Shown here: positions 1 to 64,000 of the stretch, one piece after another
Numbering within the stretch: the stretch's first letter is position 1
How the letters are laid out: each line of letters opens with the position of its first letter
Assembly: GCF_000331995.1 (NCBI RefSeq)
Contig: NC_020134.1
Span: 1,711,465-1,775,464 of the forward strand
DNA length: 64,000 nt
Reading direction: 5' to 3'
From: Thermoclostridium stercorarium subsp. stercorarium DSM 8532
Lineage (GTDB): Bacteria; Bacillota; Clostridia; DSM-8532
Notes under the pieces: model-generated
What the model saw: only the letters and a program-made list of their open reading frames with translations
The model's database searches: none
Told to the model about the DNA's origin: nothing
Program-made: the position numbers and the translations under genes

Positions 1-983
1 GCATCCACAGCTTCAACCGTACATGGAATCAATTCTTTCACCCCGTCGACTCTTAGCGATATCTCATCCCCCGTTTTAAGCTTATCACTGTCTTTTTTGT
101 TTATGGCACAGACATACCAACCTTTATCATTGTTCACAAGCCTTGCAAAAATCTGATCGGCGCTTACGTCGAAAAATTGTTCATACCTCATTTTCAATGT
201 GCCTGCTTCGTCGTTTTCATTATTTGTTTCCAAATCTTCAATCTGCAAATTCTTCATATTGTCCGGACTGTATTTCTCCTCATCCGATGTACCGCCCCAG
301 ACCACTATTCCTGAATATTCGGATTTAACAGTAACTGCCGATTCGTTAAGTTTTTGCCGTAAAATTTCCAGTTCCCGTTTTTTGTCTTCTACGTACAACC
401 TATCCCCGGTATTTTCAAAAATCTTCCTGTTTCGCTGGTAAAGCAGGTTTTCCAATGTAGCTCTTATTTCGTCAATCGCGGTAAAATTTCTGTTTACGGC
501 AATATCGGTCAATTTGCTGACTTCGTTCTGGACCTGGTTTTTAAACTCGTCATCGGGTTCCAGTACTTCGGGATTATTTTCCGCAAACTGTCTTATAATG
601 TTTTTTTCAAGGTTTTCAATTTCACTTAATATTCTTTTGCTGTCCCTGTCAACAATTATCGCGAAATCAAATTTATTAGGCACCCGCTCCCCCTGCTTGG
701 CTTTTGGTATCACTATTCCGTCTTTCGGAGATTTAACGCAGGTTTCATCCCAGATAAAAACTCCTTCGGATTTAACAGCTATCTCAAGGGTATCACTGTG
801 TAGAACATCTGTTTCGATATGTCCGTGAAATATCCATTTCCACATGGCAGGCAAATATACAAGTGCAAAAAATATCAGTACATACCGCACCGCTCTTCTT
901 CTATTTCTTTTCTTTTTAGCTTTCCGCTTTTTCAGACTTGCTTCCGAACTCCTGTTTATTCTTTTATCTTTTGTGGTTCCCAT
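1..983 (-). CDS. HlyD-like membrane-anchored envelope protein (3' end outside window)
   Basis: An open reading frame begins at an ATG (complement of 981-983) after a GGAGGA site and runs off the left edge, about 327 codons without a stop. The first 30 residues are very basic (KKRKAKKKRNRRR), followed by one membrane segment (about residues 31-50, YVLIFFALVYLPAMW). After that comes a beta-rich stretch with GIVIPKAKQGERVPN and SGIVVWGG, typical of the biotinyl-lipoyl-like arms of HlyD family proteins, around a coiled-coil-like charged region (about 115-185). In Clostridia such proteins often lie next to ylmE/sepF division genes; that is family knowledge and is not visible here. Function is not known; it is most likely an envelope scaffold or an efflux adaptor without a visible partner. 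It runs in the same direction as the gene upstream of it. Confidence 0.8.
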   Translation of the reverse strand, partial: MGTTKDKRINRSSEASLKKRKAKKKRNRRRAVRYVLIFFALVYLPAMWKWIFHGHIETDVLHSDTLEIAVKSEGVFIWDETCVKSPKDGIVIPKAKQGERVPNKFDFAIIVDRDSKRILSEIENLEKNIIRQFAENNPEVLEPDDEFKNQVQNEVSKLTDIAVNRNFTAIDEIRATLENLLYQRNRKIFENTGDRLYVEDKKRELEILRQKLNESAVTVKSEYSGIVVWGGTSDEEKYSPDNMKNLQIEDLETNNENDEAGTLKMRYEQFFDVSADQIFARLVNNDKGWYVCAINKKDSDKLKTGDEISLRVDGVKELIPCTVEAVD

Positions 984-1085
984 ATTCTCCTCCAGAATAC
1001 CATGTTTTCCGCTCACTTAACCATGGTATTGCGCTTATCCCGCGCGAAGACCGTAAACAAAGAGAATATCCCAAAGCCACTGAGT

Positions 1086-2384
1086 TTATCCCAGCCTCAA
1101 TAAACCTCTGTTAATCAATTCCTGCGCTGCGCACAAAACCCCCAGCTTCACGTGCTCGTAAACAAGTCCGCCCTGCAGATACGCTATATATGGTGGCCGT
1201 ATTGGCGCATCCGCCGAAAGTTCAATGGACGATCCCTGCACAAATGCTCCGGCCGCCATTATTACCGGCGAATCATACCCCGGCATTTCGCTTGGTACAG
1301 GTGTAACAAACGAGTCTACCGGTGAACCTTTTTGTATCCCCTGACAGAAAGCGATAACAGCTTCCGGATTTCCGAATTTTATCGCCTGTATTATGTCGCT
1401 TCGCTCTTCATTGTATGCCGGACACGTTTCATACCCCAAACTTTCCATAAGCGCCGAGGCAAAAACAACACCTTTAAGACTTTCAGCCACAATATGCGGG
1501 GCAAGGAAAAAACCCTGAAACATGGATCTGTTCTGTCCAAGAGTGGCTCCAACCTTGCTCCCAAGACCGGGCACCGTCATACGGTAAGAAACCAGTTCAA
1601 CCAAATCTTTCCTTCCGGCAATATACCCACCAGCAAGAGCAATTCCGCCACCGGGGTTTTTGATTAATGACCCGGCCATAATATCCGCGCCTGCATCGGT
1701 AGGTTCCTTGCATTCCACAAATTCACCGTAACAATTGTCCACCATAACGACCACGTCGGGCTTTATGCATTTGACGAATTTTACGGCCTGTCCAATGCGT
1801 TCCACGGTTATGGGACCTCTCCAGGAATATCCTCTGGATCTCTGGATAAATACCATTTTTGTTTTTGGATTAATGCTTTCCTTTATTTTTTCAAAATCAA
1901 AATCGCCGTTTTCCAGTAAATCAACCTGCCGGTAAGTAACCCCGTAATCTTTAAGAGAGCCGGTTCCGACTTCTCCGCGTATACCGATAACTTCGTCAAG
2001 GGTGTCATACGGCTTTCCTGTTATGGATAAAAGTTCATCATCCGGTCTTAAAATTCCGTAAAGGCAAAGGGCCAACGCGTGGGTTCCGCATGTTATCTGA
2101 TGCCTTACCAGTGCATCCTCAGCGCCAAACGCCATGGCATATACATTCTCCAGTACCTCTCTGCCTCTGTCGTTGTAGCCATATCCCGTTGTACCTACAA
2201 AATGGGAATCACTTACCATGTATTCCTGCATGGCTCTTATTACTTTACTATGATTATACGCCGATATGTTTTTAATTCTCTCAAACACATCAGAGCATTT
2301 TTTCTCCACATCCTGCGCCAGCTTTACAAGATCAGAATCAATTTTAAATGCCTCATGATATATTTCGGTAATTTTCATATGCAA
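1086..2384 (-). CDS. PLP-dependent aluminium-resistance / methionine gamma-lyase family protein
   Basis: A 432-residue protein of the Met_gamma_lyase (aluminium resistance) family, a fold-type I PLP enzyme related to cystathionine lyases. The motif GSLIKNPGGGIALAGGYIAG (about 240-260) carries the probable PLP lysine; VVMVDNCYGEFVE supplies the cofactor-binding Asp. Length is usual for the family. The true substrate is unsettled; a C-S lyase activity on sulfur amino acids is inferred from the fold. The longest frame starts at TTG (2384), ten bases after AGGAG; an ATG at 2378 (MKITEIYHEAF) is the alternative and I cannot decide between them. The gene follows the TPR gene with a gap of 25 bases, so the two are probably co-transcribed. 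Confidence 0.88.
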   Translation of the reverse strand: MHMKITEIYHEAFKIDSDLVKLAQDVEKKCSDVFERIKNISAYNHSKVIRAMQEYMVSDSHFVGTTGYGYNDRGREVLENVYAMAFGAEDALVRHQITCGTHALALCLYGILRPDDELLSITGKPYDTLDEVIGIRGEVGTGSLKDYGVTYRQVDLLENGDFDFEKIKESINPKTKMVFIQRSRGYSWRGPITVERIGQAVKFVKCIKPDVVVMVDNCYGEFVECKEPTDAGADIMAGSLIKNPGGGIALAGGYIAGRKDLVELVSYRMTVPGLGSKVGATLGQNRSMFQGFFLAPHIVAESLKGVVFASALMESLGYETCPAYNEERSDIIQAIKFGNPEAVIAFCQGIQKGSPVDSFVTPVPSEMPGYDSPVIMAAGAFVQGSSIELSADAPIRPPYIAYLQGGLVYEHVKLGVLCAAQELINRGLLRLG

Positions 2385-2409
2385 GTTTTCCTCTCTCCTG
2401 GTAAATTTT

Positions 2410-3240
2410 CTAATTTCCCTTTAGTTTTTCGTTCACACGGTCCAGTTCCTTCTGAACCTGTTCTCTGGTAATGGTATTATTAAAATTGAAAGTACACTTC
2501 AAAGCCTTTTCATACATTTCACGGGCTTTATCTAACTCTCCGGCGTCTTCCAGATACTTTCCGTAATCATAGTAGGCCTCCGGAAAATGCGGTTTCTTCT
2601 CCATAAGCTTCTCAAACATTTCCCCGGCCTTATCCATTTCACCCCTTAAATGGTACAAATGAGCCAGGTTATCAAGAATTATCGCATTATCCGAATTGTA
2701 ATCATAAGCCTCAAGGTTTATTTTCAGAGCTTCATCCAGATCCCCTTTTTCTATAGCCAGATATCCAAGGCTTCCATATACCGCAGTTGTTTTATATTCG
2801 GCAATAACTTCCTTAAGCATGCCAAAAGCTTTATCAAGCTCACCCTTTTTCCAGATTACAAGGGCGAGATTTGATTTAACCCTGTTTTTTTCATCCTGAT
2901 TTTTGCTTTTCTGCATTGCTTTCGAGAATGCTTCCTCGGCTTCTTTCAGTTTTCCCTCCTTGAAAAGAATAAAACCGTAATTTACCAGAACATCGGCATT
3001 CGCCTTTCCGGACTCTGCAGCTTTTTTAAACCATTTTTCGGCCATCTGAAGATTTCCCTTGCTGTATTCAGTTTGTCCCTTTATCTGATAGAAAAGGTTG
3101 ATATTATAAACGAAAATCAAAACCAGATACGCCAGCATTCCCAGAATGCCCGCTGTTTTACTAATCCTGAACAGAATAAGAAGCACAATTAATGGTATAA
3201 GACCCCAAGTCAGAAATGACAGCGATGATTTCTGTTTCAA
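2410..3240 (-). CDS. Membrane-anchored TPR repeat protein
   Basis: The N-terminus has two membrane segments (LIPLIVLLILFRI and LGMLAYLVLIFVYNINLF). The rest is tandem tetratricopeptide repeats, with recognisable units such as AEKWFKKAAESGKANADVLVNYGFILFKEGKLKEAEEAF split over several repeats, LAHLYHLRGEMDKAGEMFEKL and YDYGKYLEDAGELDKAREMY. TPR arrays bind other proteins; the partner is unknown. I prefer the TTG at 3240 because AGAGG lies nine bases before it. A GTG at 3249 would have the same AGAGG touching the start codon. The gene is followed closely by the PLP enzyme gene. Confidence 0.85.
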   Translation of the reverse strand: MKQKSSLSFLTWGLIPLIVLLILFRISKTAGILGMLAYLVLIFVYNINLFYQIKGQTEYSKGNLQMAEKWFKKAAESGKANADVLVNYGFILFKEGKLKEAEEAFSKAMQKSKNQDEKNRVKSNLALVIWKKGELDKAFGMLKEVIAEYKTTAVYGSLGYLAIEKGDLDEALKINLEAYDYNSDNAIILDNLAHLYHLRGEMDKAGEMFEKLMEKKPHFPEAYYDYGKYLEDAGELDKAREMYEKALKCTFNFNNTITREQVQKELDRVNEKLKGN

Positions 3241-3333
3241 CTTGTTCACCCTCTGTTTTTTAAATTAAGGGGAATTTATCCCCTATCATAACATTTCGCT
3301 TTTTTCATTTCAACAAGCAGGAAATAAGCTTGT

Positions 3334-4251
3334 CTACCGAACTCTGAGCATGGCATCCAGTGATCTGCGTGCACGCCTGATTATGTCTTCATCAAGTTTT
3401 ATTTCATACCTGCCATGTTTCAGCGCATTATATACACTTTCCACAGTAGTTTTTTTCATGTTCGGGCAAACAAGCCCCTGGGTCAGAAGATAAAAGGTCT
3501 TGTCAGGGTTGTCCTTTCTCAGTTGATGTAAAATTCCCATTTCAGTCGCTATAAGAAATTTATCATGACTGCTTTTTTTGGCATATTCAATAATTTGAGC
3601 GGTACTCCCGACAAAATCGGCCAGCTCCAACACTTCCTGCCTGCATTCCGGATGCGCCAGAACCAAAGCATCGGGATGAATGCCCTTTGCCTTTTGCACA
3701 TCGCTTGCGCTGACCCTGTGATGTGTTATGCAGTATCCGTCCCATAAATGTATTTTTTTGTCGGGTACCTGCTTTGCGACATAACTTCCCAGATTTTTAT
3801 CCGGAACAAACAAAATCTCATCGTTCGGTATAGACCTGATAACATTCACTGCATTGGAGGATGTGCAGCATACATCACATTCTGCCTTAACAGCTGCAGA
3901 TGTATTTATGTAACATACTACCGTGGCATTTGGGTATTTCTTTTTTTCCTCAATTAGTGCCTCCGGTGTTACCATATCGGCCATCGGGCACCCTGCATCA
4001 ATTTCAGGGAGCAAAACCGTCTTTTCGGGAGAGAGAATCTTTGCGCTTTCTGCCATAAAATGCACTCCGCAGAAAACAACAACATCGGCGTCGGTAGAGG
4101 CACAGTACTGGCTTAACCTGAACGAATCCCCAACCACATCCGCCAGCTCCTGCACTTCATCCAACTGGTAGTTATGAGCTACGATAACTGCGTTTCTTTC
4201 CTTCTTCATTTTCTTTATTTCTTCCATCATTTCAGCAAAATTCTCAGTCAT
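3334..4251 (-). CDS. nadA: Quinolinate synthase NadA
   Basis: A 305-residue NadA that condenses iminoaspartate with dihydroxyacetone phosphate to quinolinate in de novo NAD synthesis. Three [4Fe-4S] ligands fall where the family has them: Cys88 (DAGCPMADM), Cys174 (DGYCITHH) and Cys262 (LVCPNMKKT). Also visible are AHNYQ near residue 25, the [10 protein letters not shown] motif (about 61-70), HPEC (200-203) and TEMGIL. The short form without N-terminal extension is like the Thermotoga enzyme. The ATG at 4251 follows GAGGAGGACGGAAA. nadB and nadC, usual operon partners, are not next to it; the downstream neighbour is the TPR gene 84 bases away, and the gene is divergent from xpt. Confidence 0.97.
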
Positions 4252-4461
4252 TTTCCGTCCTCCTCATGTAGGCAAATATAACAATGAACGACCTCTGAAA
4301 GACTCTCAGTCCAAGTTATCCTTTCTATTATAACACATGGCGTTCAAATATACCACCGGAAGGATATTTTATACAGAGCACTTATGCAATTTTTGTTTGT
4401 TTTTCACAAAAAATAAGTAAAAATATGTTTCAAATTCTTTTTGGATTCGGAATGTTTGTTG

Positions 4462-4490
4462 TTGTTTCCCGCCTCAGATTGTTGTAGAAT
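4462..4490 (+). promoter_or_regulatory. Predicted sigma-A promoter of the xpt operon
   Basis: TTGTTT (4462-4467), a 17-base spacer and TAGAAT (4485-4490) give a fair sigma-A promoter. Transcription would start near 4497, leaving a leader of about 150 bases before the xpt start codon. Only the hexamers and spacing are seen; the start site is inferred. Confidence 0.5.
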
Positions 4491-4496
4491 ATGTAA

Positions 4497-4603
4497 TATG
4501 TTCGGTGAGACAACATTAGTCTGGTAATAACTCATTTTTTTCTTTATTAGCATAGTGCCTTTTGCTATTTCATACTGTACGGGCAGGTATGTACAGTATT
4601 TTT
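4497..4603 (+). promoter_or_regulatory. Structured xpt leader ending in an intrinsic terminator
   Basis: The leader holds a nested fold near 4503-4535 (GGTGAGAC pairing with GTCT and then CTCATT) and a hairpin TAGC/GCTA. It ends in a 9-bp perfect hairpin, ATACTGTAC and GTACAGTAT around a 10-base loop (about 4570-4597), followed by a T-run. The terminator sits directly before the xpt ribosome site, the usual layout of transcriptional attenuation. The expected purine riboswitch core was looked for and not found, so the ligand or factor is unknown. Confidence 0.55.
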
Positions 4604-4645
4604 TAATTGTTGTTGAATTTAGTAAAAAAACGGGAGTTTTATTCT

Positions 4646-5221
4646 ATGGAATCTTTAAAACAGCGTATATTGAAAGACGGCGTCATTATTGACGGAAATA
4701 TATTGAAGGTGGATTCATTTTTGAACCACCAGATTGATCCCCGGTTAGCCTTTGATATCGGAAAAGAATTCTATAATCGTTTCAAAAATGCAAGGGTTGA
4801 CAAAATATTAACGGTAGAGACATCAGGAATAGCCTTTGCGGTGTGTACAGGCTACAATTTTAACGTACCTGTTGTTTTTGCTAAAAAATATAACGGACTG
4901 AACATGTCACCTGAGGTATATCGAAGTAAAATCCGTTCATATACAAAGCAAACCGATTATATCATATCCGTCTCGAAAGAATACCTCTCTTCAAACGAAA
5001 ACATTCTTATAATCGATGATTTTCTTGCAAACGGACAAGCTGTTTTAGGGCTTATCGACATAGCAAATCAGGCAAAATGCAATATCACGGGTGTTGGCAT
5101 TGTAATTGAAAAAGGGTTTCAGCAAGGTGGCCAAATCCTCAGAAACCTTGGGATTCGCCTTGAATCCCTTGCTGTTATAGAGTCTTTTAATAATAACAAA
5201 ATAATATTCAGGGAGGATTAG
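4646..5221 (+). CDS. xpt: Xanthine phosphoribosyltransferase
   Basis: A 191-residue enzyme that converts xanthine and PRPP to XMP in purine salvage. It matches the Bacillus Xpt pattern closely: LKVDSFLNHQIDP near residue 20-32, VETSGIA at 58-64 and the PRPP-binding LIIDDFLANGQ at 121-131. The ATG at 4646 is chosen because GGGAG lies nine bases upstream; the frame is open back to 4607 but without a ribosome site and inside the terminator. It is the first gene of an operon with a purine-nucleoside-type ABC importer, and its stop codon lies inside the ribosome site of the next gene. Confidence 0.95.
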   Translation: MESLKQRILKDGVIIDGNILKVDSFLNHQIDPRLAFDIGKEFYNRFKNARVDKILTVETSGIAFAVCTGYNFNVPVVFAKKYNGLNMSPEVYRSKIRSYTKQTDYIISVSKEYLSSNENILIIDDFLANGQAVLGLIDIANQAKCNITGVGIVIEKGFQQGGQILRNLGIRLESLAVIESFNNNKIIFRED

Positions 5222-5225
5222 AAAA

Positions 5226-6326
5226 ATGAAAAAGAAAAGCATTATCTGTTTATTCGCTGTGGTTTTATGTCTGGCAATGATTCTGACAGGCTGCGGTACA
5301 GCTCAGAACAATGCCGGGCAGAAAAAGCTGAAGGTTGGATTTGTCTACATCGGTACTGCTAATGAACCGGGGTATACGTATGCTCACGAACAGGGAAGAC
5401 TTTATGCCCAGGAAAAGCTTGGCAACAAAGTCGAATTTGTTGTACAGGAAAATGTCAGTGACACTGACGATTCAATTGTCTCAGTAATCCAGTCAATGAT
5501 TGAACAGGGCTGCAAAATGATTTTTGCCAACTCTTACGGCTATATGGATTATATGTATGATATGGCCGAAGAATACCCTGATGTTATTTTCCTGCACTGC
5601 TCAGGCAGCAAAAGCCGTGAAAACATGCTGAATTATTTCGGAAGGATGTATCAGGCCCGTTATCTTTCAGGAATAGTGGCAGGTATGAAAACAGAAACCA
5701 ATAAAATAGGTTATGTTGCCGCTCATCCCATTCCGGAAGTAATAAGGGGAATTAACGCTTTCACCCTTGGTGTCCGTTCGGTTAATCCCGACGCCACGGT
5801 GGAAGTGGTGTGGACCTCCACATGGTATGATCCTTCTTTGGAAAAGGCCGCAGCAATATCCCTTCTGGATAAGGGTTGTGATGTTATAGCTCAGCATCAG
5901 GATACAACCGGCCCGCAGATTGCAGCCCAGGAACGCGGCAAATGGTGTATTGGTTACAACTGTGACACTTCCGACATCGTACCCGATGCATTCCTGACAG
6001 CACCGATATGGAACTGGGGTCCGTATTACACGGAACAGATTCAGAAGGTTCTTGACGGTACATGGAAGAGCGAAAACTATTGGGGCGGAATGGAAGACGG
6101 CGTAGTTGCCCTCGCTCCTCTGAAGAATGCACCTGAAGGCGCTCAGGAAAAAGTTGATGAAATGGCACAAAAAATTATAAGCGGTGAATTCAAAGTATTC
6201 CAGGGACCGATAAAGGATCAGAACGGAAATGTCCGTGTGCCCGAAGGAACGGTTATGACCGATGAAGAACTCCTGAGTTTTAACTGGTTTGTTGAGGGTG
6301 TTATCGGAACCATACCTGAAGACTAA
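5226..6326 (+). CDS. BMP family lipoprotein, nucleoside-type ABC substrate-binding protein
   Basis: A 366-residue lipoprotein of the BMP/PnrA-like family, whose studied members bind purine or other nucleosides. A signal peptide ends in a lipobox (LTGC, lipidated Cys23). The body has GFVYIGTANEPGYTYAHEQG, SMIEQGCKMIFANSYGYMD and VIAQHQDTTGPQ, all family features. GGGAGG overlaps the xpt stop and precedes the ATG, so translation is coupled to xpt. A strong hairpin terminator lies between this gene and the transporter ATPase, which would give excess binding protein over membrane parts. Pairing with xpt favours a purine substrate (inference). Confidence 0.93.
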   Translation: MKKKSIICLFAVVLCLAMILTGCGTAQNNAGQKKLKVGFVYIGTANEPGYTYAHEQGRLYAQEKLGNKVEFVVQENVSDTDDSIVSVIQSMIEQGCKMIFANSYGYMDYMYDMAEEYPDVIFLHCSGSKSRENMLNYFGRMYQARYLSGIVAGMKTETNKIGYVAAHPIPEVIRGINAFTLGVRSVNPDATVEVVWTSTWYDPSLEKAAAISLLDKGCDVIAQHQDTTGPQIAAQERGKWCIGYNCDTSDIVPDAFLTAPIWNWGPYYTEQIQKVLDGTWKSENYWGGMEDGVVALAPLKNAPEGAQEKVDEMAQKIISGEFKVFQGPIKDQNGNVRVPEGTVMTDEELLSFNWFVEGVIGTIPED

Positions 6327-6353
6327 ATAAAATCACAATATAATATGAAAAAA

Positions 6354-6393
6354 GACAGGATTAAAGGTAAAACCTTTAATCCTGTCCTTTTTC
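6354..6393 (+). terminator. Intra-operon intrinsic terminator
   Basis: A perfect 15-bp stem (gacaggattaaaggt and its complement) around an AAA loop is followed by CTTTTT. It lies 27 bases after the binding-protein gene and before the ABC ATPase gene, so partial read-through is expected. Confidence 0.85.
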
Positions 6394-6480
6394 AGACGAT
6401 AAAAAACTGCTAAAATGTCTATATAAAGAACTTATCTTCGGATCAGAATAAAAAAATAACAGTGTAAAAAGGATGAAGCC

Positions 6481-8016
6481 ATGAGTAATAAAACAGTTTT
6501 GGTTGAAATGAAAAACATCTGCAAAACCTTTGGCGTAATACGCGCAAATATCGACGTAAACTTTTCGGTGTACGAAGGGGAAATTCACGGTCTGCTGGGT
6601 GAAAACGGCGCCGGCAAAAGCACTCTGGTAAATATGCTTTCAGGTATTTATAAGCCCGACAGCGGCAGTATTTTTATTCACGGAAAAGAGGTTAACATCC
6701 ATTCACCAAAACATGCCATTGAACTGGGAATAGGCATGATACACCAGCACTTTAAGCTGGTTGACGTCCTAACTGCGGCCGAAAACATCCTTTTAGGTTA
6801 CAGCAAAGCGGGTTATACGTCAAAAAAGAATAAAATTAAATCAATTCAGGACGTAATGGCCAGTTACGGCATGGAAATCGATCTGAACAAGAAGATCAAG
6901 GACATGTCGGTAAGTGAAAAACAGACGGTGGAAATACTCAAAGTTCTATACCGCGGTTCAAGAATTCTTATTCTTGATGAACCGACGGCAGTATTAACCC
7001 CACAGGAAACTCAGAAGCTTTTTGCAATACTCAGAAACCTTGCCGGAACAGGGTGCGCGATCATAATCATCACTCACAAGCTGAATGAGATCATGGAAGT
7101 CACCGACAGGGTTACCGTTCTGAGACAGGGAAAAACCGTCGCGACACTGGAAACATCCAAAACAAACATACGGGAACTGACCGAGCTTATGGTGGGTAAA
7201 CCCGTTAATCTCTCCATTGAACGGGTTAATGCAAAAAGAGGAAACCTGCTGTTATCCGTTAAAGGCCTGACCGCTTTGGGTGAACATAATGTTCCGGTGC
7301 TCGACGATGTAACCTTTGATCTGTACGAAGGTGAAATTTTAGGTGTGGCAGGTGTGGCCGGAAGCGGACAGAAAGAACTGTGCGAGGCAATCGCAGGCCT
7401 TTACCCCGTCGCAACGGGCGATATTTATTTTAAAGGTGAAAACATTGTGGGCTACAGTCCCCGTGAAATAATCAGGCGCGGCGTCAGCATGAGTTTCATT
7501 CCCGAAGATCGCCTTGGGATGGGGCTTGTTCCGTCAATGGACATGGTTGATAATATGCTTCTGAAGGATTATATCAATCAGCCCGGAATTACGATAAATC
7601 GAAAACCTGCAAGGGAAAAAGCCGAACGGGTTAAGAAACGCCTCGACATACAGGCTCCCAGTATTTTCACTCCAATCCGTAAGCTTTCGGGAGGAAACAT
7701 CCAGAAGGTCCTGCTGGGAAGGGAAATTGACGCAAGCCCTCAGCTCCTTATCACCGCATACCCGGTCAGAGGCCTTGACATTGGTGCTTCATACACAATT
7801 TATGAGCTTTTGAAGGAACAGAAGCGAAAAGGCGTCGGCATTCTTTATATAGGCGAAGATCTAGATGTATTGATAGAACTTTGTGACAGAATAATGGTTT
7901 TATGTTACGGTAAGATTACCGGTATAGTAGATGCTCAGAATGTTACAAAGGAAGACCTTGGCCTTATGATGGCAGGTGTTTCTCCGGCAGAGAAGGAGGA
8001 TTCCGTATGCAAATAG
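6481..8016 (+). CDS. ABC transporter ATPase, two-domain (nucleoside/BMP type)
   Basis: A 511-residue protein with two ABC domains in tandem, as in NupO/YufO and sugar importers. Domain 1 is canonical: Walker A GENGAGKST (40-48), signature MSVSEKQ and Walker B LILDEPTAVL. Domain 2 (from about residue 255) is degenerate: GVAGSGQKEL in place of Walker A and LITAYPVRGLD in place of the Walker B DEPT, while LSGGNIQK is kept. That asymmetry is normal in this family. The ATG follows AAGGATGAAGCC. It energises the two permeases encoded downstream and overlaps the first of them by ten bases. Confidence 0.95.
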   Translation: MSNKTVLVEMKNICKTFGVIRANIDVNFSVYEGEIHGLLGENGAGKSTLVNMLSGIYKPDSGSIFIHGKEVNIHSPKHAIELGIGMIHQHFKLVDVLTAAENILLGYSKAGYTSKKNKIKSIQDVMASYGMEIDLNKKIKDMSVSEKQTVEILKVLYRGSRILILDEPTAVLTPQETQKLFAILRNLAGTGCAIIIITHKLNEIMEVTDRVTVLRQGKTVATLETSKTNIRELTELMVGKPVNLSIERVNAKRGNLLLSVKGLTALGEHNVPVLDDVTFDLYEGEILGVAGVAGSGQKELCEAIAGLYPVATGDIYFKGENIVGYSPREIIRRGVSMSFIPEDRLGMGLVPSMDMVDNMLLKDYINQPGITINRKPAREKAERVKKRLDIQAPSIFTPIRKLSGGNIQKVLLGREIDASPQLLITAYPVRGLDIGASYTIYELLKEQKRKGVGILYIGEDLDVLIELCDRIMVLCYGKITGIVDAQNVTKEDLGLMMAGVSPAEKEDSVCK

Positions 8017-9077
8017 TGAAACGTGAAGGTACGTCAGTTAAACAGGTAATCATAATCCGTCTGATTGCCATCATGGCTGCGATTGTTGTTTCGGGTATCT
8101 TTATTGTTTTTCTGGGATATAATCCCGTTCAGGTATATTCCAATATAATTTCAGGAGCCCTTGGTTCAAAAATCCGCCTTAAAGCCACATTACTCGAAAT
8201 GTGCCCGTTGGTAATCACCTCCCTCGGAATACTGGTGGCATTTAAGATGAAATTCTGGAATATCGGCGGTGAGGGACAAATTCTGATGGGGGCTTTCGCG
8301 GCAACTTATGTAGCACTTTTCGTTGACTGGCTTCCGAAACCACTTGTTCTTCCTGTTATGTTTATAGTAGGTTTTCTTACAGGCGGTTTATGGGGCGTGA
8401 TACCTGCCTTTTTCAAGGCCAGGTTTGGAGCCAATGAGACAATTATGACTCTTATGCTTAACTATATTGCCACCCAGTGGGTCACATATCTCCAGTATGG
8501 CCCGTGGAGGGATCCCAGCTTAAAGGGGTTCGCCAAAATTGCAAATTTCCCTGACTATGCCTTGCTCCCTAAATTATTTGGAATTCATATAGGGTTTTAT
8601 ATTTCCCTTGCACTCGTTGCTATAATAACCTGGTTCCTCAGAAAAACAAAAAGGGGTTTCGAAATTGCAGTAGTCGGCGAAAGCGTAAGCACTGCCAGAT
8701 ACGCCGGAATGGACATTTCAAGGATAATAATAGCCACAATGCTTTTAAGCGGGGGCCTGTGCGGCATTACAGGAGTTATTCAGGCGGCAGGCGTAAATAA
8801 AACTCTTACGATGAACGTTTCAAGCGGTTATGGATTTACTGCCGTTATAACCACATATTTGTCAGGGCTGAGTGCTCCACGGGTTCTGGTTGTTTCATTC
8901 CTTTTCGCCATTCTTCTGCAGGGCGGCTCATACATACAGTCGGCGCTTCAGATTCCGCAAGCCGCCGCAGACGTGCTTCAGGGAATGATATTGTTCTGCG
9001 CCCTCGGCAGTGAATTCTTCGTACGGTACAAAATACGATTTAACAGAAAGAACTCAGTTTCATCGGAGGTTAAATAA
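8007..9077 (+). CDS. ABC transporter permease (BMP/nucleoside type), first subunit
   Basis: A 356-residue hydrophobic protein of the branched-chain/ribose-type permease superfamily, corresponding to YufP/NupP. Features include GEGQILMGAF, GANETIMTLMLNYIA and the conserved VGESVSTARYAGM loop that meets the ATPase. It overlaps the ATPase gene by ten bases and has a strong AAGGAGG seven bases before its ATG, so it is co-translated. It should form a heterodimer with the next gene product in the membrane. Confidence 0.94.
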   Translation: MQIVKREGTSVKQVIIIRLIAIMAAIVVSGIFIVFLGYNPVQVYSNIISGALGSKIRLKATLLEMCPLVITSLGILVAFKMKFWNIGGEGQILMGAFAATYVALFVDWLPKPLVLPVMFIVGFLTGGLWGVIPAFFKARFGANETIMTLMLNYIATQWVTYLQYGPWRDPSLKGFAKIANFPDYALLPKLFGIHIGFYISLALVAIITWFLRKTKRGFEIAVVGESVSTARYAGMDISRIIIATMLLSGGLCGITGVIQAAGVNKTLTMNVSSGYGFTAVITTYLSGLSAPRVLVVSFLFAILLQGGSYIQSALQIPQAAADVLQGMILFCALGSEFFVRYKIRFNRKNSVSSEVK

Positions 9078-9078
9078 T

Positions 9079-10020
9079 ATGATTCCATTTCTGAAAAACG
9101 CGATAATAGCAGGAACACCGCTTACTTTCGGAATATTGGGAGCTATGTACAATGAAAAGGCGGGAAACTTAAATCTTGGAATTGAGGGAATGATGCTTTT
9201 AGGAGCAGTGGCAGGCTTCCAGGTTGCGCTGCTTACAATGAACCCTGTTCTTGCCCTGCTTGCCGCAATGGTTTTCGGTGCCCTTGGTGCATTGATATAT
9301 GCCTTTCTGACCGTGACTTTGCGGGCAAATCAGTCGGTAACCGGGCTTGCGCTTACAATATTCGGAACGGGTCTGTCCAGATTCTGGGGTAAGCGCCTGA
9401 TGGGAACCGTTTTGCCCGAATCCTTCAGCCGTAATTTCCGCCCTCTTTCTTTGCCGTTCCTTTCCAAAATCCCTGTGCTGGGACCGATACTTTCGGTATT
9501 CCTTGAACAGGACCTGTTTGTTTATTTAAGCTACGTTATAGTAATCTTATCGGGTATATATTTGTACCATACGCGTTTCGGGCTGAATTTGAGGGCGGTA
9601 GGTGAAAATACCGCAGCGGCCGATGCTTCGGGAATTAACGTTACTCTTTACAAATATGTCCATATACTCATAGGCGGCGCATTATGCGGATTGGGCGGCG
9701 CATATCTCTCCCTTGTTTATGTTCCGTCATGGCAGGATAACATAACTTCGGGCCGCGGCTGGATAGCCATCGCCCTTGTTATATTTACTTCATGGAATCC
9801 CTACAGGGCTTTCTGGGGCGCTTTTCTCTTCGGAGGCCTTGATATTGTCGGCTTCCGCATACAGACACTGAACCTGCCCATAACAATAAACCAGCACTTT
9901 TTAAGAATGCTGCCGTATCTTGCCACAATGCTGGTCATTATCATCGGAGCGGTAAGAAAAAGCTCCAGTCATATGCCGCCAAAGGATTTGGGAAACCCGT
10001 ATTTCAGGGAAGAACGGTAA
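9079..10020 (+). CDS. ABC transporter permease (BMP/nucleoside type), second subunit
   Basis: A 313-residue permease corresponding to YufQ/NupQ. It has the family start GTPLTFGILGAMYNEKAGNLNLGIEGMM and the loop GENTAAADASGINV. The frame is open 69 bases further upstream, but ATG 9079 has GGAGG nine bases before it and gives the usual N-terminus, so I use that. Its stop codon lies six bases from the stop of the opposing rluD-type gene and no hairpin separates them, so the two converging transcripts probably run into each other. Confidence 0.94.
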   Translation: MIPFLKNAIIAGTPLTFGILGAMYNEKAGNLNLGIEGMMLLGAVAGFQVALLTMNPVLALLAAMVFGALGALIYAFLTVTLRANQSVTGLALTIFGTGLSRFWGKRLMGTVLPESFSRNFRPLSLPFLSKIPVLGPILSVFLEQDLFVYLSYVIVILSGIYLYHTRFGLNLRAVGENTAAADASGINVTLYKYVHILIGGALCGLGGAYLSLVYVPSWQDNITSGRGWIAIALVIFTSWNPYRAFWGAFLFGGLDIVGFRIQTLNLPITINQHFLRMLPYLATMLVIIIGAVRKSSSHMPPKDLGNPYFREER

Positions 10021-10026
10021 CTTGTC

Positions 10027-10947
10027 TCAGTCTCTGAGGAAATCAAGAAGTTTTATGAAATCTTCGGGAAGTTCGGCTTCAAATTCCATATATTCGCCGG
10101 TGGTTGGATGTTTCAGTCTCAAAAATCTTGCATGGAGCATCTGACCACCGGTGAGTTTTTTTGTGCTCCTTCCGTACAGCGGATCCCCATATACCGGATG
10201 GTTAATATAAGCCATATGCACCCGTATCTGGTGGGTTCTTCCGGTTTCGAGCCTTAATCTCACATAAGTGGCTCCTTTAAGGCGTTCCAGCACTTCAAAA
10301 TGGGTTATCGCTTCTTTGCCTTTTCCGGGCACCACAGCCATCTTTTTTCTGTCGACGGGATGGCGGCCTATCGGTGCATCTATAACACCTCTGTCCTCCC
10401 GGATTATTCCCTCCACAATTGCATCATAAACCCGTTTCATACTGTGTTCCTTAAGCTGGAGGGCAAGAGACTGATGGGCCTTGTTGTTTTTAGCCACGGC
10501 AATAAGCCCCGTTGTATCCTTGTCAATACGGTGTACAATGCCCGGCCTTATAATGCCGTTTATGTCCGAAAGCGAATCCCCGCAGTGATAAAGAACGGCA
10601 TTTACAAGCGTATTGTCCTCATTTCCGGGGGCAGGATGAACCACCATGTTTCTGGGTTTGTTAATTATCAGTATATCCGAATCCTCGTAAACAATATCCA
10701 GCGGAATATTCTCCGGTTTAACCCTGAGCGGTTCGGGTTGAGGAACATATACCGTTATTTTCATGCCGGGATATGTCCTGACTTTTGCCTTTGTGCTTTG
10801 TCCGTTTACAAGAACAAGGTTGTCTTCTATGAGTTTCTGAATATAATTTCTCGACACATCTGGAATTTTCCCGGACAGAAAAGCGTCCAGCCTCTGCCCC
10901 GCCTCGTTTTCGTCCACTGTTATTTCAATTTCCCTGTTTTCACTCAT
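10027..10947 (-). CDS. RluA/RluD family pseudouridine synthase
   Basis: A 306-residue enzyme with an N-terminal S4 RNA-binding domain (about 15-75) and a pseudouridine synthase domain. The catalytic motif HRIDKDTTG contains the probable nucleophile Asp142; INKPRNMVVHPAPG and RTHQIRVH are also family motifs. By type it should modify 23S rRNA, but the exact site cannot be told from sequence. It overlaps the upstream lspA by four bases (ATGA), with GAGG before the ATG, the usual lspA-rluD coupling in Firmicutes. Confidence 0.94.
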   Translation of the reverse strand: MSENREIEITVDENEAGQRLDAFLSGKIPDVSRNYIQKLIEDNLVLVNGQSTKAKVRTYPGMKITVYVPQPEPLRVKPENIPLDIVYEDSDILIINKPRNMVVHPAPGNEDNTLVNAVLYHCGDSLSDINGIIRPGIVHRIDKDTTGLIAVAKNNKAHQSLALQLKEHSMKRVYDAIVEGIIREDRGVIDAPIGRHPVDRKKMAVVPGKGKEAITHFEVLERLKGATYVRLRLETGRTHQIRVHMAYINHPVYGDPLYGRSTKKLTGGQMLHARFLRLKHPTTGEYMEFEAELPEDFIKLLDFLRD

Positions 10948-11447
10948 TCGTCATCCTCACCTGCACCAGCCATTAAGTCTTCTGCTGCCGCATTTTCTTT
11001 TTTTGGTTCCTTATAGATGAAAAGCACAAAAAACACAAGAAGAAACGTACCAATGTTTATGCAAATATCAGCAACATTAAAGACAGGATAATCATATCCG
11101 AAAATATAAAAATCAAAAAAATCGGTTACTTTTCCGCGGATAACACGATCAATCCAGTTTCCGGCTGCGCCTGCCAGAATAAAGGAAATCGCAAGTCTTA
11201 GCAATTTCTGTTTATTCTTTATCATCACATAAATCAGTATGCCACAGATTATAACAGTCAGTATTATAAAAAAGTACCTGCCGTTTTTGAGTATGCCGAA
11301 GGCAGCGCCGGTATTTTCCACATGGGTAAAATAAAAAAAGCCGGGGATCACTTCGTTTCTTACCCCCAAGGGGAGATTATCCCTCACGTACGCCTTTGTT
11401 ACCTGATCCAATGCAAACAACACGGCTATTAAAATCGTCCAGAACAT
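10944..11447 (-). CDS. lspA: Lipoprotein signal peptidase LspA
   Basis: A 167-residue type II signal peptidase that cuts prolipoproteins at the lipidated Cys. It has four membrane segments. The catalytic aspartates are Asp109 (GKVTDFFDF) and Asp127 (FNVADICI), 18 residues apart as in E. coli LspA; VENTGAAFG and AGNWIDR are conserved. The cytoplasmic tail is unusually acidic (ends MAGAGEDDE). The ATG follows GGGGGAAATTAC. It is coupled to the pseudouridine synthase gene. Substrates in this window include the two lipoprotein binding proteins. Confidence 0.96.
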   Translation of the reverse strand: MFWTILIAVLFALDQVTKAYVRDNLPLGVRNEVIPGFFYFTHVENTGAAFGILKNGRYFFIILTVIICGILIYVMIKNKQKLLRLAISFILAGAAGNWIDRVIRGKVTDFFDFYIFGYDYPVFNVADICINIGTFLLVFFVLFIYKEPKKENAAAEDLMAGAGEDDE

Positions 11448-11593
11448 GTAATTTCCCCCTTTGTACCCATATCAGTATACCCGCTCGTTCACGGCAATGT
11501 CAACCCGGAATTGACATGCCGCCTTTTTAAAATACCTGTGTTTTCAAAAGAAATACCTGGACTGTCATTTGCCCGCGTTCAGAATAATAACCA

Positions 11594-11884
11594 GCATGTC
11601 ATTTGAGGACGAAGGACGACTTTGAAGATGCTTATAATACAATAAAATATGAAAATTTCCGTAAGCTGATGGATATTTGTTTCGAACTGGCATCATATTT
11701 TTCTTTTTCAAAAGCTCCTTGATCCTTTGCATTCAAAACCGGTCTTGCCAAGGAATTAAAACCTTTCTTTGTAAAAAACATCAAATCAGGAAGCAGCCGA
11801 AAAATTCTTCAGCTCGGCAAATGGAAACATAAAGAAGATGATCCCTTTTTTATGGCGGATATATCAAGTGTTTTGTCATCCTGA
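11594..11884 (+). pseudogene. Degenerate small ORF with an in-frame stop
   Basis: One frame reads protein-like sequence through a TGA at 11720-11722: DAYNTIKYENFRKLMDIC and FELASYFSFSKAP, then stop, then SFAFKTGLAKELKPFFVKNI and later GKWKHKEDDPFFMADISS, ending at a TGA at 11882-11884. The TGA could come from a TGG tryptophan codon by one change. No good start codon or ribosome site precedes it in this frame; an ATG at 11596 lies in another frame. I do not recognise the family. It sits between lspA and the SpoIID-like gene on the opposite strand. Confidence 0.45.
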
Positions 11885-11893
11885 ACAAAAAAA

Positions 11894-11933
11894 GTAAAAA
11901 ACAAACGGAGGCTTGCCTCCGTTTGTTTTTTAC
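11894..11933. terminator. Bidirectional intrinsic terminator
   Basis: A 19-bp perfect inverted repeat with a two-base loop: core acggaggc/gcctccgt flanked by A-run and T-run on the two sides. It ends the SpoIID-like gene (stop at 11942, minus strand) and would also stop plus-strand transcripts. Confidence 0.85.
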
Positions 11934-11941
11934 CAATACGT

Positions 11942-13582
11942 TCATTCAATCGTTACACCCTGGAAATAATGCTTCAGTATCTGGTCATAGGTATACCCCT
12001 GTCTTGCGAACCCTTTCGCTCCTTCCTGGCTCATACCGACACCATGCCCCCAGCCTCTGCCGCTGAAGGTATATACATCGGACGACATGCTTATCTTGCG
12101 TATATTGTTTCCACTGCCTATAACTGAGGCTGTAGCAAGGCCCGAAGAAGACAGCTTCGTCGCTCCCGATTTGGATACCACAGTTCTTCCGTCAAGAGCG
12201 ATTGTCAGTAAAGAACCGTCGGCGGTTTTCACCACAACGTTTCCTGCCGATTCAATGGTGTATTTCTGACTGTTAAGGTTAAATATCAGCCTTGTATCCT
12301 GCTTGTAATACGTCACTGAGCCTTTGGTTCCCGTTATTCTCAGCACTGTTACGCGTCCGGATGATGAATACTCTTCCGCACTCACCGAAATAATATCTCC
12401 AATATCCACACCGCTTCGAAAAAGTATTTGCTTTATTTCCGCGGCTGTTAAGGTTTTTTCCCAGATATAATTGCGTGCAGTCTCGGACTCGTACGGATCA
12501 GGAACGCTCACCAGATATGGAATTTCCGAGCCCCATACTTCCGAAACATTAGCCGTCATACCTCCGCTTGAGGCAAAGTAGAAAACCTGGGCCAGCTTGC
12601 CGTTATACATTATTTTCTGACCTCTGGTTTCGTCCACCGCTCTGTTCGTGGCAGGTCTTTCAGCGTCGTATCCGTTATATACTTGGGATGAAACCGTATC
12701 CGTTAAATCAAATCCCCATTTTTCGTATTTTCCGATATTCTGGTATGTGTAAGTCCTCGCAGCCACCGCCTGCGCCTTAATGGCTTCAATCGGCGCATCC
12801 GCCTCTATTTCCGATGGGACAACCCCGTATAGATATTCTTCGATATTAAGTATGTTAATAAGGGTAAGGTCACTGTCGGTATACCTTCGTATTTCTATGT
12901 AATTTCTGTATCTTTTTCCGTTTACCGTCAGTATATAAGGATTGTTTTCAGGCTTAGGGTGCACCTGAAGATAACCGTTTTCACCACCGTAAAGCAAAAT
13001 AACGTTAAAAGCAGAATCGTAAATAACAAGCCTTTTTGAAGTCTCAGGGAGTACTGAAATGTCTGCAACCCCCAGCCTTTCCCTGACAACCGGAATATCA
13101 TTCTCGGCGGATTTCTTGTCGGGGTAAAATCCTGCCCAAACCTGCCACCCTCCGTCATAGGCCACGTATGTTATTATGCCTGATTTATTATAGGTTTCGG
13201 CAATACTTTTCGCTGTGTCATAGTCTGCGACTGTTCCGCCTATTTTCAGATGCCACGGACCCATTGCCTGTCCTGCCGAAGGAATTCCCTCTGTCGGTGA
13301 GTATTCCGCAATTCCATTTTCTGTTCTTATGAAATATCCGTCTTTTCTTATTATAACGGGCTTGTTGCTGTTGTGCTGATACAGCAGAGTAAAGGTGTTA
13401 TTTCCGTAATAACCTATATTTAGGCCCTTCTCGGCATTAACCTGAACGCTTGACACCGCGTCGCTGCCGTAATTTAACCCCACTCTGACCGTATCGGGAT
13501 ACGAGGCTGCTAAAGAATTAAAATCAGAAACGCAGAACAAAATCAGCAAAATCAAAACAGCGGAAAAAAATTTTTTCTCCAT
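11942..13582 (-). CDS. SpoIID/LytB-domain protein with SPOR domain
   Basis: A 546-residue exported protein. A signal peptide (about 1-25, ends SLAAS) is followed by a beta region, a SPOR-type peptidoglycan-binding domain (about 105-185: PWHLKIGGTVADYDTAKSIA and YDGGWQVWAGFYPDKKSAE), then the SpoIID domain (from about 225: INILNIEEYLYGVVPSEI, AQAVAARTYT, FYFASSGGMT) and the conserved end FSGRGWGHGVGMSQEGAKGFA. SpoIID proteins are lytic transglycosylases acting on glycan strands without stem peptides during spore engulfment; LytB-type paralogues act in vegetative cells, and which one this is cannot be told. GAGGGGC precedes the ATG. A terminator follows. Confidence 0.93.
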   Translation of the reverse strand: MEKKFFSAVLILLILFCVSDFNSLAASYPDTVRVGLNYGSDAVSSVQVNAEKGLNIGYYGNNTFTLLYQHNSNKPVIIRKDGYFIRTENGIAEYSPTEGIPSAGQAMGPWHLKIGGTVADYDTAKSIAETYNKSGIITYVAYDGGWQVWAGFYPDKKSAENDIPVVRERLGVADISVLPETSKRLVIYDSAFNVILLYGGENGYLQVHPKPENNPYILTVNGKRYRNYIEIRRYTDSDLTLINILNIEEYLYGVVPSEIEADAPIEAIKAQAVAARTYTYQNIGKYEKWGFDLTDTVSSQVYNGYDAERPATNRAVDETRGQKIMYNGKLAQVFYFASSGGMTANVSEVWGSEIPYLVSVPDPYESETARNYIWEKTLTAAEIKQILFRSGVDIGDIISVSAEEYSSSGRVTVLRITGTKGSVTYYKQDTRLIFNLNSQKYTIESAGNVVVKTADGSLLTIALDGRTVVSKSGATKLSSSGLATASVIGSGNNIRKISMSSDVYTFSGRGWGHGVGMSQEGAKGFARQGYTYDQILKHYFQGVTIE

Positions 13583-13683
13583 CTCTGCCCCTCTTTATCC
13601 TTTGTATTTTTCTTTTATTATATCGGGTTAAAACGACAGTGTACATAGGTTCAGGATGGGATTTTACAAATTGTTACGAAAAT

Positions 13684-14793
13684 TTAATTTTTTCCATGGA
13701 TTTTCTCCATAAGTTTTTCATAAAAGAGATCGGGATCGACAGGTATCTCCACCCAGTCGTCCAGCCATGACGACAGATGCATCGCGTTCGATATCTGAAG
13801 CCCGTTAATGCCTTCAATTCCCGGGGCTAAAAGTTTTTCACCCTTCAGGATTGCATTTACAAAATTTTGTGTGATCTCCCTGTGCTGTCCTCCCTGCCCC
13901 GGCTCAACCGGAATTTCACATTTCCAGCATTCTGGTTTTGCGATCTTTCCGCCGTCATATTCACGATTGAATTGCCTTTCCGGAACCCTTAAACGGTAGA
14001 ACGTAAGTTTTCCGTCTTCAATAACAATTTTCCCTCTGTCCCCAATTATTTCAAAACGGTTGGTTTCAGGTGTCATTGCGGTAGACGTGACAAATACGCC
14101 GGTTGCTCCGTTTTCGTATTCAACAAAGGCCGTTACGTCATCTTCCACTTCAATGTTATGATACTTTCCATAATAACAGAAAGCCCTTACCCTTTTCGGC
14201 ATTCCGCAAATCCACTGCCACAAATCCAGCTGATGCAGATCCTGGTTTAGTAAAACGCCACCGCCTTCGCCGGACCAGGTAGCGCGCCATCCGCCGGAAT
14301 CATAATAGCTTTGCGGCCTGTACCAGTCAATAATCCAGTTTGTTCTTTTGATCTCTCCAAGTTTCCCCGATTTAACCAAGTCCCTTGCTTTCTGGTACAC
14401 CGGATTTGTCCTTTGATTATACATTATTCCGAACACTCTGTCGCTTTTACCGGCCACTTCGTTCATCTCCAGCACCTGCTTAGTATACACCCCCGCCGGC
14501 TTCTCTATCAACACGTGAAGCCCGTTTTTCAGAGCTTCAACTGCCATCGGCGGGTGTTCGTAATGGGGTGTCGCCACAAAGACCGCATCCACTTCACCGC
14601 TTGCGATCATCTTTCTGTAATCATCAAACAGTTTAACGTGTGGGTAAAGCTCCTTTGCCAATCTGAGCCTTTCGGGATTTATGTCGCAAATACATGACAA
14701 AACGGCTCCCGAAACCTCGCCGTTTCCCAAATACCTTGCATGGTTTGAGCCTATAACTCCAAAGCCAATAAGCCCCATTCTTACCAATTTCAC
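13684..14793 (-). CDS. Gfo/Idh/MocA family NAD(P)-dependent sugar dehydrogenase
   Basis: A 369-residue oxidoreductase. The Rossmann start GLIGFGVIGSNHARYL (8-23) binds NAD(P), and LIEKPAGVYTKQV carries the catalytic-region EKP lysine. The C-terminal half has the alpha/beta dimer domain with GGGVLLNQDLHQLDLWQW. Substrates in the family are inositols, cyclic or nucleotide sugars; none can be assigned. Start is GTG at 14793 with GGGAGG eight bases before. It lies 77 bases after the epimerase gene, a pairing typical for inositol or sugar acid pathways, opposite to an AraC regulator. Confidence 0.92.
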   Translation of the reverse strand: MKLVRMGLIGFGVIGSNHARYLGNGEVSGAVLSCICDINPERLRLAKELYPHVKLFDDYRKMIASGEVDAVFVATPHYEHPPMAVEALKNGLHVLIEKPAGVYTKQVLEMNEVAGKSDRVFGIMYNQRTNPVYQKARDLVKSGKLGEIKRTNWIIDWYRPQSYYDSGGWRATWSGEGGGVLLNQDLHQLDLWQWICGMPKRVRAFCYYGKYHNIEVEDDVTAFVEYENGATGVFVTSTAMTPETNRFEIIGDRGKIVIEDGKLTFYRLRVPERQFNREYDGGKIAKPECWKCEIPVEPGQGGQHREITQNFVNAILKGEKLLAPGIEGINGLQISNAMHLSSWLDDWVEIPVDPDLFYEKLMEKIHGKN

Positions 14794-14870
14794 AACAAAG
14801 ACCTCCCGATTAAATATTTGTGGTTTTCAATTAATTAAAAAATCAGCTGCCTTAATCGAAACACTGTTCT

Positions 14871-15731
14871 TCAGCGGTTTATCCTGCTCAAAATGTCCCT
14901 GAGAGCCTTAACGGCGATTGCAAACTTGCCAGGTCCGCTTTCTTCCATGATGCTTAAGTCAAGCGATTTTTCCAATTCTGCAAGGCCTTCAAAGGAGCCA
15001 AGGTGTGGTTCAAGAGATAAAAACATTTCCCCGTAGGTGGAATTGTTTATGCCCTGCAAAATATCCTGAACCTTTCCGTCTCCGAAGCCCGACGGAACCA
15101 CTTTCCCGTTTCCAAACAGCGCGTCTTTGATATGCATATAGCATATATAGGGTTTCAGAAGATTATAAGCTCCGGGATATGTTTCCACATGACATTGCAC
15201 GAAATTGGCAGGATCAAAAACCGCCCTGACATAATCCACATTCATTGACTTAATAATATCCACGCATCTCTCCGGTGTATCCCCGTATATTCCTTTTTCA
15301 TTTTCATGGGCAAGAATAAGACCTGTATTCTTAGCCGCTTCGACAAAACGATACCAGCGCTCCAGCACTTCATCGCGGTATTCTTCTGGTTTTCCTCCTT
15401 CAGGTATATAGAAACTGAACATACGGACATATTTCGTCTCCAGTATGCCGGCCAGCTCGATCGCATGCTTGAATTTGTCAAGATGCGGTTCAAACTCATC
15501 CTTTATACCTATTTTGCCTATCGGGGAACCTAAAGCCGAAACTCTGATTCCATTGTCATCCAGCATTTTTTTAATTTCACTGACTTCCTTTCCGGTATAG
15601 TCGGTAATTGTTTTGCCGTAAACTCCCCTGACTTCAATAAAATTAATATTAAGTTTTCTCAGTTCCCTAATCTGTATTTCCAAATCCCTGTCAATTTCGT
15701 CCGCAAAGCCGCTCAGCAGAAACCTTGCCAT
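14871..15731 (-). CDS. Sugar phosphate isomerase/epimerase-like TIM barrel protein
   Basis: A 286-residue AP-endonuclease-2-fold protein (xylose isomerase-like TIM barrel). Metal-binding residues are suggested by IEVRGVYG, ILAHENEKG, AVFDPANFVQ and the HIKDA motif near residue 200. I use ATG 15731, which has GGGGAGG seven bases upstream; the frame is open 36 bases further. The family includes tagatose 3-epimerases and inosose isomerases. The following gene is a Gfo/Idh dehydrogenase, so the two probably work on one sugar or cyclitol. Confidence 0.9.
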   Translation of the reverse strand: MARFLLSGFADEIDRDLEIQIRELRKLNINFIEVRGVYGKTITDYTGKEVSEIKKMLDDNGIRVSALGSPIGKIGIKDEFEPHLDKFKHAIELAGILETKYVRMFSFYIPEGGKPEEYRDEVLERWYRFVEAAKNTGLILAHENEKGIYGDTPERCVDIIKSMNVDYVRAVFDPANFVQCHVETYPGAYNLLKPYICYMHIKDALFGNGKVVPSGFGDGKVQDILQGINNSTYGEMFLSLEPHLGSFEGLAELEKSLDLSIMEESGPGKFAIAVKALRDILSRINR

Positions 15732-15898
15732 AATCCATCCTCCCCGATTGTTACCCTCACATGTCATAGAGGTAACGAAAATTGCTTTACGCCATACAAC
15801 CTATATTATAGAATAAATTATAGCCATATATATGGCTTTCATTGTTTAAAACATTGCATATCAGGCTGTTTTAAAATTCCGGAAGGGAACGAAAATCA

Positions 15899-16738
15899 AT
15901 GCTTGAAACTTTAAATAACGAGATCATATGCATAAAAAACCGGACACAGAATCCGATGGACAATTACAAAATGGATTTCCACCTTCATGACGACTATGAA
16001 ATTTATCTGTTTTTATCGGGCGGAGTCCGTTATTTTATTGAGAAAAACTCGTATGATCTCTTACCGGGCGACATACTTCTCATGCGGCCAGATGAAATAC
16101 ACAAAGCCACTTTTAAATCGAATGAAACTTACGAAAGGATAATTCTTAATTTTCCCGAAAGTGTCCTTAAGTTTTTTTCCACAGAAGGTCACGACCTCGG
16201 GTACTGCTATTTTAACCGCCCTCATGGCGAAAAAAACAGGCTGAACACCACAGATGACGAGAAAAATGAACTTATTGCCCTTTTTGAAAAGCTGGTTATG
16301 GCTGATACATATAAAAAATTGTGGAGTATTCAGCTCAAACTTGCAATTTTCCTCGAAATCATGGTCAAAATCAACCGTATTTTTTCGGACGAAACCCGTA
16401 CCGCACCGTCCACGCAGCGTCATCGAAACCTTATCCCCATACTTGAATTTATAGATCAAAACCTTGATAAGGATCTTTCTTTAAAAACCCTGCAGAAAGA
16501 ATTCTATATTTCCGGATCACATCTGTGCCAGATTTTCAGACAAACCACAGGTTTCACGCTGCATGAATACATAATGTACAAAAGAATATGCAGGGCAAAA
16601 CAGTGTCTTATTAACGGCGAAAGCTCGTACAACGCAGCTGTGAAATGCGGTTTTACCGATTATTCCAATTTCTACCGTGCTTTTAAAAAAGTTACCGGAT
16701 ATTCGCCAAGAGAGTATTTAAAACAGATTTCAAAATAA
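15899..16738 (+). CDS. AraC family transcriptional regulator with cupin sensor domain
   Basis: A 279-residue regulator. The N-terminal cupin (about 20-95: FHLHDDYEIYLFLSGGVRYF and LLPGDILLMRPDEIHKA) is the likely ligand domain; two helix-turn-helix units lie at about 180-275 (LSLKTLQKEFYISGSHLCQIF and the GFTDYSNFYRAFKKVTGYSPREY signature). ATG 15899 follows AAGGGAACG. It is divergent from the epimerase/dehydrogenase operon and is the best candidate to control it. Confidence 0.92.
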   Translation: MLETLNNEIICIKNRTQNPMDNYKMDFHLHDDYEIYLFLSGGVRYFIEKNSYDLLPGDILLMRPDEIHKATFKSNETYERIILNFPESVLKFFSTEGHDLGYCYFNRPHGEKNRLNTTDDEKNELIALFEKLVMADTYKKLWSIQLKLAIFLEIMVKINRIFSDETRTAPSTQRHRNLIPILEFIDQNLDKDLSLKTLQKEFYISGSHLCQIFRQTTGFTLHEYIMYKRICRAKQCLINGESSYNAAVKCGFTDYSNFYRAFKKVTGYSPREYLKQISK

Positions 16739-16798
16739 ACATGTAAATAAATTTATAACATGTCAAAATTCAGCTTTATCTGGTGTTATTTTTCTGAT

Positions 16799-16911
16799 AT
16801 ACTTATTACTATTGATAAAAGTAAGTATAATCTGAGGAGACTGTTTAGCCGATAAATACATTTGGATACATATTCCGTAAAATACACAATCTGTTACAGA
16901 AAGTCTCCTCA
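16799..16911 (+). promoter_or_regulatory. dacF upstream region with two inverted repeats
   Basis: ATACTTA (16799-16805) and TAAGTAT (16822-16828) form an operator-like repeat. Just after it, TGAGGAGACT (16833-16842) and its exact complement AGTCTCCTCA (16902-16911) could fold into a long-range stem enclosing about 60 bases, ending before the dacF ribosome site. Sequence shows the repeats; any regulatory role is inference. Confidence 0.35.
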
Positions 16912-16949
16912 CACAAAGGATAAAGGTAAAAGGAGAGTGTTTTCGCATC

Positions 16950-18281
16950 ATGTACCGCTATAAGCGAATAACAAGCTTGATCGTCGCAGTTGTAACCGTG
17001 TTTTTGCTTTCGGTACCAGGGACCGTTACCGTGTCTTATGCCGAAGATGACATTGAATTGACCGCAAAGGCAGCAATTTTGGTGGAAATGGAGACGGGAC
17101 AGGTTTTGTATGAGAAAAACGCCGACATGAGATGGTCACCTGCCAGTACAACGAAAATCATGACAGCACTTGTGGCCCTTGAAAATGCTGATATTAACAC
17201 CAAAATGAAAGCGTCGGCGACCGCAATAAACTCCATCCCCCTTGATTACGGAATTGCAGGTATAAAGGTTGGCGAGGAGTTAACACTTAATGATCTTTTA
17301 AATTTTGTGCTGATTATATCGGCAAATGAAGCCGCAAACGTAATTGCTGAAAATATTTCTCCCACAGGGAGAATTGAAGATTTTGTGGATATGATGAATA
17401 GGGAAGCCGAAAGGCTTGGCCTTAAAAATACCCATTTTACCAACTCATACGGGCTTGATGAAGATAACCATTATTCATCAGCACGTGATCTTTCAATAAT
17501 GGCACGGGAAGCCATGAAATATCCTGCTTTCAGGGAAATAGTGGCAAAAAAGGTTGTTCCTCTGCCCGATACAAATTTAAGAAAAAGCAGTGAATGGGAA
17601 AACTGGCACATTGAATCCACAAATAAGCTCTTAAACAGTACCTCACAGTATTATGACAGGGTTACAGGAATAAAAACGGGGTATACCGATAAAGCGGGAA
17701 GATGCCTGGTGTTCTCTGCGATAAACAGTGAAGGCCTTGAACTGGTCGGGGTAATTCTCGGCACCGACAGTTACGATACGTTGTTCAAAGAATCTCAGGC
17801 TTTACTGGAATATGGGTATAAGAATTACAAATTCCAGACTCTGGCATCCGACGGCGAATATTATGGCCGCTACGAAGTTGCTGACGCCGTGGACAATACC
17901 CCTGTTGATATACAAATACAGGGCGAAGTGACTCATCTTCTGCCTGTTTCGTCAGAAAAACTTCAGGCTTCCATAACGGTAAATGAAACGCTGAACACGC
18001 CGTTTTCCGCACCTATTGAAAAAGGTCAGGTTTTAGGCACAAAAACATGGTATTACAACGGTGAAGAAATAGGCACAGTTCAGCTGATCGCAATGAATGA
18101 CGTTGAAAAAACAATGTCTGCAAAAATTCGCGACAAAATTATTGAGATTGTGAATAACAAAAAGTTAAGGATTATAACAATCATTCTTTTGGTAATAATT
18201 ATAGTTTTCATAATACTCCGGGTTATTTTAAGGGGTATTTCAAGACGTAGAAAATACAGAAGCCGTTATTACAGGTATTAA
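16950..18281 (+). CDS. dacF: D-alanyl-D-alanine carboxypeptidase, DacF type
   Basis: A 443-residue penicillin-binding protein that removes the terminal D-Ala of peptidoglycan stems. The signal peptide ends near residue 31. Active-site motifs are complete: STTK (Ser66, Lys69), SAN (124-126) and KTG (242-244). A C-terminal PBP5-type beta domain (about 290-380) is followed by a membrane helix (IITIILLVIIIVFIIL) and a basic tail, so the protein is anchored at the C-terminus. AAAAGGAG lies rather far (14 bases) from the ATG. DacF is a sporulation-linked paralogue in Bacillus; in Clostridia it may also act in growing cells. Confidence 0.95.
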   Translation: MYRYKRITSLIVAVVTVFLLSVPGTVTVSYAEDDIELTAKAAILVEMETGQVLYEKNADMRWSPASTTKIMTALVALENADINTKMKASATAINSIPLDYGIAGIKVGEELTLNDLLNFVLIISANEAANVIAENISPTGRIEDFVDMMNREAERLGLKNTHFTNSYGLDEDNHYSSARDLSIMAREAMKYPAFREIVAKKVVPLPDTNLRKSSEWENWHIESTNKLLNSTSQYYDRVTGIKTGYTDKAGRCLVFSAINSEGLELVGVILGTDSYDTLFKESQALLEYGYKNYKFQTLASDGEYYGRYEVADAVDNTPVDIQIQGEVTHLLPVSSEKLQASITVNETLNTPFSAPIEKGQVLGTKTWYYNGEEIGTVQLIAMNDVEKTMSAKIRDKIIEIVNNKKLRIITIILLVIIIVFIILRVILRGISRRRKYRSRYYRY

Positions 18282-18359
18282 AAAATTTTAGTTACAGAGC
18301 GAAGTTTTCGTCTGAAAAATCAAATTTTGCTGAACCTTTCCATTTTAACGTGAAATTAA

Positions 18360-18396
18360 GGCAAAAGGACGGTTAAATACCGTCCTTTTGCCGTTT
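18360..18396 (+). terminator. Intrinsic terminator after dacF
   Basis: A perfect 13-bp stem (ggcaaaaggacgg and complement) with a 7-base loop, followed by a short T-run. It lies between the converging dacF and kamA genes. Confidence 0.75.
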
Positions 18397-18415
18397 AAAA
18401 CAATTTTAAAGCCTA

Positions 18416-19528
18416 TTACCTGACATTTGGATAAACATAATATTCCCCTTTATAGTTCCTCATTCTCACTTCATGATCGTTTATTTCTTCAACGTACTGC
18501 ACATTAATGGGAATTTTTCCGCCGCCGTTTGGAGCATCAATCACATATGTGGGAACAGCAAACCCGGAAATATATCCTCTTAGTTTGCTCATTATTTCAA
18601 GCCCTTTTTCCACAGGTGTCCTGAAATGATTTATCCCCTGCGCCAGATCGCACTGATAAAGGTAATAAGGGCGGATCCTGTTCCTGACAAGTTTCAGGCA
18701 CAGCTCTTTTATTGTTTCCGCACTGTCGTTTACGCCTTTAAGCAAAACCGTTTGATTGCCAAGGGGAATGCCTGCGTCCACAATTTTCTGGCATGCCTTT
18801 GCAGACGCTTCTGTTATTTCGTTGGGATGATTAAAATGTGTGTTAATCCAGATTGGCTGATATCTTTTCAGCATATCCAGAAGTTCATCGGTAATACGCA
18901 TCGGAATCACCACAGGCGTACGTGTGCCAATCCTGATGATTTCCACATGGGATATCTGCCTTAACCGCCTGATAATGGATTCCAGGAATTTTTCACTCAA
19001 AACGAAAGGATCTCCCCCTGAAAGCAATACATCCCTTATCTCACGGTGATCGGTAATATATTCAAGAGCCATATCAACTTCCCTGTTGCTGATTGAAAAA
19101 TCCTCATCCCCCGCAAGCCTTCTCCTTGTACAATGTCTGCAATACATTGCACATTTTCTGGTTATTATAAACAAAACCCTGTCCGGATACCTGTGAACAA
19201 TCCCGGGAGCTTTTGTATCCCTCTCCTCCGCAAGGGGATCCAACATTTCAAAAGATGAAACTTCCATTTCATGAGGTGAAGGTATGCACTGTTGCCTGAT
19301 AGGGCAGTTTCTGTCTTCAGGATTAATAAGGCATGCATAGTACGGAGTTATAGCCATTCTGAAATGATTAAGGCATTCTCTTAAAAATTTTTCCTCATCA
19401 GGAGAAAGGTCAATTATTTTTTTCAGCGTATCCACGTCCCTGATTCGGTTCTTAAACTGCCAGCGCCAGTCGTTCCATTGCTTTTCGGTAACATCACGCC
19501 ATAAAGCGGTAGTTCGGTAGTCTATCAT
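18416..19528 (-). CDS. kamA: Lysine 2,3-aminomutase family radical SAM protein
   Basis: A 370-residue radical SAM/PLP enzyme. Cys126, Cys130 and Cys133 (CAMYCRHC) bind the cluster; Lys338 in DAPNGGGK is the PLP lysine. Both aspartates that hold the substrate epsilon-amino group in lysine 2,3-aminomutase are kept (Asp294 in YQCDLAQG, Asp331 in VIDAPN), favouring L-lysine to L-beta-lysine. The protein stops shortly after and lacks the C-terminal Cys-rich zinc segment of the clostridial degradative enzyme (416 residues). It follows an ATP-grasp ligase gene by 15 bases. The ablB acetyltransferase and the lysine-fermentation genes are absent. GGGGGG lies six bases before the ATG. Confidence 0.9.
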   Translation of the reverse strand: MIDYRTTALWRDVTEKQWNDWRWQFKNRIRDVDTLKKIIDLSPDEEKFLRECLNHFRMAITPYYACLINPEDRNCPIRQQCIPSPHEMEVSSFEMLDPLAEERDTKAPGIVHRYPDRVLFIITRKCAMYCRHCTRRRLAGDEDFSISNREVDMALEYITDHREIRDVLLSGGDPFVLSEKFLESIIRRLRQISHVEIIRIGTRTPVVIPMRITDELLDMLKRYQPIWINTHFNHPNEITEASAKACQKIVDAGIPLGNQTVLLKGVNDSAETIKELCLKLVRNRIRPYYLYQCDLAQGINHFRTPVEKGLEIMSKLRGYISGFAVPTYVIDAPNGGGKIPINVQYVEEINDHEVRMRNYKGEYYVYPNVR

Positions 19529-19543
19529 CAGAATCCCCCCATG

Positions 19544-20566
19544 CTATACTGCTGCCATTCCGTAACGTTTCAGACCGCTGTTGAGAATCGCCTTAACCAG
19601 CTCATCATAGCCCATTCCGTTGTATTCTGCCAGCATGGGGTAGTCACTGTAACCAGGCGCCAGACCAGGCAAAGGATTGATTTCAATAAAATAAATTTCG
19701 TTGCTTTCAGAAAGTATATAATCTATTCTCGCAAAATCTTTGCATTCCAGAATGTCATATATTTTTTCGGAACAGCTGATCATTTTTTCTTCGGTTTGCG
19801 GGTCCAGGTCCGCAGGGCACCTGTATCTTACATATTTCTGATAATTGGTTTTAACGTGGAAACTGTATATTCTGCTGCGATCGGGGTTGCCTTCGGGAGA
19901 AACAATTATTTCCATGGGCCTGAATACACGTTTCTCGTTTCCGTTGCCGAGAATCCCAACGGTAAATTCGCGTCCTGATACATATTCTTCTACAAGAAGA
20001 GCCTGATGATATCTGTCCCATTTTTCGCACAACAGATTGATCAATTCTTTTCGGTTTTTTGCAATTGAATTTCCTATAAGTCCCTTGCTTGAACCTTCGG
20101 CATTTGGTTTTACAATGACGGGAAAATGAAGATTTGACGGTATTTCAGTATCTTTATCCTTCCAAATGAAAAAATCCGGCGTTTTTATTCTGCACGACCG
20201 AACAATTCTTTTCGCAAGACCCTTGTCGAGAGCTACGCACAATGTTGTTTCATCGGAACCTGTGAATGGAATTGAGTAAAGATTGAGAATTGACGGTACC
20301 TGGGCTTCTCTGCCTCTTCCTCCCTTTCCCTCGGCTATGTTGAAAACTATATCCGGTTTGATATTCCGCAGCTTTTCAGGCAAATCGGTATCCGCTTCAA
20401 GTAAGATGGTTTCGCAGCCTGCTTTGCTGATTGCTTTTCCAATGGCTTCAATAGTGCTTAAACTGTCATATTCGGCCTGTTCATCCTCATACTCATCGTT
20501 TTGGTTTCGTTTAAGGTTAAAAGTAATTCCAACCCTGTACCCTGGACATTCGGGAACATCACTCAT
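19544..20566 (-). CDS. ATP-grasp ligase of the D-Ala-D-Ala ligase family
   Basis: A 340-residue ATP-grasp protein. FNIAEGKGGRGREAQVPS (about 75-92) replaces the serine-loop region of Ddl; PVIVKPNAEGSSKGL binds ATP; FARIDYILSESNEIYFIEINPLPG (split over about 285-308) gives the metal-binding Asp and Glu-x-Asn. It is divergent from housekeeping Ddl, so it may ligate other amino acids. ATG 20566 is chosen because GAGG lies nine bases before it; the frame extends three codons upstream to a TTG. It is the first gene of an operon with kamA, which suggests that beta-lysine or a related amino acid is a substrate; this is inference. Confidence 0.85.
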   Translation of the reverse strand: MSDVPECPGYRVGITFNLKRNQNDEYEDEQAEYDSLSTIEAIGKAISKAGCETILLEADTDLPEKLRNIKPDIVFNIAEGKGGRGREAQVPSILNLYSIPFTGSDETTLCVALDKGLAKRIVRSCRIKTPDFFIWKDKDTEIPSNLHFPVIVKPNAEGSSKGLIGNSIAKNRKELINLLCEKWDRYHQALLVEEYVSGREFTVGILGNGNEKRVFRPMEIIVSPEGNPDRSRIYSFHVKTNYQKYVRYRCPADLDPQTEEKMISCSEKIYDILECKDFARIDYILSESNEIYFIEINPLPGLAPGYSDYPMLAEYNGMGYDELVKAILNSGLKRYGMAAV

Positions 20567-20892
20567 TTTGAACAACCTCGATTCTTTTTGTATTTAAAGA
20601 GCTCAAGCCCTTTACTGCTATAATAACAGAAACCGAATAAAAAGAAACAACGGGATTAAGCATAATTTAACCGTTTAATATCATAAAAAACCGTTTGTAA
20701 AAATATCTCTCCCCAATCGTATTCAATCACGATTTATCTTGATTTTTCATGTATTGATACCTGTATATACATTTATTACCATATATTTCTGTTTACATAT
20801 AAAAAATTCATCAGTTAAGTCTGTAGAACCAAAGTTAACCCATAAATGCAAAGTAAGCAATATAACCCTGATTTTGAATTATACATATAGTT
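20567..20892. other. Intergenic stretch without a recognised gene
   Basis: AT-rich. It must hold the promoter of the ATP-grasp/kamA operon, but I see no convincing hexamer pair. No hairpin terminator follows the ligD remnant that ends at 20893. Confidence 0.4.
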
Positions 20893-21765
20893 TCACATTA
20901 TTTCTGCCATTAAATTTTTAATTCCTGCATCAAGCCCTGAGGTATATACACTTTCATACAAATCACCTTTTTCCTCAAGCCTTTGTATTATGTTTTTTAA
21001 CGTAAAATCCTCAGGTACAATTCCTTTTTCCACCTCTTCCCATAAAACAGGAGCCGAGACATTCGCAGTTTTCGTAGCTCTCGGCGAATACGGGCAGATA
21101 ATCGTTTTACCCTTCCACATCTGCAGGTAGTCAAAATATATTTTTTTGCCTCTGTCGTTTATTTTACGCTCTATTGTAAAAACATCAGGATATTTCTGTG
21201 CAAAATACCGTCCGAAAAACTCATTTACCTTTCTTGCGGTATCGTAATCAATCTCACCGGCCAACGGTACCGCTATTTGCAGCCCAGTCGCCCCTGAAGT
21301 CTTGCAGTAGCTTCTAATTCCCAGCTCTTCCAGGGTATTGTAAATTATCATTGCAGCGTCGGTTACCTGGGCAAAAGACTGACCTTCCGACGGATCCAAA
21401 TCAAAAACAAGGGCATCGGGATGGTCCGGCCTGGTTATTGAATTAAACGGTATGTGAAATTACAAAGCAGCCATGTTTCCAAGCCAAAGGAGGGTTTCCG
21501 CCGAATCCATTATAATGTAATCAATATCTCCTATTAATTTATGGGAGACAAAATCGGGCGCATGGGAAGGAATGTTTTTCTGGTAATATGATTTTTCGCT
21601 CACACCGTCAGGATAATGTATTGTAGTCAACGCTCTGCCTTTTGTATATTTTAAAATATAGCCCGATAACTCATAAAGTTTTTCAATATATTCCAATTTG
21701 GTTATCCCCACATCGGGAAACAGCAGTTTATCCGGATTGGATATTTGTAACCTGCTCTTGTTCAA
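20893..21765 (-). pseudogene. ligD: LigD-type NHEJ polymerase domain interrupted by an in-frame stop
   Basis: The frame reads as one LigD polymerase/primase of about 290 residues broken once: WLGNMAAL, TAA (complement of 21460-21462), FHIPFNSITRPDHPDALVFDLDPSE. In intact relatives this position reads L-E-F-H, so a GAA to TAA change explains it. The catalytic DLD motif lies after the stop, so the first fragment (TTG start at 21765 after GGGGGG) cannot be active; the second has no clear ribosome site. Such enzymes add ribonucleotides at double-strand ends in bacterial NHEJ. It follows the ligase gene by 44 bases. A sequencing error cannot be excluded. Confidence 0.85.
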
Positions 21766-21809
21766 AACACCATCCCCCCTTGTTGTTTTGCCGCTAAACT
21801 GACGGTTTT

Positions 21810-22721
21810 CTACTCCGTCTTCTCATCGGTAAAACCCACCAAAACCGGATGTCTCAAGCTTCCGTTTTCTTCCCGCTCGATAAATGAGACAATAACTTTA
21901 AGAACCGGTTTTACCCAAATCACATCATCGCTTTTTACGTTTCCGTACAAACCTGCCGCATCTGCGGCAAGCTGTGGAAGAACATTGAAAAGGGTTATTT
22001 TGTCTTTATCGGATAAGCCCGACGATACGTTTCCGACAGGCACAAGTTTCCCGTCACGGTTTTCCGCAATAACAAGGGATTTAACCCTGTAATCCTTTAC
22101 TTTGACCCCGCACACCGTTGCGGTCATTTGCTTTATTATTTTCGTTTTAAACCACATTTTATGTTTTTTCCCGCCGATATAAGGGCTGTCGGCTTTTTTT
22201 GATACAATGCCCTCCATGTCCTTTTCCTTCATTATTGAAAACAGAGCTTCTCCATCGGAATAATCGGAAACAGCCTGAACATTGCCATTGCTTTTTAACG
22301 TTTCATCAAGCATTCTTTTTCTTTCAAGCAGCGGAAGCACCCTTAAATCCTGACCTTCTTTACACAGTATGTCAAAAACCATATACCATACAGGATATTT
22401 TTCGATGTACTGTCTGAGCCTATCAATTCTACTAACTCTGTCCCTTGCCATAATATTATGAAATGAAGGTTTTCCGTACTCGTCCGGTACTATCAGTTCG
22501 CCGTCCAGTACCACCTGTTTGCAATTCAGATCTAAAATTTCCTTTGTTATTTCAGGGTACCACCGGGAACGTTCACGGCCTCGTTTGGTAAACAGCCTGA
22601 CATTATTGCCGTCTTTATATGCCAGACATCTTATTCCGTCCCATTTTACCTGGTGAATCCATTGGTCTCCCTTCATTATAGTATTTGTAAGTATGGGCTC
22701 CATCGGCTCGAACCAATCCAT
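21810..22721 (-). CDS. ligD: ATP-dependent DNA ligase, LigD ligase-domain type
   Basis: A 303-residue stand-alone ligase that seals ends in Ku-dependent NHEJ. Lys26 in QVKWDGIR is the adenylated nucleophile; LDGELIVPD, EGIVSKK and MWFKTK are further nucleotidyltransferase motifs, and an OB-fold follows (about 200-295). In many bacteria this is fused to polymerase and nuclease domains; here each is a separate gene, as in other Clostridia. It starts three bases after the Ku stop codon, so it is translationally coupled. No phosphoesterase domain gene is seen. Confidence 0.93.
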   Translation of the reverse strand: MDWFEPMEPILTNTIMKGDQWIHQVKWDGIRCLAYKDGNNVRLFTKRGRERSRWYPEITKEILDLNCKQVVLDGELIVPDEYGKPSFHNIMARDRVSRIDRLRQYIEKYPVWYMVFDILCKEGQDLRVLPLLERKRMLDETLKSNGNVQAVSDYSDGEALFSIMKEKDMEGIVSKKADSPYIGGKKHKMWFKTKIIKQMTATVCGVKVKDYRVKSLVIAENRDGKLVPVGNVSSGLSDKDKITLFNVLPQLAADAAGLYGNVKSDDVIWVKPVLKVIVSFIEREENGSLRHPVLVGFTDEKTE

Positions 22722-22724
22722 ATC

Positions 22725-23549
22725 CTACACCGCTTTTCCGGCGGTTTTCTTTCTGGCACCGCTCTTTGCGGGCTTTTTCTTGGCCGCCTCCTGTAAACTT
22801 GCCTTTAAAGCTTCCATAAGGTCGATTACATTTTGTTTAGGTGCTTCAGGCGCAACTTTTATTTCTTTGCCTTCCACCTTCTTTCGTATTAATTCGGTTA
22901 AAGCTGTTTTGTATTCATTCGTGTACTTTTCAGGCTCAAACTTTGTGGTAAGACTTTCTATAAGCTTTACGGCAATATCCAGTTCCTTTTCGTTTGTTTC
23001 GGTCACTTCGGGAAGCCCGGGTATTTGTTCTGCAGGACGTACTTCGTCGGCATAAAACAGAGTTTCCATCACCAGAGCGTTTTTATATACCCTGAGGGCC
23101 GCAAGGGTTTCCTTTGACCTGATTGTAACCCTGGCTATTGCTATTTTGCCGGTGTCGCTCATAGCCCTCCGTAAAAGGTTATATGCTTTTGCACCTGTTT
23201 CTTGCGGTGATAAATAATATGTCTTGTCAAAATAAACGGGATCTATTTCGGAAAGATTTACAAAATCCAGAATTTCAATATTTTTACCCCCGGATGAGCC
23301 CTTTGCCGCTTCAAAATCGGCATCGTTTAAAATAACAAAATGACCGGGTTCATACTCAAAACCTCGGACAATGTCATCCTCACTTACGTCGGTATTGCAC
23401 GTAGGACAGAATTTTTTATAATTTATCGGTGTATTACATACTTTGTGCAGGTATCGGAACTTTATGTCCCTGTCTTCTGTTGCGGTGAACATCCTGACCG
23501 GTATATTCACAAGCCCAAAGCTAATCGCTCCCTTCCATACGGTATGCAT
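22725..23549 (-). CDS. ku: Ku protein, NHEJ DNA-end binding
   Basis: A 274-residue bacterial Ku that forms a homodimeric ring on broken DNA ends and recruits LigD. The start MHTVWKGAISFGLVNIPVRM is characteristic; the core ends near residue 225. The C-terminal tail is lysine-rich (EAAKKKPAKSGARKKTAGKA), as in Ku proteins that use the tail for DNA and ligase binding. A CNT-x7-CPTC cluster near 37-52 could bind a metal (inference). AAAGGAGG precedes the ATG. First gene of the Ku-ligase-polymerase operon. NHEJ is tied to spore survival in Bacillus. Confidence 0.96.
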   Translation of the reverse strand: MHTVWKGAISFGLVNIPVRMFTATEDRDIKFRYLHKVCNTPINYKKFCPTCNTDVSEDDIVRGFEYEPGHFVILNDADFEAAKGSSGGKNIEILDFVNLSEIDPVYFDKTYYLSPQETGAKAYNLLRRAMSDTGKIAIARVTIRSKETLAALRVYKNALVMETLFYADEVRPAEQIPGLPEVTETNEKELDIAVKLIESLTTKFEPEKYTNEYKTALTELIRKKVEGKEIKVAPEAPKQNVIDLMEALKASLQEAAKKKPAKSGARKKTAGKAV

Positions 23550-23783
23550 TGACTTCCTCCTTTCGGCTGAACAGCCTTTTCGTATTTATCTGTTCAAACA
23601 TCTTTAGTTTAAATAACCTGCAGCGGTTTTATACAGCATGAAATGTCCTGAAAGATAATTGTTTTCATTCACTTTAAACAAGCAAATAATTTTGTTTTGC
23701 ATAACAGAAATAATTGTGATAAAGTAAAATTGTGGAAACATAACAGGGTTAAAACACATTTGAAACAGAGAGGATATCATGTT

Positions 23784-24455
23784 ATGCCGTTTCATATGAC
23801 ACATCTGCACATAGCCAAAAATATATACAGAGCCTTGCCTGAAGCAATTGAGAATTTACCCCAGTTCTATCTTGGGAATATAGCCCCCGACGCAATACAC
23901 AACAGAAAAGGTTACAAATCCGATTATAAGAGAATTTCCCATTTGTGTGTCGGGGATGCGCCATGGGGAATGGCTACAAATAACGATGAATGGATCGGAA
24001 ATGTGCTCAAATTTCTTCAAAATAACAAAAACTCAGAAAACCGTGATTTCATACTCGGCTATTGCTGCCATGTTCTTTCGGATATATTCAACAACATTGC
24101 GGTATGGACACCGTTCAGACTGAAATATCCCGAAGAGTTTGCAAAAGGTTATGGAGGATTATATCATCAGGAATCTGAAAAGGTTGATATAGAATTGGGC
24201 TTAAGGGAAGAAAACAGGAATGATTTCTGGGTTCATCTTGAAAAAGCCGAACCGATAGACCTGGATAATATTGTGTCTGCCGAAGAAATAGGAAAACATA
24301 AAGAAAATATATTGCATAACTGGTATAAAAACAAAAAACACCAGGATTTGTCCGAAAATAAGCTGGTAACGGTTGAAAGCACAATGAAGTTCATAAAAGA
24401 CGCGACTGATTTTATTATTGATAAAATACTCTACTTTGTCGGAGATACCTGTTAG
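23784..24455 (+). CDS. Zinc-dependent phospholipase C-like protein
   Basis: A 223-residue protein of the Zn_dep_PLPC superfamily: the start MPFHMTHLHIAKNI, NIAPDAIH near residue 40, ISHLCVGD, and ILGYCCHVLSDIF (about 90-102) give the His/Asp metal ligands expected of the fold. Without a signal peptide it is probably cytosolic, so lipase action on membranes is doubtful. ATG 23784 is chosen because AGAGG lies about ten bases before; the frame is open 87 bases further without a ribosome site. Divergent from ku. Confidence 0.75.
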   Translation: MPFHMTHLHIAKNIYRALPEAIENLPQFYLGNIAPDAIHNRKGYKSDYKRISHLCVGDAPWGMATNNDEWIGNVLKFLQNNKNSENRDFILGYCCHVLSDIFNNIAVWTPFRLKYPEEFAKGYGGLYHQESEKVDIELGLREENRNDFWVHLEKAEPIDLDNIVSAEEIGKHKENILHNWYKNKKHQDLSENKLVTVESTMKFIKDATDFIIDKILYFVGDTC

Positions 24456-24528
24456 CTTTTCCAAATGAACAAAAAACAGCCTTTGAAGCAGCAACCTCAG
24501 TAATTTTTTTCGGAAATAACAAAATAAA

Positions 24529-24555
24529 GCGCCGGCTTAAACAACACTCCGGCGC
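24529..24555 (-). terminator. GC-rich hairpin, possible terminator for the minus strand
   Basis: GCGCCGG and CCGGCGC around a 13-base loop. Read on the minus strand it is followed by TTTATTTTG, a fair terminator tail; on the plus strand there is no T-run. Confidence 0.5.
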
Positions 24556-24571
24556 CGGGAAATTATGTAAA

Positions 24572-24661
24572 TTACTTGTCTTCCAATTTTTCAGATATAA
24601 ACTTCGTCCTCATTATAAGTTTCACTGTCGCATAAAAATTTCTTTCCTTAAGGTTTACCAT
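24572..24661 (-). CDS. Possible small protein or gene remnant (29 codons)
   Basis: The minus strand after the glyoxalase gene encodes MVNLKERNFYATV and LIMRTKFISEKLEDK, ending 17 bases before a terminator-like hairpin. The frame is open seven codons further upstream (QFFRPAFIVV). No clear ribosome site. It resembles the end of a longer protein; I do not recognise it. Confidence 0.25.
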   Translation of the reverse strand: MVNLKERNFYATVKLIMRTKFISEKLEDK

Positions 24662-24707
24662 CACCACAATAAAGGCCGGACGGAAAAACTGTTATATCAG
24701 TGGTATA

Positions 24708-25133
24708 TTATAACAGCGCAAAACTATCGCTTTCGATAAGGGATTTCATCTCGCATAAACAAAACGGATGGCCGGCCGGGTCAAACATAACGGTCCATTC
24801 ATCGGAGAATTGTTTTTCACTGACTTTCGCTCCGCACTGGATTGCGTGCTGAACTGCCTTTTCCAAATCATTTACCGCAAAGTCCAGATGAGCCATTTGC
24901 TGTTGGGCTCCCGGTTCTTCCGGCCATACAGGCGGCACAAATTCGGGATTCCGCTGAAACAGCAGACATGGGTATTGTCCTTGTTTTTTCCCCGGAGCAA
25001 GTACATATGCCCAATCCTCATTAATAACCTTAGCCTCCCAGTTCAGCAGAGCCGCATAAAATTTTGCCAGCGCATGCGGATCCTTGCAATCCAGCGTAAA
25101 GGAATACATTTTGATTTTAATTTCATCATTCAT
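24708..25133 (-). CDS. VOC superfamily (glyoxalase-like) protein
   Basis: A 141-residue protein with the paired beta-alpha-beta-beta-beta modules of vicinal-oxygen-chelate proteins: YSFTLDCKDPHALAKFYAALL, then LDFAVNDLEKAVQHAIQCGA and VMFDPAGHPFCLCE. Related proteins are mostly annotated only as glyoxalase-like; substrate unknown. I use ATG 25133, eleven bases after GGGAGG; the frame extends 69 bases further without a site. Confidence 0.85.
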   Translation of the reverse strand: MNDEIKIKMYSFTLDCKDPHALAKFYAALLNWEAKVINEDWAYVLAPGKKQGQYPCLLFQRNPEFVPPVWPEEPGAQQQMAHLDFAVNDLEKAVQHAIQCGAKVSEKQFSDEWTVMFDPAGHPFCLCEMKSLIESDSFALL

Positions 25134-25555
25134 AATACTCAATACCTCCCAAAATAAATCTGCCGGTTGGAAGTTTTTGAAAATGCATCTTTCACAAAGC
25201 ATTTCATCAATGATTACGGGGCTTGCTTAAACGCACATTTTGGGCCGGAATTGCTCTCTTAATTATTAACTGTGAGCGGTTATGTTAAGTATGTCTTCAT
25301 GGTAAGTATATTTTTGGCTTAAGTCAAGTACCGGTTACAAATAATAACGATACTTATGATACAATACCAATGCATAAATCTACAGCATGACAAGTTTTTT
25401 TAAATACCTTTTCCATTGCCGGAATATGCCGGCAAACTAAAGGCAATAATATATTCATACCGGGGATATGCCATAACAGCGCCCCGTTTAAAATCAAAAA
25501 TTTCCTGAATCCAGTTTTGTAAAACATATTTTAACTCTAAAACGGAGGAGATTAT
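25134..25555. other. Intergenic stretch without a recognised gene
   Basis: Lies between the divergent glyoxalase-like and DMT-type genes. I see GATACAAT near 25365 as a possible -10 element but no matching -35, and no coding frame worth reporting. Confidence 0.35.
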
Positions 25556-25984
25556 TTGATTGGCATTTTATTAGGCTTACTTGCAGGATTGTTAATGAGT
25601 GTCCAGGGTGTTTTCAACACCCGCCTGATGGATTCTTCAAATATGTGGACAACAAACAGCTGGGTACATTTAACGGCTTTTATAACCAGCATAGTCATCT
25701 GGTTTTTCTCGGGCCATGAAAATTTGCTTTCTATATTTCAGGTCAGCAATAAATTATACCTGTTAAGCGGCATCATAGGCGCCCTTATTACATTTACGGT
25801 CATAAAAAGCATATCCGATCTGGGACCTGCATATGCCACAATGCTGATTTTACTGGCGCAGCTTGTAACATCCTGCTTAATTGAAGTTTTAGGCCTTTTC
25901 GGCACCGAAAAAATGTGCTTTGAATGGAGCAAACTGATAGGGGTTGCGCTTATGATCGCCGGAATAATAGTCTTTCAGAAATAA
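25556..25984 (+). CDS. Small DMT-type transporter (DUF606/YdcZ family)
   Basis: A 142-residue protein with four predicted membrane helices, the half-size form of drug/metabolite transporters: LGLLAGLLMSVQGVFNTRL at the start and AYATMLILLAQLVTSCLIEVLG later. Such halves work as dimers. Start is TTG with GGAGGAG five bases before. Single gene; substrate unknown. It converges with the MATE gene. Confidence 0.85.
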   Translation: MIGILLGLLAGLLMSVQGVFNTRLMDSSNMWTTNSWVHLTAFITSIVIWFFSGHENLLSIFQVSNKLYLLSGIIGALITFTVIKSISDLGPAYATMLILLAQLVTSCLIEVLGLFGTEKMCFEWSKLIGVALMIAGIIVFQK

Positions 25985-26056
25985 AGAATTCCGGAAATTA
26001 TATTCTTAAGCTAAAATTCTGACACAAAAGATAAATATCTCATCACAAAACACAAC

Positions 26057-26102
26057 TGAAATGCCGGTAAGTGGCTTTCAGCCAAAACGCACCGGCATTT
26101 CA
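26057..26102. repeat. 12-bp inverted repeat with a nested hairpin
   Basis: TGAAATGCCGGT (26057-26068) and its exact complement (26091-26102) enclose a second hairpin, TGGCT/AGCCA (26072-26084). It lies between converging genes but has no T-run on either strand, so it is not a standard terminator. Confidence 0.5.
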
Positions 26103-26129
26103 GCGAGAATAATCACTTTTATCGACGGC

Positions 26130-27473
26130 TTAACATAATTTCTTTTTAAGCTCAAAAACATACCATAACGTTAATACTGTTCCCTTAAAAATGCTGGAAA
26201 TGCTGATAGCCCACCAGATCCCGTTCAGGCCGAGTCCTGTGGCTGACAAAAAGAGAGCACCAGGGACGCGTAAAATATTAAACACGATCCCTGTAATTGA
26301 AGGCGGCAATGTTTTTCCTATTCCGTAAAAAGCTCCTGCTGTAGTTATTTCAATGCACATAAACAACTGTGAAAATCCAAGTATTCTGAGATACTGAACT
26401 CCCAGCAATACCGCTTCTTCTTCCTTAATAAAGATTGAAAATAAAGGCCCTCCACAAAAGATCAGCAATACCGAAGCAAATATCCCTATACCGGACACAA
26501 TCGCCATTCCCGCCATATATGCTTTTTTTACCCTTTCCCATTTGTTCGCTCCGTAATTTTGCCCGGTAAAAGCGCACATGGCACTTTCGAAGCCTCCTGC
26601 GGTCATCCATGATATTGCCTCTATCTGCGAGCCAATGTTTTGGACCGCTATTGGAGTTGCTCCCCACTGCGCAATAATTCTTGCCAGCACCATACCAATC
26701 ACTGAAAAAAATCCGTTTTGTAAAGCCGTCGGCAGCCCAAGCCTGACAATCGTCTTGACAAGAGAGAAATCCGGTTTTTGAAAAAGAGCGATCTCCGAAA
26801 ATATTAAAGGAGTTCTTTTGGCTTTTATAATAAAGATAAAAGTAGAAATCATCTGTGAAAATACCGTAGCCAACGCCGCACCGATCACTTCCAGCCTTGG
26901 GAACGGCCCAATTCCCAGAATTAAAAAAGGGTCAAGTATAATATTTGTTACAAGACCGACAGTATTAACAACAAATGGAGTTCTACTGTCTCCATACCCG
27001 TTGAATACAGCGGTAAATACCGGATTTAAAAAATAAAATACAAAACCGCATGAAACAATAACCAAATAATTAATTGCATCCCGAATTATCTTTTCTTCTT
27101 TCAGGTTAAAGAAACCGATCATTTCTTTGCGAAAAACAATCATAATAAACCCGTACAAAATGGCAAGGCATACAGCAATCTGAATGCTGTGCTTAATATA
27201 TCTTTTAACCTCTTTTAATTCATTCTTGCCTGTGGATTGAGCAACTCCAACCTCTGCCCCTATTTTCGGTATTAGGACAATAGCACTGGCAAGCCATGTG
27301 AAAAAACCTGCCGTTCCCACTGACGCCACTGCTTCAGTACCCATTTTGCCAACCCAGAACATATCAACAAAACTGTAAGCGACTTCGGCGAAACTTGTGC
27401 CTATAATAGGAAGAGCCAGCCTGAATAAAGTTTTTGTAATAGATCCCTCTGTCAAATTATAAGTCTTTTCCAT
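26130..27473 (-). CDS. MATE family efflux transporter
   Basis: A 447-residue protein with twelve predicted membrane helices in two related halves. The start LTEGSITKTLFRLALPIIGTSFAEVAYSFVDMFWVGKMGTEAVASVG is typical of the clostridial MATE group (split here by helices 1 and 2), and the second half repeats it (ALQNGFFSVIGMVLARIIAQWG). It should export cationic drugs or metabolites using a sodium or proton gradient. GGGAG lies eleven bases before the ATG. No regulator gene adjoins it. Confidence 0.92.
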   Translation of the reverse strand: MEKTYNLTEGSITKTLFRLALPIIGTSFAEVAYSFVDMFWVGKMGTEAVASVGTAGFFTWLASAIVLIPKIGAEVGVAQSTGKNELKEVKRYIKHSIQIAVCLAILYGFIMIVFRKEMIGFFNLKEEKIIRDAINYLVIVSCGFVFYFLNPVFTAVFNGYGDSRTPFVVNTVGLVTNIILDPFLILGIGPFPRLEVIGAALATVFSQMISTFIFIIKAKRTPLIFSEIALFQKPDFSLVKTIVRLGLPTALQNGFFSVIGMVLARIIAQWGATPIAVQNIGSQIEAISWMTAGGFESAMCAFTGQNYGANKWERVKKAYMAGMAIVSGIGIFASVLLIFCGGPLFSIFIKEEEAVLLGVQYLRILGFSQLFMCIEITTAGAFYGIGKTLPPSITGIVFNILRVPGALFLSATGLGLNGIWWAISISSIFKGTVLTLWYVFELKKKLC

Positions 27474-27661
27474 TCTGTATCAAACTCCCGGTTTACCTTG
27501 CAGTCTTCAATGAAAACATAATAGACATTATAGAATATTTTAAATAATAACGGAAGTACGAGGATAAACATATAAATAACTCTTCCTACCAATTCAACAG
27601 AAAGCCGTTGCGCAGATTAAGCTCAATTGACACTATAAAACGTACCAATACACTGACAAAA

Positions 27662-27731
27662 ATGCAGTTTATGCACAAAAATATGCATTTTATGCAAATA
27701 TGTTGACATTCTTCAAATTAGCAAATATTAT
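27662..27731 (+). promoter_or_regulatory. Promoter with four upstream ATGCA repeats
   Basis: TTGACA (27703-27708), a 17-base spacer and TATTAT (27726-27731) give a strong sigma-A promoter for the SLH gene. Directly upstream, ATGCA occurs four times in 35 bases (27662, 27671, 27683, 27692), one as the palindrome ATGCAT. The repeats look like a binding array for a regulator. A leader of about 95 bases follows before the start codon. Confidence 0.6.
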
Positions 27732-27835
27732 ATTAACAAATATTGTATATTCATCTTTAATTTCCATTTTTGTTTATTTTCGTTTTTAATATTGGCGTTC
27801 TGCTGCTGCAAACCTTATTTCAGGGAGTGAAAACG

Positions 27836-29140
27836 ATGAAAACATTCGCAAAAAAAATTGCAAGGCTTATCATAATTTCTTTGGTTTTATCGGTCTTACC
27901 CATGCCCGAAAATCATTCCGGTATAGGATTTCCTGAAATCATGGCACCCGCCTTTGCGAACGCGGAAGAAACAATAAGCTTTTCAGACGTGCCCAAATCT
28001 GCGTGGTATTACGACGACCTACTATTCATCATGAAAGACAACAGAAAAATTTTCGAAGGGTACCCTGACGGTACCTTCAGGCCCCATGAACCCCTTACCG
28101 TCGACATGTTCATTAAACTGATTATCACAATAATGGGATATAACCTTCAGAACGGCGAAGAATACTGGGCTACGACGTATATCAAAAAGGCCATTGATGA
28201 AGGGCTTATCATCCCCTGGCAGGATTCTCATCTGACATTTGTTACAAAAGATGACCCATACGCGGGATACAAAAGGCCCATAAGCCGCGGGGACATGGCA
28301 CTGATTGCAGGAAGGGCCATGGATAAAATCATTAAAAATCCCGATTACAGGGATCAAGTTGCAGTGGCAAGCCTGATAAAAGATTATAACCTTATACCGC
28401 CGGATATAAAATCCAGCGTTGTGAAGTTCTACGATTTGGGTATTTTAACAGGCTACCCTGACGGTGAATTCAAGCCAAATAATTATCTGACCCGTGATGA
28501 AGCGCTGGCAGTCATAAGAAGGATAATAGACCCGTCGGCAAGGAAAAGACCTGAACTGCCAGTTGCGGCAAACCCGACTCCGACACCCATACCTGTCAGT
28601 AAACTAAACCGCCCGCCCAAGAGAGATTTGGGGAACGGTGTAGTGGAAGTGGAAGGAATAAAATTTGATCCAAAAACAGATATAGTCAATAAGTCCAATG
28701 GTGCAATGGGAATACTTAAGGCTGAAGAATTCGTAGACGTATTCTTAAAATATCTGAAATTTTATGAGCATGAAGGCAAAGCCCGCGTTAGAGGATATAT
28801 TCCTGAATTGCCTGATGGATATAAGTGGGTAATTGGAATATATTATTACATTGAGGGTACGGATGACAGAGGATTAAGCCCAGGAACCATTTCAACGCAT
28901 AAAGACGCAGCCCCTGAAAAAAAACTTCCTGAACCAGGCAAATCATTTGATGTGCCGCTTTATACAAGTAAGGATAGAATAGAATCCATAGCTTTAGTAT
29001 TTGAAATTCACACTGTGGATAAAGCAACCGGTGGCAGAATTTTTATATCTCTAACGCTAAACAGGTATAGCAGATATGATTCCGAAGGAGGGCATTCTTT
29101 GGTCACCGAATTTGATCCCAGGGGGTTTTTTGAATGGTAA
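27836..29140 (+). CDS. S-layer homology (SLH) domain surface protein
   Basis: A 434-residue exported protein. Signal peptide ends near AFANAEE. Three SLH units follow (about residues 43-225): FSDVPKSAWYYDDLL with GYPDGTFRPHEPLT, a second with YWATTYIKKAIDEGLI, and a third with VKFYDLGILTGYPDGEFKPNNYLTR split over the repeat. SLH domains hold proteins on pyruvylated cell-wall polymer. A Pro/Thr linker (NPTPTPIPVS, near 245) leads to a C-terminal beta domain I do not recognise. ATG 27836 has GGGAG; the frame is open 66 bases upstream with no site. The last part (from about 28680) is more AT-rich. It overlaps the next gene by seven bases. Confidence 0.9.
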   Translation: MKTFAKKIARLIIISLVLSVLPMPENHSGIGFPEIMAPAFANAEETISFSDVPKSAWYYDDLLFIMKDNRKIFEGYPDGTFRPHEPLTVDMFIKLIITIMGYNLQNGEEYWATTYIKKAIDEGLIIPWQDSHLTFVTKDDPYAGYKRPISRGDMALIAGRAMDKIIKNPDYRDQVAVASLIKDYNLIPPDIKSSVVKFYDLGILTGYPDGEFKPNNYLTRDEALAVIRRIIDPSARKRPELPVAANPTPTPIPVSKLNRPPKRDLGNGVVEVEGIKFDPKTDIVNKSNGAMGILKAEEFVDVFLKYLKFYEHEGKARVRGYIPELPDGYKWVIGIYYYIEGTDDRGLSPGTISTHKDAAPEKKLPEPGKSFDVPLYTSKDRIESIALVFEIHTVDKATGGRIFISLTLNRYSRYDSEGGHSLVTEFDPRGFFEW

Positions 29141-32100
29141 AAAAACTATTTTTTTCAATACTGGTATTAGTATTTATTTTCCCCTTTTCCTGTACTCTTT
29201 CCTACTCGTCAAAAATTGAACCCTACTTTAGTGAAATACTTACCGGCTCCCCACCTGATAATATTGGTGAATATATTGCTGATAGAGGTGGCTGGATATT
29301 AATTGAGTTTTGGCATTATTCAAATAAATATTGGAAAGTGACGCTTGCTTCAGAAGATGACATCAAGGAAATAATTATATATGATAAAGAAGCGAAAAAT
29401 ATTTTATGGGCAGATATTAATTTTCTCAAAGAAAAAGTATATAAACATAATTTTATTCTTGAATTTAAAATACACCATCCTCAGGAGGTTTTAAATGCAT
29501 TAGCACACGGAGCGAAAATAACTCCTGTCATGAACATTGATATCGAAACCCTTAAATATTCCGACAAATATACAATAATTAAAAACTATTTTAATTATGA
29601 AAAACTTCCGCCAGAAATGCCATCAAATTTACCCGAAAAACCTATATATGCAATGTACGATAACTATATAATTATAAAGGCCTTGCCGAATTTTTTCTGC
29701 GAAGCCGGAATAACAATACAAGACAAACTTTATTTCGGCTACCCACATCCTATCCCCATCGTTCAAACCGGTTTCGGCAGCCTCGGCTATGCGATGTTCT
29801 ACAACAATAAAGCCGAAAAACCGGGCACCAAAGCGGGTGTCGCGTACTCTCCCGATCCTTTTTACGGGAGCAGATACACCATTCCGTTTCACATGATTGA
29901 GGACATATCCGGCAAATTAAAGGAAAATTTCTTAGTTACCGTAAAAGAGGATACAGAAAGAATAGATGAAAAAAGCGAAATACTTAACATAGGCCATGGG
30001 ACCTTTGCCAACGCCGGTGCAATTTCAATCCGTTTCTGGTACCCGATAAGAATTGACTATTACGCACAATTCCCAACAACCGTTACCCCTACACCCACAC
30101 CTTCGCCTACGCTGCCGCCTCCCCCGCCCGAACGTAACCGGGACATCACCGAAAACCTCACACCTGTAGTCAACTCTTCAATGGACGAAGAAGCGGCTGC
30201 CGTTATCGCGGCAGACGACAGAGGCAATGAAAAGTTCGATGTCGCCAAGGGAATTCCCGTACGTGAAAATTTGTACGTTAACATCAAAACCAGGGAATAC
30301 CTTTACGACCTAACCTTTACCAAACACTCCTACACCGATACCGAAACTGTGTATGCCAGAAAAACATACCACCTTTCATGGAGGGAAGACCACGGCAGGT
30401 ATGAAACCACCTACTGCGGTTCAGGCACGTTCTACCATATACGCGGTACATACTGTGAGGATTCCGACGGCGACGGAATAAATGACACCTGCCCGGGCCA
30501 CAAGTACTCAGGGTGCGTTGATTCTGACGGCGACGGCGAAAAGGATTCATGCCCCGGCCACGATACATGGGTTTCGAACTGGGTGGATATGTCCGACACG
30601 GTGGTTGTATATTCAGAGCCGTACACTTTAACCCGCGGCTATTCCTACTGGACTGTTGACGCTTTTGAAGCGTTTATCCCTGAAAAAGTAACGGTGGAAA
30701 ACGCCGCATTGCCTGGCGGGAAAGTGACGATACCCCAAAACGGAATACCCGTTCCCGAAATCACTTTGTCCCACAGCAACAGTATACCTGCCCATGTTTT
30801 GAACAATCCCATATCCGACGCAATAGAGTCAGGCACTCTCGTGTATGACCATACCGTCGGTTCATATGTCATAGACCTTGGAACCGAACACATAAACGGC
30901 AGCACCTCCAGGCCGTCGGTTCCGGACATAAAAAACCATGACAAAATCATCGAAAGGGCGATACCGCAATATCACACCAAAAACGACCTGTTAATATTCA
31001 ACGGCATGACAATAATGGATGATACAGTCTCCACCAGCGGGAAAGCCCCTGAACCTTCGGCTGTTCCCGAAAGCGTTATATGCCATGAAAACGCCTTCTA
31101 CGCAAAAGGCCTTACAATCCCGGACAATACTCTGAACGGCGTTCATGAAAGCAAAGGGACAATTACATACAGAAGGCTTGCCGAAACGGTAAACCCGAAA
31201 CGGCCTGAAAAAATAGAAATACCCATCTCCCCTATAAACAGCGTCAGGGTGCACACGCCTGTGGTCTGCAGTTCGGGCGTGCTGGACGACGTAAAAAACG
31301 ACCAGACGCTCAATCCCGACAGGAGCCGTTCGGCCCTCGTTCTGGGAAGGCCGTCCCGAATCAGGATTTTCACCGTCGGCAATCACCTGAATATCAAAGG
31401 CTACAGCGAAAACCGGCCTATGGACTGCAGAAAATACACCCGTGACAGGCAGGTGCGTTTCCCGTTCGATGTCTACATTGGTACCGACAAGCCCGACAAC
31501 TCCCGCTTTGTCCCCGCAAACACCTGGTATTCAATACCCCTCGACGAGGCATATGACGAAATAAACATCTACATTCCCACATGGGTACCCGAAGGGGACT
31601 ATGAAGTCGAGTTCAGGCAGATAGCGGTAAATGCCCCCGATTTAAACACAAAAGAATACCTTGCCAATCTCAATATAAACAACTATGTGGCGGTGCGGAA
31701 CAGTCCCGTCCGGGTCATTGGCAGGATATACGGGTTCAGGGTTACCGGCATAGCCGACAAGCTTTGGGAAAATGTATTCCGGAAAAGCAAAGGCACCTCC
31801 GGGCATACGGGTAACTGCTATTACGTCGGAACCAGGGACGAAGAAGGAAAAGACCGCGGGATAAGCCCTTTGTTTACCCTTCCTATTCTTGAGGGAAGCC
31901 ACGCCGTTTACAAAAACCGCGGCGCGTTAAAAACAGGTTATACTTTCAGGTTCGACCTTACCACAGTGGGTTGTTATTACGGCGACAATGACCATATAAG
32001 CATAATCCCCGAGTTCTATTACGTCAGAAAGGACGGGACCGGCCGGCAGAAAGTGGATTTATGGTATCATGAGGAATTCAGCGGCAAAATGAATTACTTT

Positions 32101-32715
32101 GTGAAAATAGAACCCACGGGCAGAAACAGGGATAATCCGAAGTTTATGAAGCTGGGCGATATTTACCGCGACGTTCCCGAAGAAGAAATAACAAACACCG
32201 CGCGGATACTTGGGCTAAACGCTGATATGTTCAGGAACAGGCTGTCGCCCATCGGCTGGCTCGACCGGATAGTGCTGTCGAAGTACCAAAGGACGCTTAC
32301 GGGCAATACGGAAAACCTACCGCCGGGTGTGAATGCCGACAGGGTGCTGCAATCGGTTCAAAGATGGTATGGCGAATATTACATTCCCAATGATGTTTAT
32401 GCGGCGCCTGCAGGATTCGACGTGGCCGAATACGGGAGGAAAAACAACGGGCTTACGGGCAGGGAAAGTTTCTGGCTAAAAGACGGGTACATAATTGTGA
32501 ATTTCAGGATAGAAACAATAAAGAACGGAGACTTCGACAGCCCTGTGTTAAGCTACTGGGGTGCGCAGCATTGCAATATGTTTGAGCGGGAAGGCTTTTC
32601 GCATACAAAGACAGACTATTATGGAGCAACCTTTGAGCTGAAGGACGGGGATATTGTATTCTATGATACCGACAAGCGTTCAAGCGATGATTACAGAACA
32701 GGCGGAACACATTAA
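29134..32715 (+). CDS. Large secreted protein with Ca-binding TSP3-like repeats, unknown function
   Basis: A 1193-residue protein with an N-terminal signal peptide (KKLFFSILVLVFIFPFSC). Order: an unrecognised N-terminal domain (about 25-310), a Pro/Thr linker (PTPTPSPTLPPPPPE, about 315-332), then a long beta-rich region. Near residues 442-475 it carries two copies of DSDGDGxxDxCPGH, a thrombospondin type 3-like calcium loop followed by a Cys-Pro-Gly-His tag. No SLH, catalytic or sortase motif is seen. Base composition changes within the gene: the first 550 bases are clearly AT-richer than the rest. It overlaps the SLH gene, so both are made together and may form one surface complex (inference). 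Confidence 0.85.
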   Translation: MVKKLFFSILVLVFIFPFSCTLSYSSKIEPYFSEILTGSPPDNIGEYIADRGGWILIEFWHYSNKYWKVTLASEDDIKEIIIYDKEAKNILWADINFLKEKVYKHNFILEFKIHHPQEVLNALAHGAKITPVMNIDIETLKYSDKYTIIKNYFNYEKLPPEMPSNLPEKPIYAMYDNYIIIKALPNFFCEAGITIQDKLYFGYPHPIPIVQTGFGSLGYAMFYNNKAEKPGTKAGVAYSPDPFYGSRYTIPFHMIEDISGKLKENFLVTVKEDTERIDEKSEILNIGHGTFANAGAISIRFWYPIRIDYYAQFPTTVTPTPTPSPTLPPPPPERNRDITENLTPVVNSSMDEEAAAVIAADDRGNEKFDVAKGIPVRENLYVNIKTREYLYDLTFTKHSYTDTETVYARKTYHLSWREDHGRYETTYCGSGTFYHIRGTYCEDSDGDGINDTCPGHKYSGCVDSDGDGEKDSCPGHDTWVSNWVDMSDTVVVYSEPYTLTRGYSYWTVDAFEAFIPEKVTVENAALPGGKVTIPQNGIPVPEITLSHSNSIPAHVLNNPISDAIESGTLVYDHTVGSYVIDLGTEHINGSTSRPSVPDIKNHDKIIERAIPQYHTKNDLLIFNGMTIMDDTVSTSGKAPEPSAVPESVICHENAFYAKGLTIPDNTLNGVHESKGTITYRRLAETVNPKRPEKIEIPISPINSVRVHTPVVCSSGVLDDVKNDQTLNPDRSRSALVLGRPSRIRIFTVGNHLNIKGYSENRPMDCRKYTRDRQVRFPFDVYIGTDKPDNSRFVPANTWYSIPLDEAYDEINIYIPTWVPEGDYEVEFRQIAVNAPDLNTKEYLANLNINNYVAVRNSPVRVIGRIYGFRVTGIADKLWENVFRKSKGTSGHTGNCYYVGTRDEEGKDRGISPLFTLPILEGSHAVYKNRGALKTGYTFRFDLTTVGCYYGDNDHISIIPEFYYVRKDGTGRQKVDLWYHEEFSGKMNYFVKIEPTGRNRDNPKFMKLGDIYRDVPEEEITNTARILGLNADMFRNRLSPIGWLDRIVLSKYQRTLTGNTENLPPGVNADRVLQSVQRWYGEYYIPNDVYAAPAGFDVAEYGRKNNGLTGRESFWLKDGYIIVNFRIETIKNGDFDSPVLSYWGAQHCNMFEREGFSHTKTDYYGATFELKDGDIVFYDTDKRSSDDYRTGGTH

Positions 32716-32765
32716 ATTTTAAGGAAGAAATAGGTTGCATAATACGTCATTTGTTAAAAAATTAA

Positions 32766-32796
32766 GGAAGCAGAGGTCCCCTCTGCTTCCCTTTTC
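32766..32796. terminator. Bidirectional intrinsic terminator
   Basis: An 11-bp perfect stem (ggaagcagagg and complement) with a TCC loop; CTTTTC follows on the plus strand and TTAATTTTTTAAC on the minus. It separates the large secreted protein gene from converging araD. Confidence 0.85.
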
Positions 32797-32797
32797 A

Positions 32798-33484
32798 TTA
32801 CTGGCCGTAATAAGCGTTTGCGCCGTGTTTTCTGAAGAAATGTTTATTCATAAGCACCGTGTCCATAGGCCCGATTTTTGGATTTAACATTATTGTATTA
32901 AATGCCATTTTGGCAACTTCCTCAAGAACAACTGCATTGTGCACCGCATCCAGCGCATCTTTGCCCCATGCAAAAGGCCCGTGCATGTTTACAAGCACCG
33001 CGGGTATGTCCATGGGATCTTTCCCTGAGAATGTCTCCACAATGACATTTCCGGTTTCTTTCTCATAATCGCCGTTAATTTCCGCAGGAGTCATTTTTCT
33101 TGTGCATGGTATCTCACCATGGAAATAATCGGCATGAGTTGTTCCAAAAGCCGGTATTCCCATCCCGGCCTGGGCAAAGGAGGTAGCCCACGGTGAATGG
33201 GTATGCACAATTCCGCCGATATTCCTGAACGCTCTGTAAAGTACGAGATGGGTGGGTGTATCGGACGAAGGTTTCAGGTTCCCTTCCACCTTGTTGCCGT
33301 CCAAATCCACCACAACAAGATGTTCTTTTTTCAGCTCGGAATATGGCACTCCGCTTGGTTTTATAACCACAAGGCCCGTTTCCCTGTCTATTCCGCTTAC
33401 ATTTCCCCATGTAAATGTCACAAGGCCATGTTCTGGCAACGCCAGGTTTGCCCGTAAAACCTGTTCTTTCAGTTCGTCAAGCAT
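32798..33484 (-). CDS. araD: L-ribulose-5-phosphate 4-epimerase
   Basis: A 228-residue class II aldolase-fold epimerase that forms D-xylulose 5-phosphate, the last step of arabinose entry into the pentose phosphate pathway. Zinc ligands are His94 and His96 (VHTHSPWA) and His168 (NMHGPFAWG), with Asp75 (SSDTPTH) as in E. coli AraD. Typical length. AAGGGG precedes the ATG. It lies 31 bases after araB in the araR-araB-araD operon. Confidence 0.97.
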
Positions 33485-33515
33485 ATTATCGCCCCTTACA
33501 GAATATTAAGTTTAG

Positions 33516-35192
33516 TTATGATTTTGAAACGCTCTTTTTTATTTCTTTCAAGCGCTTCATAACGTCATTCTGGCCCCTGCCGAAGTAATCATGGAGTATT
33601 TTGTATTCCTGATAAAGTTTCTCATAAACAGCCACGTTTTCCGGGATTGGTTTGTATACCTTATCCAACACCTTTGCCATAACTTTCGCAGCATCAACAA
33701 TGCTGTCAAAACCACCCCTTGCAGAACCGGCAGCCACTGCCCCGAACATCGCTGATCCCAGTGCCGGAGTCTGAGGTGAAGCCGAAATTCTTATTTCCCT
33801 GTTCGTAACATCTGCATATATCTGCATCATCATTTCATCCTTCTGAGCAATACCGCCGGCGGCATACAGCTCGTATATCGGAACACCATGTTCCTCGAAA
33901 TTGTCTATTATCATTCGTGTTCCATACGCCGTAGCTTCAATTAATGCTCTGTAAATTTCCTCGGGTTTTGTAAGCAGCGTACATCCCAGAAGCATACCTG
34001 TCAGATCCACATCAACAAGAACGGAACGGTTTCCGTTCCACCAGTCCAGAGCGAGAAGACCGCTCTCTCCGGGTTTTAACCTGCTTGCTTTTTCTCTCAG
34101 AACCTTATGTATGCTGACTCCGCGATCCCTTGCCTCTTTTTTGTATTCCTCGGGAACACAGTTTTCAATAAACCACTGGAAATGGTCGCCGACACAGGAC
34201 TGACCGGCTTCGTAGCCCAAATACCCGGGTATTATTCCGTCTTCAACAACACCGCATATGCCGGGAACCATCTTTTCTTCAGTTCCGAGGAGCATATGGC
34301 ATGTGGACGTGCCTATTATCATCAGCATTTTTCCCGGTTCGGTAATTCCCACCGCAGGTACGGCTACATGGGCATCAACGTTACCAACCGCCACGGCGGT
34401 TCCCGGCCTGAGTCCGGTTAATTTAGCAGCTTTTTCGGTAATTTCCCCCGCCTTTGTTCCTATCGGGTAAATATCCCTGCTTAACTTTTCGTCAACAAGG
34501 TTTTCCAGCCTTGGGTCCAGTGCTTTAAAAAATTCCTTCGAAGGATACCCCATCTTCTTATGCCATATTGCCTTGTATCCCGCCGTACAACTGTTCCTTT
34601 TTTCCACACCGGTCAGCTGGAGTACAATCCAGTCGGTTGCTTCAATAAACCTGTCAGCAGCTTCATATATTTCAGGAGCTTCATTTAATATCTGCCATAT
34701 CTTCGGAATCAGCCATTCTGAAGAAATCTTCCCGCCGTAAAGCTGCAAAAATTTCTCACCGCGTTCCTGCGCAATCTGGTTCAGCCTGTTGGCTTCATCC
34801 TGTGCTGCATGGTGTTTCCACAGCTTTACATATGCGTGCGGTTGTGTTTTATATTTTTCATCAAAGCACAAAGGATTGCCTTCCTTATCAATCGGAAGCA
34901 TCGTGCAGGCCGTAAAATCAATGCCTATTCCTATGACATCGTCGGGTGATACGCCTGACTCTTTTAAAACAGCCGGAATGGTTTCAGCCAATACATCGAG
35001 GTAATCCTGCGGATGCTGCAGAGCCCAGTCCGGTTCAAGCCTTACGTTGCCATAAGGAAGATATTCGTCCATAACGCCATGCGGGTATTCCTTTACAGCG
35101 GTTGCAATTTCATTGCCGGTATCGACCTCCACGAGAACTGCCCTTCCCGAAAGTGTTCCAAAATCAACACCTATGGCATATTTTTTTGCCAT
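33516..35192 (-). CDS. araB: L-ribulokinase
   Basis: A 558-residue FGGY family kinase that phosphorylates L-ribulose. It has the N-terminal [14 protein letters not shown] phosphate loop, the substrate-region [14 protein letters not shown], and the C-terminal [20 protein letters not shown] block; it is the long AraB type rather than xylulokinase. ATG 35192 (MAKKYAIG) is chosen, seven bases after GGAGGG; a TTG two codons upstream is less likely. It lies between araR and araD. Confidence 0.97.
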
Positions 35193-35248
35193 AAACAACC
35201 CTCCGTTTCATAAATTTTATATCAAGGCCCCTCATGCGGGTAACCCGT

Positions 35249-36328
35249 TCAGCCGTTTACCCGCCCCGTGCTGTTTCTTACAACAAGCTCGGGGGTCATT
35301 TTAACTTTAAAAATACCGTCTCCTTCTTTTATCATTTTCAGCATTAGATTTGCAGCCTCTATACCCAGCTTTTCCTTGGGATGGGCAACCGTTGTCATTT
35401 TCACCTCTGAAGCCACGGCCAGCTCCGAATCGTCAAAACTGACCAGCGACAACCGTTCCGGAATTGTTAATCCTTTTTCTCTGATAATATCAATGACTTT
35501 AATGCTTATCTGCTCGTTGTAACATACAAGTGAAGTTGAATCTTCCAGAAACTCAATAACCATATCACCCGACTGTTTGCCGAACTTATACAGCATGTCG
35601 TCGGTGCCGAACCACATAATTCTTTTATCGTTTATATCAATCCCCGACTCCCTGTGCGCCCTGCAGTAACCTTCGAATCTTGCATGACCCTGAATATCGT
35701 CAATTTTGAATATTCCGGCGATTTTCCTGTGACCAAGTTCTATCAGGTGCTTTGTGGCAATATATCCCGCCTCAACATCGTCTTCATATATTGAAGACGC
35801 GGAATAACCTTTGTAGCTGCCGTGCATGAACAAAACAGGTATATTTCTCTTTCTGAATTCATCATACAGTTCAATATTAGGATTGGGCAGAGCGCTTTTT
35901 GTTGTCTCGACAATAAGTCCTTTAATGTCCTGCTTCATGAAATTCTCAAGGCATTGCCTTTCCTTGTCAAACTGGTTGTTCGTACATCCAAGGGCAATAC
36001 TGTATCCGTTCTCACTCAGAACCTGATCAATGCCTCGGATTATGGAAGGGAAAATATAGTCCCCTATGTACGTTGTAATAACCCCTATCAGGTTTTGCCT
36101 GCTTTTGGGCTCGTTGTTTACAAACGTACCTTTGCCCTGGCTTGTTATTAAAACGCCTTCATTGACTAGCTCACTTATTGCCCTTCTTACGGTATGCCTG
36201 CTTATATGGAATTTTTCCGCAAGTTCGTTTTCTGAAGGAATTTTGTTTCCCCGCGGCAGTTCATTGTTTTCAATAAGACCAATCAGATATTCCTTAAGCT
36301 GCAGGTACTTTGGCTTGTCCTGTTCCAA
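35249..36328 (-). CDS. araR: Arabinose repressor AraR (GntR/LacI chimera)
   Basis: About 360 residues: an N-terminal GntR-type winged helix (KYLQLKEYLIGLIENNELPRG, then IPSENELAEKFHISRHTVRRAISEL) joined to a LacI/GalR-type sugar-binding domain (LIGVITTYIGDYIFPSIIRGIDQVL and RIMWFGTDDML). This architecture defines AraR. The start is unclear: TTG 36328 has GGTGG upstream, and the frame is open to 36343 (TTG) with GTG codons between. The promoter in front carries an AraR-like operator on its -35 element, so the gene is probably self-regulated. Confidence 0.94.
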   Translation of the reverse strand: MEQDKPKYLQLKEYLIGLIENNELPRGNKIPSENELAEKFHISRHTVRRAISELVNEGVLITSQGKGTFVNNEPKSRQNLIGVITTYIGDYIFPSIIRGIDQVLSENGYSIALGCTNNQFDKERQCLENFMKQDIKGLIVETTKSALPNPNIELYDEFRKRNIPVLFMHGSYKGYSASSIYEDDVEAGYIATKHLIELGHRKIAGIFKIDDIQGHARFEGYCRAHRESGIDINDKRIMWFGTDDMLYKFGKQSGDMVIEFLEDSTSLVCYNEQISIKVIDIIREKGLTIPERLSLVSFDDSELAVASEVKMTTVAHPKEKLGIEAANLMLKMIKEGDGIFKVKMTPELVVRNSTGRVNG

Positions 36329-36367
36329 AAAGCTCACCACCAACAGACAATATCACTGTATATGTAT

Positions 36368-36396
36368 ATTATATCATGCACAACTTGTATGCACAA
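36368..36396 (-). promoter_or_regulatory. araR promoter with overlapping AraR-like operator
   Basis: Minus strand: TTGTGC (36396-36391), 17-base spacer, TATAAT (36373-36368). The operator TTGTGCATACAA (complement of 36385-36396) covers the -35 element; a half copy, TTGTGCAT, follows within the spacer. The same 12-mer recurs before araA. Confidence 0.75.
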
Positions 36397-36481
36397 CCAA
36401 AAAAAACAGTTTGAAACAAAACTATTTTCTTTTTCAGCATTTACTGTTATAATTTAATTGTAGCAAGAAAGACGTAAAGTT

Positions 36482-36510
36482 TTGCATTTATTTCAGGTTG
36501 TGCATACAAT
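36482..36510 (+). promoter_or_regulatory. araA promoter with overlapping AraR-like operator
   Basis: TTGCAT (36482-36487), 17-base spacer, TACAAT (36505-36510). The operator TTGTGCATACAA (36498-36509) covers the -10 element and is identical to the araR operator read on the minus strand. The TTGT-N4-ACAA form resembles AraR boxes of Bacillus. Repression of both directions is inferred. Confidence 0.75.
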
Positions 36511-36649
36511 TAACCGGTACAGCATAAATATAATTACCGAATGTGGCTATAACAGGCCTGACAAATGAAAACCGGTTTTCGGTAAAATCAGTAAACCGGT
36601 TCAAAATAAAATTGACGCCGGCAAAATAATATATTTTTAAGGGGGAAGC

Positions 36650-38137
36650 ATGATGATACAAAAAAACTATAACTTTTGGTTTGTAACCGGAAGCCAGCAT
36701 TTGTACGGCGACGACACGCTGAAAGAGGTTAACAGGCATTCGGAAATAATTGCCTCGTGGCTTGACCAGAACACCCTGCCTCACTGCAACGTAGTATTTA
36801 AACCCGTCCTTACAACTCCCGAAGAAATTCTCAATCTCTGCGCCGAAGCCAATTTCGACAAGACCTGTGCGGGAATCATTACATGGATGCACACTTTCTC
36901 GCCTGCGAAGATGTGGATATCCGGATTAAATGAGCTTAAAAAACCTCTCCTTCACCTCCATACCCAGTTCAATTGCGAAATTCCCTGGGATACCATCGAT
37001 ATGGATTTCATGAACCTTAACCAGTCAGCCCACGGCGACAGGGAATATGGATTTATCGGCGCCAGAATGCGCATACCAAGGAAAGTTGTTGTAGGATATT
37101 ATAAAGACCCAGAAGTGAGCCGCGAAATACAGGTTTGGATGAACGCAGCAATCGCTTTTGTTGAAGGTAAAAATATCAAGGTTGCGCGTTTCGGAGACAA
37201 TATGCGCCAGGTGGCCGTTACCGAAGGTGACAAGGTTGAGGCTCAAATTAAATTTGGCTGGTCTGTGGACGGATACGGCGTAGGGGATCTGGTGGATTAC
37301 GTTTCCAAAGTAACAAACGACGAAATTGAAAATGTATTGGAAACATACAAAAAACTGTACGAATTCCCGTCTGATCCCAATACCCATGACGCAATCAGGG
37401 AACAGGCAAAGATAGAAGCAGGCTTGAAAAAATTCCTCGATGATGGCGGATATACCGCATTTACCACAACCTTTGAAGACTTGCATGGATTAAAGCAACT
37501 TCCCGGCCTTGCCGTTCAGCATCTTATGCATGAAGGTTACGGATTTGGCGCCGAAGGAGACTGGAAAACGGCTGCTTTGGTTCGCACAATGAAAATTATG
37601 AATACCGGCTTGCCTGAAGGAACATCCTTTATGGAGGACTACACTTATCACCTCGAACAGAACAATGAAATGATTCTCGGCGCCCACATGCTTGAAGTCT
37701 GCCCTTCCGTGGCTGCTGAGAAACCGAGGATTGAAGTCCACCCGTTAAGCATCGGCGGAAAAGCCGATCCTGCACGTCTGGTTTTCAAAGGCAGAAGCGG
37801 CCCTGCCATCGCCGCGTCTCTGGTTGACTTGGGAGATCGTTTCCGCCTGATTGTAAACGAAGTTGAGGCCATTGAACCCACGAAGGATATGCCGAGGCTG
37901 CCGGTGGCAAGAGTTCTCTGGAAGCCAAAGCCTTCGCTCCGCGATGCCGCCAAAGCATGGATTCTTGCCGGTGGGGCGCACCATACGTCTTTCTCATATT
38001 CAGTTACAACCGAGCATATGATGGACTGGGCAGAAATGGCGGGAATCGAGTTTGTTCTGATTAATGAAAATACCACTGACTTGTACAGATTCAGAGAGCA
38101 GCTTAGAATAAATGACTATGTCTGGAGAGCCCGCTGA
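36650..38137 (+). CDS. araA: L-arabinose isomerase
   Basis: A 495-residue enzyme that converts L-arabinose to L-ribulose. It has FWFVTGSQHLYG at the start, ITWMHTFSPAKMW, HTQFN, EDYTYHLE and the metal-binding His/Glu set of AraA; length is typical. A tandem ATGATG follows GGGGGAAGC; 36653 is equally possible. It stands alone, divergent from araR-araB-araD and ended by its own terminator. No arabinose transporter lies beside it. Confidence 0.97.
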   Translation: MMIQKNYNFWFVTGSQHLYGDDTLKEVNRHSEIIASWLDQNTLPHCNVVFKPVLTTPEEILNLCAEANFDKTCAGIITWMHTFSPAKMWISGLNELKKPLLHLHTQFNCEIPWDTIDMDFMNLNQSAHGDREYGFIGARMRIPRKVVVGYYKDPEVSREIQVWMNAAIAFVEGKNIKVARFGDNMRQVAVTEGDKVEAQIKFGWSVDGYGVGDLVDYVSKVTNDEIENVLETYKKLYEFPSDPNTHDAIREQAKIEAGLKKFLDDGGYTAFTTTFEDLHGLKQLPGLAVQHLMHEGYGFGAEGDWKTAALVRTMKIMNTGLPEGTSFMEDYTYHLEQNNEMILGAHMLEVCPSVAAEKPRIEVHPLSIGGKADPARLVFKGRSGPAIAASLVDLGDRFRLIVNEVEAIEPTKDMPRLPVARVLWKPKPSLRDAAKAWILAGGAHHTSFSYSVTTEHMMDWAEMAGIEFVLINENTTDLYRFREQLRINDYVWRAR

Positions 38138-38155
38138 TATCAAATTTTAGCCTGT

Positions 38156-38190
38156 AAAAAAGCCCCGGAATTTCTGTCCGGGGCTTTTTT
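38156..38190 (+). terminator. Intrinsic terminator after araA
   Basis: AAAAAGCCCCGGA and TCCGGGGCTTTTT form a strong GC stem with an 8-base loop and a T-run. With A-runs on the other side it also serves the converging RNase J gene. Confidence 0.9.
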
Positions 38191-38199
38191 CCGTTTACG

Positions 38200-39873
38200 T
38201 CAGCACGGTATTTCAATAATTACAGGCAAAATCATGGGTTTTCTCTTGGTTTTCTGGTAAAGATATGAACTCAGTTCATCCTTGACATTGTTTTTGATGT
38301 TCGCATAACTGCTTTTTCTCTTTCCAAGATTTTTCTGTATAATTTCAAGCGTCAGTTCTCTTATTTCGTCCATCAATTCTTCCGACTCTTTAACATATAC
38401 AAAGCCTCTTGATATAACCTCTGGGGTTGTTAATATTTTGCCATCCGAATTAACCGTAACCACCACAACAATCAAGCCGTCTTCGGAAAGGTGCTTTCTG
38501 TCTCTAAGAACAATATTGCCCACGTCTCCAACCCCAAGGCCGTCAATAAGAATACTCCCCGCCTGCACCGTTCCGGCAATCTGAGCCTTTCTCTGGGACA
38601 ATTCCAATACTTGTCCGTTTTCCATAATAAAAATATTCTCCTCCGGCATACCAAGGGACTGGGCAAGGTTCGCATGCTGTTTCAGATGCCTGTATTCACC
38701 ATGAACAGGCATAAAAAATTTGGGACGAACCAGCCTGTGAATAAGTTTAAGCTCCTCCTGCCTGGCGTGTCCCGAAACATGAACCTCAACAAGGGCTTCA
38801 TATATAACGTTTGCCCCCTGTTTGAACAAATCGTTTATGACACGGGAGATATATTTCTCGTTTCCAGGTATTGGGCTTGCCGATATAATAACCAGGTCGC
38901 CTTTTTCTATGCTTACCTTGCGGTGGCTGTTCGAAGCAATTCTCGAAAGCGCCGACATAGGCTCGCCCTGACTGCCGGTTGTAATCATCACTATCTGATT
39001 TCTCGGAAGTTTCTGTATCCTGTCTATATCAATCAAAACATCCGGAGGAATATTCAGATATCCCAGTTTCATTGCCGTTTTTACTACATTAATCATGCTT
39101 CGGCCGTTCAGCGCCACTTTCCGGTTAAACTTCATCGCAGAATTTACAATCTGCTGTATCCTGTGGATATTCGACGCAAAAGTGGCAACTATAATCCTGG
39201 ATTTCGCATCCTTAAACACATTATCAAGGGTTTCTCCGACAGTTCTTTCACTCATTGTGTAACCGGGGCGTTCAACATTGGTGCTGTCCGCCATCAAAAG
39301 CAAAACGCCTTTTTTGCCCAGTTCAGCTATCCGTGCAAGGTCTATCGGCTCGCCTTCAATGGGAGTATGATCAATCTTAAAGTCGGAAGTATGAAGGACC
39401 ACACCAACAGGCGTGTGGATTGCAAGTGCCACCGAATCTGCTATGCTGTGAGTTGATCTGATAAACTCCACTTTAAATGCTCCCAACTGAATGGTCTGAC
39501 CCGCTCTTACCGCCCTAAGCTCAGCCCTGTTCAGCATCTGGTGCTCTACAAGTTTGTTTTCAATCAACGCCAGTGTAAGATCGGTTCCATAAACAGGCAC
39601 CGGAATTCTGTTCAATACATACGGCAGAGCTCCTATATGATCTTCATGGCCATGGGTAACGATAATCCCTTTCACCTTCGACAGATTTTTCTCAAGATAG
39701 GTAACATCGGGAATCACCAGATCAATACCCAGCATCTCATCTTCAGGAAAAGCCACTCCGCAGTCCACAACAATGATACTTTCACCATACTCGAAAACCG
39801 TCATGTTTTTACCTATCTCTTCAAGACCGCCTAACGGAATTACTCTTAGCTTGTTTTTCTTTCTGTTTGCCAC
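38200..39873 (-). CDS. rnjA: Ribonuclease J
   Basis: A 557-residue metallo-beta-lactamase/beta-CASP nuclease with 5'-3' exo- and endoribonuclease activity in mRNA decay and rRNA maturation. Metal-site motifs: HGHEDHIGALPYV, LHTSDFKIDHTP and the DSTNVERPG loop; HVSGHARQEELKL and PVHGEYRHL are beta-CASP/RNase J hallmarks, and the C-terminal domain is present. Start is GTG 39873 (VANRKKNK), five bases after GGAGG; four codons upstream are open but have no site. Confidence 0.95.
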   Translation of the reverse strand: MANRKKNKLRVIPLGGLEEIGKNMTVFEYGESIIVVDCGVAFPEDEMLGIDLVIPDVTYLEKNLSKVKGIIVTHGHEDHIGALPYVLNRIPVPVYGTDLTLALIENKLVEHQMLNRAELRAVRAGQTIQLGAFKVEFIRSTHSIADSVALAIHTPVGVVLHTSDFKIDHTPIEGEPIDLARIAELGKKGVLLLMADSTNVERPGYTMSERTVGETLDNVFKDAKSRIIVATFASNIHRIQQIVNSAMKFNRKVALNGRSMINVVKTAMKLGYLNIPPDVLIDIDRIQKLPRNQIVMITTGSQGEPMSALSRIASNSHRKVSIEKGDLVIISASPIPGNEKYISRVINDLFKQGANVIYEALVEVHVSGHARQEELKLIHRLVRPKFFMPVHGEYRHLKQHANLAQSLGMPEENIFIMENGQVLELSQRKAQIAGTVQAGSILIDGLGVGDVGNIVLRDRKHLSEDGLIVVVVTVNSDGKILTTPEVISRGFVYVKESEELMDEIRELTLEIIQKNLGKRKSSYANIKNNVKDELSSYLYQKTKRKPMILPVIIEIPC

Positions 39874-39992
39874 GATAACCTCCATATTCTTTTATATTTT
39901 ATATATTTTAAACCCCAGCCCGGTCTCTGCATCCATACTCAACCATATGATTATATCACAGTAAAGCTTTAAATTGCAATTTAAATGACTTC

Positions 39993-40014
39993 AGGCCTCT
40001 TGGAGGCTTTTTTT
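39993..40014 (+). terminator. Orphan terminator-like hairpin before cca
   Basis: GCCTC and GAGGC with a TTG loop, followed by seven T. No plus-strand gene precedes it, so it may end a leader or small RNA, or stop antisense transcription into the region. Confidence 0.4.
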
Positions 40015-40135
40015 ATTATTTCCCGCATTTTTTTGTTATAATCTCCATAGCAGACATTCATTTATTAATAAAGCCAGAAAAATGTTATAATAGTTCCGTA
40101 TAATTTGATAATAATCAGAACTTTCAGGAGGCTTT

Positions 40136-41362
40136 ATGCATTTACCCGACGAAGTGATGACAATTATAAACACGCTTGAAAAACACGGGTATGAGGCGTA
40201 TATCGTAGGCGGTTGCGTGCGTGACATGCTTCTCGGGCTTAAGCCAAAGGATTACGACATATGTACGTCGGCTTATCCCGAACAGGTTATGGAATTGTTT
40301 CCCAGAAGCATTCCGACAGGCATAAAACACGGAACTGTTACCGTTATTATAAACAATACTCCCTTTGAAGTTACAACTTTCCGGATTGAATCCGGTTATA
40401 CCGACTTCAGGCATCCGGAGAAAGTAATATTTTCTGACTCCCTCACTGAAGATCTCAAAAGACGGGACTTCACTATTAATGCGATGGCTTATCACCCCGT
40501 TAAGGGCGTTATAGATCCTTTCAACGGCATTAACGACCTCAGGAAAATGGTGATAAGGACTGTTGGCAATCCGAGGGAAAGATTTGGCGAAGACGCGCTA
40601 AGGATGCTCAGGGCCATTCGTTTTCAGGCTGCTTACGGTTTTTCAATCGATCCGGATACCTTTTCGGCAATAAAGGAGCTTTCCGGAAACATCAGTGCAA
40701 TCAGCCGCGAAAGAATACTGGAGGAACTGAACAAAACTTTGCTCTCATCGCATACTGAAGCTTTCGGGAGTTTGTTTGAAACAGGACTGTTAAAATTCAT
40801 CTTTCCCGTTTTCTTTTCCGAAAAAGGGGATTTCTCGCTTTTAAAAAAACTTCCTGAGGAAATTTCAACAAGATGGGCAGGTTTTCTGTGGCTTGCTGAA
40901 ATTCGTGATCCGGGAAATATAAAAGAAATCTGTTCGTGCCTTAGAATGAGCAACAAACTGAAAAATGACATTCTGAAAATTTCAGTGACGCTCAAAACCG
41001 GACTGCCGAAAAATCAGTTCGTAATGCGTCTTACTCTGGCGGACACCGGTTGTGAACCTTTTGCCCGTGCCCTGAATATTATGAAAGCTTTTGGCTTGTA
41101 CCAAACCAATATATCAGACGCGGAAATATCCTTTGAGCGAATAATCGCTGAAAAGCACTGTTTAAGCCTTTCTGAATTGGCCGTTAACGGCAGCGACCTT
41201 ATAGCAATGGGCGTTAAACCGGGAAAAAACCTTGGGGTTATATTAAATACTTTATTTCTTTGCGTGCTGCAAAATCCCGATCTGAACCGTAAAGACATTC
41301 TCATTCATTTCGCCGGTATTATAAACAACAAGTTCGGCAACAGAGAGGCTTTGGACTTTTGA
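40136..41362 (+). CDS. cca: CCA tRNA nucleotidyltransferase
   Basis: A 408-residue class II tRNA nucleotidyltransferase. The head has IVGGCVRDMLLG (about 23-34) and the catalytic DYD (39-41); RRDFTINAMAYHP and RFGEDALRMLRAIRFQA follow in the neck. The C-terminal body is divergent. It adds or repairs the 3' CCA of tRNAs; whether it adds all three bases or shares the work with a second enzyme cannot be told. CAGGAGG lies before the ATG. Confidence 0.94.
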   Translation: MHLPDEVMTIINTLEKHGYEAYIVGGCVRDMLLGLKPKDYDICTSAYPEQVMELFPRSIPTGIKHGTVTVIINNTPFEVTTFRIESGYTDFRHPEKVIFSDSLTEDLKRRDFTINAMAYHPVKGVIDPFNGINDLRKMVIRTVGNPRERFGEDALRMLRAIRFQAAYGFSIDPDTFSAIKELSGNISAISRERILEELNKTLLSSHTEAFGSLFETGLLKFIFPVFFSEKGDFSLLKKLPEEISTRWAGFLWLAEIRDPGNIKEICSCLRMSNKLKNDILKISVTLKTGLPKNQFVMRLTLADTGCEPFARALNIMKAFGLYQTNISDAEISFERIIAEKHCLSLSELAVNGSDLIAMGVKPGKNLGVILNTLFLCVLQNPDLNRKDILIHFAGIINNKFGNREALDF

Positions 41363-41371
41363 ACCTGATAT

Positions 41372-41404
41372 AAAAAGCCGGTAAATGAATTTTACCGGCT
41401 TTTT
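41372..41404. terminator. Intrinsic terminator between cca and the converging gene
   Basis: AAAAAGCCGGTAAA and TTTACCGGCTTTT form the stem with a 5-base loop. A- and T-runs on both sides make it work in both directions. Confidence 0.85.
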
Positions 41405-41416
41405 ATAATAAGAAAT

Positions 41417-43429
41417 TTACTTTTTGTCCCTCCATCTGGCAAAGGAATATTCACCACGGTAATTTGAGAAATTATAGCGCGGGTATTTATCAGGCACATA
41501 TTCCCTGTCGGCAATTTCACAGGGTCTGTCCTGAGTATATATGTACATTTTGTTCTCATCCCACAGTATTATTTCATCCCTTGCATCCCCCATGATATCA
41601 ATAACTTCGGCACATAAATCCGGATGTCCGTCGTCAGGGAATGACACAACCACATCACCTTCGCCGTCAATCATTCCGCCGTATTTGACATTCCCGTTAA
41701 GCAGTATCAGTTCAGTCCCGTCACCGCACCAGTTAACAGGCGCAATAATATTTCCGTTGCTCGATGGTTCCATATGCCAGATTTCATTTCCCTTGCAGTC
41801 GTACAGGTATATAATCCCCTGGTTTCCCCAGTACGTCGTGGTACAAATCTGAAGCCCCGGTATGTCTGAGCGGAATTTACCTGCGCTGATACGCTGTCCG
41901 TGACCGTTAATATCCCGCACAAGAATGTTTCCGTTCTTGTCCACAATCATAAAGCCTTCCCAGCCTGCCACAAGGGCTATTAATTCATCCCGATCGGGAT
42001 CAAATTTACCATAAATGATTTCGTCCACATGATCGGTTTCAATGGGCAGCTTCCATATCAGTTTTCCGTCACTGGAAACAAGATTGTAGCAGCTTATAAT
42101 CTCGTCCTTTCCGTCCCCGTTAATATCGCAGGAATACGGAAAATGCCCGGTATTGTTGTGAGTGAACTTCCATAATAAATTCAAGTCGCTGTCATACACC
42201 CAAAGACGGCTGTATCTGTCTTTTATCAGAATATCTGTCGGCCTTTCCTTGCCTGAAACATTAACAATTCGTATTGCGTCAACGTTTACCCTGTCGAAGG
42301 CATGTTTTTTAAATTCAATGCCGCAAAGCTTATCTGCCGGGTCTTCATTAAACGGCGTCGGAACGCTTTTTTTCACCTTTCCTGTTTTCCCGTCAAGAAT
42401 CATCAGTTTAAAATTTCTGGACATTATGACTTCGTCAGCGCCGTCGCCGTCAATATCGTATACCTGGAAAGGCAGATCCGCGGTAAGATACGCATTGTCT
42501 TTTAATCTGCTCGGCTCACCTATCTGCCACAGGACTTCTCCGGTTTCAATGCTCACTGCCGTAAGGCAGCTTATAACGGCATACCTGTCCTTATATACGC
42601 GTTTCTGATGCTGCGCCATTACAAAAAACCATTCATCGGTTCCGGTAAGGTGCCCGAAACGTATCTGCCTTCCTGCTCCGAAATCCTTGAGATCTATAAT
42701 TTTAACAAGTTTCGGTTGCGGGTATTTAAGGCGCTTATCGGCGACGCGTTTTTCTTTTACCTGTTTCTTCCTGATATAATTCTGATATTCATCAGAATCG
42801 CAGCAAACTTTTACGTCGGTAAACTGAGTGGGCATATAAGCCGCAATCGCAATAGAACCATATGAATAACGGTCGTTTACCGCTTCTATCAGCAGCTTAT
42901 TGTCGACATAACATTTCATTAAATGGCCTTTTACGTCCACCTTCAGCTCATAAAACGTGTCGCAGTTGAAGTCAAAATTTGCCTCGCCAAGAAGTTCCCT
43001 CTTTTCCTTCTCTACGAGGTATAAGCAGGCCTTCTGATCACACAGCATGAAAGCATAATGCATAAGGCTTGTCTGATACCTGAAAAGCAGGCCGGCGGGC
43101 TCTTTTGTATACAAAGGCCGCATTCTGACCGAAACGGTATAATCTTCCCAGTCCTTGTCGCCTGCTACAAGTGTAGGACATGATATATGCTTTCCGGGGG
43201 TAAGTACGCGCATCTGCTCCATGAATTTTTTGCCGTCTTCTTCGGTAACAATCCACGAAGGTCCGCGGTAGTTGGAATCGGTTATCGGATCATACCACTG
43301 CCCCGTATACCCTTTTACAGGGTAATAGTGATATTCCCCCATTGCGGAATGTTCCGGATCATATGGAAAAGGTCCGATGGGAAAATCAGTAAAATCGTTG
43401 CTGAAAAGCAAAATTTTTTTATCGTCCAT
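41417..43429 (-). CDS. Cytosolic jelly-roll plus FG-GAP-like beta-propeller protein, putative glycan-active
   Basis: A 670-residue protein without signal peptide. Residues about 55-230 look like a concanavalin/LamG or 3-keto-disaccharide-hydrolase-like jelly roll (DYTVSVRMRPLYTKEPAGLLFRYQ split; LKVDVKGHLMKCYVDNKLLIEAV). The rest is a propeller with calcium-type loops at blade ends: YDIDGDGADEVI, CDINGDGKDEII, ILDGKTGKV. Similar C-terminal blades occur in rhamnogalacturonan lyases, but I see no catalytic signature. It is the last gene of the ABC importer operon (78 bases after the binding protein gene), so it may process or bind the imported oligosaccharide. GGGGTGAATTG precedes the ATG. Confidence 0.75.
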   Translation of the reverse strand: MDDKKILLFSNDFTDFPIGPFPYDPEHSAMGEYHYYPVKGYTGQWYDPITDSNYRGPSWIVTEEDGKKFMEQMRVLTPGKHISCPTLVAGDKDWEDYTVSVRMRPLYTKEPAGLLFRYQTSLMHYAFMLCDQKACLYLVEKEKRELLGEANFDFNCDTFYELKVDVKGHLMKCYVDNKLLIEAVNDRYSYGSIAIAAYMPTQFTDVKVCCDSDEYQNYIRKKQVKEKRVADKRLKYPQPKLVKIIDLKDFGAGRQIRFGHLTGTDEWFFVMAQHQKRVYKDRYAVISCLTAVSIETGEVLWQIGEPSRLKDNAYLTADLPFQVYDIDGDGADEVIMSRNFKLMILDGKTGKVKKSVPTPFNEDPADKLCGIEFKKHAFDRVNVDAIRIVNVSGKERPTDILIKDRYSRLWVYDSDLNLLWKFTHNNTGHFPYSCDINGDGKDEIISCYNLVSSDGKLIWKLPIETDHVDEIIYGKFDPDRDELIALVAGWEGFMIVDKNGNILVRDINGHGQRISAGKFRSDIPGLQICTTTYWGNQGIIYLYDCKGNEIWHMEPSSNGNIIAPVNWCGDGTELILLNGNVKYGGMIDGEGDVVVSFPDDGHPDLCAEVIDIMGDARDEIILWDENKMYIYTQDRPCEIADREYVPDKYPRYNFSNYRGEYSFARWRDKK

Positions 43430-43506
43430 TCAATTCACCCCTGAAATAATATAACTGATGCCTGTGCCCCCCCTTTTCACAGACATCATTCAGTATGCAA
43501 ACACGG

Positions 43507-45063
43507 TTATTTGTTATATGAATTATTATACCATTCAGTATAAAGTTCTACCCAGCGTTCCCCTCCATATTTATACCAGCCTGCAACATAATCATCCCAT
43601 GTAGCGTCTATGTCTTTTTTACCCATAATCACTTCGTCACGGTATGACGCTACATATGTGTCAAAGTCATAATCACTGAGTTCACTGAATTCCGGGGCTG
43701 ATACATAAATCGGGTCATTTGTTCCATACTGTTCGGAAAGCTTAAGATGCTCCATTGCAAGTTCTCCCCATGACTGGGTAAGGATTGGAAGCAGCTGGCT
43801 GTCTACTTTGCTCTTCTGATGTCCAAGGGTAATAAAGCGCCATGCCCAGTTAATTCCGGCCCTGTCTTCACGGATTACTATTTCACCGTTAACTTTGTCG
43901 TAATCCCAGCCTTCAATTCCTGCATGAACATATACCGAACCTTCATCTGTTTCAGACCAGTCAAATATCTGAAGTACTTTTTCAGGATACTTGCACGCTG
44001 TTGTAATTCCTATCCAATGTCTTATAGGTGTTGCGTATACATATTTTGACTCTCCTCCTCCGTTAACTTTCTGCGGAGGTCTGAGAGGATACAGATTTTC
44101 TCTCATTGAACTTAAGGTTGAAAGCGACCAGAATAAGTTCAGAACTCCAAATTTTCCATTCATAAACTCTTCTTCGGTCTGTTTCTGCGTCTTTGTTATG
44201 TAGTCAGGAACTATGATACCGTCAGCATAAAGCTTTGCAAGGAACTTCAGATAATCTTTGTATCCATCGGTAATATAATTGGGAATCACTTTTCCATCCA
44301 CTACCTGGAACTGAGCTGCATCAAAAGCATCTATGAAAAGCATTCCCATATAACGTTCCGCAACACTGTTCATGGCCGTGCCGCCACTGCAGCCGCTTAA
44401 GCCATATGTATCATTAAGACCGTTGCGATCGGGATCATTGTACGTAAAAGCATATAACATATTGTAATAGTCGTCTACAGTTTTTAAAGTTGAAGGATCA
44501 ATGCCCAGGTTCTCAAGCCAGTCTTTCCTTGCATATGAAAGATACGGGGTAGTATCATACCTTACAAAAGGTATTCCATAAATACTTCCGTCTATTTTTG
44601 AGTAATTCCAGTACTTTTCGTCAACGCCGGCCATCAGATTGGGATAATCGGTTTCATTGAGCAAATCATCAAGTTTTATCAGCGCACCGTCATAAGCGTA
44701 TTTAAAATATAGTGATTTTGAAAGCTGCACATAATCCGGGTAATCCCCTGATGCCATAACGGTATTAACCTTATTTTCATAGTTTGAACTTTCACTGATA
44801 ATTTCAATATCAATATTCAGTGTATCACGCAGATAGTTGATATACGGGTTGTCGTTTACGTCATACCCTTCGGTGTCTACATTAATCTGGCAAAGGAAAG
44901 TCAGTTTCACCCGTTTATCAGTATTTGTGCCTGACTGCTGGGCAGAGCCCGTTTCAGATTTTCCACCTGAATCCGCTGCAGTCGTTCCGGTATCTGTCTT
45001 GCCACAAGCGGCGATGGACACGACTAACACCAAACACAAAATCACCGCTAAGGCCTTCCTCAT
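43507..45063 (-). CDS. Extracellular sugar-binding lipoprotein (LplA/YtcQ type)
   Basis: A 518-residue solute-binding lipoprotein of the large family that serves LplB/YtcP-type importers. Lipobox SIAAC with lipidated Cys20; a Ser/Gly/Thr-rich linker follows. NPYINYLRDTLNIDIEI, YGIPFVRYDTTPYLSYARKDWLENLGID (split) and the large C-terminal lobe fit oligosaccharide binders of plant cell-wall systems. AAAAGGAGG precedes the ATG. It is third in the operon after the two permeases. Confidence 0.93.
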   Translation of the reverse strand: MRKALAVILCLVLVVSIAACGKTDTGTTAADSGGKSETGSAQQSGTNTDKRVKLTFLCQINVDTEGYDVNDNPYINYLRDTLNIDIEIISESSNYENKVNTVMASGDYPDYVQLSKSLYFKYAYDGALIKLDDLLNETDYPNLMAGVDEKYWNYSKIDGSIYGIPFVRYDTTPYLSYARKDWLENLGIDPSTLKTVDDYYNMLYAFTYNDPDRNGLNDTYGLSGCSGGTAMNSVAERYMGMLFIDAFDAAQFQVVDGKVIPNYITDGYKDYLKFLAKLYADGIIVPDYITKTQKQTEEEFMNGKFGVLNLFWSLSTLSSMRENLYPLRPPQKVNGGGESKYVYATPIRHWIGITTACKYPEKVLQIFDWSETDEGSVYVHAGIEGWDYDKVNGEIVIREDRAGINWAWRFITLGHQKSKVDSQLLPILTQSWGELAMEHLKLSEQYGTNDPIYVSAPEFSELSDYDFDTYVASYRDEVIMGKKDIDATWDDYVAGWYKYGGERWVELYTEWYNNSYNK

Positions 45064-45091
45064 AAGATATACCTCCTTTTAAATTCACAAT

Positions 45092-45982
45092 TTATCCTTT
45101 CACAGAACCGACCATAATGCCCTTCACAAAATATTTTTGCAGGAAGGGATATACCATTAAGATCGGCAGTGTGGAAGCAAAAATAGTGGCAGTTTTAAGT
45201 GAAAGCGTTGGCATCCAGCGCGCTGAAGCATCGCCAAAAAGGTCATCGGTCTGACCTGCTGCGACGATGTCGTTTAGGTATACCTGAAGAGGTTTTTTAG
45301 AAGGAGTATTTATATAAAGGATACCATCCATCAATGAATTCCAGTGATATACTGAAATGAAAAGTGTAATGGTCGCAATCGCCGGCATAGCCACCGGGAT
45401 CATCAGCTTATAGAATATTATCAGGTCGTTTGCCCCGTCTATTTTAGCTGACTCTTCAATTTCATCGGGAATACCTTTGAAAAAGTTTACCAGAACTATT
45501 ACGTTGAATGTATTTATCATATTAGGAATTATCAATGCCCAAATTGAATCAATCAAACCTGTATACCGCACAACAAGATATGTCGGAATTATTCCGCCGT
45601 TAAATAACATCGTAAAAACGATAAACACCATGAAAAACTTTCTTCCTCTGAGATACTTCCTTGACACCGCATATGCAAGCGAACTTGAAAGGGTAACTCC
45701 CAGTGCCGTACCAATTAAAGTCCGTATTACCGATATCCTGAAGGATGAATAAAAACGTGCGTGATTGAAGGTAACTTTATACGCCTGAAGTGAAAAACCT
45801 TTAGGCCACAGAATTATCTGACCCTCACGGACAAATTGGGGAGCACTTATTGAAACGACAAAAATATAGTAAAATGGGAACAGACACATAAGACCAAACA
45901 ATGTCATTACAATATAACTGATTATCTTAATTACATCGGTTTCTTCCCTGATTTGCTCCCTGTTTTTACCCACAGAAATCAT
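45092..45982 (-). CDS. Sugar ABC transporter permease, YtcP/LplC type
   Basis: A 296-residue CUT1 permease with six predicted helices and the EAA loop EIEESAKIDGANDLIIFYKLMIPVAMP that docks the ATPase. Start: ATG 45982 lies right against GAGGG of the coupling region; GTG 45973 (VGKNREQIR) would have better spacing. It follows the partner permease by three bases. The ATPase subunit is not encoded here; an MsmX-like shared ATPase elsewhere is expected. Confidence 0.93.
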   Translation of the reverse strand: MISVGKNREQIREETDVIKIISYIVMTLFGLMCLFPFYYIFVVSISAPQFVREGQIILWPKGFSLQAYKVTFNHARFYSSFRISVIRTLIGTALGVTLSSSLAYAVSRKYLRGRKFFMVFIVFTMLFNGGIIPTYLVVRYTGLIDSIWALIIPNMINTFNVIVLVNFFKGIPDEIEESAKIDGANDLIIFYKLMIPVAMPAIATITLFISVYHWNSLMDGILYINTPSKKPLQVYLNDIVAAGQTDDLFGDASARWMPTLSLKTATIFASTLPILMVYPFLQKYFVKGIMVGSVKG

Positions 45983-45985
45983 CCC

Positions 45986-46942
45986 TCACCATAAGCTTTT
46001 TTCAAAGCATCTTTTACTTATAGCATTACAGATTAAAAGAAGTATAAAGCCTATTACCGACTGAAAAAGACCAATAGCGGTGGTAAGACTGAAGCGTCCG
46101 TTTCCAATACCCACTCTGTAAACATATGTGCTTATGACATCGCCTGTACTGTATACTGTAGGATTAGCCAGAACATAAATCTGTTCAAAACTTACGTTCA
46201 TAATTCTTCCAATGTCCAGAAGCAACATAACGATTATGGTTTCTGAAATACAGGGTATGGTAATATACCGTATGAGCTGCAGTTTGTTTGCCGAATCGAT
46301 TTTAGCTGCTTCATACAACTGAGGATCAATATTTGTAATTGCAGCCAAATATATAATAGTTCCCCAGCCGGCTTCTTTCCATATATCAGAAGCAACCACA
46401 ATCCATCGGAAATATTTGGGCTCTGACATAAAGAAAATTGGTTCCTTCCCCATTAATTTTATTACCTGGTTTACAATGCCATCAGTTGGACTTAGGAACG
46501 TAATAATGATACTTCCGAATACAACCCATGATACAAAATGGGGAAGATATATCAGTGTCTGAAGAGTTCTTTTGTATTTAACATTCATAATCTCGTTTAA
46601 CATAATTGCAAAAATTATCGGAGCCGGAAAATAAAATATTAGTTTCAAAACATTGATTGCAAGGGTATTTTCAACCAGTTGCCAGAAATTGCGATGTTCA
46701 AAGAAAATATATTTAAAATATTTTAAACCCACAAACTCGCTGCCTTTAATACCCTTAACAACATTGAAATCGCAAAAGGCTATATAAAGCCCTAACATTG
46801 GGAGGTACCTGTAAATTAAAAACCATATTACTCCCGGTACAAGCATCAAATATAACCACCGATTTTTCACAATATCTCTGACAAGCTGATGAAAATATCC
46901 GGGACATTTTTTTACAAATTTTTTGTTCGCCACCGAGTCCAT
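45986..46942 (-). CDS. Sugar ABC transporter permease, LplB/YteP type
   Basis: A 318-residue CUT1 permease. YLMLVPGVIWFLIYRYLPMLGLYIAF is the typical first helix region of LplB proteins and LYEAAKIDSANKLQLIRYITIPCI is the EAA loop. GGAG lies six bases before the ATG. First gene of the importer operon, divergent from the YesM/YesN pair that probably controls it. Confidence 0.94.
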   Translation of the reverse strand: MDSVANKKFVKKCPGYFHQLVRDIVKNRWLYLMLVPGVIWFLIYRYLPMLGLYIAFCDFNVVKGIKGSEFVGLKYFKYIFFEHRNFWQLVENTLAINVLKLIFYFPAPIIFAIMLNEIMNVKYKRTLQTLIYLPHFVSWVVFGSIIITFLSPTDGIVNQVIKLMGKEPIFFMSEPKYFRWIVVASDIWKEAGWGTIIYLAAITNIDPQLYEAAKIDSANKLQLIRYITIPCISETIIVMLLLDIGRIMNVSFEQIYVLANPTVYSTGDVISTYVYRVGIGNGRFSLTTAIGLFQSVIGFILLLICNAISKRCFEKSLW

Positions 46943-47139
46943 AGAACACTCCTGCTAACTTCTGAGATTTTTATGTACTAATTTTATCATGGTTTTATAA
47001 ATTTTCGAATATAACAAAACTGAGTTTCACCATTAAAAAACTGACTTTTTGCACAAAAAACAACATCAATAAAATATTTTTTTATGCTATTATATATACG
47101 GACATGACTTTAGCATCACAATATGACGGAGATGGTGCG

Positions 47140-48939
47140 GTGTTCGACAAAATTAGCTCAATACTAAAACCCAACACACTTAAAGGCAAACTTTTATCCA
47201 TGCTTATGATAGCAATTTCCATTATCTGCGTTTTTTCGATCCTGATAACTATAGTCCTTTGGCATATAAGCAATAAAATGCTGCAACATTCCATGACCGA
47301 AGCCATGAGTTATGCAGCCGAACGTCTTGAAAGCGTATTCGATGCGACTTCAGGGATTGCGGTACTTATGGCGGAAGATCCCGTGTTACTGAATTACGTA
47401 AAGGAGCCCGTTACCAACAATAAGCCTGAATTTGCCAGAACAGGAGAAATAACCAAGGCTTTGGCAAACTACTGCAATAATAATCCTTATATTTCTTATA
47501 TATATTTATGGCAAAACGGAAAGTACCGTGATGAAGACGGTTCGATTATACGGTATTCAAGATACTACCCTGTGGCGTCGATGATTAAGGAAGATTCGCG
47601 CCGTAAACTGAATGAAGTTGCCGTGGAAAAGAACGGAAAAGTTGAATACTGTTTTCTTGACGAGGACAAGGAAGGCATTTTCCTGACCCGTGTTATACAT
47701 ACAATCGATGACTATACTTTCATAAACCACGGTGTACTTGCCATACGCCTTAATGTTCAGCGGCTTTTAAAAGATCTTTCAAAAGCGAATAATACATCAG
47801 AACAGACCATCCTCCTTCTTGCAAATGATGAAGAGGTTCTTTTTTCTTCCCAGAAACTGCCCGAAGCAATCTGCAAAAAAATTCTAAGTATGAACAGGGA
47901 GTATAAAGTGCTTAAAATAAACGGAAAAAATTATTTTGTCATGGAACGCCATTTTAAACTGCTCGGATTAAGGTATTTTTATATGGCTTATTACGAAAAT
48001 TACCACCTTTTACGTTCTATTTACATCATAACGACAGTTGTAATCATTTTAGTCGCGTCAATACTTTTTTTTACAAGCAAGCACATTCTCGATTCAATTA
48101 CAATACATTTTGACAATTTAATAAAAAAGATGGTAATATACAGCAACGGTAATTTTGAGTCAATTGACGTAGGCTATGACTATTCAAAACGGAATGATGA
48201 AATAGGTATGGTTCATCAACAGTTTGACAAAATGGCTGATCAGATACGAACACTGATTAACGACAATTATGTAAAACAACTTCTGCTTAAAGAAGCGCAA
48301 TTTAAACAGCTTGAACAGCAAATTAATCCCCATTTCCTGTATAATACTCTTGAAACAATCAACTGGTACAGCGAGGCAGCAGGCGAGCACAAGATTGCTC
48401 AGCTTGTCCGCGCTCTTGGAAGTACCCTGAGGAGTACACTCGAGCGCAGCGATATAGTCACCATAAAAAGCGAACTTGAACTGGTAAATAATTACATGAC
48501 AATTCAGAAAATCCGTTACGAGAATCGGCTGGAATATTACATTGACGCCGATGAAACTTTGCTAAACTGCCGAATCCCGAAAATAACCATACAACCCATT
48601 GTTGAAAATGCAATTAAATACGGTCTGGAAGAAAATATGGATACCTGCTATATTTATATTTACGTAAAACAGTGTGGAAATGACATATGTATTACCGTTA
48701 AAAACACCGGTTCAGAATTCGAGGAAAACATTATAGACAAAATCAAGGAACAACATGTTGTGCCACAGGGATTTGGAATTGGACTTCGTAACATACACGA
48801 CAGACTGCAGCTTGCGTATGGCCAAAATTACGGTTTAACCGTATCCAATGAAGACAATATGGCCGTTGTAAGAATTAAACTGCCAAAAATAGAGAGTGAA
48901 TTAAAGGAGGAGGAACATGTACAAACTTATAATAATTGA
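47140..48939 (+). CDS. YesM-type sensor histidine kinase
   Basis: A roughly 599-residue membrane kinase. Two membrane segments (about residues 17-40 and 300-320) flank an extracellular sensor; a HAMP domain follows, then the His_kinase domain with the phospho-acceptor in QINPHFLYNTLE and the ATP-binding lid NPTVENAIKYG-like IVENAIKYGLE and GFGIGLRNIHDRL. GTG 47140 (VFDKISSIL) is preferred with GGAG eight bases before; the frame is open to an ATG at 47104 without a site, close to the likely TATATA -10. It works with the downstream response regulator and, by position, senses the sugar handled by the divergent importer. Confidence 0.93.
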   Translation: MFDKISSILKPNTLKGKLLSMLMIAISIICVFSILITIVLWHISNKMLQHSMTEAMSYAAERLESVFDATSGIAVLMAEDPVLLNYVKEPVTNNKPEFARTGEITKALANYCNNNPYISYIYLWQNGKYRDEDGSIIRYSRYYPVASMIKEDSRRKLNEVAVEKNGKVEYCFLDEDKEGIFLTRVIHTIDDYTFINHGVLAIRLNVQRLLKDLSKANNTSEQTILLLANDEEVLFSSQKLPEAICKKILSMNREYKVLKINGKNYFVMERHFKLLGLRYFYMAYYENYHLLRSIYIITTVVIILVASILFFTSKHILDSITIHFDNLIKKMVIYSNGNFESIDVGYDYSKRNDEIGMVHQQFDKMADQIRTLINDNYVKQLLLKEAQFKQLEQQINPHFLYNTLETINWYSEAAGEHKIAQLVRALGSTLRSTLERSDIVTIKSELELVNNYMTIQKIRYENRLEYYIDADETLLNCRIPKITIQPIVENAIKYGLEENMDTCYIYIYVKQCGNDICITVKNTGSEFEENIIDKIKEQHVVPQGFGIGLRNIHDRLQLAYGQNYGLTVSNEDNMAVVRIKLPKIESELKEEEHVQTYNN

Positions 48940-49957
48940 CGATGAAAAAATAATCCGCGAAACAATCGGTTCAATGATAGACTGGAAAAGTATAGATGTA
49001 GAACTTGTCGGGTTATGTTCAAACGGTATGGAAGGCCTTGATATGATAATAGACGAAGACCCCGATATAGTTATGACAGACATTCGTATGCCAGTGTTTT
49101 CGGGACTGGAACTAATAAAAAGAATAAGGCAGCTTAATAAGGACATAGAGTTTATCATTCTTTCGGGATACAGTGAGTTTGAATACGCCCGCACGGCTAT
49201 GGCCTTAAATGTAAAATATTATATTCTAAAGCCTTGCAGCAAGGAAACAATTATCAATACCGTAAAGCAGGCAATAGAAGACTGCTGCAGTAAGAAAAAA
49301 ACCGTGCCGAGTTATATTTTTAAAATAGCAAGAAAACTGAGTCAGGATTTTATTGAAAAGATAAAGCAACCTGAAGAAATCATAAATGATATGTTTAACT
49401 TGTTGTCGGACAACAATGACTGTGATTACGTAAAAGCTGTGGTATTGAGCTTTCTGACAAATATTTGGTACTCTTATGTTAACTTAATCGATTCCTCAAT
49501 ATATTATAATGAACTGGAAAACTCAAAAACAAAAGAAGAAATCATGGAATTTCTGAATGGCCATCTGAAACTGCTAAGCCAAAAAATAATCAGAAATTCA
49601 AAACCGTTGGACAGTTCAAAGGAATTTATAAAAAAATGCATTGAGTATGCTAAAGAAAATTTTTCCAATCCCTCCCTCACGCTAAAATATATTGCCGAAA
49701 ATTATCTTTACATGAATGTTGACTATGTCAGCAGACAGTTCTGCAAAATAACAGGCGAAAAATTCTCTACTTTTCTCGGCAGGTTAAGAGTAGAGAATGC
49801 AAAAGATATTTTACGCAAAAACCCGGATGAAAAAATATATACTGTGGCAGAAATGGTTGGCTGCGGAAACAATCCGCAGTACCTGACTCAGCTTTTCAAA
49901 AAGTATGAAGGTATTACACCAAGCGCATTTGTTAACTTACTGAAAGGGAATGCCTAA
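48917..49957 (+). CDS. YesN-type response regulator with AraC DNA-binding domain
   Basis: A 346-residue regulator. Receiver domain (1-120) with acidic pocket DD at 8-9, phospho-acceptor Asp55 (MTDIRMP) and YILKPCSKE; C-terminal AraC helices (about 240-343: LTLKYIAENYLYMNVDYVSRQF and a PQYLTQLFKKYEGITPSAF end). The middle linker is short for this group, whose members often exceed 500 residues. The gene overlaps the kinase gene by 23 bases, with AAAGGAGGAGG before its ATG. Confidence 0.94.
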   Translation: MYKLIIIDDEKIIRETIGSMIDWKSIDVELVGLCSNGMEGLDMIIDEDPDIVMTDIRMPVFSGLELIKRIRQLNKDIEFIILSGYSEFEYARTAMALNVKYYILKPCSKETIINTVKQAIEDCCSKKKTVPSYIFKIARKLSQDFIEKIKQPEEIINDMFNLLSDNNDCDYVKAVVLSFLTNIWYSYVNLIDSSIYYNELENSKTKEEIMEFLNGHLKLLSQKIIRNSKPLDSSKEFIKKCIEYAKENFSNPSLTLKYIAENYLYMNVDYVSRQFCKITGEKFSTFLGRLRVENAKDILRKNPDEKIYTVAEMVGCGNNPQYLTQLFKKYEGITPSAFVNLLKGNA

Positions 49958-49978
49958 TTTCATGAATTTCAAATAAAT

Positions 49979-52081
49979 CTACTTGAAAAATATATTCACA
50001 TTGTTTCTGTTTATCTCATATATACCTGTATCTTCCTTTTCTTTTATAGTTTTACCGTTGCATAATTCATTAAGCCTTCTGACACAGAGTTCACCCCATA
50101 ACCTTGGCCTCTGGGCAAGCACAGTGGTATAGCCGTCCCTTACGGGTTTTTCCGAGTACTCGGTTTTGTCAAATACCACACAGACAGGCGTTATGCCCAG
50201 CTCTTCCCTGATTTTTCCCGCTATGTAACTTCCAGAAGCATCCATACATATAAAGCAGTCAAAATTTCTTATTTTCTGAATAAAGGCCTTAACGGCCTGC
50301 CATCTCCGTTCTCCGTCTTTTTCATCGGTTTCACATATTTCAACCAGCTCAATGTCAGGGTATTTTTTTATTGTTTCGATAAACCCGGCCATGCGCTCTT
50401 TCTGGTTTAAAGTCTGTTTTTTGGCCTGTGTTCCGATAACACGGCCTTTATAATTAAGTTTTTTCGCAACCAGTTCGCCGAAAGTTATTCCCGCTTTGTA
50501 GTTGTCGGTTCCTATAAATGCATCCCTTCCGATATCTGGTATATCGGTGTCAAAACAAATTACCTTGATTCCCATATTCATGGCCTTTTTCAGGCTTTCC
50601 CTCACTTCAGGCCCGTCAATTGGGCCTATCCCTATTCCCGAAACACCCATTGCTACAACTTCGTCTATCAATTCGGCCTGGAGTCTGGAATCATATTTCT
50701 CGGGAGCACGCCATATTAAATCCACCCCCAGTTTTGCCGCCGCATCTTCTGCCCCTTCCCTTGTCTCGGAGAAAAATTCTATATCGACGCATGGAATTAT
50801 TGCAAAAGAACGTTTTCTGGCTTCAACTTTGGTATAGTTAAACTTGTTTAAAGCATCATCAAGATTCTTAATGAGGGTATCAAAACTTTCAGAAAGCTGA
50901 ACAAGTATTTCCGAAGAATTGGTCTGGGAAAACATAAGAGTGGCAATCTCCTGGGTTGAAGCAACTGTTTTTTCAGCGACGGAAGAAATATTGGCTATGG
51001 AATTATAAAGCTTTTGTTTAACCTTGTCCAGAATTCCGATTCCGGTTTTGACTTCAATCAGCTGATTATATAAATCATTTATCGCCTTTGAGATTTCGTT
51101 GAACGCATCTCGCGTTTTATACACCGATTGGGTCTGAAGCCTTATTGTATCGGAAGTAGCCAATATTGTTTCGGTGGTTACATTTATTTGATTCTGTATA
51201 CCGAGTACAATCTTTTTAATTTCTTCACTCGAAACCGCACTTTGCTGGGCCAGCCTTTTTATCTGCTCGGCAACCACTCCGAAGCCTTTACCGGCTTCTC
51301 CGGCCCGTGCGGCTTCTATTGATGCATTCAGAGCCAGAAGATTTGTCTGGCCTGCAATCTGCGCCATGGCTGTGGTTATCCTGTCTATATTCTCGGCCAT
51401 CTTATTCAGTTCGTTAATTTTACTGTTTATTTCCCCCATATTGATTTCGGTCAGCTTGCTTTTATCAAGCAGCTCATTAATGTTTGCCTTCCCGAACTCG
51501 GACACGGCTTTTGTATTTTCAGCCTTTCGTGTCATAATTTCTGCGGATTTTGCAACCTCTTCAAACATGGTCAAAAGCTCAGAGGTTATTTTAGTACTCT
51601 CCTCTGCGTCATTCGCCTGTTCTATTGCCCCTTTTGATACCAGTTCGGCTGATGCGGCTATTTGGTTTGCCACTTCGGACGCTTCTTTTGACGTGGCTTT
51701 AACGGTATTTACAAGATGTTTAACTTCTTCCGCTGAATGTCCCACTTTCGAAAATACATCGTCAAGATATTTAATGAATTTTTCAAATTCCGTCAAAATA
51801 CCTTTTGCCCCTTTATTTTTATTCCGTTGCATCGCTGCAAGCAAATCACCGTTACTGGCATTTAACAGGGTTTCTGCCAGAAATTTGTATTCTGCATTCA
51901 TTCGTATTGAGATCAGAATCAGCGGTATGTTTCCCGCCAGCGCAAGAAATAATGAAATGTAAATTATTAATTTTAAAATTTCGGGTTTGTAAAAGAAAGA
52001 TAATGTTATCAAAACAATTGGAAAAACTGACGTGAGAATATGTGAAATAAAAACCACAACCGGCTTTTCGTTTTTTCTCAT
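49979..52081 (-). CDS. Chemoreceptor signalling domain fused to a sugar-binding-protein domain
   Basis: A 700-residue fusion. Two membrane helices at the N-terminus (about 10-58) have almost no loop between them, so no extracellular sensor exists. Residues about 110-410 form an MCP coiled coil with the CheA/CheW-binding tip ([20 protein letters not shown]). From about 425 to the end lies a type I periplasmic-binding-protein domain like RbsB/LacI ([21 protein letters not shown]-like [49 protein letters not shown]). By topology this sugar domain is cytosolic. ATG 52081 has GGGG eight bases before; ATG 52087 is alternative. It follows the two-component genes tail to tail. Role: probable sensing of internal sugar or of a transport-linked signal. 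Confidence 0.9.
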
Positions 52082-52279
52082 ATTCATTTCCCCTTAAAAA
52101 AATAACTCTATTATTTATATCGGTTATTTCTGATTGTTTTATAATATTAATGCTATTTTTATTTTTAATTCCCATTAAAACCTTAACATATGCAATATTG
52201 CAACATATTTCCTTACAGCTGAATACCCGCTGAAAGCCCGTGGCTTATCATCATGCACTTTACCGACTTTGTGCCCTTA
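52082..52279. other. Intergenic stretch upstream of the MCP fusion gene
   Basis: AT-rich and without a coding frame. It should hold the promoter of the minus-strand chemoreceptor gene; I see no convincing pair of hexamers. Confidence 0.3.
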
Positions 52280-52308
52280 TTGACTTTGAATTCCTTTGTT
52301 AGTATAAT
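52280..52308 (+). promoter_or_regulatory. Strong sigma-A promoter for the CNNM-type gene
   Basis: TTGACT (52280-52285), a 17-base spacer and TATAAT (52303-52308). Transcription should start near 52315, leaving about 240 bases of untranslated leader. Confidence 0.8.
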
Positions 52309-52314
52309 CTATCC

Positions 52315-52496
52315 TAACAGGAGTGATAGATTAAATGGACGATTCGCCGTTACCTGAGCGAAACATTACTATAAATATAAATATATTAAATATATTAAAT
52401 ATATCGAAAATGAATATCGTTATGTATCTGTTAATATAAGCACACACGGGGGAAGGGCGCTTAGCTGCTTTCCTTGTGTGTGCTTTTATTTTTTAA
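52315..52496 (+). promoter_or_regulatory. Long structured leader with 9-bp tandem repeat and terminator
   Basis: Contents in order: a hairpin region TCCTAACAGGA; a conserved-looking CGATTCGCCGTTACCTGAGC segment with short pairings; three tandem copies of AAATATAT[TC] (52379-52405); and a long hairpin whose base is a 10-bp stem AAGCACACAC/GTGTGTGCTT (52438-52447, 52476-52485) followed by a T-run. This is the layout of a transcription-attenuating leader upstream of a membrane ion transporter. I cannot match it to the yybP-ykoY, M-box or other known metal riboswitches. Confidence 0.55.
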
Positions 52497-52557
52497 ATGG
52501 TAGTAAATGTATAATAAAATACTATTATGCTTATAATTCATTAAGGAGGTTTTTTAT

Positions 52558-53916
52558 TTGTCAGACAATTCTGTAATTGGTAATCTATTGCTGCAATTTT
52601 TTCTGATTATTGTTAATGCTTTATTTGCAAGCGCCGAGATTGCCGTGATATCAATGAGCGACAGCAAAATGGAGAAGCTGGCAAACGAAGAAGGCAATAA
52701 ACGGGCATTAAGGCTTCTGAAACTTACTGAACAGCCTGCGCGCTTTCTTGCAACAATACAGGTTGGAATTACACTGGCAGGGTTTCTGGGAAGCGCTTTT
52801 GCGGCAGACAATTTTTCCGACCGCATAGTGGACAGTCTTATAAATATGGGAGTAAAAATTCCGGCGGCTACATTGAATACAATATCGGTTATTGTAATTA
52901 CGCTAATCCTGTCCTATTTTACCCTTGTGCTGGGGGAACTTGTTCCTAAAAGAATTGCTATGAGATATACCGAAAAAATAGCCCTGGGAATATCAGGACT
53001 GGTATATGTGATATCGAAGATTTTTGCTCCCGTCGTTTCATTCCTCACATTGTCCACAAACGGCGTGCTCAGGCTGTTAGGCATTGATCCAACGGCAGCC
53101 GACGAACAGATTACCGAAGAAGAAATACGCATGATGGTTGATGAGGGAAGCAAAAAGGGCGCCATTAACCACTCAGAAAAGGAAATGATTCAGAATGTTT
53201 TTGAGTTTGACGACAAGACCGCGGAAGAAGTGATGACTCACAGAACGGAGGTCTCGATACTGTGGCTTGATGAAAGCGACGAACAGTGGGAAAAAACAAT
53301 AATAGAGAGCAGACATACTTATTACCCCATATGCGATGAAGATACGGATGACATAGTCGGAGTACTTAATACCAAGGACTATTTCAGGCTTAAAGACAAG
53401 TCAAGGGAAAATGTAATGAAATATGCGGTAAAACCCCCGTATTTTGTACCCGAAACGGTACGTACCGACGTTTTGTTCCGCAACATGAAACAAAGCCGCA
53501 ACCACTTTGCAATCGTCCTGGATGAATACGGCGGTATGAGCGGTATTATAACTATAAAAGATTTGCTTGAACAAATAGTCGGAGATTTTGACGATGACGA
53601 AACATCGCAGGAAGAACCCAAGCCTTTGATAGAAAGGGTTGATTCCCGTACATGGAAAATTAACGGCCTCACTTCGCTGAAAGCCGTTTCCGAAGCGCTG
53701 GACATTAATTTGCCCTATGATGAATATGAAACCTTCGGCGGCTTCGTTTTCGGAATATTGGGTTACATACCGGAAGACGGAAATACCCCTGAAGTTGAAG
53801 GCTACGGTCTTAATATAAAAGTGTTGCAAATCAGAGATCACCAACTGGAAAAGGCCATTGTGTATATACAGGAGAATAAAGATAAAACCGACGATAACTC
53901 GGAAAATAATGAATGA
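52558..53916 (+). CDS. CNNM/CorC (HlyC/CorC) family transporter with CBS domains
   Basis: A 452-residue membrane protein. DUF21/CNNM region with about four helices (1-200: LVNALFASAEIAVISMSDSKM and TLVLGELVPKRIAMRY), a CBS pair (about 210-335: TAEEVMTHRTEVSILW, then YYPICDEDTDDIVGVLNTKDYF split) and a CorC_HlyC domain (about 350-430). Members are linked to magnesium or sodium efflux; annotation as haemolysin is historical. Start is TTG with AAGGAGG eight bases before. The long leader upstream suggests ion-responsive control. Confidence 0.93.
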   Translation: MSDNSVIGNLLLQFFLIIVNALFASAEIAVISMSDSKMEKLANEEGNKRALRLLKLTEQPARFLATIQVGITLAGFLGSAFAADNFSDRIVDSLINMGVKIPAATLNTISVIVITLILSYFTLVLGELVPKRIAMRYTEKIALGISGLVYVISKIFAPVVSFLTLSTNGVLRLLGIDPTAADEQITEEEIRMMVDEGSKKGAINHSEKEMIQNVFEFDDKTAEEVMTHRTEVSILWLDESDEQWEKTIIESRHTYYPICDEDTDDIVGVLNTKDYFRLKDKSRENVMKYAVKPPYFVPETVRTDVLFRNMKQSRNHFAIVLDEYGGMSGIITIKDLLEQIVGDFDDDETSQEEPKPLIERVDSRTWKINGLTSLKAVSEALDINLPYDEYETFGGFVFGILGYIPEDGNTPEVEGYGLNIKVLQIRDHQLEKAIVYIQENKDKTDDNSENNE

Positions 53917-53917
53917 G

Positions 53918-53960
53918 ATTTTAAAAGCCATACCCAACAGGTATGGCTTTTAAAATTTTG
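53918..53960. terminator. Bidirectional intrinsic terminator
   Basis: A perfect 17-bp inverted repeat (core aaaagccatacc) with a 5-base loop and T-runs on both strands, between the CNNM-type gene and the converging HEAT gene. Confidence 0.9.
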
Positions 53961-53968
53961 TATAATAA

Positions 53969-54310
53969 TTACCTTCTGCCGCGGCAATTGCCTATTGCAT
54001 GTTCAATTGCCTCTTTAAGTTCCTGGTTATTATCGGGAACATGTTCAAGCAACCACTGAAGCTGGGCAACTTCATGATCCTTACCTGTAACCGCAAGGGC
54101 TTTTACAGCCTCCATCTGGACTTTCGGATCAGGATCCCGGAGAAGAGTGGAAAGTAAGCTGTTAACACCAGGATCATTTGCCTTTGCGCATTCCCTGGCC
54201 AATATTATTTTGGTATCGGAATCAGCATTCAAATATTTTTTGCTAAGGACTTCCCACTTTCCTTTTTTGATGAGACTGGCAATTTTGCCTTCCTTGCTAC
54301 CAAACAGCAT
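53969..54310 (-). CDS. Small HEAT-repeat protein
   Basis: A 113-residue helical protein with two to three HEAT-like units (DTKIILARECAKANDPGVNSLLSTLLRDPDPKVQMEAVKALAVTGK, here split across repeats). Likely a protein-binding scaffold; partner unknown. ATG 54310 (MLFGSKEGK) is preferred, eight bases after GGGAG; GTG 54319 has the site almost touching. It follows the MarR gene by about 33 bases and is probably co-transcribed. Confidence 0.75.
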   Translation of the reverse strand: MLFGSKEGKIASLIKKGKWEVLSKKYLNADSDTKIILARECAKANDPGVNSLLSTLLRDPDPKVQMEAVKALAVTGKDHEVAQLQWLLEHVPDNNQELKEAIEHAIGNCRGRR

Positions 54311-54343
54311 GTCAAACACTCCCTACCGTAAATTTATGTTAAT

Positions 54344-54817
54344 TTATTTTTGTTCCTGATATACATGATATTGTTTCATGGCGCCGCACATCGTTTCATT
54401 CAGCCTCATGAGGCTGTTTTTTATATTTTCCAGTTCTTCGATGGTCAAATCCTTTGTGAGCTTGTCAAACGCTTCCCTGAGCTTTTCCCGCGTACTGTTT
54501 AAAACTTCCTCGCCTTTGGGAGTAAGAACGATATTTCTGTTTCTTCTGTCCGAAGGGTTTTCACATTTCTTTACATACCCTTCTTCTTCAAGTCTGTTAA
54601 CAGTCAGACTCATTGCACCTTTTGACAGATTAAGCTCTTTACATAGGGAAGTCAAATTTACATCCGTTTTTGCACCTATTATTTTCATAACGTAAACCTG
54701 GTGGAAAGTAAGGGCGGAATCTTCAAGCACTTTTGAAAGAATATAGCTTAGTACCATGCTGATTTGTTTCAACAGATCCTGAAGCTGTTCACAAATATGT
54801 TCCCTGTCGGATGTCAA
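54344..54817 (-). CDS. MarR family transcriptional regulator
   Basis: A 157-residue winged-helix regulator: LTSLCKELNLSKGAMSLTVNRLEEEGYVKKCENPSDRRNRNIVLTPKGEEVL (split) is the typical recognition helix and wing. TTG start with GGGGG eight bases before. Target and ligand unknown; upstream of it, an inverted-repeat-like AGTTTGAGCCACCTGAAATAGGTGGC stretch may include its own operator. Confidence 0.9.
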   Translation of the reverse strand: MTSDREHICEQLQDLLKQISMVLSYILSKVLEDSALTFHQVYVMKIIGAKTDVNLTSLCKELNLSKGAMSLTVNRLEEEGYVKKCENPSDRRNRNIVLTPKGEEVLNSTREKLREAFDKLTKDLTIEELENIKNSLMRLNETMCGAMKQYHVYQEQK

Positions 54818-54968
54818 AGATAATTCCCCCTTTCCCTCACCAAGTATATATCAAAACAGTTTGAGCCACCTGAAATAGGTGGCGGGTTACATAAAATTAG
54901 TTTATCAGTATAACTGTTTTATTATAAAATGGTTAGGCAATCAATGTCAAGGAAAGAAAAGACAAATT

Positions 54969-56189
54969 TCATTTTACAGCCTTTTGATTTGGTGTGGAAA
55001 CAAAAGATTTGTCAATTGTTACGACTACAAAAAGAGTTTTGTCAATTTCACTTATTTTTTCAATTATCCTTTCCTCTATTTCCTTTTCACTTAGTTTGCA
55101 GTAATAAGGCATAAGTACGTCAAATATAAGATTATTATGAGTAGAACCTTTAATGATTCTGAAATCATGAACCGAAAGCGAAGCGTCGATTTCTTTAACG
55201 ATACGTTCGGTTTTTTCTCTTAATTCATTTACATACGGATCGTCAGTAACTATCGGGTCAAGGTGGATAACCAGATGTATTCCGTGATCAATGGATATAT
55301 CCCTTTCAATATGGTCGATCAAATCATGGCTTTTTAATAAATCCTCATTTGCATCCACTTCGACATGAGCGGAGGCAAAACAGTGCAACGGCCCGTAGTC
55401 ATGGACTACAAGATCATGAATGCCCAAGACCCCGTCATACTTAAGAATATAGTTCTCAATAAGGCTTATAATCTCTTTTGACGGAGCCCGCCCTATTATG
55501 CTGTCCATCATTTCCTTTAATATCTTTATCCCAGAAAGCATTATAACCCCCGATACGATAACTCCCATGTACCCGTCAATGCCGATCCCGGTAAATTGCT
55601 CTGTTGCAACTGACACGAGCACCGCTGACGTTGCAAACACATCGGACAGGTTATCGGCGGCAGTGGCATGCATAAGGTAAGAATTAATATACTTTCCTAT
55701 TCTTTTATTCAAAAAATAAAGCCACAACTTCAAAACAATGGATAAACCCAGAATAATAACAGTTAACGTGCTCAAAACAACTGTCCCGGGATTAATGATT
55801 TTCCCAATGGAATTTTTTAAAAGCTCAATACCTATAAAAAGAATAATTACGGCAACCAGTGAAGAAGATATATACTCTATTCTTGCATGTCCGAAGGGAT
55901 GTTCCCTGTCAGCGGGTTTGCTTGAAATTTTAAAACTGATAAACGAAATAACCGAAGAAGCGGCATCCGACAAATTGTTAAAAGCGTCACTGACAACGGC
56001 TATGCTTCCCGACAGTATACCTGCAATAAACTTAAAAATAAATAGCAGTAAATTCACTGCAATACCTGCCATACCGGCAAAAGTCCCGTACTGTTTTCGA
56101 ACATTTCGGTTAGTTACGCCATCGTGATTTTTTATAAAAAGCCTTGTAATAAAGCACAAAAATCCCTTTTCGGGAATTTTTCCGTCCAT
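54969..56189 (-). CDS. Cation diffusion facilitator (CDF) metal transporter
   Basis: A 406-residue metal/proton antiporter. Six membrane helices with metal sites SDAFNNLSD (helix 2) and HATAADNLSD (helix 5), and HPFGHARIEY after helix 2. The cytosolic dimer domain follows, and about 80 residues extend beyond it with a second ferredoxin-like fold (FRIIKGSTHNNLIFDVLMP), a form common in Clostridia. It should export Mn, Zn, Fe or similar. GAGGAGG precedes the ATG. Single gene. Confidence 0.93.
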   Translation of the reverse strand: MDGKIPEKGFLCFITRLFIKNHDGVTNRNVRKQYGTFAGMAGIAVNLLLFIFKFIAGILSGSIAVVSDAFNNLSDAASSVISFISFKISSKPADREHPFGHARIEYISSSLVAVIILFIGIELLKNSIGKIINPGTVVLSTLTVIILGLSIVLKLWLYFLNKRIGKYINSYLMHATAADNLSDVFATSAVLVSVATEQFTGIGIDGYMGVIVSGVIMLSGIKILKEMMDSIIGRAPSKEIISLIENYILKYDGVLGIHDLVVHDYGPLHCFASAHVEVDANEDLLKSHDLIDHIERDISIDHGIHLVIHLDPIVTDDPYVNELREKTERIVKEIDASLSVHDFRIIKGSTHNNLIFDVLMPYYCKLSEKEIEERIIEKISEIDKTLFVVVTIDKSFVSTPNQKAVK

Positions 56190-56298
56190 CCCGTCCTCCT
56201 CTTAAATATCACGACCACTATGGTTAAACAATATGCATGATTTATATTATTATACCACCTGCATTTCCGCTTTAAAATGAAAAAGTTATGCTGAGGCA

Positions 56299-57369
56299 TC
56301 AAAGTTCATAAACCAAATCACATTTCTGTGGTATTTTAAGTTCACAGAAATATCTGTTCTCCAAAGGTATCCATTCGTTAATAAAGCGCTCAAACATTTC
56401 AGGTCCGTTTCTTTCAAAAATCCGCGCTTTTTGCTTCTCCTCATCAATATGCAGGAATATTTTCAAGTCATATTCGTCTATTAAATATGGATGCAGGCTG
56501 TAACTGCCTTCAACTATATTCAGCCTTTTTCGGAAAACCCTGACCGGTGCTTCAAATTCACATGTTGAACAGTTGTATCTGCGGTATGAAAACACCTCTT
56601 TTTTTCTGATATTGTCCAAAATCTCATGCCTGAAACGGACATAATCAACGTTTCCCCCGGGCTCCTTAAGCCGTTCTTCGGTTCTGAGCTCCGGCGTAAG
56701 AAAAAAATCATCCATATGGAATATATTGCAGTCATATATCCCGCCAAGCAACTCTGCCAGAAAGCTTTTCCCGGCACCGCTGTTTCCGTCTATTGCAACG
56801 ATTACAATTTCCTTTTCTTTTAGCAAAAGGTCGATTTTTAAAAACACATCAAAAAAAGTTCCGTATTCCGCCCGTATTACCCGATAGTGAGGATTATATG
56901 CCTTTCTGTATTCCTCACTGTGGCTTACAGGAGGATACCCCTTTTCCTTAAGAGCTTCAACAAATACCTCCACTTCATCCTTTTTAAAAGGTAACAATCC
57001 GTCTTCACAACATTTCTTCATTATATTCACTTTTCTTTCAAAACTTTCAGCGTTTCCCCGAATTGAATTGGATGTGTTCATAAAAAAACGGTTTATTGTA
57101 GCAATACTTATTTTAAATTCGGATATTCTGTGCAGATACAGACGCACAAGACCGTTCCCTATGTCTTCAAAAAGGGGGCTTTCACTGCCCAACCGGCTGC
57201 TGATAATTTCGTCTATTTCAGCCTGTAAACGCTTTCGGCATTCCGGTTCGCTGTCAATGAAATGCCCCCCGGCAAATTCATTCTGATATATAAGCTTAAC
57301 CATGTCCTGTATCTGCATTTTCGGATATGTATTATAATGTCTCAGCAAAATTTCCTTTATATCACTCAT
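56299..57369 (-). CDS. Uridine kinase-like P-loop kinase with N-terminal extension
   Basis: A 356-residue protein. The C-terminal half is a uridine kinase/phosphoribulokinase-type P-loop kinase: Walker A GNSGAGKS (195-202), HMDDFFLTPELRT, and NIVEGSYSLHPYLIDEYDLKIFLHID split. The first 180 residues are an unrecognised helical domain. It overlaps the end of the ECF S component gene by eight bases, which suggests that it phosphorylates the substrate brought in by that transporter, trapping it (inference). GGGG lies 14 bases before the ATG, so translation probably depends on coupling. Confidence 0.85.
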   Translation of the reverse strand: MSDIKEILLRHYNTYPKMQIQDMVKLIYQNEFAGGHFIDSEPECRKRLQAEIDEIISSRLGSESPLFEDIGNGLVRLYLHRISEFKISIATINRFFMNTSNSIRGNAESFERKVNIMKKCCEDGLLPFKKDEVEVFVEALKEKGYPPVSHSEEYRKAYNPHYRVIRAEYGTFFDVFLKIDLLLKEKEIVIVAIDGNSGAGKSFLAELLGGIYDCNIFHMDDFFLTPELRTEERLKEPGGNVDYVRFRHEILDNIRKKEVFSYRRYNCSTCEFEAPVRVFRKRLNIVEGSYSLHPYLIDEYDLKIFLHIDEEKQKARIFERNGPEMFERFINEWIPLENRYFCELKIPQKCDLVYEL

Positions 57370-57894
57370 TGTATATCAGGTTTCCCCTTTTTAATGCAAT
57401 AACAACGGCAGGTATTAATACTATTTGCAGAATAATCCCCGGTATGGCGTTGCCAACAGCCCCTGCAAAAAACACCTGCCAAGTAAACGGAGAATTGCTG
57501 AATCCTAAACCATACAGTGCCAGGCTCACAATTCCCCATACAATTCTCCCACAAATCATGGAAATAATCAATGTAACATAAATAAATATATTTTTCTTTT
57601 CAAAAACCTTATACAAAATTCCGGTTACAAAACCGTATGCGGCAAGTTCAAAAGCCATTGCCACAGCAGAAAGCATCGGCGGCATGCCAAACAAAATGCT
57701 TCTTAGCAACGGCGTAATAAAACCCACAGCCCATAAGGCCAGCCCAATACATACCCGCAGAGCAAAACAGGAATATGCATAGGCAAAAGCATTCTTCCGA
57801 TTTCAGGTATATGTCCTGTGACAGAGGGCAACACAATTCCAAGTGCGATAAAAAACCCTGCCAGCACGACGTTTGTTGGTGAATTTCGTCTCAT
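57362..57894 (-). pseudogene. ECF transporter S component, frameshifted
   Basis: Two frames together give one vitamin-binding S component of about 176 residues: MRRNSPTNVVLAGFFIALGI through MHIPVLLCGYVLGWPYGL in the first, then GFITPLLRSILFGMPPMLSA to the end in the second. They join near 57725; restoring one G (CTGTGGG to CTGGTGGG) would give YGLVGFITPLL in one frame. GGAGGAG precedes the ATG at 57894. The family loads vitamins such as pyridoxine, pantothenate or thiamine precursors onto a shared ECF module, not encoded here. Either a recent mutation or a sequencing error. Confidence 0.8.
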
Positions 57895-57944
57895 CTGTCA
57901 TCTCCTCCGTACATTTTTGTTTTTAATATGAAATAAAATAAAAA

Positions 57945-58056
57945 ACCACGAAAATATTCGCTTTCTTCTGAAAGCAAATACCTTCGTGGTATTTTCATTC
58001 TTTCGTAGCGGCCCGGGTAACTTTTTAAAACGACTGTTCCGCTTCTGCGGAATTTT
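57945..58056 (-). promoter_or_regulatory. Structured leader and terminator before the ECF S component
   Basis: On the minus strand: a perfect hairpin TTCCGC-AGAA-GCGGAA (58053-58038), a linker with TTACCCGGGCCGCTACGAAAG, then a terminator whose base is ACCACGAA/TTCGTGGT and inner stem GCTTTC/GAAAGC (57990-57945), followed by TTTTTTATTTTATTT. The start codon is 51 bases further on. This is a riboswitch-like attenuator upstream of a vitamin transporter; I cannot assign its class. Confidence 0.55.
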
Positions 58057-58062
58057 TTATAG

Positions 58063-58092
58063 ATTATAACACATCACCGGGCATATTATCAA
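58063..58092 (-). promoter_or_regulatory. Predicted sigma-A promoter of the ECF/kinase operon
   Basis: Minus strand TTGATA (58092-58087), 18-base spacer, TATAAT (58068-58063). Transcription would begin just before the first leader hairpin. Confidence 0.65.
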
Positions 58093-58241
58093 CAATCATC
58101 CGCTGACCAATCAGCAACGCAATTTTAATCATTTTTAAAATAACAGCCAGCAAATAAACAGTGGTTTTTATTTTTACCTGAAGCTGACTCAAAGAATTTA
58201 GTTTTTATGGAACCATAGCCCTTGTACTCCGTCGCGATCAA

Positions 58242-58361
58242 TCAGGGTATTGCAAATTGATAAAACTCTTTGCTGAAACGCTCTGCCTCAATTACATCAA
58301 ATTTCTCCCGGGCTTTATCCCCAGAATTTAAAAATCTGTTGACATTGGCAGAAATTTCGCT
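58242..58361 (-). other. Protein-like open stretch after the GDPD stop codon
   Basis: The GDPD frame continues open for 39 codons after its TGA, reading NRFLNSGDKAREKFDVIEAE and RFSKEFYQFAIP before TGA at 58244-58242. No start codon or ribosome site. It may be a remnant of a deleted gene or a chance frame. The rest of the gap to 58092 shows nothing. Confidence 0.25.
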
Positions 58362-59165
58362 TCAGGCGTCTATTTCTTCGAAAATCACCGAACCGTAAAC
58401 CCCGGAAGCTTCAGTTATATCTTTTTTACCTTTCACCGTCCAAGGTATACACAGCGGTTTAAACACACACCGGCATAAAAAGTATCCAAAGGAATCATCC
58501 CTGTACCGATATGCAATGAAATCGGGTCGTGAAAAAACGTTTACAAAAAGGTTTCTCATCATAAACGCCTTAATTGGCGAAAGATCGCTGTTTTCAGTTG
58601 TAAAACGCATGGAAAGCTGCCCGCGGATAACTTCAGGCCTGTTTTTTCTGAACCACCTGACCACAAAGGGATCAAAGGATTCTATGCAGATAAATCCATT
58701 ATACTTTTTTATTATGTCGCTTACTGCAACGCACAGTTCCTCTATTGGCCCCTTATTATCGGATTTTATTTCACATATCACCGGAACGCCGTTCAAAACT
58801 TCAAGCGCCTCGGTAAGCAACGGTATTTTTTCATCCGAGCCTGCTATATTACAGCTTTGCAGTGCATCATATGTAAGCTCGCCAACCTTTATATCCCTTC
58901 CACACAGTAGTTTTAATGAATCATCATGAAACACAACAACCTTTTTGTCAAGAGTGAAACGTACATCCAGTTCTACGCCAAAATTTCTTTCACTTGCCAT
59001 TCTGAAAGCCTTCAGCGTATTTTCAGGAATGCCTTTCCCATGGAGCCCTCTGTGGGCAAAAAGTCGTACAGGCAATGCTTCAATCCTTTTTTGGTTGGGT
59101 TTTATCAGATACAAAACAATCAAAAACATAATAGTTAAAATACCTATAATGCATCCGATTATCAT
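58362..59165 (-). CDS. Glycerophosphodiester phosphodiesterase
   Basis: A 267-residue GDPD. One N-terminal membrane helix (IIGCIIGILTIMFLIVLYLI) anchors a TIM-barrel domain with the catalytic AHRGLHGKGIPENTLKAF, ELDVRF and VVFHDD motifs; it hydrolyses glycerophosphodiesters to glycerol phosphate and an alcohol. ATG 59165 is preferred (AGGTG eight bases before); GTG 59177 would overlap the MFS gene. Last gene of the operon with AraM, which interconverts dihydroxyacetone phosphate and glycerol 1-phosphate. Confidence 0.92.
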   Translation of the reverse strand: MIIGCIIGILTIMFLIVLYLIKPNQKRIEALPVRLFAHRGLHGKGIPENTLKAFRMASERNFGVELDVRFTLDKKVVVFHDDSLKLLCGRDIKVGELTYDALQSCNIAGSDEKIPLLTEALEVLNGVPVICEIKSDNKGPIEELCVAVSDIIKKYNGFICIESFDPFVVRWFRKNRPEVIRGQLSMRFTTENSDLSPIKAFMMRNLFVNVFSRPDFIAYRYRDDSFGYFLCRCVFKPLCIPWTVKGKKDITEASGVYGSVIFEEIDA

Positions 59166-59169
59166 ACTG

Positions 59170-60450
59170 TTAATCACCTATATCCAACATTTCAAGTTTT
59201 TCCTCGGGCGGCAAGGGTTTAGAGTCGCCATGGCGGACAGTCAGCATTGTGCAGAACGCCATAATCATAAATACCGCAGCATATGGAAAAAGGGTTCTGT
59301 ATCCCACGTGTTCCAGCAAAGCCCCTGAAAGAACCGGCGTAAGGATTTGCGCCGACATTGAAAAAGTATAATAATACCCGGTGTATTTTCCCACGTCAGA
59401 CCCTTTTGCCATCTCCACAACCATTGGATAGGAGTTGACATTGATCGCCGCCCAGCCTGAGCCAACCAGAGCCAGAAATACCGTTATAAGCGGATGATAT
59501 GATGTAAAAAACGACGCCGCGGCAAAAGAAACAAACATCATTGTTATGCCTATAAGAATTGTCTTTTTGCGCCCTATTTTTGAAGCTATTAAACCCACAG
59601 GGATATACGATACAACCGCAGCAGCGGTGGCCACAAGCAGGCTTGACGCGAAACCTCCACCTTTAATCCCCAAGACCGTCTGGGCATATTTGGAAAATGC
59701 CGTTGTAACGGCATTATATGCCATAAACCAGAAAAATATGGATAACAGTATAAAAATAAGGCTTCGCCTGACATCCTTAGGTAAAGCGTTGCCCGTTACC
59801 GAAGCCGTTTCTTCAACATTTGCTCCGTGACCGTTTGTTTCCTGCATCTCGGCAACCAGTTTGTTCTCATTTATAATCAGAAAGAGGACAACTACAGAAA
59901 CAATCATTAACCCTGAAACTATTAAAAACAGCGGGGAATAATCTGGCTTGGCGACGTCCGGAACCAATAACGAGATAATAACCAATGTAAATGCCCCACC
60001 CAGCGCTCCCATCAGATTGATTATTGCGTTTGCCTTGGAACGAAGGGGTTTAGGGGTTACGTCAGGCATTAACGCAACAGCCGGGGAACGATAGGTACTC
60101 ATGGCCAAAAGAGTTATTAAAAGCGCAACAACAAATAATACAAAATTCAATGTATTGTCTCCATACGGAAGAAAATTCATGGCTGCAACAGCTAATGCCG
60201 TACCTCCGATAATATAAGGCATTCTTTTTCCTATTTTTGTTGAAGTCCTGTCGGATAAAGCTCCAAAAAACGGAAGCATAAAAAGCGCAAGGATGTTATC
60301 CATCGCCATGATACCTCCGGCAACCGTGTCGCCGATATCAAACGTATTTTTCAAAATCAGCGGAACTATGCTGTCGTAGAGCTGCCAGAAAGCACAGATG
60401 GAAAAGAATGCAAGACCTATGATTACCGTACGCGTGTAATTAAGTTTCAC
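59170..60450 (-). CDS. MFS (GPH/SLC45-like) transporter
   Basis: A 426-residue protein with twelve predicted helices. FGALSDRTSTKIGKRMPYIIGG is the loop 2-3 motif of glycoside-pentoside-hexuronide and SLC45-like carriers, and VGLIASKIGRKKTILIG is its repeat in the second half. A sugar or sugar-phosphate substrate is likely but unknown. Start is GTG 60450 with GGGGGG seven bases before; the frame is open 33 bases upstream. Lies between araM and GDPD genes. Confidence 0.9.
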   Translation of the reverse strand: MKLNYTRTVIIGLAFFSICAFWQLYDSIVPLILKNTFDIGDTVAGGIMAMDNILALFMLPFFGALSDRTSTKIGKRMPYIIGGTALAVAAMNFLPYGDNTLNFVLFVVALLITLLAMSTYRSPAVALMPDVTPKPLRSKANAIINLMGALGGAFTLVIISLLVPDVAKPDYSPLFLIVSGLMIVSVVVLFLIINENKLVAEMQETNGHGANVEETASVTGNALPKDVRRSLIFILLSIFFWFMAYNAVTTAFSKYAQTVLGIKGGGFASSLLVATAAAVVSYIPVGLIASKIGRKKTILIGITMMFVSFAAASFFTSYHPLITVFLALVGSGWAAINVNSYPMVVEMAKGSDVGKYTGYYYTFSMSAQILTPVLSGALLEHVGYRTLFPYAAVFMIMAFCTMLTVRHGDSKPLPPEEKLEMLDIGD

Positions 60451-60510
60451 AAAAAAACCCCCCTTCTCATTCAAACATATCATTTAAAACAGGGGGGTGT
60501 CAATTTAAAT

Positions 60511-61863
60511 TTACCATACGCTTCTACACACATGTTTTGCTTCATCGAGAAGCCCCAGATCCCATAGCAGCCTGCTGCCTATATACTTATCGCGGATATC
60601 CTTTGTAGCAAGGAAGGCTCCCTGCACCTCGCCGTCCGAAAAGCCCAGCTCTTTCGGCATTGTCGGCATGCCAAGTTTTTTCATATATTTTTCCACCTGC
60701 TCGGCCGGAGGCAATTCTTCAGAAATGATCTTCACAATTTCATCCCAGTTGTTTACAATAATATCCAGTCTCTTCGCATGTGACTCCGGATTGTATTTCC
60801 TTTCTTTTCTTTCAAGTTCAATCAATCCCTCGGCGCTCCTGCCAAGAAAACCGGCAAGAAATCTGTTCCACTCTTTCAGTGAAAATGAATTTACAAAATC
60901 ACAAGCCTTTTTCCTGTCGGGGACAAGCCGGGCAATAAATTCATATACCCTGAGGCACAGAACTGTAGCAACACCGCACTGTATCCCGTGAAGGGCTGAG
61001 GGTGTATTAAATTCAATTGCCCTCATGTCCCAGAGGTGTGAAAAATAATGCTCCATTCCTGAGGCAGGCCGCGAAAGCCCTGCAAAACTCATCGCAATAC
61101 CTGATATTATAAGTCCCTCAATAACGGGTTTTATATCATCAGGTTCGGTAAACTCCAGGCTTTCAATTTGCATACAATTCTTCAGGGCATTCCGCACCAT
61201 CGATGCAATTTCTTCGCAGTAGTATTCCCCGGTTATCAGGTGCGACAGACGCCATTCGCATATACTGATATATTTTGCGAGCATATCCCCTATTCCCGCC
61301 TGCAAAAGTATCTTCGGCGCGTTACATAAAACTTCTGTATCGGCCACAATCACACAGGGGCAAACAGTGCCCAGACTGACCTTTATTCCGTCCCTGATCA
61401 TTGACGATGTGGCAGATGCATATCCGTCCATCGACGGAGCCGTCGCCACAATCATGTACGGTTTGCCCGTAATGCATGCAACCATTTTACCGATGTCGTT
61501 GATTGTACCCGAGCCTATTCCGACAATAAAATCACATTTACCGTCATAATGCATTATTGCTTTTCCGACAGCCAACTCGTCCGGTTCAATGCGTTCAGAA
61601 TCAAATACATACAAAGAATACGGAAGATTGTAACGTTCGATATTTTTGCATACTGTTTCCCCTGCCGCCGCATATGTATTTCTGTCAGCTATGACATAAA
61701 CATTTGAACCGCCGTGCTTTTTTATAATATCGGGTATTTTCGCCAAAGCCCCCCGCTCTATAATAATCTCCTTTATTTGGTTTTTGTGCATTTTTCCGCA
61801 ACGGCATTTAATTTCGGCCCCAGAAATACCGTCCACGGAGAGGTTTTCCATAATTTCAGTCAT
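60511..61863 (-). CDS. araM: sn-Glycerol-1-phosphate dehydrogenase (AraM family)
   Basis: A 450-residue iron-dependent-alcohol-dehydrogenase-fold enzyme. GIGSGTINDIGK binds NAD(P); PSMDGYASATS is the AraM/EgsA hallmark; HGIQCGVATVL supplies metal-site His. AraM makes sn-glycerol 1-phosphate, the glycerol enantiomer of archaeal lipids, used in Bacillus for heptaprenylglyceryl phosphate. An N-terminal CRCGKMH motif and a long C-terminal part make it larger than B. subtilis AraM. ATG 61863 has GAGG nine bases before. It is not in the ara operon here but 20 bases after a PutP-type symporter. Confidence 0.92.
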   Translation of the reverse strand: MTEIMENLSVDGISGAEIKCRCGKMHKNQIKEIIIERGALAKIPDIIKKHGGSNVYVIADRNTYAAAGETVCKNIERYNLPYSLYVFDSERIEPDELAVGKAIMHYDGKCDFIVGIGSGTINDIGKMVACITGKPYMIVATAPSMDGYASATSSMIRDGIKVSLGTVCPCVIVADTEVLCNAPKILLQAGIGDMLAKYISICEWRLSHLITGEYYCEEIASMVRNALKNCMQIESLEFTEPDDIKPVIEGLIISGIAMSFAGLSRPASGMEHYFSHLWDMRAIEFNTPSALHGIQCGVATVLCLRVYEFIARLVPDRKKACDFVNSFSLKEWNRFLAGFLGRSAEGLIELERKERKYNPESHAKRLDIIVNNWDEIVKIISEELPPAEQVEKYMKKLGMPTMPKELGFSDGEVQGAFLATKDIRDKYIGSRLLWDLGLLDEAKHVCRSVW

Positions 61864-61883
61864 ATACAAATTCCTCTTTTTCT

Positions 61884-63455
61884 TTATTGTGCCTCCGCTT
61901 TATACATCCTGGCACGCTCAAATTCTTCCAGAATTTCCTCCAATGGTTTTTCGGATATTAATGAAACAACCACTATAACTATACATGAAATTATAAACGC
62001 AGGCAACAGCTCATAGATGTCAAAAGCTCCGCCAAGAGGCCTGATGAGAAGTTTCCATATAAACACCGTCGAACCGCCCGCAACCATACCAGCTATCGCA
62101 CCGCTTCTTGTCGTCCTTTTCCAGAAAAGCGAGAACAGCATAACAGGTCCGAATGTTGCACCGAAGCCCGCCCATGCAAAGGCGACAACATTGAATATCA
62201 CGCTGTCTTCGTCAAGAGCAATGAGCATTCCGGCTACTGCTATTAACAAGAGCACTATTCTTGAAACAATCATAACTTCCCGGTCGGATGCTTTTTTTCT
62301 GACAATACCCTGGTATATGTTTTTCGATACCGCAGAAGTAGCTATTAAAAGGTACGAATCCGACGAACTTATTGTTGCTGCAAGAATTCCAGACATAACA
62401 ATTCCGGCAGCCAATGGCGGCAACAGATTCGAACTCATAAGCACAAATATGTTTTCCGCATCGCTTTGGGTGAGAAAAATGTTCGGATATAAAATCCTTC
62501 CCACAAGTCCTATTGAAACCGCCGAAACAAGTGAAATAACACACCATGTGGTACCTATCACTCTTGACTTGTAAAGTTCATCCGGGTCGCGTATTGCCAT
62601 AAATCTTAACAATACATGGGGCATTCCGAAATACCCCAGCCCCCATGACAATGTGGATATGACGGATAAGAAACCATATGAGCCTGCTTCCCCGAAAAGA
62701 GGCTGTCCTGTCTCCGACAGCTTTTGCACACCGTTTTCCACCAAAGGTCTGGCTATGCCAAAGAACTCAAGAAAGCCGGGAATATTGCGAATATTGCTTA
62801 TTATATTCGATACTCCTCCTGCCGTAACAGTACCGATACCAAGGACTGTAACAAGGGCAAAAATCATTACCACTGCCTGCATAAAATCCGAAGCGCTTTC
62901 GGCAAGAAATCCGCCGATTATTACATAAGAAAGCACAAAAAGCGCTCCGATGACCATCATAAACTGATAACTTAACCCAAAAATCGTACTGAACAGCTTT
63001 CCGACGGTAACAAAACAGCTTGCTGCATAAACAGTGAAAAAAATCAGAATAAAAAGAGCCGAAACAGTCATTATTACCTTTTTCTTTTCCTTAAATCTGT
63101 TGCTTAAAAAGTCGGGTATTGTTATAGCGTCGCCGGAAATGGCGGAATAACTGCGAAGTCGTTTTGCCACCACCAGCCAGTTTATATATGTACCCAAAGC
63201 AAGTCCAATCGCAGTCCATATTGCATCGCTCAGCCCAACCCAGTAAGCAACGCCGGGAAGTCCCATTAAAAGCCAACCGCTCATGTCAGAAGCTTCCGCA
63301 CTCAGTGCAGTCATCCAAGGTCCTATGGTCCTTCCTCCCAGAAAAAAATGTTTACTGCTTTCATTTGCACGCCTGGCATAATATAACCCTATAAGTATAA
63401 CGAGGATCATATATGCAGACATTGCAATGAGCATTTGAAACCTGTCTCCGGTCAT
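61884..63455 (-). CDS. putP: Sodium/proline symporter family transporter (PutP-like)
   Basis: A 523-residue sodium:solute symporter with about thirteen helices. FFLGGRTIGPWMTALSAEASDMSGWLLMGLPG (split) is the PutP sodium/substrate region, and the length and C-terminus fit PutP. Proline is the expected substrate, though the operon with araM, MFS and GDPD raises the chance of another solute. GAGGAGG precedes the ATG. First gene of a four-gene operon. Confidence 0.9.
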   Translation of the reverse strand: MTGDRFQMLIAMSAYMILVILIGLYYARRANESSKHFFLGGRTIGPWMTALSAEASDMSGWLLMGLPGVAYWVGLSDAIWTAIGLALGTYINWLVVAKRLRSYSAISGDAITIPDFLSNRFKEKKKVIMTVSALFILIFFTVYAASCFVTVGKLFSTIFGLSYQFMMVIGALFVLSYVIIGGFLAESASDFMQAVVMIFALVTVLGIGTVTAGGVSNIISNIRNIPGFLEFFGIARPLVENGVQKLSETGQPLFGEAGSYGFLSVISTLSWGLGYFGMPHVLLRFMAIRDPDELYKSRVIGTTWCVISLVSAVSIGLVGRILYPNIFLTQSDAENIFVLMSSNLLPPLAAGIVMSGILAATISSSDSYLLIATSAVSKNIYQGIVRKKASDREVMIVSRIVLLLIAVAGMLIALDEDSVIFNVVAFAWAGFGATFGPVMLFSLFWKRTTRSGAIAGMVAGGSTVFIWKLLIRPLGGAFDIYELLPAFIISCIVIVVVSLISEKPLEEILEEFERARMYKAEAQ

Positions 63456-63570
63456 GAACCTTTCCTCCTCATAAATAATACTGTATAATTATACTAATAG
63501 GTTAATATAATTTCAACAACTTCTGCCAATCGGCGGAACATAATGAATAATTATACACATGAATTAAAAA

Positions 63571-64000
63571 TCATATATATTTCGCAATAACAACCCTGAT
63601 ACGTCCTTTTCCTGTTTTTCCGCCGACCTGCTGCAAAACTGCCTTTCCCATTCCCCTGACGGTAATAAAATCACCCTCATTTACCTGTTTGTCGGTTTTA
63701 TTGCATTCAAGATAATTTAAAAAAACCCTGCCTGCCTTTATCGCTTCCGCAGCTTTTTCACGGCTGACCGAAAAGGCCGATGAAACTACGCTGTCAAGCC
63801 TGAGCGAAGCCACCGTATCGTTAATAATTTTAAATTTTGCCTCAGGTATGCGAATTTCACTAAGCGGTATAACCGATATTTCAAGTTTGGTTTTACCTGC
63901 CGAACTGAAATTGCTTTCAAGGTAAGGCACTACTTCCTTCATCACAATAATGTCGCTGCTATTACCATTAACCAGAATATCGCCTATAACTTCCCTCTTT
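63571..64000 (-). CDS. ylmH: YlmH-type S4-domain RNA-binding protein (5' end outside window)
   Basis: The frame is open to the right edge (REVIGDILVNGNSSDIIVMK), so this is the C-terminal half of a protein of about 260 residues. KTKLEISVIPLSEIRIPEAKF joins the middle domain to an S4 domain (LRLDSVVSSAFSVSREKAAEAIKAGRVFLNYLECNK split, about the last 85 residues). YlmH binds RNA and ribosomes and belongs to the division-linked ylm cluster in Gram-positives; divIVA, expected downstream, is not found. Confidence 0.9.
   Translation of the reverse strand, partial: KREVIGDILVNGNSSDIIVMKEVVPYLESNFSSAGKTKLEISVIPLSEIRIPEAKFKIINDTVASLRLDSVVSSAFSVSREKAAEAIKAGRVFLNYLECNKTDKQVNEGDFITVRGMGKAVLQQVGGKTGKGRIRVVIAKYI

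What the first reader, a model, noticed from the sequence alone, without database searches (positions are those of the whole stretch)
49979..52081. Chemoreceptor with a cytosolic sugar-binding-protein domain fused at its C-terminus
Seen: two N-terminal helices with almost no outside loop, a full MCP coiled coil with tip motif, then a complete RbsB/LacI-type binding domain of about 270 residues. Known: MCPs normally sense outside the membrane, and such binding domains are normally extracytoplasmic or in repressors. Inference: the protein couples cytosolic sugar level to CheA, linking uptake by the adjacent importer and YesM/YesN system to swimming direction.
Basis: partly seen in the sequence, partly recalled or inferred. 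Interest (0 to 1): 0.68.

Follow-up and report, generated by a model that had tools for sequence, protein, structure and literature searches.

The report
Chemoreceptor with built-in cytoplasmic sugar-binding domain
This gene encodes a bacterial swimming-control receptor that carries a sugar-binding-protein domain fused to its inner end, apparently to sense something inside the cell rather than outside; the fusion is real, is conserved across many Clostridia, and the design probably arose twice.

Summary
The ORF is on the minus strand (52087..49979, 702 aa; start at 52081 also plausible): a two-helix membrane hairpin with a ~12-residue loop, a canonical MCP domain (Pfam 115 bits) and a complete Peripla_BP_4 domain (160 bits). 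It is not an assembly join: the architecture recurs in six family-level groups (11 of 391 class genomes sampled), with tip-to-C-terminus length nearly constant (448-455 residues). One relative, in a rhamnose operon, has no TM helix at all. That supports a cytosolic binding domain. A second set of MCP-PBP fusions carries PBPs from another branch (AU test against one clade p = 1.3e-6), so the PBP was acquired at least twice. The PBP is under purifying selection about as strong as the MCP (omega 0.05-0.15), while the hairpin and HAMP-like linker are relaxed (0.2-0.5). Key pocket residues of RbsB (F15, F16, D89, R141, D215, Q235) are identical. Best reading: a membrane-anchored chemoreceptor sensing a cytoplasmic sugar-like ligand through its C-terminal domain. 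The ligand is unknown; a link to the adjacent importer/YesMN is not supported beyond the genus. New variant of a known kind (C-terminal cytoplasmic sensors such as DcrH).

The parts
49979..52087 (-). MCP-Peripla_BP_4 fusion gene, 702 aa (alternative start ATG at 52081, 700 aa)
   Evidence: Open frame; Pfam MCPsignal and Peripla_BP_4
52004..52060 (-). Transmembrane helix 1 (residues 10-28)
   Evidence: Hydropathy 2.34 over 19 residues; helix 7-30 in AlphaFold model
51911..51967 (-). Transmembrane helix 2 (residues 41-59); about 12 residues between the two helices
   Evidence: Hydropathy 2.36; helix 35-78 in AlphaFold model
51743..51901 (-). HAMP-like linker (residues 63-115), degenerate
   Evidence: No Pfam HAMP hit in this protein at E<=5; weak HAMP hit (E 0.0056, below cut-off) in relative L142; omega 0.2-0.5
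50828..51742 (-). MCP cytoplasmic coiled coil (residues 116-420)
   Evidence: Pfam MCPsignal 216-369; omega 0.05-0.07; alignment A1
51239..51349 (-). Signalling tip (residues 247-283), [37 protein letters not shown]
   Evidence: Sequence; highly conserved in 17 group-1 relatives
49982..50809 (-). C-terminal type-I periplasmic-binding-protein domain (residues 427-702)
   Evidence: Pfam PF13407 160 bits; AlphaFold pLDDT mostly 75-93; Foldseek matches to sugar-binding proteins, best E 4e-22; RbsB pocket positions F15,F16,D89,R141,D215,Q235 identical (F438,F439,D513,R565,D640,Q659)
47104..49957 (+). Convergent neighbour, context only: YesM-type histidine kinase (47104-48939) and YesN-type response regulator (48917-49957)
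   Evidence: Pfam; adjacency kept only in congener G002
43507..46942 (-). Context only: LplB/YtcP-type importer permeases (45986-46942, 45092-45982) and lipoprotein (43507-45063)
   Evidence: Pfam BPD_transp_1 for the permeases (45092-45982 only 20.6 bits, below the 26.4 cut-off); no Pfam or NCBIfam hit for the lipoprotein, type read from the sequence

Best explanation
This is a membrane-anchored chemoreceptor whose sensor is its cytoplasmic C-terminal domain. The two N-terminal helices only anchor the receptor (shown: two TM helices, no extracellular domain; inferred: anchoring is their job). The MCP hairpin runs down to the CheA/CheW baseplate and back, so its C-terminal helix ends near the membrane beside the HAMP-like segment (inferred from residue counts and standard MCP geometry). 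There it carries a CUT2-type binding domain with an intact ligand cleft (shown by sequence, fold and selection). A cytoplasmic sugar or sugar-like metabolite closes the cleft (inferred). The movement passes into the C-terminal helix and changes CheA activity, so swimming responds to the internal level of that compound (inferred).
For: Both domains score far over Pfam cut-offs. Same order in 17 group-1 proteins from six family-level groups, tip-to-C-terminus 448-455 residues. Topology of 31 fusions: 28 have exactly two N-terminal TM helices; L065 is cut by a contig end, L071 shows a third only because the mechanical ORF start lies upstream of its likely Met, and L146 has none, i.e. a soluble relative; no TM lies between MCP and PBP in any. 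The PBP has no signal peptide or lipobox. Cys in the PBP domain: group-1 median 4 (8 here), free SBPs 2 (p = 8e-5, not corrected for relatedness), LacI-type cytosolic proteins 4. Omega in four ortholog pairs: PBP 0.05-0.15, MCP 0.05-0.07, TM hairpin 0.22-0.51, HAMP-like 0.21-0.49. Pocket positions F15, D89, R141, Q235 identical in all 17 group-1 proteins, F16 and D215 in 16. Three CheA, nine CheW domains and FliG in the genome. Group-1 MCP and PBP trees broadly agree, so the parts were inherited together. The soluble relative lies in a rhamnose operon (RhaI 637 bits, cut-off 531).
Against: No ligand is known and no NCBIfam sugar-binding equivalog passes its cut-off (best RhaS, 75 of 342 bits). 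The window copy has one altered Glu pair in the usual methylation stretch (AEKT for AEET). CheA and FliG are also present in 13 relatives in which no fusion was found, so their presence does not discriminate. The AlphaFold coiled coil has low confidence. Transfer of motion from a closing PBP into the C-terminal MCP helix has no precedent that I know.
Confidence: 0.72

Rival explanations
1. The binding domain senses a cytoplasmic ligand but the output is not swimming direction: the receptor feeds another CheA pathway (the genome has three CheA), for example surface behaviour or gene expression.
For: Three CheA-type kinases in this genome; which one pairs with this receptor is untested.
Against: Canonical tip; FliG in every fusion genome tested.
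Confidence: 0.15
2. The ligand is not a sugar but an AI-2-like or nucleoside-type compound, so the receptor is an internal gauge of another metabolite.
For: LsrB and rhizopine models also hit weakly; Peripla_BP_4 includes the AI-2 binders LsrB/LuxP (PMC12268683).
Against: Nearest sequence and fold matches are glucose-, arabinose-, galactose- and ribose-type binders; one relative lies in a rhamnose operon.
Confidence: 0.2
3. The PBP domain is a structural or dimerisation module without ligand.
For: Some group-2 relatives have lost several pocket positions (L148, L150).
Against: In group 1 the pocket positions are kept in 16 or 17 of 17 proteins, and omega is 0.05-0.15.
Confidence: 0.08
4. The PBP domain is extracytoplasmic (unseen third TM helix or export of the C-terminus).
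For: Such domains are normally extracytoplasmic.
Against: No hydrophobic segment between MCP and PBP in any of 31 proteins; one relative has no TM helix at all; the PBP is Cys-rich.
Confidence: 0.03
5. Artefactual fusion of two genes by a sequencing or assembly error.
For: None found.
Against: The same fusion occurs in many independently assembled genomes at 37-80% identity over the PBP region.
Confidence: 0.005

Closest known systems
DcrH of Desulfovibrio vulgaris (MCP with C-terminal cytoplasmic hemerythrin domain; PMC9388753)
   Different: DcrH has a periplasmic region and HAMP and senses O2/redox by hemerythrin; here there is no extracellular domain and the sensor is a sugar-type binding domain
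CUT2 / Peripla_BP_4 solute-binding proteins (RbsB; T. maritima glucose-binding protein 2h3h; 5hqj)
   Same: Fold, Pfam family, pocket residues
   Different: Those are exported and hand ligand to an importer or a periplasmic receptor; here the domain has no export signal and is fused to its receptor
SBP-assisted chemotaxis in E. coli (RbsB and MglB with Trg, MalE with Tar; from memory)
   Same: A sugar-binding protein informs an MCP
   Different: There the SBP is separate and periplasmic and docks to the outer receptor domain
LacI/GalR regulators
   Same: Type-I PBP fold sensing cytoplasmic sugars
   Different: Output is DNA binding; in the PBP tree they fall away from the fusions
XylFII-LytS (5xsj)
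   Same: Type-I PBP used for signalling; structural match
   Different: Separate extracytoplasmic protein acting on a histidine kinase

Membership tests
Methyl-accepting chemotaxis proteins (PF00015) | MCPsignal domain over the curated cut-off | tested here: met
   115.4 bits, cut-off 34.6
Methyl-accepting chemotaxis proteins (PF00015) | Conserved hairpin tip for CheA/CheW contact | tested here: met
   [37 protein letters not shown], highly conserved in group 1
Methyl-accepting chemotaxis proteins (PF00015) | CheA and CheW encoded in the genome | tested here: met
   Three CheA, nine CheW domains
Methyl-accepting chemotaxis proteins (PF00015) | Glu/Gln methylation pairs | tested here: inconclusive
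   Many relatives have AEETAASTQEI; the window copy has [11 protein letters not shown]; methylation itself not testable
Methyl-accepting chemotaxis proteins (PF00015) | HAMP domain (common, not required) | tested here: not met
   No Pfam HAMP hit in the window protein at E<=5; weak in L142
Peripla_BP_4 domain family (PF13407) | Domain score over the curated cut-off, full length | tested here: met
   160.1 bits, cut-off 35.1, profile 5-257 of 258
Peripla_BP_4 domain family (PF13407) | Type-I PBP fold | tested here: met
   AlphaFold plus Foldseek, TM-score by target 0.70-0.88 among the 50 best
Peripla_BP_4 domain family (PF13407) | Ligand-pocket residues of RbsB | tested here: met
   F15,F16,D89,R141,D215,Q235 identical; N190 is D, N13 is I, R90 is T
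Extracytoplasmic solute-binding proteins of CUT2 importers | Signal peptide or lipobox and separate polypeptide | tested here: not met
   Fused behind the MCP, no export signal
Chemoreceptors with a C-terminal cytoplasmic sensor (DcrH type) | Non-MCP sensor domain after the MCP domain, on the cytoplasmic side | tested here: met
   Domain order and predicted topology
Chemoreceptors with a C-terminal cytoplasmic sensor (DcrH type) | Hemerythrin domain | tested here: not met
   No such Pfam hit
LacI/GalR regulators | N-terminal HTH | tested here: not met
   No HTH hit; separate position in tree

The most novel reading that the evidence does not exclude
A class of chemoreceptors that steers cells by an internal sugar level through a binding-protein domain acting on the C-terminal arm of the MCP hairpin, assembled independently at least twice in Clostridia. 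It would be a metabolism-sensing input that enters the receptor from the end opposite to the classical one.
Probability: 0.5. Interest if true: 0.75.

Novelty: new variant of a known kind. Interest (0 to 1): 0.58.

Why it matters
Sugar chemotaxis is usually explained by outside sensing or by sugar transport itself. A receptor that reads a cytoplasmic ligand with a real binding-protein cleft would give a direct, testable mechanism for metabolism-dependent taxis. It would also be a natural experiment on feeding a signal into an MCP from its C-terminal helix. The binding domain is self-contained and can be expressed and screened. In the papers searched I found no description of this architecture.

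Tried and rejected
Flagellar (sigma-D-like) promoter: TAAA-N14-CCGATAT lies 29 nt before the ATG and a diverged version precedes the G002 ortholog, but genome-wide the pattern is 21 against 12 for its backward control and was not seen before other recognisable motility genes; kept only as a lead. Ligand from gene neighbourhood: rejected because the neighbours are not conserved. Ligand by NCBIfam equivalogs: none over cut-off. CheA/FliG co-occurrence: uninformative, all 40 genomes have both. One origin for both fusion sets: rejected for the PBP part by the AU test; the backbone between the two sets in the MCP tree is weak, so exchange of the PBP domain on one old fusion is not excluded. Literature: ten searches found no paper describing MCPsignal followed by Peripla_BP_4; many journals are not held and architecture databases (InterPro, MiST) could not be queried, so such proteins have probably been annotated automatically before.

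Full report
Observation. The gene is on the minus strand, 52087..49979, 702 aa. Pfam finds MCPsignal (216-369, 115 bits) and a full Peripla_BP_4 domain (431-679, 160 bits). Two hydrophobic helices (10-28, 41-59) are separated by about 12 residues and nothing hydrophobic follows.

Not an artefact. The frame is single and open in a one-contig genome, in which it is the only one of the MCP genes read that has a PBP. In 60 relatives the PBP domain recurs within MCP frames of about 670-760 aa at 37-80% identity; examples read in full show the same order. In a sample of 391 genomes of the class, 11 have it, in five family-level groups; in a phylum sample one genome of another group has two copies. 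One copy is disrupted (G023, 574 aa) and one runs off a contig (G017). Named records of the family are Clostridiaceae/Clostridiales MAGs.

Two sets. A second set of fusions has the same order but a different tip (KLLGINASVEASKAGE in members of this family) and occurs in this family and in f54, where a genome can carry several copies. In the PBP tree, group 1 (17 rows) and group 2 (14 rows) are each one clade (97*, 100*) with different sister groups of free binding proteins. Holding them together costs 124 log units, p-AU 1.3e-6. The MCP tree also keeps them apart, with a weak backbone. Either the fusion formed twice or the PBP was exchanged once.

Origin of the binding domain. The nearest free relatives of group 1 (L110-L112, 33-37% identical; L114, 28%) are exported proteins, mostly lipoproteins by their N-terminal sequence. 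Three lie in loci with rbs-type ATPase and permease genes, and three lie next to YesM-like kinases (L157-L160). These neighbour types are read from sequence, not from domain searches.

Topology. Of 31 fusions, 28 have exactly two N-terminal TM helices. L065 is cut by a contig end. L071 shows a third only because its mechanical ORF start lies upstream of a more likely Met. L146 has none: it is a soluble MCP-PBP protein. No TM lies between MCP and PBP in any. With a cytosolic MCP tip the PBP must be cytosolic. The domain is also Cys-rich as in cytosolic proteins and lacks an export signal.

Function of the PBP. Alignment to E. coli RbsB (L152) shows F15, D89, R141, Q235 identical in all 17 group-1 proteins, and F16 and D215 in 16; L146 is the exception. 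N190 is D and N13 is I in the window protein. That these positions bind ribose in RbsB is from memory. AlphaFold gives the domain mostly at pLDDT 75-93 and Foldseek matches glucose-, arabinose-, galactose- and ribose-binding proteins. Omega in four ortholog pairs: PBP 0.05-0.15, MCP 0.05-0.07, TM hairpin 0.22-0.51, HAMP-like 0.21-0.49 (dS is near saturation in the window-L061 pair). Selection therefore holds the binding domain and the signalling domain, not the outward-facing part.

Mechanism. The arm from TM2 to the tip is about 200 residues and the arm from tip to PBP about 160; the difference is roughly the HAMP-like linker. The PBP therefore hangs next to that linker near the membrane (inference). 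Its closure on a ligand would act on the C-terminal helix. This step is not shown.

Neighbours. In the window the gene converges on YesN/YesM, beyond which lie importer genes. Only congener G002 keeps YesM/YesN; elsewhere the neighbours differ. The soluble relative in G576 (L146) lies in a rhamnose locus with RhaI (637 bits, cut-off 531), a RhaS-like binding protein, rbs-type permease and ATPase, class II aldolase and DeoR regulator. This is the clearest genomic pointer to sugar sensing, though for a distant member (about 30% identical) whose pocket differs at three of the positions.

Partners. Three CheA, nine CheW domains and FliG are encoded.

Known relatives. C-terminal cytoplasmic sensors on MCPs are known (DcrH, PMC9388753). 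A census of 82,277 MCPs took account of intracellular domains through Pfam hits (PMC8547431); its printed table for plant-associated bacteria shows one Peripla_BP_5 and no Peripla_BP_4. I found no paper describing this architecture. It is a new variant of a known kind.

Noticed in passing
L073-L078, L147-L151, L161: A second set of MCP-PBP fusions with an altered signalling tip (KLLGINASVEASKAGE in this family); f54 genomes carry several copies and some of those have lost the RbsB-type pocket residues.
   Followed up: partly
L146:5309-15864 (G576 C36): A naturally soluble 670-aa MCP-PBP fusion with no TM helix lies inside a rhamnose uptake and catabolism locus (RhaI, aldolase, DeoR, RhaS-like binding protein, rbs-type importer).
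   Followed up: yes
window 52117-52141 (-): TAAA-N14-CCGATAT, sigma-D-like, 29 nt before the ATG; also before the G002 ortholog. Genome-wide the pattern is near background.
   Followed up: partly
G000:C1:1947747-1950512 (L004, L015-L017): An MCP-like frame of 1494 aa with many near-identical coiled-coil repeats around a normal tip.
   Followed up: no
G000:C1:288656-289303 (L009): A 418-aa MCP with the same kind of short N-terminal hairpin but no binding domain.
   Followed up: no
window 32798-38137: L-arabinose genes araD, araB, a LacI-family-like regulator and araA, about 12-19 kb from the receptor gene.
   Followed up: partly
window 41417-43429 (-): 670-aa protein with a partial rhamnogalacturonan lyase 11 C-terminal match and no obvious signal peptide.
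   Followed up: no
L080:3565-5361 (G023 C85): A 598-aa lipoprotein made of two tandem copies of a sugar-type binding domain.
   Followed up: no
G000:C1:1851940-1852401 (L005): An MCP frame with one in-frame TGA, possibly a pseudogene; close paralog of L007.
   Followed up: no
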